From Candidatus Saccharimonadales bacterium (GTDB lineage: Bacteria > Patescibacteriota > Saccharimonadia > Saccharimonadales > UBA10212): a stretch of 34,628 nucleotides of DNA. How positions within the stretch are numbered: the first letter of the stretch is position 1; each line of letters opens with the position of its first letter. The stretch covers positions 1-34,628 of the forward strand of contig JANWHE010000017.1 of assembly GCA_025450575.1 (NCBI GenBank). The letters are read 5' to 3'. Under the pieces are notes generated by a model that was not told where the DNA came from, searched no databases, and worked only from the letters and a program-made list of their open reading frames with translations. Both the position numbers and the translations under genes were made by a program. Of this stretch, positions 1-34,628 are shown piece after piece.

Positions 1-3
1 AAA

Positions 4-45
4 AAACCGGACTGAAGCTTGTGAGCTGCAGTCCGGTTTGTCGTT
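4..45. terminator. Rho-independent terminator-like hairpin at the left edge
   Basis: An 11-bp perfect stem (AAACCGGACTG at 4-14 pairing with CAGTCCGGTTT at 29-39) encloses a 14-nt loop. On the plus strand a T-rich tail follows (40-56); on the minus strand the hairpin is followed by at least six T, the window edge. It most likely ends a gene lying left of the window, or works in both directions. The 160 bases from here to the first gene show no other gene. Confidence 0.65.
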
Positions 46-209
46 TTCTTGTTTGTTACGCGCGCAAGTTTACCAAACTACAGCATCATCTCGCTTGACG
101 AGAATAATGTTCCAGCTTGTAAACATGTTTGTACGCACGATGTTATCTGTTATACACGTTGTCAAAAGTATAAGCAAGTTTTTTTATTTATCGAATATAC
201 TTAGATGGC

Positions 210-809
210 ATGCACAACATCCTTAGCCCCTCTCACCTGGTCAAAGATTTCGGCTATCTAGGCGTCTTTATCGCCTTATTCTTAGAGTCCGGCGTCATTT
301 TCGGTTTTTTCTTGCCCGGCGACAGCCTGCTCTTCACCGCCGGCTTGCTGGCCTCTCAGCATTACATGAATATCGTCAGCCTGATAATCGTCAGCGTTAT
401 GGCCGCTATCTTAGGCAACAGTGCCGGATACTACACCGGTAAAGTCTTCGGAGCAGCGCTTTTCAACAAGCCCAAGTCGCTCTGGTTCTCGCCCAAAAGA
501 GTTGCCGAGGCCCACGTCTTTTTTGAAAAAGAAGGGCCGCAGTCGCTGGTCCTGGCCCGTTTCATACCGGCGGTGCGGACCTTCGTGCCGATAGTCGCCG
601 GCATCGGCAAAATGCCTTACCGGTCATTTCTGACCTTCAACGCCCTAGGCGGCCTGCTGTGGGGTATCGCTTTGCCGCTGCTGGGCTATACGCTGGGCAA
701 AACCGTGCCGAACATCGATAAGTATCTGCTGCCGGCCGTCTTCGTAATCATCGTCGCTTCGGCTCTTCCCGTAGTTTTGCCCTATCTCAAAAAACGACGG
801 AAAATCTGA
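210..809 (+). CDS. DedA family integral membrane protein
   Basis: A 199-residue DedA/SNARE-associated (VTT-domain) protein. Family members are polytopic inner-membrane proteins linked to membrane homeostasis and lipid scrambling. Visible signs are the N-terminal hydrophobic segment followed by the family signature FFLPGDSLLFTAGLLAS (about residues 33-49), a glycine/asparagine turn (LGNSAGYYTGKVFG), the second signature LARFIPAVRTFVPIVAGIGKM (about 113-133), and a basic C-terminus KKRRKI. The length is normal for the family. The ATG at 210 begins just upstream of the first conserved segment and has no obvious Shine-Dalgarno. It ends with TGA. It is probably monocistronic, because the tmRNA promoter follows 45 bases after its stop. 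Fold assignment is secure; the exact substrate is unknown. Confidence 0.88.
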   Translation: MHNILSPSHLVKDFGYLGVFIALFLESGVIFGFFLPGDSLLFTAGLLASQHYMNIVSLIIVSVMAAILGNSAGYYTGKVFGAALFNKPKSLWFSPKRVAEAHVFFEKEGPQSLVLARFIPAVRTFVPIVAGIGKMPYRSFLTFNALGGLLWGIALPLLGYTLGKTVPNIDKYLLPAVFVIIVASALPVVLPYLKKRRKI

Positions 810-853
810 AAGATTATATAAGGTAAGCGGACTGTCCAAAGCCCATCGAGCTA

Positions 854-882
854 TTGCTTATCTCTCTTCAACATGCTATAAT
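854..882 (+). promoter_or_regulatory. Promoter of the tmRNA gene
   Basis: TTGCTT (854-859), a 17-bp spacer and TATAAT (877-882) with an upstream TGC (extended -10). Predicted start is near 889, giving a roughly 54-nt leader to be removed from the 5' end of tmRNA. The same two hexamers and spacing recur in front of the 700-nt RNA candidate at 20804-20832. Confidence 0.75.
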
Positions 883-942
883 AAACGCAGGCTAAATACC
901 TTCGGGCGGCCGCTCCAAGCACATAAAGCTTGTGTCCTTTGA

Positions 943-1336
943 GGGGCTGAATATATTCTTGACGGTTGAACCTTAACAACTCTGAATGGCAGGCCGGTCT
1001 GATCTGCACGTTAGCCGGATCAAACCAACAAATGCAATTTCGAAAGCATTTAATCGCGTCGCAGTAGCGCTCTTCGGAACGCCTGTTCGCGTATCAGCCA
1101 CGGCTTAATTACCGTGACCGCGTTATCTTCGACTCCAGATAGAGGATAAACGCGCCATATTTTCTGGACGCTCCGGGCTTTTAGTAATCCGCTGAAGTCT
1201 GGCTAAGATTTCCTGGGTTGCGCCAAGTGTTTTTTGGCCGTTTAAATCACTCGGTTAAGATACCAAATGGCCTAAGCCTGTAGTCATCAGAGGAGTTAAC
1301 AATCGGACGTGGGGGCAGTACCCACCAGCTCCACCA
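943..1336 (+). ncRNA. ssrA: transfer-messenger RNA (tmRNA)
   Basis: One-piece tmRNA of 394 nt, which releases stalled ribosomes and tags the nascent chain for degradation. The 5' end GGGGCTG (943-949) pairs with CAGCTCC (1326-1332) as a 7-bp acceptor stem with one G-U pair, followed by discriminator A and an encoded CCA (1333-1336). A plausible tag frame runs from GCA at 1034 to the TAA at 1106-1108, 24 codons reading AISKAFNRVAVALFGTPVRV and then SATA. The resume codon could lie one or two codons further upstream. The T-stem GTGGG/CCCAC is intact, but the T-loop reads GGCAGTA instead of the usual TTCRANT. Promoter and terminator are both present, so the gene is an independent unit. Confidence 0.9.
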
Positions 1337-1340
1337 AAGC

Positions 1341-1370
1341 ATAAGCACTATGGATTAGTGCTTATTTTTT
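1341..1370 (+). terminator. Terminator of the tmRNA gene
   Basis: Perfect 10-bp stem ATAAGCACTA (1341-1350) / TAGTGCTTAT (1356-1365) with loop TGGAT, running into six T (1365-1370). It starts four bases after the encoded CCA. Confidence 0.9.
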
Positions 1371-1405
1371 GTGCATAATGTTGGTTAATAACTTAAAGGA
1401 AAAAT

Positions 1406-2062
1406 ATGAAAAACAATCAAAAAGGCTTTGGGGCAGTTGAAGGCTTGCTCCTGGTTATAATTGTGCTACTAGTTGGGTTTATAGGCTATTATGTCTATCA
1501 CGCTCAGAAAAATACAAATACTACCCTTAACAATGCCGCCAATACATCTAACGCTTCAACTACGAGTGATCCGACTTCGGGGTGGAAAACTTTTTCTGAC
1601 AATGACCCAACGAACGCGGCATATAAACAAATCGGGCAAGAAGTTAGCACTTCGGACGCGGTGCCTATCTCTTTTAAATATCCCAATGCATGGACTACTA
1701 TCCCGCAAGGGACTGATTTAAGTCCTTATGGTGGAAGTGGCACAACAGCTAATAACCAAGTAGTTTCAAAGAGTGCAGCCGCCAGCCTATCATTTAGAAG
1801 CATTCAGACAGACTTAAGTGCTAGCGATTATGCGAAGCAAGTGGCTGGTTCAACTGGTAGCTTTGCCTCTTCTTGGAAGGTTACGAGTAGCTCCACAACT
1901 AAGCTGGGCTATACCACAGTAACCAGCAAACTAGACACTGCTACCGGAGCATCGTATGAGACAATCGTCTCTAATAAAAAGAGTGCAGCAGTTTTTGATT
2001 ACGCAAATGGTCCGAATCTTGCCACATACAATCAAATAATTGGCACAGTTACACTCCTATAA
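1406..2062 (+). CDS. Type IV pilin-like surface protein
   Basis: A 218-residue protein with a class III (prepilin-type) leader: MKNNQKG^FGAVEG. Cleavage between G7 and F8 would leave Phe at +1 and Glu at +5, the two hallmark positions of type IV pilins. A hydrophobic helix follows (about residues 13-31). The rest is Ser/Thr/Asn-rich and shows no cysteine or catalytic motif; after a linker (about 35-55) it probably forms a PsbP/Mog1-like small globular domain, but that is a guess. Shine-Dalgarno AAAGGA lies 6 bases before the ATG and a TGCATAAT -10 box at about 1372-1379 could drive it. It is less GC-rich than its neighbours and sits between two copies of the tmRNA 3' end. It would be processed by a prepilin peptidase, which is not in this window. 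Confidence 0.7.
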   Translation: MKNNQKGFGAVEGLLLVIIVLLVGFIGYYVYHAQKNTNTTLNNAANTSNASTTSDPTSGWKTFSDNDPTNAAYKQIGQEVSTSDAVPISFKYPNAWTTIPQGTDLSPYGGSGTTANNQVVSKSAAASLSFRSIQTDLSASDYAKQVAGSTGSFASSWKVTSSSTTKLGYTTVTSKLDTATGASYETIVSNKKSAAVFDYANGPNLATYNQIIGTVTLL

Positions 2063-2193
2063 CCCAGTAATTCTAAACCATAGTGTTTAGCCCTTTAGGC
2101 ACATAATTACTCTTAGTCCTCATCCGAGGGATAGCTAAAATCTCCATCCACCGCCCCAGTTCTAGGTAGATTTGGTGCCAATTATTTTGGATA

Positions 2194-2203
2194 AGCTCCA
2201 CCA
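2194..2203 (+). repeat. Second copy of the tmRNA 3'-end decamer
   Basis: AGCTCCACCA here repeats exactly the end of tmRNA (1327-1336). Both copies are followed within a few bases by AAGCAT and a terminator hairpin. The bases upstream do not form a T-arm, so this is not a second functional RNA end. It could be a duplicated att-like remnant or chance. Confidence 0.4.
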
Positions 2204-2206
2204 CAA

Positions 2207-2234
2207 AAGCATCAGTATGCGCTGGTGCTTTTTT
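2207..2234 (+). terminator. Terminator after the pilin-like gene
   Basis: Nine-bp stem AAGCATCAG (2207-2215) / CTGGTGCTT (2222-2230) with one T-G pair, loop TATGCG, then T-run to 2234. The 140 bases between the pilin-like stop and this hairpin contain no gene that I can see. Confidence 0.8.
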
Positions 2235-2282
2235 GTTTGCGCGATGATAATTTTCTTACATTTTCTTTTTCGACAATAATGA

Positions 2283-2294
2283 TAAAATCCGCTC
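2283..2294 (+). promoter_or_regulatory. -10 box placed for a leaderless crp-like mRNA
   Basis: TGATAAAAT (extended -10; TAAAAT at 2283-2288) ends six bases before the ATG at 2295. Transcription would therefore begin at or next to the start codon, and there is no Shine-Dalgarno. No convincing -35 is visible. Confidence 0.55.
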
Positions 2295-3041
2295 ATGAGC
2301 GAGCAGCCGGTAGTGGGGGAAGTTGATAAAACCGCGCCAGAAAAATCTATCGCCAGCCTGTTCAACGGACTTCCGTATCGACATTTCCCGCCCAAGCATA
2401 TGATTATTTATCAAGGGGACAAAGCCGAACGCGTTTATTACATCATCTCCGGTTACGCCAGGATGTACAACATAACCGAAAAGGGCAATGAACGTACGAT
2501 GGTAATCTTCGGGCCGGGAGAAGCGCTGCCGCTGATCCAGTCAGAGATCGCGCAGTATTTTTACGACGCCATGACTGAAGTGGAGGTAACCTACGGAACC
2601 TACGACGAAATCGTCAGCCGATTCATGTCGGATAAGGACTATATGGAAGCGGCTCGCAACTCCAGCGTCCATCTGATGCAGCGGATGATTGAACAAATGG
2701 AGATACTTTCCTACGACAACTCCGCGGATAAGGTGAGGTTAGCCCTGCGATTTTTGGCCAAATACTACGGAGAGGAACGAGGCGATTACAGACGCATTAA
2801 ATTTAGGATAACCCATCAAGAGCTGGCGAACTTAGTCAACCTGACGCGCGAAACGGTTTCGCAGGCTATTAATAAATTCGAGCGCAAGCAGTTTATAAAA
2901 ACCGGGGACAACGGACATTTCCTTGTTTTGGACGTTGAAACTGAAAACGAAGATAAAAAGGATAGCAAAGACGCGGCTAAACTCTTGAAGCTAGGCAAGA
3001 CGCTGCGTCCCTACCGCCCTGTTAGCGATAAAGCTATCTAA
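2295..3041 (+). CDS. Crp/Fnr family transcriptional regulator
   Basis: A 248-residue two-domain regulator. Residues about 20-130 form a cyclic-nucleotide-binding-type beta roll (PKHMIIYQGDKAERVYYIISG is the typical opening). Residues about 130-155 are the dimer helix. Residues about 170-215 are a Crp-type winged helix, with the recognition helix in THQELANLVNLTRETVSQAI. The canonical cAMP pocket motif (GExAL...RSA) is not seen, and there is no cysteine at all, so neither an FNR iron-sulfur cluster nor a redox Cys switch is possible. The ligand is unknown. An extra Lys/Asp-rich tail of about 35 residues follows the winged helix. The start codon is chosen because a -10 box lies just in front of it. 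The gene stands alone and converges on the VOC gene. Confidence 0.85.
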   Translation: MSEQPVVGEVDKTAPEKSIASLFNGLPYRHFPPKHMIIYQGDKAERVYYIISGYARMYNITEKGNERTMVIFGPGEALPLIQSEIAQYFYDAMTEVEVTYGTYDEIVSRFMSDKDYMEAARNSSVHLMQRMIEQMEILSYDNSADKVRLALRFLAKYYGEERGDYRRIKFRITHQELANLVNLTRETVSQAINKFERKQFIKTGDNGHFLVLDVETENEDKKDSKDAAKLLKLGKTLRPYRPVSDKAI

Positions 3042-3078
3042 AATAACCTTACCTCGCGTAGGGGCAATCCGCGCTTTT

Positions 3079-3468
3079 TTATTCGTCCTGGAGGACGGAC
3101 AGGATATTGCCGGCCGGGTCTTTAAACCAGGCGATGTCCGGGCCTTGGCCGGCAGCCAGGCCACGGAGTATGCCCTTCGCGTCCGGCTTGGCGGGCAGGT
3201 TGTCGTAGCTTTCGATCCTGACTCCCGCCGCCGTCAGGTTATCAACCGCTTCGTCAATGTTAGCCACCACGAAATTAAGGGCCGTGTAAGTAGCCGGCTG
3301 GTGGTCCGGTTTGTCGTAAATGAACAGCCCTCCGCCGCCCGGCAGTTCGAAATTAAGCCCCATCTTGTCGTCGGCCAGTTTCAGGCCGAGTGTTTTCGTA
3401 TAGAATTCTTTGGCTTCAGCCAGGTCGTTAACCGATAACCCCGCGAAAGCCGCTGCCGCTTTAAACAT
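3079..3468 (-). CDS. VOC superfamily (glyoxalase/bleomycin-resistance-like) protein
   Basis: A 129-residue single-module vicinal-oxygen-chelate protein: two beta-alpha-beta-beta-beta units, the first opening FAGLSVNDLAEAKEFYTKTLGL and the second TALNFVVANIDEAVDNLTAAG, ending in the usual FKDPAGNILSVLQ strand. VOC proteins dimerise and bind a divalent metal or a small hydrophobic ligand. The specific reaction cannot be told. A Shine-Dalgarno (AAAGGGG) lies inside the preceding gene, with an 8-bp overlap, so translation is probably coupled to the upstream VOC gene. Last gene of the minus-strand stress/resistance-type group that starts with ArsR. Confidence 0.85.
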   Translation of the reverse strand: MFKAAAAFAGLSVNDLAEAKEFYTKTLGLKLADDKMGLNFELPGGGGLFIYDKPDHQPATYTALNFVVANIDEAVDNLTAAGVRIESYDNLPAKPDAKGILRGLAAGQGPDIAWFKDPAGNILSVLQDE

Positions 3469-3892
3469 TACTGTCCCCTTTCTTAGGCTGGCTTATATTC
3501 ATATTCCAGTCGACGCCGAATTTATCGCTCAGGCTGCCATAGATATCTCCCCAGAACTGCTTTTCCAAAGGCATCTTTATGACGCCGCCGGCTGCCAGCC
3601 CATAGAATATCTTGTTCATCTTAGCCTCGTCCGTGCCGCCTAAACTAAGTTCGACCTTAGCGGCCCGGCTGCTGGCTTTGGGCGTATCGGCGGCCATCAG
3701 CTTGATATCCCCGCCCTCCAGGTTGGCGTGCATGACCCAGTCCTTATCAATGTCCGGCATACCCGGCACCGGCGGCGATTCGCCGACCGTGGATATATGC
3801 AACTCGCCCCCGAAGATACTTTTATAAAATTCCATAGCCTCGCGGCAATTGCCCTTAAAGTACAGATAGACCTCTAGATTCACGCCTGCCAT
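3461..3892 (-). CDS. VOC family protein, PhnB/DUF1428-like
   Basis: A 143-residue protein with the opening typical of the PhnB-like branch of VOC proteins (NLEVYLYFKGNCREAMEFYKSIFGGEL) and a later segment VMHANLEGGDIKLMAAD. These proteins are often annotated as glyoxalase-like or 3-demethylubiquinone-methyltransferase-like, but their function is mostly unknown. A strong Shine-Dalgarno AAAGGGAGG precedes the ATG by five bases. It overlaps the next VOC gene by 8 bp. PhnB-like VOC and SRPBCC proteins often occur together behind an ArsR regulator, as seen here. Confidence 0.85.
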   Translation of the reverse strand: MAGVNLEVYLYFKGNCREAMEFYKSIFGGELHISTVGESPPVPGMPDIDKDWVMHANLEGGDIKLMAADTPKASSRAAKVELSLGGTDEAKMNKIFYGLAAGGVIKMPLEKQFWGDIYGSLSDKFGVDWNMNISQPKKGDSNV

Positions 3893-3914
3893 AAAAACCT
3901 CCCTTTCTAAACTT

Positions 3915-3920
3915 ATTATA
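3915..3920 (-). promoter_or_regulatory. Candidate -10 box of the VOC gene pair
   Basis: On the minus strand TATAAT lies about 22 bases before the ATG of the PhnB-like gene. The -35 region is weak, so this is tentative. Confidence 0.4.
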
Positions 3921-3965
3921 GCTCTAAAGTATCCGTTTTGATTTTTTGGGTGCGGACAGGACTGC

Positions 3966-4433
3966 TTAGTGAGAAGCGGTCAGCTTATCAATCGCCGTGC
4001 TGACATTCCAGCTGAATAGGTCCGTGTTCTTACCGACGCCAGCGGCAATTATCGCGGCGCCGTATTTGACATAAAACCCCCGGGCACTCTCGCGCTCCGG
4101 GTTATTGGGGTTAGACGTGAACTTCACTTCCTCAATCCCTTGCTCGACGCACCAGCTCATTCCTTCCAGTGACACTTTCTTAATAATACCCTTACCGCGC
4201 TCGCTGGGGAGCGTTGAGACAAAACCCAGCCAGGCGAATCCATCCGGATCATCATCCTCGCCTTCCATAACCGGCACCCTAACTAAGGTTTCCCCTCCGA
4301 CAATCCGTCCCGTTGCCCTTGAACGTGCTGCCACCAGCAGCCTATCCGGATAGTCCGTGAACATACGGGTTTTCTCGCCGGTCAGTGGGGCGCTGGAGCG
4401 GTTAGAGCTTAAAGCGTTGCGCAGCAGGCCCAA
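3966..4433 (-). CDS. GNAT family N-acetyltransferase, 5' end uncertain (possible frameshift)
   Basis: GCN5-related acetyltransferase; transfers acetyl from acetyl-CoA to an unknown amine. The acetyl-CoA loop is visible as LPSERGKGIIKKVSLEGM (about residues 76-93), followed by a typical motif B end, NPNNPERESARGFYVKYGA. The only in-frame start is TTG at 4433, giving 155 residues. However, the same frame stays open upstream to a TAG at 4500-4502 and reads sensible GNAT N-terminal sequence (YVERLETYTERDAVDLGLL). No ATG, GTG or TTG exists there in frame. An ATG at 4488 is off by one base and would join with a single-base indel near the ATATAT run. Either the gene is broken at its 5' end, or it starts at TTG or a rare codon, or this is an assembly error. 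Confidence 0.7.
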   Translation of the reverse strand: MGLLRNALSSNRSSAPLTGEKTRMFTDYPDRLLVAARSRATGRIVGGETLVRVPVMEGEDDDPDGFAWLGFVSTLPSERGKGIIKKVSLEGMSWCVEQGIEEVKFTSNPNNPERESARGFYVKYGAAIIAAGVGKNTDLFSWNVSTAIDKLTASH

Positions 4434-4537
4434 ATCGACTGCGTCCCGTTCGGTGTAAGTTTCTAAACGCTCGACATATATCTGACATATAGACCAACAC
4501 TAAACATCCAGCGGTGCCAATGCAAGCTCAAGCGGGT

Positions 4538-4996
4538 TTAAGATTCGACGAGTTTGGCGATGCGCTCGATGCCGGCGGTGGCGCCGCTCTCCATGCCGCT
4601 TTGGACCATGCCTTCCAGGTCGGCCAGGTTCTCGTACTTGGAGGTGGTTACCATCAGGGTTTTGCCGTCCTGCGGTGTCAAACTGACGGTCTCGACCAGC
4701 ACATGCCCGGCCCACGGTTCGTACTCGAACGTTCTGACGATTTTGTTAGGCTCTTGGATTTCTTTGAACTCCCCGTTAAAGGCATGGTTCTCTTCGCCAT
4801 TTTTGCCATGGTCTATGAAGCGCCACTTGCCGCCGACTCTAAAGTCGTGGGTTTCTATAGTAGTGTTGCGCCACCATCGGGCTATCAGCTTCGGATCGGT
4901 GTAGGCCTGCCACAGTTTCTCGATCGGGGCATAAAACAGCCGGGTAATCCGGACTTCTAATTTTTCTTTATCGACTACAAACTTCGTCTGGCTCAT
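4538..4996 (-). CDS. SRPBCC (AHSA1/START-like) domain protein
   Basis: A 152-residue single-domain AHSA1-like protein of the SRPBCC fold, which has a deep hydrophobic ligand cavity. The family signature is clear: ITRLFYAPIEKLWQAYTDPKLIARWW near the N-terminus, FRVGGKWRF in the middle and a C-terminal helix that ends ESGATAGIERIAKLVES. Function is unknown; relatives are encoded with ArsR regulators. A good Shine-Dalgarno (AAAGGAG) precedes the ATG. It follows the other SRPBCC gene by two bases and is a probable tandem duplicate of it. Confidence 0.88.
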   Translation of the reverse strand: MSQTKFVVDKEKLEVRITRLFYAPIEKLWQAYTDPKLIARWWRNTTIETHDFRVGGKWRFIDHGKNGEENHAFNGEFKEIQEPNKIVRTFEYEPWAGHVLVETVSLTPQDGKTLMVTTSKYENLADLEGMVQSGMESGATAGIERIAKLVES

Positions 4997-4998
4997 AT

Positions 4999-5469
4999 TT
5001 ACTCCTTTACAAACCCTTTTAGTTTATCCAATTGCTGTTTCCAGCCTTGCTTCATGCCAGCCAATGCGCCGGCGGCTTGCGGCGTAACGTTGCTGACTTC
5101 TATGTGAATTGTCAGGTGGGTTTTGCCGTCCTGTTCCTCGAATGTCACAGTAGTCAAAGTGTCCATAACCGGCTTACCGTCCATGATTGGACTGGATTCG
5201 AAGGCTATTTTCCCTGGCGGCGTAACCTCTTTAAACTGGCCGGTCATGGGCCATTCTTGGCCGGCCATCGGACCAAGCCCGGGTCCGGCTAGCATGACGA
5301 CATTGATTGTGCCGCCGGTTTTAAAATCCCATTCAAAAGTCGGGTTGGTAACGCCGGCCGGCCCCCACCATTTTTGGGCTTGGGCCGGGTCCGCCCATGC
5401 CCGCCAGACTTTTTCCAGCGGCGCGTCATATACGCGGTTAATTGTCAGGTTATGATTATTGTCGGCCAT
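4999..5469 (-). CDS. SRPBCC (AHSA1-like) domain protein
   Basis: A 156-residue AHSA1-like protein: INRVYDAPLEKVWRAWADPAQAQKWWGP at the N-terminus, then DFKTGGTINVVM and the C-terminal helix GALAGMKQGWKQQLDKLKGFV. This is the better-conserved of the two paralogues. The Shine-Dalgarno AAAGGAGG is very strong. Its start overlaps the end of the ArsR gene by 14 bases, so the two are almost certainly co-translated, and its expression should follow ArsR repression. Confidence 0.88.
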   Translation of the reverse strand: MADNNHNLTINRVYDAPLEKVWRAWADPAQAQKWWGPAGVTNPTFEWDFKTGGTINVVMLAGPGLGPMAGQEWPMTGQFKEVTPPGKIAFESSPIMDGKPVMDTLTTVTFEEQDGKTHLTIHIEVSNVTPQAAGALAGMKQGWKQQLDKLKGFVKE

Positions 5470-5794
5470 TTTGATCCTCCTTTAAATAAATCTCTAAAGC
5501 GTCCAGCCGGCTTTCCATGAACTGCTTGTACCATTCGATGTACTGAGCGGCGTCGGCCATCGCTTGCGGTGCTAAACTCACTAATTGCTCCTTTCCGTTG
5601 CGTCGTTTAATTACCAATTTGGCCCTTTCTAGCACTTTGAGATGCTTGGATACGGCCGCGAACGTCAGATCATAGTTTTTGGCGAGCTGGCTGACGGACA
5701 GTTCAGCCTCGGAAACACGGCGCAGGATGTCGCGCCGGGTGTTATCCGCCAATGCGCCAAAAGTGTTATCTAGAGTAAATGTATATTCAACCAT
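5456..5794 (-). CDS. ArsR/SmtB-like winged-helix repressor
   Basis: A 112-residue ArsR-type repressor: LADNTRRDILRRVSEAELSVSQLAKNYDLTFAAVSKHLKVLERAKLVIKRRNGKEQLVSLAP contains the helix-turn-helix (recognition helix AAVSKHLKVLE) and the beta-wing. The metal-binding ELCVCDL motif of true ArsR is absent (ELSVSQL, no cysteine), so a metal sensor of the alpha-3 type is excluded; this is the SRPBCC-associated subgroup. The promoter is near-ideal (TTGACA-17-TATCAT) and the start codon lies inside a 20-bp palindrome, so autoregulation is very likely. There is no Shine-Dalgarno and the predicted transcript starts about two bases before the ATG. Confidence 0.88.
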   Translation of the reverse strand: MVEYTFTLDNTFGALADNTRRDILRRVSEAELSVSQLAKNYDLTFAAVSKHLKVLERAKLVIKRRNGKEQLVSLAPQAMADAAQYIEWYKQFMESRLDALEIYLKEDQNGRQ

Positions 5795-5804
5795 TTGGTT
5801 GAAT
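5785..5804 (-). promoter_or_regulatory. Operator palindrome over the ArsR start codon
   Basis: ATTCAACCATTTGGTTGAAT (plus strand): 9-bp perfect arms around a TT centre. It covers the ArsR ATG (5792-5794), the predicted transcription start and the end of the -10 box. It is the best candidate for the repressor's own binding site. Confidence 0.75.
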
Positions 5805-5831
5805 GATAGTCCATGATAAAAGCTTTGTCAA
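5803..5831 (-). promoter_or_regulatory. Promoter of the ArsR-SRPBCC operon
   Basis: Minus strand: consensus TTGACA (5831-5826), 17-bp spacer, TATCAT (5808-5803). The predicted start at about 5796 leaves essentially no leader before the ATG at 5794. Confidence 0.75.
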
Positions 5832-5847
5832 TGGCTTTTTAAATTGG

Positions 5848-5876
5848 TTGCAATTAGATAAATATTGTGCTAATGT
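5848..5876 (+). promoter_or_regulatory. Promoter of the DEAD-box-type helicase
   Basis: TTGCAA (5848-5853), 17-bp spacer and TAATGT (5871-5876) with TGC in front (extended -10). The predicted start near 5883 gives a leader of about 89 nt, unusually long for this genome. Confidence 0.5.
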
Positions 5877-5893
5877 ATAGCTATTGTTCAAAG

Positions 5894-5971
5894 TGAATCC
5901 GGGTTTGTCAGCTATTACTCGTCTTCATCGCCAACAAGAGTAATAACTAAACCGCAAGGATTCATTTTTTT
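5894..5971 (+). promoter_or_regulatory. Terminator-like attenuator hairpin in the helicase leader
   Basis: A long interrupted hairpin: TGAATCC (5894-5900) / GGATTCA (5958-5964), GGTTT-type arm (5902-5906) / AAACC (5949-5953), TATTACTC (5913-5920) / GAGTAATA (5938-5945), loop of 17 nt (5921-5937). Seven T (5965-5971) follow at once, and the next base is the A of the helicase ATG (5972). No upstream plus-strand gene exists for it to terminate, so it can only act on the helicase transcript. The form fits transcription attenuation or blocked initiation; there is no Shine-Dalgarno. Confidence 0.65.
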
Positions 5972-7141
5972 ATGCCTTACAGGAAAAACTACGCTTACAA
6001 AAGCTCTAACTACCGCAAGCCCCGCCCTAAGGCCGGCCGCGGCGTCTATATAGACCCCGCCCGTTTCGTGCAGCCGGCCACGGCCGCCGATAACGCGGTC
6101 TACGAACCGACTCACACGTTCGCGGATTTCGCCATCCACCCCCATATCAAAGCCAATCTGGCTGGCTTGGGCTACAGCGTTCCCACCCCTATCCAGGACC
6201 AGGCTATTCCGCCGGCCCTGGCCGGCCGGGACGTTATCGGACTGGCTAACACCGGCACCGGCAAGACGGCGGCCTTTGGCGTGCCTATAATCAACCGGCT
6301 GGCCGCCGAACCCATGGCCAAAGCCATCATAATCGCGCCGACCCGCGAGCTGGCCCAGCAGATCGAAGCCGAGTTCCGCCAGATCGCTTTAGGCAGCGGC
6401 ATCCGCGGCGCCGTGCTGATTGGAGGCACCTCTATGGGGCCGCAGACACGCGACCTGCGGGCTAACCCGCGGATCGTCATCGGCACCCCGGGCCGCATCA
6501 AAGACCACATGGAGCGCCGCAACTTGAACATAGCTACTTTCAATATCGTAGTCTTAGACGAAGTAGACCGGATGCTGGACATGGGCTTTATTAACGATAT
6601 CCGGACCATCTTCGGCCAGACCGCCCATGACCGCCAATCGTACTTCTTCTCGGCGACTATGGACGCCAGGGTGAACGGCTTGATCCGGGACTTCTCGGCT
6701 GACGCCGTGACCATATCGGTAAAGTCCGGTATCACCGCCGACAATATCAACCAGGACATGGTGCGCTACGGGTCGCCGAGCGAAAAGATGGATAAGCTGC
6801 ACGACGCGCTTTTAAAGAGCGAGAAAGTGATAATTTTCGACGAGACCAAGCGCAACGTTGAAAAACTCGGTAAAGAATTGATAGCCCGCGGCTTTAAGGC
6901 CGATTCCATCCACGGCGGCAAGAACCAGAGCCAGCGCCAGCGCGCCCTGAAGCGGTTCAAAGACAACGAGGTCAATGTGCTGGTAGCCACCAACGTGGCC
7001 GCCCGCGGCATAGATGTCATCGACGTCACCCACGTCATCAACTATTCTCTGCCCCAGACCTATGATGATTATATTCACCGCATCGGCCGGGCCGGCCGGG
7101 CCGGCCGGGCCGGGCACGCCCTGACCTTCGTGCCCCATTAG
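5972..7141 (+). CDS. DEAD-box-type ATP-dependent RNA helicase (DEVD variant)
   Basis: A 389-residue helicase core. Visible motifs: Q motif around PTPIQDQAIP (71-80), motif I ANTGTGKT (92-99), Ia PTRELAQQ, Ib TPGR, motif II DEVD (196-199) instead of DEAD, motif III SAT (227-229), V ATNVAARGIDV, VI HRIGRAGRAGRAG. It unwinds short RNA duplexes using ATP and probably helps ribosome assembly or RNA decay in the cytoplasm. A 45-residue basic, Tyr/Arg/Pro-rich N-terminal extension (MPYRKNYAYKSSNYRKPRPK) may bind RNA. The protein ends only seven residues after motif VI, with no C-terminal RNA-binding tail. Motif VI is encoded by a GC-rich 9-bp unit repeated three times (about 7085-7113). The AUG touches the attenuator's T-run. 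Confidence 0.93.
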   Translation: MPYRKNYAYKSSNYRKPRPKAGRGVYIDPARFVQPATAADNAVYEPTHTFADFAIHPHIKANLAGLGYSVPTPIQDQAIPPALAGRDVIGLANTGTGKTAAFGVPIINRLAAEPMAKAIIIAPTRELAQQIEAEFRQIALGSGIRGAVLIGGTSMGPQTRDLRANPRIVIGTPGRIKDHMERRNLNIATFNIVVLDEVDRMLDMGFINDIRTIFGQTAHDRQSYFFSATMDARVNGLIRDFSADAVTISVKSGITADNINQDMVRYGSPSEKMDKLHDALLKSEKVIIFDETKRNVEKLGKELIARGFKADSIHGGKNQSQRQRALKRFKDNEVNVLVATNVAARGIDVIDVTHVINYSLPQTYDDYIHRIGRAGRAGRAGHALTFVPH

Positions 7142-7190
7142 ACCGCCGGGCGGTATAAGCGTACACTGAAAGAGAAAGAAGGGTCGTTCC

Positions 7191-7268
7191 ATGTCCAAGG
7201 GTAGAGGACCGCAGCGCAAGGAGTCCAAGAAGCCGAAGAAATCCAAGCCGGTGAAGCTGGCGCTATGA
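7191..7268 (+). CDS. Small basic protein, 25 residues
   Basis: Short ORF MSKGRGPQRKESKKPKKSKP plus VKLAL, with 10 Lys/Arg in 25 residues. Support: a Shine-Dalgarno-like AGAAGG seven bases before the ATG, and an ATGA overlap of its stop with the start of the next ORF, so translation of the pair is probably coupled. It resembles small Lys-rich proteins of unknown role found in many bacteria, possibly RNA- or ribosome-associated. It may be co-transcribed with the helicase, which ends 50 bases earlier. Confidence 0.55.
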   Translation: MSKGRGPQRKESKKPKKSKPVKLAL

Positions 7269-7471
7269 CGGCTGATGATATAAAACAGGCCCTGGCCGAG
7301 ATGGAACGGGACGACAACCTAATAACCAAGCCGAATTACCTGCGAACACTGATGGACGTCCGGCTTTTATCCTTTGAGGAATGGCACTTGGCGTATCTGG
7401 CACTGCACCCGAAAGTCAACGCCGAGAATTACCTGACCAACCTGCGCGTCATGATTAAAGCCAGGCCCTAA
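7265..7471 (+). CDS. Conserved-looking hypothetical protein, 68 residues
   Basis: Not recognised. A 68-residue, mostly helical, charged protein (starts MTADDIKQALAEMERDDNLI, ends NYLTNLRVMIKARP) with no membrane segment or cysteine. Its start overlaps the stop of the 25-residue ORF (ATGA), and it lacks its own Shine-Dalgarno outside that ORF. Its stop is two bases from the stop of the convergent MarR gene, leaving no room for a terminator. Confidence 0.55.
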   Translation: MTADDIKQALAEMERDDNLITKPNYLRTLMDVRLLSFEEWHLAYLALHPKVNAENYLTNLRVMIKARP

Positions 7472-7473
7472 GC

Positions 7474-7878
7474 CTAAGCCAGTTTCTGGGCGGCTTGTTC
7501 GATGGCCGCAGACTCGCCGGCGTTCAGGATCCTCAGAAACTGGCGCTGCTGTTTCTTCAGCACCTTGCCGGCATCCTGGTATTTCTTCGAGCCTTTGGCC
7601 GTCAGTGTCACGTCGCGCTGGCGGCTGTCTTTCTTGTTGCGCGCGATACTGACCAGTCCTTGCTTTTTCATGGACTGTAGCTGACGGCTGACGTTGGACT
7701 CGGTCTGGCGCAGCTCCATGGCAACAACGCGCTGCGAGACAGCGGCGGACTTATCCAACACGCTCATTATCCGAGCGGCCGACAGGCCGATCCCCGCTTC
7801 GGCCTCCAGCATTTCTTCAGCGGAGTGTTGTAAAACATACGATAAGTGGAGCAGGGGAGGAAACTTGCTTTTGGCCAT
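7474..7878 (-). CDS. MarR family transcriptional regulator
   Basis: A 134-residue MarR-type winged-helix dimer. The DNA-binding part reads SAAVSQRVVAMELRQTESNVSRQLQSMKKQGLVSIARNKKDSRQRDVTLTAKG: helix-turn-helix, then the wing with the diagnostic DxRxxxVxLT pattern (KDSRQRDVTLT). It usually represses a transporter or stress gene and is released by a small ligand; none can be inferred. Shine-Dalgarno AAGGAT precedes the ATG. Its promoter overlaps a 22-bp palindrome, indicating autoregulation; a second, perfect copy lies at 11704-11725. Confidence 0.88.
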   Translation of the reverse strand: MAKSKFPPLLHLSYVLQHSAEEMLEAEAGIGLSAARIMSVLDKSAAVSQRVVAMELRQTESNVSRQLQSMKKQGLVSIARNKKDSRQRDVTLTAKGSKKYQDAGKVLKKQQRQFLRILNAGESAAIEQAAQKLA

Positions 7879-7903
7879 AGCGATAATCCTTATTTACGCC
7901 TCT

Positions 7904-7933
7904 AGCATAGCCTAGAAATACTTAACAAGTCAA
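7904..7933 (-). promoter_or_regulatory. Promoter of the MarR gene
   Basis: Minus strand TTGACT (7933-7928), 18-bp spacer, TATGCT (7909-7904); the start would be near 7897, leaving about 18 nt of leader with a Shine-Dalgarno. Confidence 0.6.
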
Positions 7934-7938
7934 GTATT
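7917..7938 (-). promoter_or_regulatory. MarR operator-like palindrome, copy 1 (imperfect)
   Basis: 22-bp inverted repeat with AATACTT / AAGTATT arms; core ACTTAACAAGTCAAGT. It covers the -35 box of the MarR promoter. It matches the perfect palindrome at 11704-11725 at 20 of 22 positions. Confidence 0.65.
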
Positions 7939-7960
7939 TAGGGCAGGGGAGCGCTCGTAT

Positions 7961-8042
7961 CTGTCTTGAAAAAGCCCGTTCCGCGCGGCGTCAGTGAGCT
8001 GACTCCGGCTGCACCGAGCAAACCTACACTTTTTCAAGGCAG
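7961..8042 (-). terminator. Large structured terminator-like element at the end of the rsmA run
   Basis: An outer helix of 14 bp (CTGTCTTGAAAAAG 7961-7974 with CTTTTTCAAGGCAG 8029-8042, one T-G pair) encloses an inner hairpin, CGG-C-GTCAG / CTGAC-T-CCG with loop TGAG (about 7986-8007). On the minus strand the 3' arm of the outer helix contains the T-run. It lies 20 bases after the stop of the 92-residue gene, so ending that transcription unit is the simplest role. A small RNA is an alternative. Confidence 0.5.
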
Positions 8043-8063
8043 GTACTTGGCTCGACCGGCTCT

Positions 8064-8342
8064 TTACTGGAGCGAGGAAACGTCCTGGTCGAAGGATGAC
8101 GGATTCAGGTCGCCGTCAATATTTTGGCTATTAAGCGTTGATTCGGCGGTATTAAGATCAGCCTTGGAGGTAATCGTTGGGATGTTCTGCGCCGCCTGAG
8201 CAACGTTAGTGGTACTAGCCGTAGGCGAATTAGTTTGGCGGCTCTGTTCTAGCTTATAGCCGACAAAAGCGATGACCGCGACCACGAGTATTAAGAGCAG
8301 CAGCCCGAGGTGGGCGATACCTGATTGGGAAGTCTTTTTCAT
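8064..8342 (-). CDS. Small single-pass membrane-anchored protein
   Basis: A 92-residue protein: short basic N-terminus, hydrophobic helix SGIAHLGLLLLILVVAVIAF (about 7-26), then a Thr/Ser/Gln/Asn-rich outer tail. The N-terminus resembles the pilin-like leaders of this genome (SG^IAHLG), but the Glu expected at +5 is missing, so prepilin processing is doubtful. Function unknown. Ten bases after the preceding secreted protein, probably co-transcribed; last gene before the structured terminator. Confidence 0.6.
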   Translation of the reverse strand: MKKTSQSGIAHLGLLLLILVVAVIAFVGYKLEQSRQTNSPTASTTNVAQAAQNIPTITSKADLNTAESTLNSQNIDGDLNPSSFDQDVSSLQ

Positions 8343-8352
8343 GTGCCCTCTC

Positions 8353-8988
8353 CTACTGATTAGAGCTGTTAGTTGATGAATTAGTGGTACTCGTAGAAGC
8401 CCCCTTGATGGCGGTGATTAGATTGACAATGGAAGCGCGGTAGGCTTTGAGCGAATCGCGGCTGGATTTGACGGCAGTCTGGAAAGCGTCAACGCTGGCA
8501 CCGACTGTCTGAGAGGTACAATCGACATTGACGTCCAGCGAAGACAAGGCGTCGATGCTGGTTTGGGCGGCGGCCGAAGCGGCGTCAGCTTTGGCGGTCA
8601 GATCGGCGTAATTAGCAACGCTCAACTTTTTAGTGGTATAGAAATCTTTGACGTGGGCGTAAATCTTGTCGAAGACAGCTTTGTGCTTTTTGGCTTGGGA
8701 GACGGCATTGGCCATCCTTTTAGTAAGCGCCGTCTTACGGGCAGTGCAGGCTTTTTCTCTTAGGGCCTCGGTCTTAGCCTGATGATTTTCTTTGGCTTGC
8801 TGCAGTTTCGCCTGAGCTTGCTGCCGGAACTGTTCGGCCAGCTGGCTGGGTTTTTGAGAGTCAGACGATGAAGTCGTTGTCGAATCGCTGGTCGCGGCGT
8901 CCTGGGCGGCCGCCGGCGCGGTTAACGCTAAACTGCTGGCTAAAAGTAATGCCGCTAAACTGAACGCGAACCTTTGGAGTGATTTCAT
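8353..8988 (-). CDS. Secreted helical protein of unknown function
   Basis: A 211-residue exported protein. Residues 1-28 are a Sec signal peptide (hydrophobic stretch AFSLAALLLASSLALTAPAAAQ, probable cleavage AAA|QD). The rest is Ala/Lys/Gln/Ser-rich and strongly helical, with likely coiled coil at about 50-130 and a Ser/Thr/Asn tail. Two Cys (TARKTA region and VDCTSQ) could form a disulfide. No family recognised. Its ATG overlaps the rsmA stop (ATGA), so it is translationally coupled to rsmA, an odd partner for a cell-surface protein. Confidence 0.65.
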   Translation of the reverse strand: MKSLQRFAFSLAALLLASSLALTAPAAAQDAATSDSTTTSSSDSQKPSQLAEQFRQQAQAKLQQAKENHQAKTEALREKACTARKTALTKRMANAVSQAKKHKAVFDKIYAHVKDFYTTKKLSVANYADLTAKADAASAAAQTSIDALSSLDVNVDCTSQTVGASVDAFQTAVKSSRDSLKAYRASIVNLITAIKGASTSTTNSSTNSSNQ

Positions 8989-9779
8989 TGCAGTTTTATT
9001 TTAATACTCTCAAATGTTTTGTAAAGCTTATGCCAATCTTCAAGACTGAGATTCTGGGCGCGCAGGCCGCCGTTGATACCGGCGTTTTTTAGGAGCTTGT
9101 CAGCTTCATCTTTGCCGATTCCCAGACCGGCCGCCAGACTGCCGCGCAGTTTCTTGCGCCGGCCGGCAAAGCCGGCTTTGACCAGCCTGAAGAATTCTTT
9201 GGAATCCAGGTTACTAAAAAGCGGCTTGGCCCGCTGTTCCAAGATGACGACCTGCGAGTCGACCTTGGGCGGCGGCTCGAACAGCTCGGCGGCCACGACC
9301 GGGCCCAGAAAAGACTGGTAATAAAGCTGAACGCTGACCGACAGCAGACTCATCTGCCCCGGGCGGGCCGCCACCCGCTCGGCCACCTCTTTTTGGACCA
9401 GCAATACGATTTTTACTGGCGGATTAGAAGACTCACTTAAGACCCGCAACAGATTGCTTGTTAGGTAGTATGGGATGTTAGCGACGACTTTGTAGGCGGC
9501 CGGCATAGTGGTAAGGTCGAATTTCAAGATGTCCTGATAAACGATTTCCAGATTATCAGCATCGACCTCTGAGGATAAATCCTTAGCTAAGTTAGCATCG
9601 AATTCCACGGCCACGACCTTGCCAGCCCGTTTTACCAGCTGGCGGGTTAGATTCCCGAGGCCGGGGCCGACTTCTAAAACGATGTCTGATTTTCGCAGAT
9701 CGGCGGCCTCGCAGATAGCTTCTAGGGTCGCTTCGTCTTTCAGCCAGTGCTGGCCGAGCGATTTCTTAGGTCCGGGCAC
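8985..9779 (-). CDS. rsmA: 16S rRNA (adenine1518/1519-N6)-dimethyltransferase
   Basis: RsmA/KsgA dimethylates two adjacent adenines in the 3'-terminal helix of 16S rRNA, using four S-adenosylmethionine, as a late step in 30S assembly. Seen in 264 residues: N-terminal SLGQHWLKDE (7-16), SAM motif I LEVGPGLGNLTRQL (35-48), acidic ribose-binding VAVEFD, motif IV NIPYYLTS (101-108), and the small C-terminal helical domain with FAGRRKKLRGSL. Length is typical. It overlaps the upstream half-MFS gene by 14 bases and the downstream secreted protein by 4. Confidence 0.96.
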   Translation of the reverse strand: MPGPKKSLGQHWLKDEATLEAICEAADLRKSDIVLEVGPGLGNLTRQLVKRAGKVVAVEFDANLAKDLSSEVDADNLEIVYQDILKFDLTTMPAAYKVVANIPYYLTSNLLRVLSESSNPPVKIVLLVQKEVAERVAARPGQMSLLSVSVQLYYQSFLGPVVAAELFEPPPKVDSQVVILEQRAKPLFSNLDSKEFFRLVKAGFAGRRKKLRGSLAAGLGIGKDEADKLLKNAGINGGLRAQNLSLEDWHKLYKTFESIKIKLQ

Positions 9780-10323
9780 TACTAAGAACCTTTATAGACA
9801 CTATCGCGCCTACGAACTGGATGGCCGCCATCATCACGAAAAGTCCTTTAAAGCTGCCGAGCGCCGCCAGCAGAAAGCCGCTGATAATCGCGCCCGTAGC
9901 CGAAAAAATCCTGTTACCGCCCTCCCAAAAAGCCCACTCCTGGGTTTCCCTGCCTTTATCTTCCAGCTTGGCGTAGGTGCTGCGCAGCGCCGGGACCAGC
10001 AGCCCGGTGCCTATGGCATTGAAAATCTGGACGGCGAACAACTGCCATATCTGATGGACCAGGACGTAGCCGAGCGCTCCTATGGACAGCCAGAAGAATC
10101 CCAGGACGACCAGTTTTTCCTGATGTTTTTGACTGTTCTCCCATTTACCGAAGAAAAGTATCATCAGAGCCGCGGCGTAAGTCCCCAGCCCCGATGTCAG
10201 ACCGACGGTTTTAGCGTCACCCCCCAAGCGCAGGACGAAAATCGCGTAAAGCGGAGTGAAAAAAGCGAAAGCGAATAAATTCAGATAGTTGGCGAACAAC
10301 AGGTACCGGACCTTGAGATTCAT
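9766..10323 (-). CDS. Half-size MFS-like membrane protein
   Basis: A 185-residue hydrophobic protein with about six predicted helices. It resembles the first half of a major facilitator transporter (opens YLLFANYLNLFAFAFFTPLYAIFVLRLGG; conserved AIGTGLLVPALRSTYAKLEDKGRETQEWAFWEG loop). A full MFS has 12 helices and about 400 residues; this ends after six, with no trace of a second half before rsmA. It may act as a homodimer or be a truncated relict. It ends inside the rsmA start, so the end is fixed by gene packing, not by an obvious frameshift. Confidence 0.7.
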   Translation of the reverse strand: MNLKVRYLLFANYLNLFAFAFFTPLYAIFVLRLGGDAKTVGLTSGLGTYAAALMILFFGKWENSQKHQEKLVVLGFFWLSIGALGYVLVHQIWQLFAVQIFNAIGTGLLVPALRSTYAKLEDKGRETQEWAFWEGGNRIFSATGAIISGFLLAALGSFKGLFVMMAAIQFVGAIVSIKVLSSART

Positions 10324-10333
10324 TCCTCTTAGT

Positions 10334-11596
10334 TTACCAGTTGTGGTGGCTCAGCCAGTGATAATAGGCGTTGGCCCAGCCGCCGTAGGCCCGGTCGGCG
10401 TAGCTGGAGCACCAATGCAGCTGGGTGATCGGGTTGGTGGTCCAGTCGGCGCCGGCGGTGGCCATCTTGGTGCCCGGAGTTGATTGGCAAAGCCCATAGC
10501 CGCCGCTGGTGTAGGGATTATCCGGCGTGGCCGGGCAGACGTGTTCTCCCTGAGCTTTGGTGGCGCACCAGCCGGATTCGTGACTGACTATGTAGTTGAC
10601 GTAGGCGTAATCACCGCTGCTGATACCGGCTTGGGCCATCACGGCGCTGGTATCGCCATTGATGTCGATGGTCGCGCCGATAGCCTCGATCTGCGGCACG
10701 GCGGCCTGGATTAGCGCCTGCTGGATGATTTTCTTAACAATGTTGCCCTTATTATCCGTCACCAGGTAAGTGACCGCCTGTTTGCCGTCCGCTCCCTTTT
10801 GGCGGACAACTTTGGTACCGAAGCTCAGACTGAAGTCGTTGACCTGCTGGACTGGGAACGGCACCGCTTCCTCGTCGGTTTCCACCCGGCTGCCTTTAGC
10901 CAAAATGAAGACCTGCATGCCTGGCGTGACTGGCGTCTTAAGATCCGGGTCGACCGACTCGCCGTTATCCAGGACGATGTGTTTCTCGGTGAGGATCTGA
11001 GCCACCGTATGCGCTTGGGTATAGGAAGGGACTTGGGTGCCGTAAAGGTTCAGCTGAATAGGCGTGGCGCGCGATATGATTACCTGTTCGCCGATGACAT
11101 TATCTTTGATGTCGCCCTGGCTGAAAGTGGCCAGGTCCTCGGGTTTAACCTGTAGACCGGCCTGTTCGGCTACCGTCCGGGCGCTTTTTTGGGCCGTTAA
11201 CGTCACTATTTTGGTGCCGCCATCGACGATTGTGACCGGACGGGCGTGGTAGATATTCACCCGGAAGTTATCTTCGACGATCGGCGTGTCTAGGGACGGC
11301 TCGACGACATCTTGAGGAATAAGATGGAGGTTCAGGCGGCTGATCAGCTCGCCGACAGTTGGCGCTTTGGTGTCGATGGTCTGCTTGTGGCCGCTGTCAA
11401 AGACGAAGACGACGTGCGAATCGCTGGGGCGATAAGTATGGCCGCCGCCCCGGCCGTAGACTATCGCTATGACGATAACAATACCCAGAATGAGCCCGAA
11501 TATCGGTACGAGATAAGGCCGCTGTCGTATATGATGGCGGCCGGAGTGATGGACCTTATGAAAATGTTTAGTTAAAGTCTTGGGTATTAATCTCAT
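10334..11596 (-). CDS. Rpf-like cell-wall lytic protein (DUF348-G5-transglycosylase-like)
   Basis: A 420-residue anchored wall enzyme. Basic cytoplasmic start, membrane helix at about 30-48, then three DUF348 ubiquitin-like repeats (about 60-220; for example VVFVFDSGHKQTIDTKAPTV, VTIVDGGTKIVTLTAQKSAR, IQLNLYGTQVPSYTQAHTV), a G5 domain (about 232-300) and a C-terminal lysozyme-like domain. Its likely catalytic Glu is E340 in YIVSHESGW, followed by SGGYGLCQSTPGTKM. Several Cys in the last domain suggest disulfides. The arrangement resembles resuscitation-promoting factors of Actinobacteria, which cut peptidoglycan. Promoter TATAAT at 11651-11646. Useful for growth of an epibiont and possibly against host wall, which is inference. 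Confidence 0.85.
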   Translation of the reverse strand: MRLIPKTLTKHFHKVHHSGRHHIRQRPYLVPIFGLILGIVIVIAIVYGRGGGHTYRPSDSHVVFVFDSGHKQTIDTKAPTVGELISRLNLHLIPQDVVEPSLDTPIVEDNFRVNIYHARPVTIVDGGTKIVTLTAQKSARTVAEQAGLQVKPEDLATFSQGDIKDNVIGEQVIISRATPIQLNLYGTQVPSYTQAHTVAQILTEKHIVLDNGESVDPDLKTPVTPGMQVFILAKGSRVETDEEAVPFPVQQVNDFSLSFGTKVVRQKGADGKQAVTYLVTDNKGNIVKKIIQQALIQAAVPQIEAIGATIDINGDTSAVMAQAGISSGDYAYVNYIVSHESGWCATKAQGEHVCPATPDNPYTSGGYGLCQSTPGTKMATAGADWTTNPITQLHWCSSYADRAYGGWANAYYHWLSHHNW

Positions 11597-11645
11597 GAAA
11601 ATTTAAGCGCTTGCCCGCCCTCCATAACGCGCTAAAACAGATTAC

Positions 11646-11678
11646 ATTATACCAAAAAGTCGCTCGCGCCTTTGTCAA
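11646..11678 (-). promoter_or_regulatory. Promoter of the Rpf-like gene
   Basis: Minus strand: extended -10 TGGTATAAT (TATAAT 11651-11646). A TTGACA lies at 11678-11673, but the spacer is 21 bp, longer than ideal, so the extended -10 probably carries recognition. Leader of about 45 nt. Confidence 0.55.
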
Positions 11679-11703
11679 AGACCCCGCGGCGTTCTCTTTT
11701 CTG

Positions 11704-11725
11704 AATACTTGACTAGTCAAGTATT
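11704..11725. promoter_or_regulatory. Perfect operator-like palindrome, copy 2 of the MarR-type site
   Basis: A perfect 22-bp palindrome (central 18 bases TACTTGACTAGTCAAGTA). The pcrA stop codon TAG sits at its centre. It lies about 25 bp upstream of the -35-like element of the Rpf-like gene. It has no loop and no T-run on the transcribed strand, so it is not a terminator. It matches the MarR operator copy at 20 of 22 positions. Confidence 0.65.
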
Positions 11726-13875
11726 TTTTCCAGAGGCGCGAAAGCGATATTCAGCTTGCGGGTACCTTTGCCCTTGAAGTAAATGGTGGCATTGTCGCCC
11801 TGCAATTCCACTACGGTACCGACGCCGAACAGTTTGTGACGGACACCGTCGCCTTCTTCCAGCTCCGGTACGTAACGCGGCTCGCCGAGCGGCTGGGCTT
11901 CCAGCTGAAAACCATAGATTGGCTCCGGCGCTCCGGCGGCCGGACCGATATCCGATATAAAACGGCTGGGCGGATTATGCTGGCGGCCGCCGTACAGCGT
12001 CCGCTCGGTGGCGTAGGTCAGGTAAAGCTCCTGCTTGGCGCGCGTCATACCGACGTACATTAGGCGGCGCTCTTCTTCCATCTCCGAGGGATCATAAAGC
12101 GCCCGGCTGTGCGGCAGGACGGTCTCCTCTAGACCGGTGATGAAAACTACCGGGAATTCCAGGCCCTTGGCGGCGTGCAGAGTCATCAGGATTACTGCGT
12201 CATTGCCGAAGTCAGTGTTATCCAGATCGCTGACTAAAGCCACCTCTTCTAAGAATCCGGCTAAGCCGGCGTCCTGATATTCGGCGGCCACGCTTAAAAG
12301 CTCCTTGACGTTCTCTACCCTGGCGTCGCCCTGCGGCGAGCCGTCTTTTAGAAAGTTCAGGTAGTCCAGGCGCCGTAGCAAGCTGTCCACCAAAGCGGCC
12401 GGCAGCAGTTCGTCCGCCTGGGCCCTGAAACTGGCGATTATATCCGATAAATCCATAAAGCCGGCCCGCGCCTTGGGGGTGATATCGGCGCAACCGGCCG
12501 CCCGGGCCAAGGCCTGCTCCAGCCCGTAATCGTTGCGCAGGCGCCAGTCATAGAAGTTCTGCAGCGATTTACTACCGATGCCACGGGCCGGCACGTTGAC
12601 TACCCGTTCGAAACTGACAATGTCCTCCGGCTGGTAGATTAAGCGCAGGTAAGCCAGGATGTCTTTGACTTCTTTACGGTCGTAAAAACGCACGCCGCCG
12701 ACTATCCGGTACGGCAGGCCGTAGTGTACAAAGACTTCTTCCAGCGCCCGGCTCTGGGCGTTGGTCCGATACAGCACGGCGAAATCCTTATAAGCGCGGG
12801 CCCGGATGTCCACGGCGCCTCGGATCCGCCGGACAATCACTTCGGCTTCAGCCCGCTCGGAAGTTACCTGCAGTACTTGGATGGGCGAGCCGGCGCCGGC
12901 CGCCGTCCAGAGCTTCTTATCGCTGCGCACGCTGTTCTTAGCTATCACTTCATGGGCGGCTTCCAAGATATTCTTGGTGCTGCGGTAGTTCTGCTCCAAT
13001 TTAATAACCACGCAGTCGGGATAGTCTTTCTCGAAGTTCAGGATATTACGAAAATCGGCGCCGCGCCAGGAATAAATGCTTTGCCAGTCGTCGCCCACCA
13101 CGGCTATGTTCTTATGCTGCCCCGTCAGAAGCTTGACCAGGCGGTACTGCGCGGCATTGGTGTCCTGATACTCGTCAATCATCACGTATTTGAATTGGGC
13201 CCGCCATTTATCACGGATATCTTTTTGATTGGCCAGCAAACCGACCGTCCGGCTGATAAGGTCGTCAAAATCCAGCGCGCCGGCGTCTTTGAGTGATTTT
13301 TCATAGAGCGGATAGACTTTGGCGGCGGCCCGCGTCGCCGGGCTGTATTCGGCATTAGCGCCATATTCCGTCGGCCCCACCATCTCGTTCTTGGCGCTGC
13401 TGATAAGGGAGGATAGCAGGCGGGCGGGGAAACTTTTCTCATCGACGCCGGCCAGCCGCGAGGCTTGTTTGACGGCCGCTTGGCGGTCGCCTTCGTCCCA
13501 AATCACGAAATTGCGGGGAACACCGATATGCGCGCCGTCCTGCCGCAGTATCCGGACGCAGACGCCGTGGAAAGTCCCCATGTAGGGCATGAACGAGCGG
13601 CTGTCGGCGGCCTGGCCCAGCAATCTGGCGACCCGTTCGCGCATCTCGCCGGCGGCTTTGTTGGTGAAAGTCACGGCCAATATGTTATACGGCGTCGCCT
13701 TACGGTTGGCTAAGATGTAGGCGATGCGATGAGTCAGGGTCTTGGTCTTACCGCTGCCGGCGCCGGCCAAGATAAGCAGCGGTCCATCGAAGCATTCGAC
13801 GGCCCGGCGCTGTTCGCCGTTCAGACCCTCAAGCAATTGCCGGCCGGTGCCGGTGCCAAAACCCTCACTAGACAT
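11713..13875 (-). CDS. pcrA: UvrD/PcrA-type superfamily 1 DNA helicase
   Basis: A 720-residue 3'-5' ssDNA translocase/helicase used in repair and in clearing proteins from DNA. Motifs seen: Q/I region LNGEQRRAV and LAGAGSGKTKTLTHR (Walker A 37-44), Ia AVTFTNKAAGEMRER, II DEYQDTN, III VVGDDWQSIYSWRGAD, IV LEQNYRST, V TLHAAKGLEFPVVF, VI EEERRLMYVGMTRAKQ. The C-terminal part GDGVRHKLFGVGTVVELQGD is the Tudor-like tail that contacts RNA polymerase in PcrA/UvrD. Length is typical. ATG at 13875 with the GTGTGR leader; first conserved residues are at about 20. Its stop codon lies inside the palindrome at 11704-11725. Confidence 0.95.
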   Translation of the reverse strand: MSSEGFGTGTGRQLLEGLNGEQRRAVECFDGPLLILAGAGSGKTKTLTHRIAYILANRKATPYNILAVTFTNKAAGEMRERVARLLGQAADSRSFMPYMGTFHGVCVRILRQDGAHIGVPRNFVIWDEGDRQAAVKQASRLAGVDEKSFPARLLSSLISSAKNEMVGPTEYGANAEYSPATRAAAKVYPLYEKSLKDAGALDFDDLISRTVGLLANQKDIRDKWRAQFKYVMIDEYQDTNAAQYRLVKLLTGQHKNIAVVGDDWQSIYSWRGADFRNILNFEKDYPDCVVIKLEQNYRSTKNILEAAHEVIAKNSVRSDKKLWTAAGAGSPIQVLQVTSERAEAEVIVRRIRGAVDIRARAYKDFAVLYRTNAQSRALEEVFVHYGLPYRIVGGVRFYDRKEVKDILAYLRLIYQPEDIVSFERVVNVPARGIGSKSLQNFYDWRLRNDYGLEQALARAAGCADITPKARAGFMDLSDIIASFRAQADELLPAALVDSLLRRLDYLNFLKDGSPQGDARVENVKELLSVAAEYQDAGLAGFLEEVALVSDLDNTDFGNDAVILMTLHAAKGLEFPVVFITGLEETVLPHSRALYDPSEMEEERRLMYVGMTRAKQELYLTYATERTLYGGRQHNPPSRFISDIGPAAGAPEPIYGFQLEAQPLGEPRYVPELEEGDGVRHKLFGVGTVVELQGDNATIYFKGKGTRKLNIAFAPLEKILD

Positions 13876-13900
13876 ACATTAATTTTAACAGAGGTTTTGA

Positions 13901-15088
13901 TTAGCCGGAGGTACCGGTTTTGAGGGTACTGAGGAGTTGCTTGATCTGGTCGCCGTTGGTCATGGCGGCGTCCTTGACCCGGAAAACTACCAGCGAAGGG
14001 TCGTTCAGGTTCTTGGTGTAGATGTCGCCCAAAACCTTATTCTGGGAATCGGTAGCTCTGGCCTGGACGATGGTCGTGGCGTCCAGCTTGACGGCGCCGG
14101 CAACCGGTCCTTGATCGCAGGTTATAGTAGCCGGCGTATCGACTTTGTCGACGGTCGTGAAGTGAAGAATGGACTCATAGTACTTCCCGTCGTTCGTACC
14201 GGTGCACCACTGCAGATAATCATAATAAACGGCGGTGCGGCTAACTGGCAGATATTTGTCCGACGTGACGGCTATCTCCACGTCCTTGTTGGTCGCGAAA
14301 TCCACCAGGTAAGCGTAGGTGCCGTCCGACTGATTGGTCCCTCCTCTTTTGGAGTAGCCGGGGTCGACGGTCGATGTCGGGTCGCCCCAAGCTATGGGCG
14401 CCGCGAAAGTGATATCGGTCTGAGCCAGTTTATATTCTTTGAAGCCCGCCGGCACCAGTGACGCGGCGACTTTATTCTGATTGGCGGCCGGCGGAGTAGT
14501 GGTGTTGGCCGCGGCCGGCGGTTTATGCTTTAAGATATGGAAAGGCACGCCCACTCCTGCGGCATCTAGACCTAGGTATATAAGGACAATGATTATCAGA
14601 CCGGCCAGGATGAATACCGGAAGACGTTTTTTCGGTTTTGAATTCTCTAGATGCAGGCCTTCGATGTGGCCGCCGCTGGGCGGGACGGTATCCGGAGTAT
14701 CCTGGGCGGGGTGAGGGGCCGGGGGTTGGGCATTCGCCGGCAGACCGGCGGCCTCGTTATTGTCCGGCTGACCGAAACTGTTCTCTTCGGAAAGTGGCAT
14801 TACGGCCGGTCCTTCATAGTGCGGCACCGGTTCGGGCGGGAGATCCTCGTGCGCCGGCGGTTCAATGATAGCCGGAGCCGATGTATTGAACGCCGGTTTG
14901 GATGGAACTGGCGGTTTATCAGCATCGCTATTAACCATTATTTTGGTAGCCGCTGGGCTTTCGCCCCTGACCATCGGGTCGCTGACCCGCGGATGGTGGC
15001 CGACGATTACCGGCCGGCTGGTAGCCGACGGGCTGACGTTCTTAGGTTTGGTAACGTCGAATACCCGGTCTTCGTCAGGCATCAGCAT
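13901..15088 (-). CDS. Proline-rich single-pass membrane protein of unknown function
   Basis: A 395-residue protein, not recognised. Residues 1-165 are disordered and Pro/Glu-rich (repeated PP, PPAP and PVPHYEGP-type segments) and would be cytoplasmic. A membrane helix lies at about 168-190 (RLPVFILAGLIIIVLIYLGL). An outer domain of about 200 residues follows (VPAGFKEYKLAQTDITFAAPIAWG...) with a Cys pair (LQWCTGTND and ATITCDQGP). It overlaps the tpiA end by 14 bases. The outer domain looks like the lipoprotein-type surface domains common in this phylum. No catalytic motif seen. Confidence 0.65.
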   Translation of the reverse strand: MLMPDEDRVFDVTKPKNVSPSATSRPVIVGHHPRVSDPMVRGESPAATKIMVNSDADKPPVPSKPAFNTSAPAIIEPPAHEDLPPEPVPHYEGPAVMPLSEENSFGQPDNNEAAGLPANAQPPAPHPAQDTPDTVPPSGGHIEGLHLENSKPKKRLPVFILAGLIIIVLIYLGLDAAGVGVPFHILKHKPPAAANTTTPPAANQNKVAASLVPAGFKEYKLAQTDITFAAPIAWGDPTSTVDPGYSKRGGTNQSDGTYAYLVDFATNKDVEIAVTSDKYLPVSRTAVYYDYLQWCTGTNDGKYYESILHFTTVDKVDTPATITCDQGPVAGAVKLDATTIVQARATDSQNKVLGDIYTKNLNDPSLVVFRVKDAAMTNGDQIKQLLSTLKTGTSG

Positions 15089-15881
15089 CCTCCTTGCCGC
15101 CGCGCTGCCACCGGTGGCAGGCTTGGATTATCGACGAGAACGTATGGTAATTAAGGCTGGCGCCGCCGACTAAGAAACCGTCCACGCCCGGCACGTCTAA
15201 AAAACCCTGGACGATATCCGGCACGGCGCTGCCGCCGTATAATATCCGCACTTCGCGCGAGGCCTTATCGTTGAATACGTCTTTTATATACCGCCGGATG
15301 TAATCGACCGCCTCCGCGACCTGTTGCGGCTTGGCGATGAAGTGGTCCGCGAAATTCGTGCCGTCGCTTATGGCCCATACCGGCTCGTAGGCCACGACTA
15401 TATTCCCGACCTCCGCCGGAGTGAGATTGGATAAACCGCTCAGCAGCTGATCGTGCAGAACCTGCTTGGTTTCGCCGTCGTCCCTCTCCGTTTTAGTCTC
15501 GCCGACGCATAAGATAGGCGTTATGTCATTGCGGACGCTAGCCGCCACTTTCTGCTTGACCATATCCAGGTCTTCATGGAAATACCGCCGGCGCTCGCTG
15601 TGGCCGACTATGACGTAGTGGACCAGCTCGCGCAGCATCGTAAAACTCACTTCGCCGGTAAAGGCCCCCTCGTCCACGAAATAAGCGTTCTGGGCGGCCA
15701 GCCGGAATTTTCGCCGGTCAAGCTGGACGCTTAAAGGCTGCAGAGTCAGCATGCTGGGCGACAGCACCACTTCGACGTCTTTATAAATCGGGATCCGTTC
15801 CTGAAGACGATGCAGCAAAAGGCTCGCCTGGCTGGCGTTTAAATGCATCTTCCAGTTACCGACTACCAGTATCTTACCCAA
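15075..15881 (-). CDS. tpiA: Triose-phosphate isomerase
   Basis: Interconverts dihydroxyacetone phosphate and glyceraldehyde 3-phosphate. Catalytic residues are visible: N9 and K11 in GNWKMH, H94 in IVGHSERR, E166 in AYEPVWAI, and the phosphate-binding YGGSAVP near the C-terminus. Loop 6 is unusual: the normal AIGTGK hinge is replaced by AISDGTNFADHFIAKP, which is about five residues longer. 268 residues, slightly long. Directly follows pgk (58 bp), an order conserved in many bacteria. The end overlaps the proline-rich membrane protein. Confidence 0.94.
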   Translation of the reverse strand: MGKILVVGNWKMHLNASQASLLLHRLQERIPIYKDVEVVLSPSMLTLQPLSVQLDRRKFRLAAQNAYFVDEGAFTGEVSFTMLRELVHYVIVGHSERRRYFHEDLDMVKQKVAASVRNDITPILCVGETKTERDDGETKQVLHDQLLSGLSNLTPAEVGNIVVAYEPVWAISDGTNFADHFIAKPQQVAEAVDYIRRYIKDVFNDKASREVRILYGGSAVPDIVQGFLDVPGVDGFLVGGASLNYHTFSSIIQACHRWQRGGKEDADA

Positions 15882-15938
15882 GGTATAGCCCCTCTAATTG
15901 CTTACGCTTATTGTACATTAAACGGACTGCCCATAAAA

Positions 15939-17255
15939 TCAGTTTTTACTCTCTAAAGCCTCGACGCCGGGCAGTTTGTGGCCGCTGATAAGCTCCAGCG
16001 TGGCGCCCCCGCCCGTAGACACAAAGCTGAAATCATCCGTTAAACCTTGTTCTTCCACATAGCTGACAGTATCGCCGCCGCCGACTAGCGAAAAGGGCTT
16101 GTTGGCGTGGCGGTTGGAGGGGCCAATCATCGCCTCCATGACAGTGTGTGTCCCATGGGCGAACGGATCATGGGCGCCGGCGATGCCTTTAATCTCTGTT
16201 ATGCCACAGGTGCCGTTCCAAATAACCGTGTTCGCCAGCTTGATAGCCCCGGCGATACGGGCGGCGCTGGCTGGCCCGATGTCTAAAATAAGCTCGTCGC
16301 GTCCCACTGTATATGCCTGAGGCTTGGGTTGCTTCGGGTAAGCTTGGATATCGGCGATATTATCGGCCGATATATCCACTATCCGGGTCGGCCCGCGGCC
16401 GTCCGGATGTTTGGAAACGACGACGTCAACCGGGACAAAGAAGTTGAAATTACGGCTTTTCTCCTCTTCGCGGGCCTGGCGCAGAATGTCGCGGGTGGTG
16501 CCTAAAACCTCCTTTTCGACCAAGCTTTTACCGACAGGGGTGCTTTCGGCCAGCAGAAAATCATTGGCCATGGCGCCGACCACTGCCACGCAGTCCGATA
16601 TCTTAATCAGTTTGTTCAACACCTCGATCTTGTCACTGATTTTAGCGCCGCCGACTACCGATACCAACGGCTTGACCGGCTCACTTACTACCTTCTCGAT
16701 TGTGCCAACCTCTTCGGCCAGGAGCAGTCCGGCCACCGCAGGCAGCAGATGGGTGATAGCCTCGGTCGAAGCATGCGCCCGGTGCACCACGCCGAAACCG
16801 TCCTGCACGAAAACATCCGCCTTAGTAGTTTCCACTAATTCCTTGGCATAATCTTTGCTGTTCTTTTCCTCGCGGCTATCGAACCGGACATTTTCCAGCA
16901 ATAGTATCTGCCCAGGCTTTAATTGGTCGCAAGCGGCTTTAGCCGCCGGTCCCGTGGTATCGGCCGCGAAAATGACTTTCTTGCCAAGTAATTCGCTCAG
17001 TCTTTCGGCCACCGGCTTTAGGCTGAACAGCGGATCCGGTTTGCCATCTGGGCGCCCAAGGTGCGAGATTATAACGATGCTGGATTCGTACTGCTCCCAG
17101 ATATATTGGATTGTCTGTACGGACCGTCTGATGCGGTAATCGTCCGATATCTTGCCTTTGCTGACCGGCACATTGTAATCGGCGCGCATCAGTACGCGTT
17201 TGTGCTTCAGATCAACATCTCTGACCGTTTTCTTATCAAATCCCACCGAGGCCAT
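15939..17255 (-). CDS. pgk: Phosphoglycerate kinase
   Basis: Makes ATP from 1,3-bisphosphoglycerate in lower glycolysis. Seen in 438 residues: N-terminal substrate loop RADYNVP (normally RVDFNVP), SHLGRPDGKPD, LLENVRF, FVQDGFGVVHRAHAS, the hinge GGAKISDKIEVL, nucleotide-binding GPASAARIA, and the C-terminal phosphate loop VGGGDTVSYVEE followed by STGGGATLE. Slightly longer than the usual 390-420, with insertions in the C-terminal lobe. Promoter TTACAA-17-TATGTT, leader about 15 nt. Its -35 box coincides with that of the divergent tRNA-Glu. Confidence 0.96.
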   Translation of the reverse strand: MASVGFDKKTVRDVDLKHKRVLMRADYNVPVSKGKISDDYRIRRSVQTIQYIWEQYESSIVIISHLGRPDGKPDPLFSLKPVAERLSELLGKKVIFAADTTGPAAKAACDQLKPGQILLLENVRFDSREEKNSKDYAKELVETTKADVFVQDGFGVVHRAHASTEAITHLLPAVAGLLLAEEVGTIEKVVSEPVKPLVSVVGGAKISDKIEVLNKLIKISDCVAVVGAMANDFLLAESTPVGKSLVEKEVLGTTRDILRQAREEEKSRNFNFFVPVDVVVSKHPDGRGPTRIVDISADNIADIQAYPKQPKPQAYTVGRDELILDIGPASAARIAGAIKLANTVIWNGTCGITEIKGIAGAHDPFAHGTHTVMEAMIGPSNRHANKPFSLVGGGDTVSYVEEQGLTDDFSFVSTGGGATLELISGHKLPGVEALESKN

Positions 17256-17276
17256 ATCTTACGTTAGTATCGCAGA

Positions 17277-17305
17277 AACATAAGCCAAATGCCACACCTT
17301 TGTAA
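17277..17305 (-). promoter_or_regulatory. Promoter of pgk-tpiA
   Basis: Minus strand TTACAA (17305-17300), 17-bp spacer, TATGTT (17282-17277). The -35 hexamer is the same six base pairs used by the plus-strand tRNA-Glu promoter (TTGTAA). Confidence 0.5.
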
Positions 17306-17328
17306 CAGATAGGTTGACATGATAAAAT
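17300..17328 (+). promoter_or_regulatory. Promoter of tRNA-Glu
   Basis: TTGTAA (17300-17305), 17-bp spacer, TGATAAAAT (extended -10; TAAAAT 17323-17328). Start near 17335, 17 bases before the tRNA. Confidence 0.65.
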
Positions 17329-17351
17329 ACCCCTGTTTGAAAGATGATGCC

Positions 17352-17426
<75 letters not shown>

Positions 17427-17549
17427 TTGTTTTTTAAATACTAAAATAATCCCTCGAGGTAGAATTTAGTTTTTATTTTTAAGAGCGGTCAGTCACGATA
17501 CTCTTTGAACTGTTTAAACACTAGCATAAATTTGCGTTTTACTCAAGCT

Positions 17550-17558
17550 TTATCCACA
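17550..17558 (+). promoter_or_regulatory. Isolated consensus DnaA box
   Basis: TTATCCACA, the exact high-affinity DnaA box, in an AT-rich stretch between tRNA-Glu and the LPXTG gene. No cluster of further boxes and no dnaA or dnaN nearby, so an origin is not supported; it may be chance or a DnaA titration/regulation site. Confidence 0.3.
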
Positions 17559-17580
17559 AGTTTTGCAAAGCAACGTCATC

Positions 17581-17608
17581 AAAAAACCCTCGCTTTTTAC
17601 GGCGAGGG
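17581..17608 (-). terminator. Terminator of the LPXTG gene
   Basis: Minus strand CCCTCGC (17608-17602) / GCGAGGG (17593-17587), 8-nt loop, then six T (17586-17581). Lies 83 bases after the stop of the LPXTG protein. Confidence 0.75.
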
Positions 17609-17661
17609 AATTTTGATCGTCCAAAGGACGAACGAACGGCCAGTCACTGCTTTGTTGTCAT

Positions 17662-17680
17662 GGCAGATAACTGCCTTTTT
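17662..17680 (+). terminator. Plus-strand terminator between tRNA-Glu and the LPXTG gene
   Basis: GGCAG (17662-17666) / CTGCC (17671-17675) with loop ATAA, then five T. It could end transcription that reads through from tRNA-Glu. The 240 bases between hold no other feature besides the DnaA box and the opposite terminator. Confidence 0.5.
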
Positions 17681-17690
17681 GAAATTTTTA

Positions 17691-18362
17691 TTATCTGCGG
17701 CGGCGGGTAATTACCGCGTGGGCGGCAGTACCAGCAGCCGACGCGCCGGCAAAAACGCCAACTACGTCACCGGCACCGGTATTCGGTAAAGTGGTGGATT
17801 TGGGGGTAGGGGTCGGTGTGGGGGTCGGCGTAGGAGTTGGGCAGTTAAGCTTAGCTTGGAACTGGACCTCCTCTGTATCGGAAGTCAGCGGTCCAAGGCT
17901 GCCAATATTTACGCCACCGCTCAGAATGCCGTCAGACAGGGTTCTGAGCACGCTCCCACCGTAGTCTAACAGTTGGGTAGAACCGCTGACATAATCAGCG
18001 GTCGTAGCCTGACTGGTGTTGACGCCGGCGTTAGCCGTAACGATCATGTTATCGATGTTGTTGTCAGCGCTCAGGCTAACCTGCGAACCATGGCTAGTCG
18101 AAGAAGCGCTGTTTAAGGTAGCTGAAACCTTCACGTTAGTAAGAGTTTCAGGACCGGTATTGTGGACACGGACACGGAAAGCGACAGTGTCGCCACAAGC
18201 CACGGTGATATTATCGGCGAACGCACTATTGGTAGTGACGTCTTTGACGCGATAAATATCTCCCTGCTCGATCTGTCCATAGCCGGCAGCCATCGCGACA
18301 GAAGGAAATACAACTGCGGATACGGCGGCTAGGGCGACAGCAAGTTTAGTGAATCGAATCAT
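17691..18362 (-). CDS. LPXTG-anchored surface protein
   Basis: A 223-residue secreted protein. Signal peptide about 1-25 (LAVALAAVSAVVFPSVAMA|AG). The middle part (about 30-170) has DUF11/conserved-repeat-like character: VACGDTVAFRVRVHNTGPETLTNVKVSATLN, typical of Ig-like adhesive wall proteins. It is followed by a (TP)n linker and a sorting signal, LPNTG (192-196), hydrophobic stretch and RRRR tail. A sortase would cleave after Thr and link it to the wall; none is encoded in this window. Shine-Dalgarno AAAGGAG eight bases before the ATG. It borders the inverted-repeat island on the right. Confidence 0.85.
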   Translation of the reverse strand: MIRFTKLAVALAAVSAVVFPSVAMAAGYGQIEQGDIYRVKDVTTNSAFADNITVACGDTVAFRVRVHNTGPETLTNVKVSATLNSASSTSHGSQVSLSADNNIDNMIVTANAGVNTSQATTADYVSGSTQLLDYGGSVLRTLSDGILSGGVNIGSLGPLTSDTEEVQFQAKLNCPTPTPTPTPTPTPKSTTLPNTGAGDVVGVFAGASAAGTAAHAVITRRRR

Positions 18363-18410
18363 TCGAATCTCCTTTCACTTGTTGGGAATTAATTATTGTT
18401 ACTGATGTCG

Positions 18411-18436
18411 CAAACTAGATAGTTATCGGGCTTTAA
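18411..18436 (+). repeat. Left terminal inverted repeat of the GC-rich island
   Basis: Reads inward CAAACTAGATAGTTATCGGG then CTTTAA. It aligns with the right copy (19860-19836, minus strand): a 14-bp identical core AACTAGATAGTTAT, then GGG and CTTTAA with one base slipped on each side. Confidence 0.6.
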
Positions 18437-18447
18437 ATTGAGGATCC

Positions 18448-18477
18448 GGGTCCCGCGCGGTTACCCGCGCGGGACCC
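18448..18477 (-). terminator. GC-rich hairpin after the island gene
   Basis: Perfect 13-bp stem GGGTCCCGCGCGG (18448-18460) / CCGCGCGGGACCC (18465-18477), loop TTAC. It begins nine bases after the gene's stop. There is no T-run on the transcribed strand, unlike the other terminators here; this is a terminator style more common in high-GC bacteria. Confidence 0.55.
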
Positions 18478-18485
18478 TTCTCCGA

Positions 18486-19622
18486 CTACCCGCCGAATCC
18501 GCCGCTAGACGGATCGACGTTGAACGTCATGGTCTGGGTATTGCTGTTGACGCCGTTGGCGGTCGCGTAGACCTTCACGGTCGTCGTCACGACGTTGCTC
18601 GTGCTGTTGAACCCGTTGACCCGGAACTCGAACTGCCCGTTGCCCTGGCAGGACGGCGAGCCGCCCTGCGAGTAGCAGTTGATGCCCGTCACCTGGCTGT
18701 TGGAGTCCTGGCTCTGGGCATTGAGCGAGATCGGAGCCCCGTTGTCATCGGAGGCGTCGCACTTCACGATGACGCTGCCGCCGCCGGTGATTTCCTGCGG
18801 TCCGGTGCACGCCACGTTCGTGGAGTGCGTTACCGGAGTCGTGGTCGTCGTCGGGGTGGTTGGGGTCGTCACCGTGGTCGTGGTGTGGACCGTGGTGGTC
18901 GTACCGGTCGTCGTCGGAGTCGTGGGCGTCACCGGCACCTGAGTGGCGATGAAGCACACGGCCTGCCCGTTGACGTACGTCAGCGTGAACGGCGGAGTAC
19001 AGGTGTAGACCGTCGACGTTGTGCTGGTCGCCCAGCGCTCGTACGTCGACTCGAAGGTCTTCACCGAACTGAAGACCAGCACCTGCTTCGTCGGCTTCGG
19101 CAGCTTGTGCCGCACCGGAATCATAATGTTCCGGTTGTGGCAGTTCGCCTTGGTGCCGACGATCCAGTACTGGCCGCCGATCTTGACCATGTGCCAGCCG
19201 CACACCTCCCAGCCCGCCTGCCAGCGGTCGAGGAAGTAGCGGTGGTAGCGGTCGGTGTTCTTGAAGGTGTCGCCGGCGTGGAACTTCCACGAAGCGATCG
19301 TCGTCGGGTCGATACAGCCGGCGCCGCTTGTCGGCGGGCCTTCGTTGATCGACGCGATGACGTGATTCACCGTCTCGAACTGCTTGATCTGCTCCTCGAC
19401 CGTCTTCTTGACGACGATCTTGGTGTGGCTCGTCGTCGTAACCGTCGCCGGCTCGAACGTGCAGGAATAACCCGGCACGTTGAATGGCGAGGGGCAGTTG
19501 TCCAGCGACTTGTTCTGTGTCGCACCGGCCTTCGGCGCGATTGTCGCGGCGGTCATCAGACCGAACGCGAGCAGGACCAGAAGGCCACCCACGAGGGTGG
19601 CCCGCTTGCGCATGTTACGCAT
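18486..19622 (-). CDS. Exported Thr-rich-linker protein of foreign codon usage
   Basis: A 378-residue protein, not recognised. Signal peptide MRNMRKRATLVGGLLVLLAF... to about residue 34 (APKAGA|TQ). First domain about 37-230 with many Trp/Tyr/His and Cys (SWKFHAGDTFKNTDRYHRYF, GWEVCGWHMVKIGGQYWIVG, ANCHNRN). A Thr/Pro linker at about 233-272 follows, then a beta-rich C-terminal domain with paired Cys (NVACTG..VKCDAS; NCYSQ..PSCQG) ending in SSGGFGG. Shine-Dalgarno AAGGAGG, eight bases before the ATG, is among the strongest in the window. Codons mostly end in C or G, unlike neighbours. Probably surface-exposed; no sorting motif or lipobox. Confidence 0.7.
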   Translation of the reverse strand: MRNMRKRATLVGGLLVLLAFGLMTAATIAPKAGATQNKSLDNCPSPFNVPGYSCTFEPATVTTTSHTKIVVKKTVEEQIKQFETVNHVIASINEGPPTSGAGCIDPTTIASWKFHAGDTFKNTDRYHRYFLDRWQAGWEVCGWHMVKIGGQYWIVGTKANCHNRNIMIPVRHKLPKPTKQVLVFSSVKTFESTYERWATSTTSTVYTCTPPFTLTYVNGQAVCFIATQVPVTPTTPTTTGTTTTVHTTTTVTTPTTPTTTTTPVTHSTNVACTGPQEITGGGSVIVKCDASDDNGAPISLNAQSQDSNSQVTGINCYSQGGSPSCQGNGQFEFRVNGFNSTSNVVTTTVKVYATANGVNSNTQTMTFNVDPSSGGFGG

Positions 19623-19835
19623 CTCCCATCCCTCCTTAGGGTGGTCGACGTTTGTCGGCGAGGCCTTGTAGGGCCCTACGCAGCCCCGCCGCCCTGTCCG
19701 TCGGACAGAGAACGCTACTGATGAAATTCACCAATATCGTACCCTGCCCGACTAAAACCAGCAGCGAAGCATGAATGTGAAGGTAGTCGGAATGGGTTTA
19801 GCAGCCTGCGAGCAAACGAATGCTCAAGCGGCTAT

Positions 19836-19860
19836 TAAAGACCCATAACTATCTAGTTCG
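19836..19860 (-). repeat. Right terminal inverted repeat of the GC-rich island
   Basis: Minus strand, inward: CGAACTAGATAGTTATGGG then TCTTTAA. Partner of the repeat at 18411-18436. The 210 bases between it and the island gene are its leader region and hold no other gene. Confidence 0.6.
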
Positions 19861-19869
19861 CTTTTATTG

Positions 19870-20013
19870 AAAAACAACAAAAGCCGGAATCCTTGCGGAT
19901 TCCATCTGTGACTGATTTTTAAGGTTACACCTCACCCGCCACAGCTGAGAGGAGTTACGTATCTGTTACTCCCCCTTAAGAGATTTCCACCTCATCGCAT
20001 GTGTTGCGAGGAT
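19870..20013 (-). ncRNA. Candidate small structured RNA, about 140 nt
   Basis: A free-standing unit with no ORF: promoter TTGACA-17-TAGAGT and a terminator with a GCAA tetraloop, GGAATCC (19903-19897) / GGATTCC (19892-19886), followed by TTTTGTTGTTTTT. Between them are TCGCA-ACACA-TGCGA near the 5' end; a hairpin with GGAGT and ACTCC arms around AACAGATACGTA; and CTCAGC/GC..TGAG further on. AAGGGGGAGTAAC recalls the start of the yybP-ykoY manganese riboswitch, but the rest does not fit. It is not an SRP RNA (no GGAA loop with the AGCAG side). It could be an attenuating leader for the island gene 250 bases downstream, or a regulatory RNA. Confidence 0.5.
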
Positions 20014-20019
20014 GTCAAT

Positions 20020-20048
20020 ACTCTACCACAAGATATCGCTAATGTCAA
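20020..20048 (-). promoter_or_regulatory. Promoter of the 140-nt RNA candidate
   Basis: Minus strand: consensus TTGACA (20048-20043), 17-bp spacer, TAGAGT (20025-20020). Start near 20013. Confidence 0.6.
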
Positions 20049-20094
20049 TAGTCCTTATAATGTTTCGAGCTTAAGCACAATAGGTATTAATAAA

Positions 20095-20797
20095 ATGAAA
20101 AGCCGCCCGAAGGCGGATGCCTAAGAGCGGCGGAAAGAACCGAGCGTTAATCGTTGGATGTGTGGGCCAGAGCCCGGAAGACAGGATTCGGCTCCTGTGA
20201 CCTTCCGGGCTCCGGCGGGGAGGCTCGATGCGATGTGTAGGCACGCAGCCCATCGCACCCAGCTGGGTGGTTCTGGCGAAGCGAGCGCGAAGCCGTTTGC
20301 CGTTTTGCCGGCCGGGCTCGCGGGCGCACGAGTTCGCGCTCCTCTGCAGAGAAGCCGACACAGAGTCCGCCGCAGAGAGACTCTCAACTCTCCGTTACGG
20401 AAACTTCGCCAGAACGCTTATAGCGGCATGACGCCGCGAACTTTGGGAACCGACTCGGTATCGTATCCGCCTCTTAGTCCTTTGTATTATCAACGTTAGG
20501 GACTGCAGAGGTTAGACGATACCCGTCCTGCCGCCATGATGCGTACACGACAGTACTGACGCCTCGCGTGAGAAAAGAGCGGCTTCTCGGCTTCTCTTGT
20601 CACTGGTGGCGATGCGGTTCCCTGGGTGTGCATCCTGTTTCGCTATCACTAAACAGGAGCGGACCCGAGCTTTTCCAAGAATCAGCGCGCCACAGACAAT
20701 CTGTTATCTATACCGCGCTGACCCTTGGACAATTTTGTCCAACTATAATCTCAAGGTTCAAAAAGCGAGGGAGTCCGTTGCCAGTCTCGACCTCGTT
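20095..20797 (-). ncRNA. Candidate large structured noncoding RNA, about 700 nt
   Basis: No convincing ORF in either strand; it has a near-consensus promoter and a clean terminator. Stems visible on the minus strand, in order: a continuous 15-bp helix 20728-20714 / 20689-20675 capped by ACAGA-TTG-TCTGT; TCCTGTTT / AAACAGGA (20658-20651 / 20640-20633) extended by GGGT...ACCC; GGTATCGT / ACGATACC (20523-20516 / 20464-20457) enclosing CCTCT / AGAGG and AGTCC / GGACT; GCGGC / GCCGC; GCGATG / CATCGC; and GCCGGAGCCCGGAAG (20216-20202) / 20180-20166 plus ACAGGA / TCCTGT across a 3-nt bulge. A long-range 8-bp helix GCGGCGGA (20373-20366) / TCCGCCGC (20134-20127) can close the 3' half. I do not recognise the family: the RNase P P4 motif, group I/II cores and rRNA words are not found. 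Confidence 0.6.
20097..20116 (-). terminator. Terminator of the 700-nt RNA candidate
   Basis: Minus strand CCGCC (20116-20112), TTCG tetraloop, GGCGG (20107-20103), then CTTTTCATTTTATT. Correct polarity only for minus-strand transcription. Confidence 0.8.
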
Positions 20798-20803
20798 ACA
20801 ACC

Positions 20804-20832
20804 ATTATAACTCATCTATAGGACAAAAGCAA
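20804..20832 (-). promoter_or_regulatory. Promoter of the 700-nt RNA candidate
   Basis: Minus strand TTGCTT (20832-20827), 17-bp spacer, TATAAT (20809-20804): identical hexamers and spacing to the tmRNA promoter. Start near 20797. A weak hairpin with five T at about 20791-20761 lies just inside the transcript and might cause early termination. Confidence 0.7.
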
Positions 20833-20844
20833 TCCCGCTATTTG

Positions 20845-21099
20845 TCAAATTTCTCCGAGAACTCTGCTCTTTCCTACTTTAGACAAGGCATCAGCGTGAG
20901 CGTCTTCTATAAGTTTCCGAGTTTCAGCTTGGTGTCTCTCTGTTACGCTGGGGTGATTATCAAGCAGCGCCAGCCCTCTAAGGGCTAGGTCTTGAAAGCG
21001 GGCTACCGTCAGCTCTTCTTCTGAGGGCCGCTGGACCGGCATACTGTCTCTTCTGGCTTCGGCTCCCGCGCTGGAATTAGCCAGCTCTGGCTGTCCCAT
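20845..21099 (-). CDS. Small helical protein of unknown function, 84 residues
   Basis: Not recognised. An acidic/basic, cysteine-free 84-residue protein; the first 27 residues are probably disordered (MGQPELANSSAGAEARRDSM) and the rest helical (EEELTVARFQDLALRGLALL ... HQAETRKLIEDAHADALSKV). It has its own promoter (TTGCCA-17-TATAAT) and Shine-Dalgarno (AGAGGA), so it is likely real. The promoter of the 700-nt RNA overlaps the space right after its stop, so read-through from this gene into the RNA is possible. Confidence 0.6.
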   Translation of the reverse strand: MGQPELANSSAGAEARRDSMPVQRPSEEELTVARFQDLALRGLALLDNHPSVTERHQAETRKLIEDAHADALSKVGKSRVLGEI

Positions 21100-21133
21100 T
21101 ATATATTCCTCTTAGTCTTTGACACGAAGAGCA

Positions 21134-21162
21134 ATTATAGGCTGTAGGTTTAGGGATGGCAA
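21134..21162 (-). promoter_or_regulatory. Promoter of the 84-residue protein
   Basis: Minus strand TTGCCA (21162-21157), 17-bp spacer, TATAAT (21139-21134); start near 21127 and a 28-nt leader with Shine-Dalgarno. Confidence 0.6.
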
Positions 21163-21178
21163 TAGCCGAAATCACACT

Positions 21179-23326
21179 TTATGCGGATTTGATCTCAACC
21201 TTGGCCCGGGGAAAACTGAAACCGAAGGTGCTACCCTTGCCTTCCGTACTCTGAAAGATGATGGCCCCACCCTGGGCAGCTATCACCTTCTTGGCCATGA
21301 ACAGGCCCAATCCCGTACCGTCTGGCCGCATCTTCCTAGCATTACCCGCTCGATAGAACTTGGCGAACAGATGGTGCTGCTCAGCTTTAGGCACCCCTAG
21401 CCCCGTATCTGTTACGGTGTAGCGGATTTCCTTGTCTGATGCCTCCAGGGCGACCTCTATAGAACCCCCGGCCGGCGTGTAGTAGATGGCGTTATCCATA
21501 AAGTTCATCACTACCTGCTGAATCTTGGTTTCATCGAGGTTGAGAGTTGGGAATTTATCGGGTTTTTTAAAGGCCAGCGTCAGATGATGGTTGGCGGCAG
21601 TATCCTGCAGCTGATCTACCTGGGCCTGTACCATCTTGGCCAGGTCCGTAGGCTTATTTTCGATAACGAACTTACCGCTTTGCAGCCGTGAGATATTCAG
21701 CAGATCAGCTATCAAAAAGACCATTCGCTCGGAACTGTCGAAGGCCTGCTGGATCATCTTACGCTCGTCCTTGGTCACCGGCCCAACGTCGCCTTCGAGT
21801 ACCATACTTAAGTAGCCCTTGATGGTCGTCAGCGGCGTCCGTAGCTGATGGCTGGCCATGCTTATGAATTCGTCCTTGGTCTGATCCAATTCCTTAAGCC
21901 GCGTGTTGGCCTGCCTAAGCTGCTTGGTGGCTTCATCCACTTTTTCCTGCAGCGTAATGTTGAAGCGTGATATCTGTTCGAACCGCAGCGCGTTTTCTAT
22001 GGCGATCGCCAGTTCGTCAGCCATAATGCCCAGCAGGCGAGTATCCAGACTGTTTAACATATCGCCGCTTTTCTTATGGCCGACCATGAGGTAGCCGACC
22101 CGTGAATTGTGGGTGGATAGACGGATAAGGCCGGCGCAGCTGATGGCATCCAGGTAATCTTTCAGCCCTTGACGGTTAGCCGATAGGTCATCCGTGATCA
22201 GCAGCGGTTCACGCAACGATTTTATCTGGCCGACAATTTCATCGGGGATCTCAGCGGCGAATGAAGCCGTACCGATCTGCTTCACCTCTTTATCCGGATA
22301 AAAGGCCAGGAAACGGCAGCCGGACAGTTTCATATTTTTAGTCAGCGATCGCGACGATTCCGTCAATAACGGCTCCAAGCGGATGTTCCCCACCAGTATG
22401 TTGCTAAGATCATCCAATAGGACCTGAGGCTCGTAAGCATCCTTGAAAAAAATACGGTTAGTGGCCTTATCGAAAAACTTCTTGACCGGCTGGAAGGCGA
22501 CCGCCGTGATGACGGCCAGAGCCACGTAAAAAATCCGCTGGGAGTTGGTTATCGGCCCGCTATTGAAAGAGAATATTTGGCCGACGAAGAACGCCAGCCC
22601 CGAGTAAATCACTATCACTAGAGAGAAAGTCAGAAGGTAGGCTACAGCCCGCGCCACGGTCAGCCGGATATCGAACAGCCGGTGCTTTAAGATCGCGTAA
22701 GCCATCGAGCCGGTCAGGATAAGCGTCAGCAAGGGAGCGAAACTGATAAATGACGTGTTCTTGAACACGGATACCAAGACGAAGTTAGTGAAAACGATGG
22801 CCGCGAAACAAGTCACCACCCCGGCAATAACTACTCTTAGCTGGTTTTTCATCTGGCCGGTGGCCCGTTTGAAGCGTTTGACGAGCAGGTAAATAGCGGT
22901 GCCCAGATATCCCAGGATTAAAATTATGAAGAATAAGATACCGGGAGCCACTATCGGCTGAGAGTGGTTATTTAAGCCTTTGAATACTAGCGGCGTCTGG
23001 GTCAGCGCCATTACGAATAAAAGATAATAAAGCGCCGGACGGGCGAATCTTACGGACCGGAAGCTGCCGTTGGGGAATATGGCGAAACTGCTTAAGACGA
23101 AGTAATCCTGCAGGGCCGCCGAGGCCAGGACGAGTCTTACCCAAGTAATCTGGGCCGGCCCTGCCGGGTGGAGTGATAGGTAGGTTATCGTCGCCCACAG
23201 GCCCATGCTTAGCGACAGATAGAAAAACCGCTTATTCATATCTTTCTGCGGGTTATTCAGCAACACCGTCAGCCCCAAGATGGAGTTTACGACAACTGAT
23301 AGAATAAGGATTATTACTTCGAGCAT
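21179..23326 (-). CDS. Membrane sensor histidine kinase (7TM-GAF-HisKA-HATPase)
   Basis: A 715-residue kinase. Residues about 1-270 hold seven to nine membrane helices like the N-terminal 7TM region of kinases/diguanylate cyclases. About 300-460 is a GAF-like domain (LDDLSNILVGNIRLEPLLTESS ... LLGIMADELAIAIENAL). About 460-485 is coiled coil. HisKA has the phospho-acceptor His in FISMASHQLRTPLTTIKGYL at about 490. The HATPase boxes are N: QVVMNFMDNAIYYT, G1: DTGLGVPK, F: LFAKFYRAG and G2: DGTGLGLFMAKKV. It probably senses a membrane or envelope signal. No cognate regulator is adjacent; the nearest receiver is at 27136. It is divergent from the nitroreductase with only five bases between start codons, so each promoter must lie in the other's coding region. 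Confidence 0.92.
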   Translation of the reverse strand: MLEVIILILSVVVNSILGLTVLLNNPQKDMNKRFFYLSLSMGLWATITYLSLHPAGPAQITWVRLVLASAALQDYFVLSSFAIFPNGSFRSVRFARPALYYLLFVMALTQTPLVFKGLNNHSQPIVAPGILFFIILILGYLGTAIYLLVKRFKRATGQMKNQLRVVIAGVVTCFAAIVFTNFVLVSVFKNTSFISFAPLLTLILTGSMAYAILKHRLFDIRLTVARAVAYLLTFSLVIVIYSGLAFFVGQIFSFNSGPITNSQRIFYVALAVITAVAFQPVKKFFDKATNRIFFKDAYEPQVLLDDLSNILVGNIRLEPLLTESSRSLTKNMKLSGCRFLAFYPDKEVKQIGTASFAAEIPDEIVGQIKSLREPLLITDDLSANRQGLKDYLDAISCAGLIRLSTHNSRVGYLMVGHKKSGDMLNSLDTRLLGIMADELAIAIENALRFEQISRFNITLQEKVDEATKQLRQANTRLKELDQTKDEFISMASHQLRTPLTTIKGYLSMVLEGDVGPVTKDERKMIQQAFDSSERMVFLIADLLNISRLQSGKFVIENKPTDLAKMVQAQVDQLQDTAANHHLTLAFKKPDKFPTLNLDETKIQQVVMNFMDNAIYYTPAGGSIEVALEASDKEIRYTVTDTGLGVPKAEQHHLFAKFYRAGNARKMRPDGTGLGLFMAKKVIAAQGGAIIFQSTEGKGSTFGFSFPRAKVEIKSA

Positions 23327-23331
23327 TATTT

Positions 23332-24288
23332 ATGTCTGATTATTTGTCTGAAAGCATAAACGATATCTTGAGTATATCTCGCCTGGCTCCTTCCGTACAT
23401 AACTCCCAGCCCTGGAAAGTCAAAGTCCAAGGAGAGAACATGGTAATTCTGCTTGACGGGGACAGGCTGCTCACGCATGGCGATCCGGCAGGCCGCCAGG
23501 CCTTCATTAGCTTGGGGATTTTTACGGAAGCCTGTCTGATAGCTCTGGAGCACTTAGGGTTCAAGGCCGGCGCGCCGCGGATGGAAAACGAAACGGTCAT
23601 TATAAAAACCGCTCCAAAATCCGGCGCGCCGGCTGACGAGGACATCGAAGCGCTGCGTCAGCGTTTTACCGACCGTAGTGTCTATAAGAAAACGGCTTTC
23701 TCGCCGGCGGACGCCGCGCGCCTGAATACGCTCTGGCATTCCAAAAATATCCAGATACGTTCCACCGGCGACCGGCCGATAATCGAACGCTGCGCCCAGC
23801 TCACCCGCCAAGCCTTGCTGCTGGCCTTCAGTAACCCGGCTTTTCGCCAAGAACTGACTGAGTTCTTCTCGTCCAGCGCCAAAGTGCCGTATGGGATCCC
23901 GCTGTCGACGCTCGGCGCCCCCCGCCTCAAGTCGTTATTCGTCAAGCGCCTGATAAATAGCGGAGTTAACCGGCGCCAGGAGGCCCAAGCCGAATATGAA
24001 CGATGGATGTCAGCTAGCGGGCTGGTATTCGTACTAGCGGCCGGCGACTCCAAACCCTATTGGGTGGAAAGCGGCCGGGCGTATCTGCGGGCCAGCTTAG
24101 AGGTCCAGAAAATGGGCTTAAGCCAGGCTACTTCGGCGGCGATTGTGGAGGCCGCGGACTTTCATGAGGATATAGAAAAATTACTGAAGACCGATAAGAG
24201 GATCCAGGCGGTGATACGTGTGGGACGCGGCCAAAGCAAGCGCCGGCCTTCGGGCCGGTTCACGCCTGCCGAACTGTTGGCTACATAG
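23332..24288 (+). CDS. Nitroreductase-family protein (Acg/Rv3131-like)
   Basis: A 318-residue flavoprotein-fold protein of the nitroreductase superfamily. Its N-terminal ISRLAPSVHNSQPWKVKV (15-32) is the hallmark of the Acg-like branch (FMN phosphate/ribityl contacts). A second family segment is SGRAYLRASLEVQKMGLSQATSA (about 246-268), and the conserved end is RIQAVIRVGRG. Acg-like proteins bind FMN with a lid that can block substrate and may store rather than use flavin. The gene lies next to ThiF-like and PaaK-like genes on the other strand; in Mycobacterium ThiF and nitroreductase domains occur fused (Rv1355c family). Its 3' end overlaps the ThiF-like gene by eight bases. Confidence 0.82.
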   Translation: MSDYLSESINDILSISRLAPSVHNSQPWKVKVQGENMVILLDGDRLLTHGDPAGRQAFISLGIFTEACLIALEHLGFKAGAPRMENETVIIKTAPKSGAPADEDIEALRQRFTDRSVYKKTAFSPADAARLNTLWHSKNIQIRSTGDRPIIERCAQLTRQALLLAFSNPAFRQELTEFFSSSAKVPYGIPLSTLGAPRLKSLFVKRLINSGVNRRQEAQAEYERWMSASGLVFVLAAGDSKPYWVESGRAYLRASLEVQKMGLSQATSAAIVEAADFHEDIEKLLKTDKRIQAVIRVGRGQSKRRPSGRFTPAELLAT

Positions 24289-25531
24289 CGTCCAGTGAGC
24301 GGCGCAATATCTTAGTGTGCCGCCGGTGCGCCCGGCGGTGGGCCAGTTTGCTATATTCTGGCACCAGCAGCTTATCAAGCGAGATATTAGTCCGTCCGGA
24401 CGGCAGGGTTTGCCCTAAGGCGATTCTTCTGACGGCATAAGTGGTTACTCCGCCGGTCATTAATACCGTGGAACCTAACTGAGGATGAGTGACTATGGAA
24501 GAGCCGATCTTAAGCAGCGATTTCTGAAGGGTTATCGGCATATTCTTGGTCTGAATTATAGAGGCGGCATGCTTCTGCCACTCACGGTGGTTCATATCTT
24601 GGCGGCCAAGGATTTTTTCTATATCCGGAACTAGGCCGTGGAACAGCTGGCGCCCGGGCTCCAGGTCAAAGCGCTCCACATCGAGCATAACCGAATCGCC
24701 CAGTTCGGTGGCCATAATGACCGGCAGACCGCGTTTTTTGGCCTCCAGACGCAGGCGGATCTTAATCTCCAAATCGTCAATCTCGTCTATCACGGCCCTT
24801 ACCGGCCAGGGCGAGTCGAAAAGTTCTTCAACAGAACCGGCGGTTATTTTGGAAAAGCGTTTGATCTGCATGTAAGGGTTCATCTCGTAGGCTTTGCGGG
24901 CTACGGACAGTGACTTCTCTGTGCCGACGTCGCTCACTCCAGTTAATATCCGATTAAGGTTAGAACCGCTGATTACGGCGCCGTCGGCTATCTTAAGCTG
25001 GCGGGACGCGCCGCTCAATACTAAGGACAAGGCTCCGGCGCTGCCGACGCTCATGCCGACGCAGGCCACCGGAAAATCATAAAGGGTTTTTTGCTCGCCG
25101 GCGGTTATCAAGTCCCGGTTCCTGATGGTACGCAGCCGGGTAAAATCTTCCTCCGCCAGGACGTGCACAAGTTCTTGGCGCCACGGATAGTAGACCCAGG
25201 CTCCCAGCTGCCAGGATTTACTCGAACCGTAATGCTCCTTGAGTTTCTCTTTGATGGAGTTGATCTGAATGGTTTCGTTGGCCCGGTATAAAAACGCGTC
25301 GAGGCTGAGCTGGAGCTCGGCATACTGCTCATCGTAATTATCTATGATATTGACGATGGGCTGAGCGCCGATTAATTCCTGGAACTGCTTCTGAGCGTTC
25401 TTTCGGGCCATATCTATTACTAGAGGGATTTCGCCAAGTGAGCTAAAGGCTTGCGTCTTCTTTTTGGCAGCCCGCAGAAAACTTGGCCATTCCGCGGAGT
25501 GATCCTGATTAGTCAGCCGGGCGTGCGCCAT
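24281..25531 (-). CDS. ThiF/E1-like adenylyltransferase-fold protein without catalytic Cys
   Basis: A 416-residue protein. An N-terminal helical region (1-150) is followed by a Rossmann E1 core: nucleotide loop VACVGMSVGSAGALSL (155-170), ADGAVISGSNLNRIL (182-196; normally DxDxVxxSNLNRQ), a Lys at 206 in VGTEKS, and VIDEIDDLEIKIRLRLEAKKRGLPVIMATELG. E1-like enzymes activate a carboxylate with ATP. The only Cys is C157 before the glycine loop, so there is no Cys for a thioester and no zinc CxxC pairs. The first Asp of the Mg/ATP site is intact. It follows the PaaK-like gene by one base, so the two are an operon. Confidence 0.8.
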   Translation of the reverse strand: MAHARLTNQDHSAEWPSFLRAAKKKTQAFSSLGEIPLVIDMARKNAQKQFQELIGAQPIVNIIDNYDEQYAELQLSLDAFLYRANETIQINSIKEKLKEHYGSSKSWQLGAWVYYPWRQELVHVLAEEDFTRLRTIRNRDLITAGEQKTLYDFPVACVGMSVGSAGALSLVLSGASRQLKIADGAVISGSNLNRILTGVSDVGTEKSLSVARKAYEMNPYMQIKRFSKITAGSVEELFDSPWPVRAVIDEIDDLEIKIRLRLEAKKRGLPVIMATELGDSVMLDVERFDLEPGRQLFHGLVPDIEKILGRQDMNHREWQKHAASIIQTKNMPITLQKSLLKIGSSIVTHPQLGSTVLMTGGVTTYAVRRIALGQTLPSGRTNISLDKLLVPEYSKLAHRRAHRRHTKILRRSLDAM

Positions 25532-25532
25532 C

Positions 25533-27011
25533 TTACCTCGACTTCAAGGCGTCGGCCGTCCAGCGCTGTTTATTGACTGTCCGCGGGAAGTATTTAGGGT
25601 CGTCGTGAGCCTTCAGGATAACTTTCGGCACGGCTTTATCGCCGATTGAGATCTTAAGTTTGCGGTACTCGAAATTATCAGTGTCCAGCGTCTCGGCTAT
25701 GGAATGCTGGACATGCTGCAAGATGTTTTTACTCGGCTTTTGATTTTTCCTGAGTTCAACTACGATTTCCAAATACTGGTCGAGGTTTTTTTTATGTTTG
25801 ATACCCATGACGAATCTTCCGGTTATGTAATGAGTAACCTCCTCTTTAAAAAGGGCCTTCTTGATGTTTTCGGGGTATATCAGCACGGCATATAAACTGA
25901 CGGTGAAGTCCGAACGGCCGTGCACGTAAACGAACGGTCTGGCCCAAGCCTCGATATCAATTCCGTGTTTATCGATATCCTTGATGAAGCTCGGCCCATC
26001 GTCTACCAAATCTTCCAGTTTAGTAACCACTCCGCCGATGTCCTTGATGTTGTATCGGACTAAGGGTATACCCGTAGACGCCGTAAAGACTATATTACTA
26101 TCAACTGTCTCTATGAATCTTTTGCGCGGATCGTATTGAGAAAGGGTCGGTAACACCTGGCGGCCAAAATAATTTTCCTGCAGGTTCCGGCGATAAATCC
26201 GTCGGCGCAATAAAACTGATAGGGGGGTTTCGTAAGCCACGATGCCGGCGTCTACCGTCCCATAGATACTGGTGACTTTAGAAGGGTCATCATAGGCCGT
26301 GCCGCGTCTGAGGAAATAATCCCTTAGCTCCTCACCGATGACTTCACCAGCTGGCGTGAAGCCAACTTTGAGCTTCTTCCAGTCAAAGCCTTCTTCGACT
26401 CCTTTGTCTATCAGATCCTTCAGGAACGGCGGGTAGCCGGCTAAGATCAGCTGCTGGTAATTTTCGTGCAGGCGTTTTATAACCGCCAGTGCGTCGGTTA
26501 CGTCCAGCGCCGGCGTGATGATGTTGAGCTTTAAGCCTTTACGGCTGGCTTCGATACCGCCAAGCGTCGTGTAAGAGCCGGCTATCCAGATACCCATCGA
26601 GAAGCAGACGACCAGAAGCGTGGGTATTTCGTCGCAGCCGAAATTGTTTTTGTACATGTCGTAGAAAAATTCGGCGGCTTCCGCCTGCTGGGCTTGGTTC
26701 CTTAGCCAAAAAAATGGTTCGCCGGACGAGCCTGAGCTAACGGATATGATGTCGCCGTTGAACTCGCTGCCATCCCACATCAATTCGCGCATCGGATATT
26801 GTCGCAGGTAATTATCTTTGGTAACTAGCGGCAACCGCTGAAAATCAGCGAAATTCCTTACGGATTTAGAATCGACTCCGTTTTTCTTTAAGAAGTCCTT
26901 ATAGGCCGGTACCCGCTTGGCAACGGCGTGAAAAGTCTTAAGAGCCTGCTTTTGCCCCTGCTTTTCTAAGTCAGAAACGCCCCGGGAATATGTCTTATAT
27001 ATGCTTGCCAT
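25533..27011 (-). CDS. Phenylacetate-CoA ligase (PaaK)-like AMP-binding enzyme
   Basis: A 492-residue adenylate-forming enzyme of the PaaK/CapK type. The ATP phosphate loop is SVSSGSSGEP (90-99). Further marks are AGYPPFLKDLIDKGVEEGFD, TPAGEVIGEELRDYFL, SIYGTVDAGIVAYE, then FTASTGIPLVRYNIKDIGGVV and the C-terminal mobile domain with GRSDFTVSLYAVLIYPENI. It would activate a carboxylate as an acyl-AMP; CoA as acceptor is not proven. N-terminal AVAKRVPAYKDFLKKNG is typical. First gene of an operon with the ThiF-like gene. -10 box TATAAT at 27048-27043. Confidence 0.85.
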   Translation of the reverse strand: MASIYKTYSRGVSDLEKQGQKQALKTFHAVAKRVPAYKDFLKKNGVDSKSVRNFADFQRLPLVTKDNYLRQYPMRELMWDGSEFNGDIISVSSGSSGEPFFWLRNQAQQAEAAEFFYDMYKNNFGCDEIPTLLVVCFSMGIWIAGSYTTLGGIEASRKGLKLNIITPALDVTDALAVIKRLHENYQQLILAGYPPFLKDLIDKGVEEGFDWKKLKVGFTPAGEVIGEELRDYFLRRGTAYDDPSKVTSIYGTVDAGIVAYETPLSVLLRRRIYRRNLQENYFGRQVLPTLSQYDPRKRFIETVDSNIVFTASTGIPLVRYNIKDIGGVVTKLEDLVDDGPSFIKDIDKHGIDIEAWARPFVYVHGRSDFTVSLYAVLIYPENIKKALFKEEVTHYITGRFVMGIKHKKNLDQYLEIVVELRKNQKPSKNILQHVQHSIAETLDTDNFEYRKLKISIGDKAVPKVILKAHDDPKYFPRTVNKQRWTADALKSR

Positions 27012-27042
27012 TTAATCTTATTTGTATTTTTATATCGTACAA

Positions 27043-27048
27043 ATTATA
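27043..27048 (-). promoter_or_regulatory. -10 box of the PaaK-ThiF operon
   Basis: Minus strand TATAAT; start near 27036, about 25 nt of AT-rich leader. No good -35 seen. Confidence 0.45.
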
Positions 27049-27122
27049 GGATAACGAAGTGCGTGCTTTCTGTCTACATATCAGGCTTAAATGTCCGCCT
27101 GGACTGACTGCCCCGCAAGATG

Positions 27123-27135
27123 TAAAATTTAACTG
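27123..27135 (+). promoter_or_regulatory. -10 box placed for a leaderless receiver mRNA
   Basis: TAAAAT (27123-27128) ends seven bases before the ATG at 27136; no Shine-Dalgarno. Confidence 0.5.
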
Positions 27136-27507
27136 ATGGCTAAGATTGCGATTATTGAAGACGACCTGGCGATAGCTCAGATGTACCGCCTGAAGTTCGA
27201 GGCTGAGGGCTACAAGGTGGAGATTGCCGAGAACGGCAAGTTGGGGCTAGAGCTCTGCGAGCGGCTAAAACCGGACTTAATCCTGCTGGATCTGATGATG
27301 CCGGAAATGAACGGTGACGAGATGCTGGCTAAGATGCGCACCACCGATTGGGGAAAGGATACCAAAGTCATCATCCTAACCAACGTCGGCGAGCAGGAAG
27401 CTCCGGAGCAGCTCAAGGACCTGCGGGTCAGCGGTTACATCGTCAAGGCCGAGATGACTCCTAAACAAGTAGCGGAACTGGCCAAAAAAGAGCTAGCTGC
27501 CGCTTAA
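27136..27507 (+). CDS. Single-domain response regulator (CheY-like receiver)
   Basis: A 123-residue receiver domain with no output domain. All key residues are present: acidic pair D9-D10, phospho-acceptor D52 in LLDLMMP, T82 in ILTN, K104 in YIVKAEM. It signals by protein contact or passes phosphate on. Partner kinases could be those at 21179 or 30901; neither is adjacent. The ATG is preceded by a -10 box at leaderless distance. murD follows after four bases and is probably co-transcribed, though a signalling-wall pairing is unusual. Confidence 0.93.
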   Translation: MAKIAIIEDDLAIAQMYRLKFEAEGYKVEIAENGKLGLELCERLKPDLILLDLMMPEMNGDEMLAKMRTTDWGKDTKVIILTNVGEQEAPEQLKDLRVSGYIVKAEMTPKQVAELAKKELAAA

Positions 27508-27511
27508 ACTT

Positions 27512-28873
27512 ATGAAAATCGGATTGGTCGGCTGGGGGCTGGAAACTAAAAGCGCCTATGATTTCTTCGGACCGGATAATGATTATCTGATTGTCAGCGA
27601 GCAGCCACAGGCCGACTTCCCAGCCCGGTCAGACAGGGTAAGGGTCCAGTTTATAGACCGGGAAAGGCCGCCGGGTCTGAGCGGTAACGTGGACGATTTA
27701 AGCTATATGGATGGCTTGGAAAACTGCGACAAAATCGTATATACCACTCCGGCGGCCAAGAATTTAGAGAAGAGATTCGGGCAGGACCGGCATTTTTGGG
27801 TCAAAGCTACGACCATTCAGCATATTTTCTTCGAAGAGGTTAAAACTAAGAATATCATCGGCGTGACCGGCACCAAAGGTAAGGGCACCACTTCTACTCT
27901 CGTCCATGAAATGCTAAAAGCCGCTGGAAAAAATACCTTCTTCGGCGGCAATATCGGCCGGCCGGTGCTGGATTTCCTCAGAGAGGTCCAGCCGGACGAC
28001 TGGGTAATTTTAGAACTATCTAACTTCCAGCTGTACAACCTGACCTACAGCCCGCACATCGCCGTCTGCCTGATGATCGCTCCCGAGCATCTGGACTGGC
28101 ATCCCGATATGCGGGATTACGTGGAAGCCAAAGCTAACTTGTTTAAGTTCCAAAAACCGGACGATATCGCCATTTACTTTGAGGACGATGAGCGCTCCAA
28201 GCATATCGCCGGCTATTCGCCGGGGCAAAAGATCCCATATTTTTATAAGCCCGGGGCGGTGGTAAGGGCTGACCGTAAGATTGTCATCGGCGAGGAAGAA
28301 ACCGAGATTATCAATCTATCGGATATCAAACTGCTAGGCGAGCACAACCTTCAGAATATCTGCGCGGCGCTGACGGCGGCCTGGCAGGTTTCTCAAAATA
28401 TCGAAGCTTTTAAGAAAGTGCTATCGGCTTTTTCCGGCTTAGAGCACCGGCTGGAGTTCGTGAGAAACCTGGACGGCGTCTTATATTACGACGATTCCTT
28501 CGGCACCAACCCAGACACCACGATAGTGGCGCTAAGAGCGATAATCGAGCCGGTAGTCCTGATCTTAGGAGGCCACGATAAAGGGCTGGACTATACGGAG
28601 CTGATGAAGGAGATTACCTCCCAAGAAAAGGTCCGCCACGTTATCACTATCGGCGAGACCGGCCCCAGATTGGCCGATATGTTGCGGGACAAGGGTTTTA
28701 ATTCCATCACCGAAGGCCTCCAAGCGATGCCCCAAATCGTGGCCGACGCCAGGACCCACGCCCAAGCCGGCGATGCCGTCCTGCTTTCCTGCGGGACCTC
28801 CAGCTTCGGCCTTTTTAAGGACTATAAAGACCGCGGCGACCAGTTCAAACAAGCTGTGCGAGAACTAGTTTAA
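27512..28873 (+). CDS. murD: UDP-N-acetylmuramoyl-L-alanine--D-glutamate ligase
   Basis: Adds D-glutamate to UDP-MurNAc-L-Ala in cytoplasmic peptidoglycan precursor synthesis, using ATP. Visible in 453 residues: N-terminal uracil-binding Rossmann part (KIGLVGWGLETKSAYDFF), ATP loop GTKGKGTTS (120-128), ELSNFQL (normally ELSSFQL), HLDWH, LLGEHNLQNICAAL, EHRLEFV, DDSFGTNPDT (normally NDSKATNP), GGHDKGLDY and C-terminal LLSCGTSSFGLFKDYKDRGDQF. The variants are at family-tolerant sites, but EC assignment within the Mur ligases rests on overall layout. Its 3' end overlaps murI, the D-glutamate supplier, by 29 bases, tail to tail. Confidence 0.9.
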   Translation: MKIGLVGWGLETKSAYDFFGPDNDYLIVSEQPQADFPARSDRVRVQFIDRERPPGLSGNVDDLSYMDGLENCDKIVYTTPAAKNLEKRFGQDRHFWVKATTIQHIFFEEVKTKNIIGVTGTKGKGTTSTLVHEMLKAAGKNTFFGGNIGRPVLDFLREVQPDDWVILELSNFQLYNLTYSPHIAVCLMIAPEHLDWHPDMRDYVEAKANLFKFQKPDDIAIYFEDDERSKHIAGYSPGQKIPYFYKPGAVVRADRKIVIGEEETEIINLSDIKLLGEHNLQNICAALTAAWQVSQNIEAFKKVLSAFSGLEHRLEFVRNLDGVLYYDDSFGTNPDTTIVALRAIIEPVVLILGGHDKGLDYTELMKEITSQEKVRHVITIGETGPRLADMLRDKGFNSITEGLQAMPQIVADARTHAQAGDAVLLSCGTSSFGLFKDYKDRGDQFKQAVRELV

Positions 28874-29501
28874 GCTGGGCTATGACCGGCGCTTCCGGCT
28901 GTATTACTTCCGCCCGTCCGGAGGCGACTTCGCGTATCAGCTCTTCAATCCAGTGGTAGTGCGTGCAGCCCAGAACGACTACGTCAGCTTTCTTTGATAT
29001 AACTTCTTCTATCCTATTTGCGACTTTTTCGCGTTCCACCCTGTTTCGTTCGATCATCAAGGCCCAATCAGAACAGTCCGGCTCTAGGACTTCCACGCCC
29101 TCGGCGTAATTCTCCTTGAGCCATCGATATCTTTTACTGGAAAGCGTGCGTGGCGTGGCGCAGACCGCGATTACGCCCGATTCGGTCTGCTGGGCGGCCG
29201 GTTTGACGGCCGGTTCCATCCCGATCATAGGGATGTCGAATTCCTGCCTCAGCCCTTTTATCAGATTAGTAGTTACCGTATTGCAGGCGACTACTATAGC
29301 CTGGCAGCCGTCATCGATGAATTCACGGAAAATCGGACGTACAAATTCATGAATCTGGGCGACGCTGCGGCTGCCGTAGGGCACATGGGCTTTGTCGTCC
29401 TTATAGATAATCTCTAAATCGGGTATCGCTTTTTGGATAGCGTTTATGACTGACTGGCCGCCGACGCCGCTGTCAAAGACGCCGATTTTAACTTTTGACA
29501 T
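28845..29501 (-). CDS. murI: Glutamate racemase
   Basis: Makes D-glutamate for the wall precursor built by MurD. Two catalytic Cys are visible: C73 in VACNTVTT and C179 in LGCTHYHW; also D10-S11 in GVFDSGVGGQSV and PYGSRS (41-46). At 218 residues it is shorter than the usual 255-270, lacking part of the C-terminal region. It overlaps the upstream folD by 14 bases on the same strand, and converges on murD with a 29-base overlap, so antisense transcripts may form. Confidence 0.93.
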   Translation of the reverse strand: MSKVKIGVFDSGVGGQSVINAIQKAIPDLEIIYKDDKAHVPYGSRSVAQIHEFVRPIFREFIDDGCQAIVVACNTVTTNLIKGLRQEFDIPMIGMEPAVKPAAQQTESGVIAVCATPRTLSSKRYRWLKENYAEGVEVLEPDCSDWALMIERNRVEREKVANRIEEVISKKADVVVLGCTHYHWIEELIREVASGRAEVIQPEAPVIAQLKLVLAQLV

Positions 29502-30291
29502 TAGAAGCGGCTCTGATGACGTTTTCGAAAAGCGCGCAGACTGTCAGCGGCCCGACGCCGCCTTTCCGGGGTGTGATGGTCAGATCCGAGCGCTCGTAGA
29601 CTTCCGGAGCTAAATCTCCGACGGTCTTGCCTTCTTCGCTGGCCACCCCGGCGTCTATGACCACGGCCCCGTTTTTAATCATATCCGGATACAGCAGCGC
29701 CGGGCTGCCGGTAGCCGTGATGATGATGTCAGCCTCTTGAGTATAGGATTTCAGATCAGGGATTTCCCGGTCGATGACCGTCACATTGTGTCCGGAATCC
29801 TTCAGGAGCTTTTCCAGTGGCGCTCCAACCAGCTTGCCGCGGCCGATCAGCAGTATCTTGCGGCCAGCCAAATCGACATTGTAGCCGCTGAGCAGCCACA
29901 TGATGGCCATCGGCGTCGCCGGCTCGAACCGGGATTTTTCACCTAACGCGTCGACGTCTTTCGAGGGATCGACCAGATTGACCACTTCGTGGGTCCGCTC
30001 CGGGTCCTCCAGCGGCAGCTGCACGATTACGCCATGTACCGAGCTGTCGGCACTTAACGTGTCGAGCAGTTTAGGGACTTCGGGCTGGCCGACCTTATGC
30101 AGAACCACCTCGACGCCGATGTCGCCGCCATACTTTTGTTTCAGACCTACGTAAGTATCGATTACCGGGTCGTCTTTGGTCTGGACAATAGCCAGCTGGG
30201 GGTAGATTTTAGAGGCCCGCAGCGCCCGGACCTGCCGGCCATGTCGTTCTTTGATGAAACCGGCCAACTCTTGGCCATTCAATAATTTCAT
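29488..30291 (-). CDS. folD: Methylenetetrahydrofolate dehydrogenase / methenyl-THF cyclohydrolase
   Basis: Bifunctional FolD: interconverts 5,10-methylene-THF, 5,10-methenyl-THF and 10-formyl-THF with NADP. Motifs: catalytic Lys K51 in YVGLK, VQLPLEDP, PSKDVDALGE, PATPMAIMWLL, NADP loop GRGKLVGAPLEKLL, and C-terminal PRKGGVGPLTVCAL (normally PVPGGVGPMT). I start it at 30291 (MKLLNGQEL, 267 residues), because the longer in-frame ATG at 30306 lies inside the 3' acceptor stem of tRNA-Lys. The AUG then follows the tRNA CCA by four bases, so tRNA and folD may share a transcript. Overlaps murI by 14 bases. Confidence 0.93.
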   Translation of the reverse strand: MKLLNGQELAGFIKERHGRQVRALRASKIYPQLAIVQTKDDPVIDTYVGLKQKYGGDIGVEVVLHKVGQPEVPKLLDTLSADSSVHGVIVQLPLEDPERTHEVVNLVDPSKDVDALGEKSRFEPATPMAIMWLLSGYNVDLAGRKILLIGRGKLVGAPLEKLLKDSGHNVTVIDREIPDLKSYTQEADIIITATGSPALLYPDMIKNGAVVIDAGVASEEGKTVGDLAPEVYERSDLTITPRKGGVGPLTVCALFENVIRAASNVKS

Positions 30292-30295
30292 AATT

Positions 30296-30372
30296 TGGAG
30301 GGCCATGTGGGACTCGAACCCACGACACGAGGCTTAAGAGGCCTCTGCTCTAACCAACTGAGCTAATGGCCC
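30296..30372 (-). tRNA. tRNA-Lys (anticodon CTT) with U73
   Basis: Acceptor GGGCCAT / ATGGCCC, D arm GCTC/GAGC, anticodon arm GAGGC-CTCTTAA-GCCTC (anticodon CTT), T arm GTGGG-TTCGAGT-CCCAC, encoded CCA (30298-30296). The discriminator is T, unusual for tRNA-Lys, which normally has A73. Promoter TTTACA-17-TAATAT lies just upstream. Its 3' end abuts folD. Confidence 0.93.
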
Positions 30373-30387
30373 GAAAAGGACTTAGGA

Positions 30388-30416
30388 ATATTATCACGCC
30401 ACCCCTGTTATGTAAA
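30388..30416 (-). promoter_or_regulatory. Promoter of tRNA-Lys (and probably folD)
   Basis: Minus strand TTTACA (30416-30411), 17-bp spacer, TAATAT (30393-30388), start near 30381. Confidence 0.55.
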
Positions 30417-30422
30417 CGGTGC

Positions 30423-30434
30423 TAAAATGGTCGA
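30423..30434 (+). promoter_or_regulatory. -10 box placed for a leaderless cyclo-ligase mRNA
   Basis: TGCTAAAAT (extended -10; TAAAAT 30423-30428) ends six bases before the ATG at 30435, with no Shine-Dalgarno. Confidence 0.5.
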
Positions 30435-30914
30435 ATGAGCCAGAATAAGGAATCTCTGCGAAAGCGTTATAAAGCTGCCCGCCTAAGCGTAGAGATGGGC
30501 TCTACTGATGAAAAGAGCCTGGAAATCTGCCGGAAAATCTTTAGGACCGTCGACTGGGGTGCGGTTGATTGGATGTGCTCCTATTCGCCCATCGAAAAAC
30601 TGAAAGAAGTAGATGTCCGGCCGCTGCATGACACCATACGCTATAAATTCCCAAAAATCGAAATCGTATTGTTGGGCCAGGATAAGAGGCAGTCCCCTCC
30701 AAAGAAGCGGTTCGATCTGATAATCGTCCCTTGCTTAGCATTTGATAAAGACAACTATCGGCTGGGTTGGGGCGGCGGTTTTTACGACCGGTTTTTGGCC
30801 CGACAGCCGCAAGCTGTAAAAATCGGCGCCGCCTACCAAGACAGCTTTGTAGCAAAAGGGCTGCCGCACGAACCGCAGGACATTCCGCTGGATATGATAA
30901 TTACTGAGCGCTGA
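30435..30914 (+). CDS. 5-formyltetrahydrofolate cyclo-ligase
   Basis: Converts 5-formyl-THF to 5,10-methenyl-THF with ATP, rescuing a folate storage form. In 159 residues: N-terminal KESLRKRYKAAR (ATP contact), mid-region YSPIEKLKEVDVRPL, and the strongly conserved substrate/Mg loop RLGWGGGFYDRFL (about 113-125), then GLPHEPQDIPLDMIITER. Shorter than the usual 180-200. It feeds the pool used by folD next door. Its 3' end overlaps the convergent histidine kinase by 14 bases. Confidence 0.9.
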   Translation: MSQNKESLRKRYKAARLSVEMGSTDEKSLEICRKIFRTVDWGAVDWMCSYSPIEKLKEVDVRPLHDTIRYKFPKIEIVLLGQDKRQSPPKKRFDLIIVPCLAFDKDNYRLGWGGGFYDRFLARQPQAVKIGAAYQDSFVAKGLPHEPQDIPLDMIITER

Positions 30915-32397
30915 GCTGTTCTTCGGTCTGAGCGACAGCCGGGGGGACATATGGCAGCTCGATAGTGAAAGAGGTGCCCTCGCCTAACTTGCTATCCGCC
31001 CGGATAGTGCCTTTCTGCTCCTCGATTATCAGTTTGACCATATAAAGCCCAATGCCGGTTCCTTCGTAGTTATAGACCAAGGTATCGCTGCCGCGGTGGA
31101 ACTTAGTGAAAAGTTTAGGAATTTCTTCGGGCTTGATGCCTATGCCGGTATCTTTGACCTGGATGGTCACTTTCTGGGCCGCGCTGGCGATAAGTTCCAC
31201 GGTACCCTGCTCCGGTGTGAATTTCAAAGCGTTATCCAGCAAGTTGCGCACGGCTTGGGCTATCAGGAACTGACTGCTCAGGAAACGGATTTCGCCGTTT
31301 TGGATCTCGGTCTTGAAAACGATGTTTTTCGACTTGGCCAGTTCTTCGTATTCCCGGCCCAGCCCGCCCAGCATCTCGTTAAGCGACGTCTCGGCCAGCA
31401 GGCCGCCGCCGGCCTTACCCGTCTCATAGTCGGTGATGGTTAAGATTTGTTCCGAGAAAAGATTCAGCCGCCGGGCGCTATCCTCTATGCCCTGAACCAT
31501 CCTCTTTAAAATCGGAGTCAGCTGCGAGCTGTCCAAAAAGGCGGCGTTGCTTTGGATGATAGTTAGCGGTGTGCGTAGGTTATGGGAGACGATTTTTATG
31601 AACTCGTCCTTCTGCACGTCCAGTTCTTTCAATTTAGTAATGTTGGACTTAAGAGCGCTAGCCATGTTGCTGATACTGACGGCCACAGCGCCGATCTCAT
31701 CGGTCCGCTGGTCGAACTTCGTGATATTGAAATTACCCTGCACTAAAGCTTCCGCCGCTTCGGCCAGCTGGTCCAAAGGCTCCAGAAAGAGGTATTTCAC
31801 GGAGGCATAAGTGGCGACGGCTATCAAAAACAGCCCTAAGAGCATCAGCGCCAGGATGGTCACTTCTTCGCGCTGTATATCCTTATTCACGGTCGCGCCG
31901 GATATCTGATATGCCACGGTATAGACATGCCGGCCATTGGCATCGAAGTAGGGCTGGATATCCCAGGTTATCTGGTGGGCCGAGTTGGTGACCACGGAAG
32001 GTTGATCACTGAGTATGCTTTGGGATGAAACGTCCAGCTGCTTACCGCTTAGGCTGAGCTGGGACAGGTCCTTAAGGTCGATCACCGCGACGTCAGATAT
32101 GTCGTTGTTCTGGTCAGCTAGCTTCCGCATTTGCTGTTTAACTAGCTGCGGGTCGGACCGATGGTTAAGGCCGAAAACGTCGCCAATCGGCTTAGTGGCC
32201 GCGATCGAAAAGCTTTTAGCCTCCCGGTTGAGGCTTTCGGTCAGTCCGGCTCGGGCGCCAGTCACTAAGATATAGGCTATCAAGCTGAGTACCACCACCA
32301 ATACAGAGGTGATAAGTAGAATGAATTTGGCGCGCAGTTTTAAACCCCGTCTATGCGGTTTGGACTGCGTCTGGTTCCGGTTTTGGCTGCCCACCAT
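30901..32397 (-). CDS. Histidine kinase with extracytoplasmic sensor and HAMP
   Basis: A 498-residue kinase: basic start, first helix about 25-47 (FILLITSVLVVVLSLIAYIL), extracytoplasmic sensor about 48-175, second helix about 178-202, HAMP about 203-255 (LFLEPLDQLAEAAEALVQGN), HisKA with phospho-His in IVSHNLRTPLTIIQSN at about 269, then HATPase boxes N RNLLDNALKFT, G1 DTGIGIKPEEI, F LFTKFHRGS, G2 EGTGIGLYMVKLI. No linked response regulator. ATG at 32397 is preceded by AT-rich sequence with -10-like TATAAT/TATAAG boxes on the same strand. Convergent with the cyclo-ligase. Confidence 0.93.
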   Translation of the reverse strand: MVGSQNRNQTQSKPHRRGLKLRAKFILLITSVLVVVLSLIAYILVTGARAGLTESLNREAKSFSIAATKPIGDVFGLNHRSDPQLVKQQMRKLADQNNDISDVAVIDLKDLSQLSLSGKQLDVSSQSILSDQPSVVTNSAHQITWDIQPYFDANGRHVYTVAYQISGATVNKDIQREEVTILALMLLGLFLIAVATYASVKYLFLEPLDQLAEAAEALVQGNFNITKFDQRTDEIGAVAVSISNMASALKSNITKLKELDVQKDEFIKIVSHNLRTPLTIIQSNAAFLDSSQLTPILKRMVQGIEDSARRLNLFSEQILTITDYETGKAGGGLLAETSLNEMLGGLGREYEELAKSKNIVFKTEIQNGEIRFLSSQFLIAQAVRNLLDNALKFTPEQGTVELIASAAQKVTIQVKDTGIGIKPEEIPKLFTKFHRGSDTLVYNYEGTGIGLYMVKLIIEEQKGTIRADSKLGEGTSFTIELPYVPPAVAQTEEQLSAQ

Positions 32398-32450
32398 ATT
32401 TTGTTTATTCGCCTTATAGTCTATTATATCTGTTTTTAGCCCAAGGGACC

Positions 32451-32462
32451 TATAATAAATCC
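32451..32462 (+). promoter_or_regulatory. -10 box placed for a leaderless CofE-like mRNA
   Basis: Consensus TATAAT (32451-32456) ends six bases before the ATG at 32463; no Shine-Dalgarno. The clearest of the leaderless-type starts in the window. Confidence 0.6.
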
Positions 32463-33221
32463 ATGATTATAACGCCTGTCCGCACGCCAAAGGTACTGCC
32501 TAACCAAAAATCCTTAGCCCAATTATTGGACGAGAATATAAAAAAACTGGAGGACGGCTCGATAATCGCCATAACCTCGAAGATAGTATCTTTATGCGAA
32601 GGCCGGGTAGTAGCTACCGACAAGACGGATAAAGACGAGCTGATGCGCGGTGAAGCCGAATTGTATTATCCGGCAGAGTCTAACCGCTATCACCACCACT
32701 TTACCATTGCCCGCGGGACGATCTTGGGCGCCAGCGGCATAGACGAATCCAACGGCGGTGGTTATTACGTACTACTGCCCGACGACGTTCAAAGCACCGC
32801 CAACACCGTGCGGCAGTATCTGAAAACGAAATTCGGCCTTAAAAATCTCGGAGTAATGATAACTGATAGCGCCTCAATACCGTTAAGGCTGGGAGCCGTG
32901 GGCGTCTGTCTGGCTTACAGCGGCTTTGAGTCAATAAAGGATTATCGCGGGACCCCGGATCTGTTCGGACGGGAGTTCAAGATAGAACGGGCTAACTTAG
33001 CAGAAGGCCTCGCTGCCGCGGCGGTACTGGCGATGGGCGAAGGCAACGAACAAACGCCGCTTTGCGTAATATCCGATTGCCCGCTGATAAGTTTCCGCGA
33101 GGAAGATCCTTCGGCGGAAGAATTAAGTTCGGTGTTCTTATCTCTAGACGAAGATCTTTTTGCCCCGTTCATAAATAATGGCCAGTGGCAAAAAGGCGAC
33201 CGCTTCAAAAACAATAATTAA
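32463..33221 (+). CDS. CofE-like (F420-0:gamma-glutamyl ligase family) protein
   Basis: A 252-residue member of the F420-0:L-glutamate ligase fold: IITPVRTPKVLPNQKSL, DGSIIAITSKIVSLCEGRVV (about 32-51), GASGIDESNGGGYYVLLPDD (typically ...GIDxSN) and a C-terminal VISDCPLISF. In F420 organisms CofE adds glutamates using GTP. No other F420 gene is here and Saccharibacteria are not known to make F420, so the true substrate is probably different (CofE-like proteins are widespread in this phylum; inference). A typical length for the archaeal type. Stands alone. Confidence 0.8.
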   Translation: MIITPVRTPKVLPNQKSLAQLLDENIKKLEDGSIIAITSKIVSLCEGRVVATDKTDKDELMRGEAELYYPAESNRYHHHFTIARGTILGASGIDESNGGGYYVLLPDDVQSTANTVRQYLKTKFGLKNLGVMITDSASIPLRLGAVGVCLAYSGFESIKDYRGTPDLFGREFKIERANLAEGLAAAAVLAMGEGNEQTPLCVISDCPLISFREEDPSAEELSSVFLSLDEDLFAPFINNGQWQKGDRFKNNN

Positions 33222-33303
33222 CATAGTGCAGCACACTGAACCAAGTTAGAACCATACTTTATTCATCGGTTACCGTATAACTAGTATTGATCCAGCGGGC
33301 GAT

Positions 33304-34503
33304 TTAGCAGATGCCTGGTCCACCTATATTAAAGTTAGTGGCAGCCGGTAATCCGAGGTAGTAGTTATTACTAGGTGTCTGATAAAAAGATGTAAAGGCC
33401 GACTTATCGGAAGAACTTATTAGGCTATAGTCGCTTACTCTAGCAGACGATGGTGATGTGCCGGATAAGCCATTACCCATCTGTACGCAAGTTGTTGTGT
33501 TAGATTGAATCTCAACCTCACCAAAAACTTGAACAGTGGTTATTAAATCAGCATTTGATCCCCAAAGACTCTCTGGAAAATATCCTATCTCGTTATTGTT
33601 GTAGTACACATACCAGTTGCTGTCGACTAAATTAATTTTAAAGTTCCCAATCCCCGAGGAACTAATTGCCTCTCCGGGTGTAGTACCAGAAACCTGAGTG
33701 AAGCCGCAGGTGTTTATTGAAGAAACATAACACTGGTCAGTCGTGCCTATCCACCGACTTATAAACAGATGTGCATTACTATCACCAAATTGCATAGGAT
33801 CCACTGTCCAGCCAACTTCAATATAGTTATAGCCGCTTTTAACCGTCGTCGCTAACTCAATGAGAGAATGGTCTTCTTTATTGGGGATAACAGGTACTGA
33901 TGGGTCAGCTTGGGTAAAGTTAACAGATGCACCTTTAGCGCCAGCTATGCTCTCTGAAGCTCCAGCATAATAAAAGTTGGTGCCATACTCGTTAATCGGG
34001 CTGTAATTCGCGATTGTGTAAGACGAGGATGCCGACTTAGGGGTTCCGGCTGAAGATGGGCTCGAGGCTAATGGCTCTTTTTGCGCAGGCGTACCGGTTG
34101 GGGCCAAGATAGATTTATTCGATGAGCCCGTTGCAGTAGAAGGTTTAGGTGCTGTCTGCTTTTGAATGGCCAAATTGGCCGGCGTCGAGGACTTTCCAGC
34201 TAAAATCGAGTGTTTAGTTGTTAATTTCATGGCCACACCTAGCACCGCTACGGCTACTACTAAGATAGTCAGACTAACCAACCATATTTCATGACTTTTC
34301 CAACTAAATCTGCCCTTCGAGTTTTCGGTGCTTGCCATCAGCTCTTTTTTAGTGTCCACGGGTCCGACAGGGGGATAGGCCTCATAGGAGCTTAACTGTT
34401 TCTGAGCTTGGTCAAAGTTTGTAGACCAATGAGAGTCCGGAGCAATTATCCTTGGGGAATTTTCCGGACTTGCTTCCGTCGAGAACTCTTTATCTGGAGG
34501 CAT
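33304..34503 (-). CDS. Membrane-anchored neprosin-like (DUF239) putative glutamic peptidase
   Basis: A 399-residue protein: cytoplasmic N-terminus about 1-70, membrane helix about 73-92 (IWLVSLTILVVAVAVLGVAM), Ser/Thr/Pro/Lys linker about 95-165, then an outer domain to the C-terminus. That domain matches plant neprosin (DUF239, MEROPS G3): GAKGASVNFTQ (188-198), YIEVGWTVDPMQFGDSNAHL (227-246), QCYVSSINTCGF (257-268), NWYVYYNNNEIGYFPESLWG (296-315) and VQVFGEVEI (324-332). The two Glu at E229 and E329 are the likely counterparts of the neprosin catalytic Glu pair. Lower GC than neighbours. Promoter-like TGATAAACT about 30 bases upstream. Confidence 0.7.
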   Translation of the reverse strand: MPPDKEFSTEASPENSPRIIAPDSHWSTNFDQAQKQLSSYEAYPPVGPVDTKKELMASTENSKGRFSWKSHEIWLVSLTILVVAVAVLGVAMKLTTKHSILAGKSSTPANLAIQKQTAPKPSTATGSSNKSILAPTGTPAQKEPLASSPSSAGTPKSASSSYTIANYSPINEYGTNFYYAGASESIAGAKGASVNFTQADPSVPVIPNKEDHSLIELATTVKSGYNYIEVGWTVDPMQFGDSNAHLFISRWIGTTDQCYVSSINTCGFTQVSGTTPGEAISSSGIGNFKINLVDSNWYVYYNNNEIGYFPESLWGSNADLITTVQVFGEVEIQSNTTTCVQMGNGLSGTSPSSARVSDYSLISSSDKSAFTSFYQTPSNNYYLGLPAATNFNIGGPGIC

Positions 34504-34628
34504 AGGTTTTTCTGTTTTTTTGTTCTACGTTCAGTTTATCACGGGTAGTAAGAAAGTCTTTTAAAAGAAGCTAACAAATATGGTGCGAATCTCGTCTGGT
34601 CTTTGCGAGGAGTTATAAATTCAAAAAA

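Follow-up and report, generated by a model that had tools for sequence, protein, structure and literature searches.

Organization of the locus

The window analyzed here, the whole 34,628-nt stretch of contig JANWHE010000017.1 (Candidatus Saccharimonadales bacterium, assembly GCA_025450575.1), contains a minus-strand stretch of about 700 nt (20797–20095) that is free of protein genes. This stretch is flanked by an 84-aa open reading frame (ORF; 20845–21099) and by a separate leader starting at about 20013, beyond which lie a GC-rich ORF for a predicted secreted protein and a gene for a DUF11-domain protein (Table 1). Likewise on the minus strand, the 84-aa ORF carries promoter-like boxes of its own and is not similar to the small ORFs at comparable positions in two relatives (G001 and G002).

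The original prediction assigned to the stretch a TTGCTT-17-TATAAT promoter with the same boxes as that of the tmRNA. Both sites were found: the exact pattern occurs twice in the window, at 20832–20804 (minus strand) and at 854–882 (plus strand) ahead of the tmRNA, against an expectation of 0 from shuffled sequence. The terminator at 20116–20103 lies on the same strand as this promoter, so that its presence and matching polarity stand as described; over its UUCG-capped form, the minimum free energy (MFE) fold at this site favors a longer alternative hairpin. The stretch is also gene-free as claimed, in that its ORFs (up to 113 aa) are chance-like and tblastn against the syntenic loci found no relative of any of them.

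Table 1. Features of the locus, listed in the direction of the minus strand
Feature	Positions	Strand	Basis
Promoter TTGCTT-17-TATAAT of the large RNA	20804–20832	−	Exact pattern; 5 relatives have −10-like boxes at this place
Large structured gene-free transcription unit (putative ncRNA)	20095–20797	−	z −11.4 / −10.1; no Rfam family; no conserved ORF
5′ hairpin, 5+6 bp	20766–20795	−	Pair probability 0.99; 5′ hairpin predicted in most counterparts too
Weak long-range closing helix, 5+6 bp	20137–20759	−	Probability 0.97–0.98; no better than shuffles
25-bp hairpin, one internal mismatch	20674–20729	−	Mean probability 0.97
Sub-domain closed by 8-bp helix	20445–20622	−	Probability 0.99
Sub-domain closed by 13-bp helix	20270–20415	−	Probability 0.99; 12 nt 100% complementary
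21-bp bulged hairpin near 3′ end, 15+6 bp	20166–20216	−	Probability 0.95–1.00
Intrinsic terminator region	20097–20130	−	UUCG stem 20116–20103 and T-rich tail
Separate promoter TTGACA-17-TAGAGT of the downstream leader	20020–20048	−	Similar boxes upstream of leader in relatives
Conserved leader RNA outside Rfam, preceding the secreted-protein ORF	19783–20013	−	Core motif in relatives
Leader core motif CTAGATAGTTATGGGTCTTTAA, 5′ arm of inverted pair	19835–19856	−	Motif search in family and order genomes
GC-rich ORF, 378 aa, predicted secreted protein	18486–19622	−	Synonymous-permutation z −7.3; GC3 0.90; no Pfam family
Inverted partner of leader motif, between secreted ORF and DUF11 ORF	18415–18436	+	Pairs in other genomes too
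DUF11-domain protein gene, also structured	17691–18362	−	Pfam PF01345; permutation z −3.2

Folding of the non-coding unit and extent of the folded block

Read on the minus strand, the unit has an MFE of −331 kcal/mol, equivalent to a z of −11.4 against shuffled controls, and an independent folding run returned a z of −10.1; such extreme values are approximate, because the script-based folding tests used only 3–30 shuffles. Twenty random 700-nt tiles, folded on both strands, gave z values from +2.4 to −4.3. The plus strand of the same stretch is also strongly folded (z −8.1 and −12.2 in two runs). Strand assignment from folding alone therefore fails for this unit, and its strand is set by the promoter and terminator; since the two strands fold about equally, a DNA-level cause could also account for this part of the locus.

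Several elements of the proposed secondary structure were recovered. The 15-bp helix at 20728–20714/20689–20675 is real and forms part of a 25-bp helix (arms 20729–20704/20699–20674, one mismatch, mean probability 0.97); the 21-bp bulged helix was located at 20216–20166 (15+6 bp, probability 0.95–1.00); and several closing helices of 5–13 bp are present, where nested domains closed by 8-bp helices had been described. Two competing folds had been suggested as well, an idea that is unsupported because the competing 5′ hairpin (TTGGACAA/TTGTCCAA), while present in the sequence, is scarcely populated, with no pair probability above 0.16. The long-range closing helix (arms 20759–20755/20141–20137 and 20743–20738/20158–20153) was equaled by 336 of 500 shuffles. 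A conserved closing helix was accordingly dropped as a shared hallmark in the case of 20797–20095, but kept for two relatives (G007 and G014). Antisense pairing of the large RNA with its own downstream transcript was no better for cognate than for non-cognate pairs.

A scan of the genome for local hairpins in 600-nt tiles (3982 tiles, about 609 kb of the 643-kb assembly) placed tile 19801–20400 of the minus strand first, as the most hairpin-rich of all (score −32.9), and tile 19201–19800 of the same strand second (score −28.1; mean −3.4, sd 5.5). Both outrank the tile containing the 5S rRNA, and tile 17401–18000 comes tenth. From these three ranks it follows that a hyper-structured block of about 3.4 kb spans roughly 20800 to 17400, reaching far past the non-coding unit, which forms one end of it. 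The putative structured RNA placed at 20095–20832 by the original prediction is confirmed in its folding, but the extension of the structure through the leader and the neighboring coding sequence had been overlooked.

Structure in the neighboring coding sequences

The secreted-protein ORF has a GC content of 63% and a GC3 of 0.90, as compared with a genome mean of 0.65. A Pfam search of its product returned no family, and secretion of this and the related proteins was called by eye from signal-peptide-like N-termini. Compared with versions whose synonymous codons had been permuted within the gene, so that protein and codon usage stayed unchanged, the native ORF proved far more strongly folded (z −7.3), as did its counterparts in five relatives (G001, −7.2; G002, −5.3; G003, −7.0; G007, −6.9; G004, −4.2) and the GC-rich ORF beside the leader in G011 (−4.4); eight other genes of the window, serving as controls, gave z values of −1.5 to +1.6. 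In all 6 ORFs tested on both strands, the sense strand shows the larger excess of folding energy, and limiting pairs to a span of no more than 60 nt gives the same result. Synonymous codon choice in this ORF and its counterparts favors strong local mRNA folding, and it is from the sense-strand bias of these coding sequences that we argue for selection on RNA folding in the locus.

At about −5.1 kcal per 100 nt, the secreted-protein ORF would rank second among about 480 in a genome-wide run, this value coming from a separate test because the run itself took the antisense ORF 18438–19721. The DUF11 gene, at −4.7 kcal per 100 nt, falls near the top of the same run.

The leader RNA and its inverted motif

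The leader core (CTAGRTAGTYATGGGKCTTTAA) is present in 10 of the family's 16 genomes and in 26 of the order's 393; reversed-pattern controls gave 0 matches, and a few of the matches found outside the family with 2 mismatches are not leader-like. The same conserved leader also precedes GC-rich secreted-protein genes at loci L052–L083. Alignment of the leader with MAFFT and RNAalifold was too gappy to yield a consensus.

In several genomes, the motif has an inverted partner 1.4–2.3 kb downstream. At motif position 10 (T or C), the two arms agree in 8 of 8 genomes holding both copies, a count that is not controlled for phylogeny. The ends of the message could pair around the secreted ORF through these inverted copies, or the copies could instead be the ends of an exchangeable cassette.

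A second type of long structured leader was observed before GC-rich ORFs at four loci downstream of a histidine kinase (L088, L091, L092, and L094), without an Rfam match at any of them. Its sequence, ACCGGG..ACAGGUGG..UUAAUAARUCAGAUCAUUACAG, is conserved between L091 and L094.

Positional counterparts in related genomes

The original prediction had proposed looking for the intergenic sequence in related genomes, a search that came back without a sequence relative. Querying 61 genomes of the order, the window's own genus included, with blastn identified none, and nhmmer recovered no match in the syntenic loci of relatives. The only blastn matches among relatives, phages, and plasmids were weak (E at least 0.2) and covered about 5% of the query, mostly at the 3′ end; none of those to phages and plasmids was significant, and the two matches from an 18-mer scan of viral contigs are chance-like.

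The order of the locus (histidine kinase, small ORF, gap, leader, GC-rich secreted ORF, and DUF11 protein) is partly or wholly kept in relatives. Five of them, all from the same family (G001, G007, G011, G014, and G004; G000 denotes the window's own genome, and L085 and G007 are one contig), have in this gap a strongly folded unit of 480–760 nt that is furnished with a TATAAT-like box and a terminator and adjoins the leader on its upstream side; in relatives, promoters and terminators were called by eye. The unit at 20797–20095 has this same arrangement of promoter, folded body, and terminator immediately before the conserved leader. The large RNA unit is missing from this position in G002, G003, G009, and the majority of the other genomes with the leader, which indicates that it is dispensable. 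Three further loci were considered and dropped as counterparts: L070 (G179) holds a tRNA and repeats, while L069 (G311) and L077 (G257) appear to contain GC-rich ORFs.

Sequence similarity among counterparts is found mainly at their ends, the interiors having turned over almost completely. Between G011 and G014, 0 of 200 shuffles were as good at the 3′ end and 2 of 200 at the 5′ end; between G001 and G007, 0 of 200 were as good at the 5′ end, with a weaker signal inside. Additionally, the G014 counterpart has a perfect 16-bp closing helix, with an equivalent one of 8 bp in G011. For 20797–20095 itself, the 3′ end resembles that of G001 at a level reached by 6 of 200 shuffles, uncorrected, and lost on correction for 45 comparisons. 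As its end similarity is thus not convincing, the unit is placed in this positional class by position and architecture, and its homology to the counterparts is a supposition.

Comparison with known RNA families

A cmscan of the whole window against all 4227 Rfam families at gathering thresholds returned no ROOL, GOLLD, or OLE and no match for 20797–20095; among the models without a match to the unit are those of RNase P, group I and group II introns, tmRNA, rRNA, and SRP. Searching 19700–20900 with permissive filters at E ≤ 5 recovered no credible family, the two matches obtained (E 3.6–3.7) being chance-like and below gathering score. The absence of a known-family identity, which had been claimed by eye, is borne out by these searches. 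A search of the literature on structured RNAs of Saccharibacteria found nothing relevant.

The suggested likeness to OLE, GOLLD, and ROOL goes no further than size. What is supported is a unit that is large, strongly structured, apparently independent, and outside Rfam. Like those three, the unit is non-coding, several hundred nucleotides long, and built of many stacked helices. In OLE, ROOL, and GOLLD, sequence conservation and covariation extend over many species (PMC12286853), with conserved motifs and Rfam models, whereas 20797–20095 matches no model and is not conserved in sequence. ROOL and GOLLD are located in phages or prophages, often near tRNA islands (PMC12286853); the present unit, in contrast, is chromosomal, between a histidine kinase and a secreted-protein gene, and the nearest tRNAs in the window are at least 2.7 kb away. 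Homo-oligomeric particles are a feature of ROOL, GOLLD, and OLE.

With the RF00010 model, no RNase P RNA was recovered from 5 of 21 genomes (G000, G001, G008, G011, and G023), some of them at least 90% complete. The RNA missing from these five could be divergent, or absent from the assembly.

Interpretation and alternative explanations

We interpret 20797–20095 as a fast-evolving, structured, stand-alone ncRNA in a locus selected for foldedness itself, and assign this reading a probability of roughly 0.55. Transcription of the unit would run along the minus strand, from a sigma-70-type promoter to a terminator that are both its own, and the unit would belong to an undescribed set of very fast-evolving large RNAs in one Saccharibacteria family, placed directly upstream of the conserved leader and the GC-rich secreted-protein gene. 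Selection would maintain dense local folding, rather than a particular sequence, in the RNA, in the leader, and in the secreted-protein coding sequence. Transcripts of the locus may then be compact and nuclease-resistant, and hence persistent, and the stand-alone RNA may accompany the message as a long-lived scaffold, sponge, or decoy that works by its folded bulk. With or beside the secreted-protein message, the role of the large RNA is probably one in transcript persistence.

Because the two strands fold equally, the main rival where the RNA itself is concerned is turnover of hairpins at the DNA level: hairpin-rich intergenic DNA without RNA function, arising from inverted duplications or maintained as DNA hairpins at a recombination-prone hot spot of secreted-gene exchange. 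The near-complete turnover of interiors among relatives, the strong folding of both strands, and the inverted motif copies flanking the secreted ORF are all consistent with such a process. It is nonetheless unlikely, as promoter and terminator share polarity in several genomes, and a DNA process would not favor the shaping of structure by synonymous codons with a sense-strand excess in every one of the ORFs compared. Next in probability, and likewise unlikely, is that the secreted-protein operon has a long, regulated 5′ leader, similar to an attenuator or riboswitch, of which the unit is the upstream part and the terminator a read-through point. Like structured 5′ leaders and riboswitches, the unit lies on the same strand as a protein operon and immediately upstream of it and its leader; additionally, at loci L091 and L094 in other Saccharibacteria, a structured leader of ~800 nt that shares sequence between the two runs into a GC-rich ORF. 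This explanation is disfavored by the unit's own terminator, by the separate TTGACA promoter of the downstream leader, repeated in relatives, and by a sequence turnover that is unlike a ligand-binding aptamer; moreover, many leader-bearing genomes lack the large RNA, and the gene occurs in relatives with it or without it.

The remaining two explanations are very improbable. A known class of large RNAs (OLE, ROOL, GOLLD, RNase P, or introns), with the unit as a divergent member, would match it in size and in the many helices, and no RNase P RNA was found elsewhere in the window's genome, yet none of these classes was matched even with permissive filters, and the hypervariable sequence of the unit contrasts with the conservation of the named classes. 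RNase P identity in particular is rejected because G007 and G004 carry an ordinary RNase P RNA in addition to the positional counterpart; as far as sequence models reach, a known large RNA class is excluded. The stretch could equally hardly encode a missed small protein: sense ORFs of 60–96 aa are present by chance in GC-rich sequence, but none is matched by tblastn in the syntenic loci, and that of 96 aa continues through the terminator.

Returning to a stand-alone ncRNA within a locus selected for folding, we tentatively extend this to a chromosomal locus in which ncRNA, leader, and the whole secreted-protein coding sequence are all selected for folding while sequence is free to turn over, a generalization that is possible but doubtful. 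Searches for large structured RNAs usually rely on conserved sequence or covariation and would miss RNAs of this kind, because folding is kept here and sequence is not. The codon-permutation result offers a simple, testable sign that, within one bacterial locus, selection on RNA structure spans coding and non-coding sequence alike.

Genome-scale ordered RNA structure has been described in RNA viruses, where, as here, coding and non-coding parts are folded beyond the codon-preserving expectation; the viral case concerns an RNA genome, whereas the present one is a bacterial chromosomal locus of about 3.4 kb. Long-lived mRNAs with stabilizing 5′ hairpins occur among those of abundant surface proteins, and the product here is likewise predicted to be surface or secreted and its untranslated region is hairpin-rich; the difference is that folding at this locus runs through the whole ORF and a separate non-coding unit. 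Saccharibacteria live on other bacteria, and RNAs of this kind could bear on the expression of surface proteins on the host. Perhaps an ordered-RNA-structure locus in an epibiotic bacterium serves a persistent, protected, or exported RNA.

Elsewhere in the same genome, structure beyond codon permutation was observed in other GC-rich or secreted-looking ORFs (G000:C16:162289-163026, G000:C25:19353-19871, and G000:C24:17514-18461). Additionally, the 23S rRNA at L111 (G000:C2) appears by eye to carry an extra long-hairpin insertion at about 5500–5600 on the minus strand.
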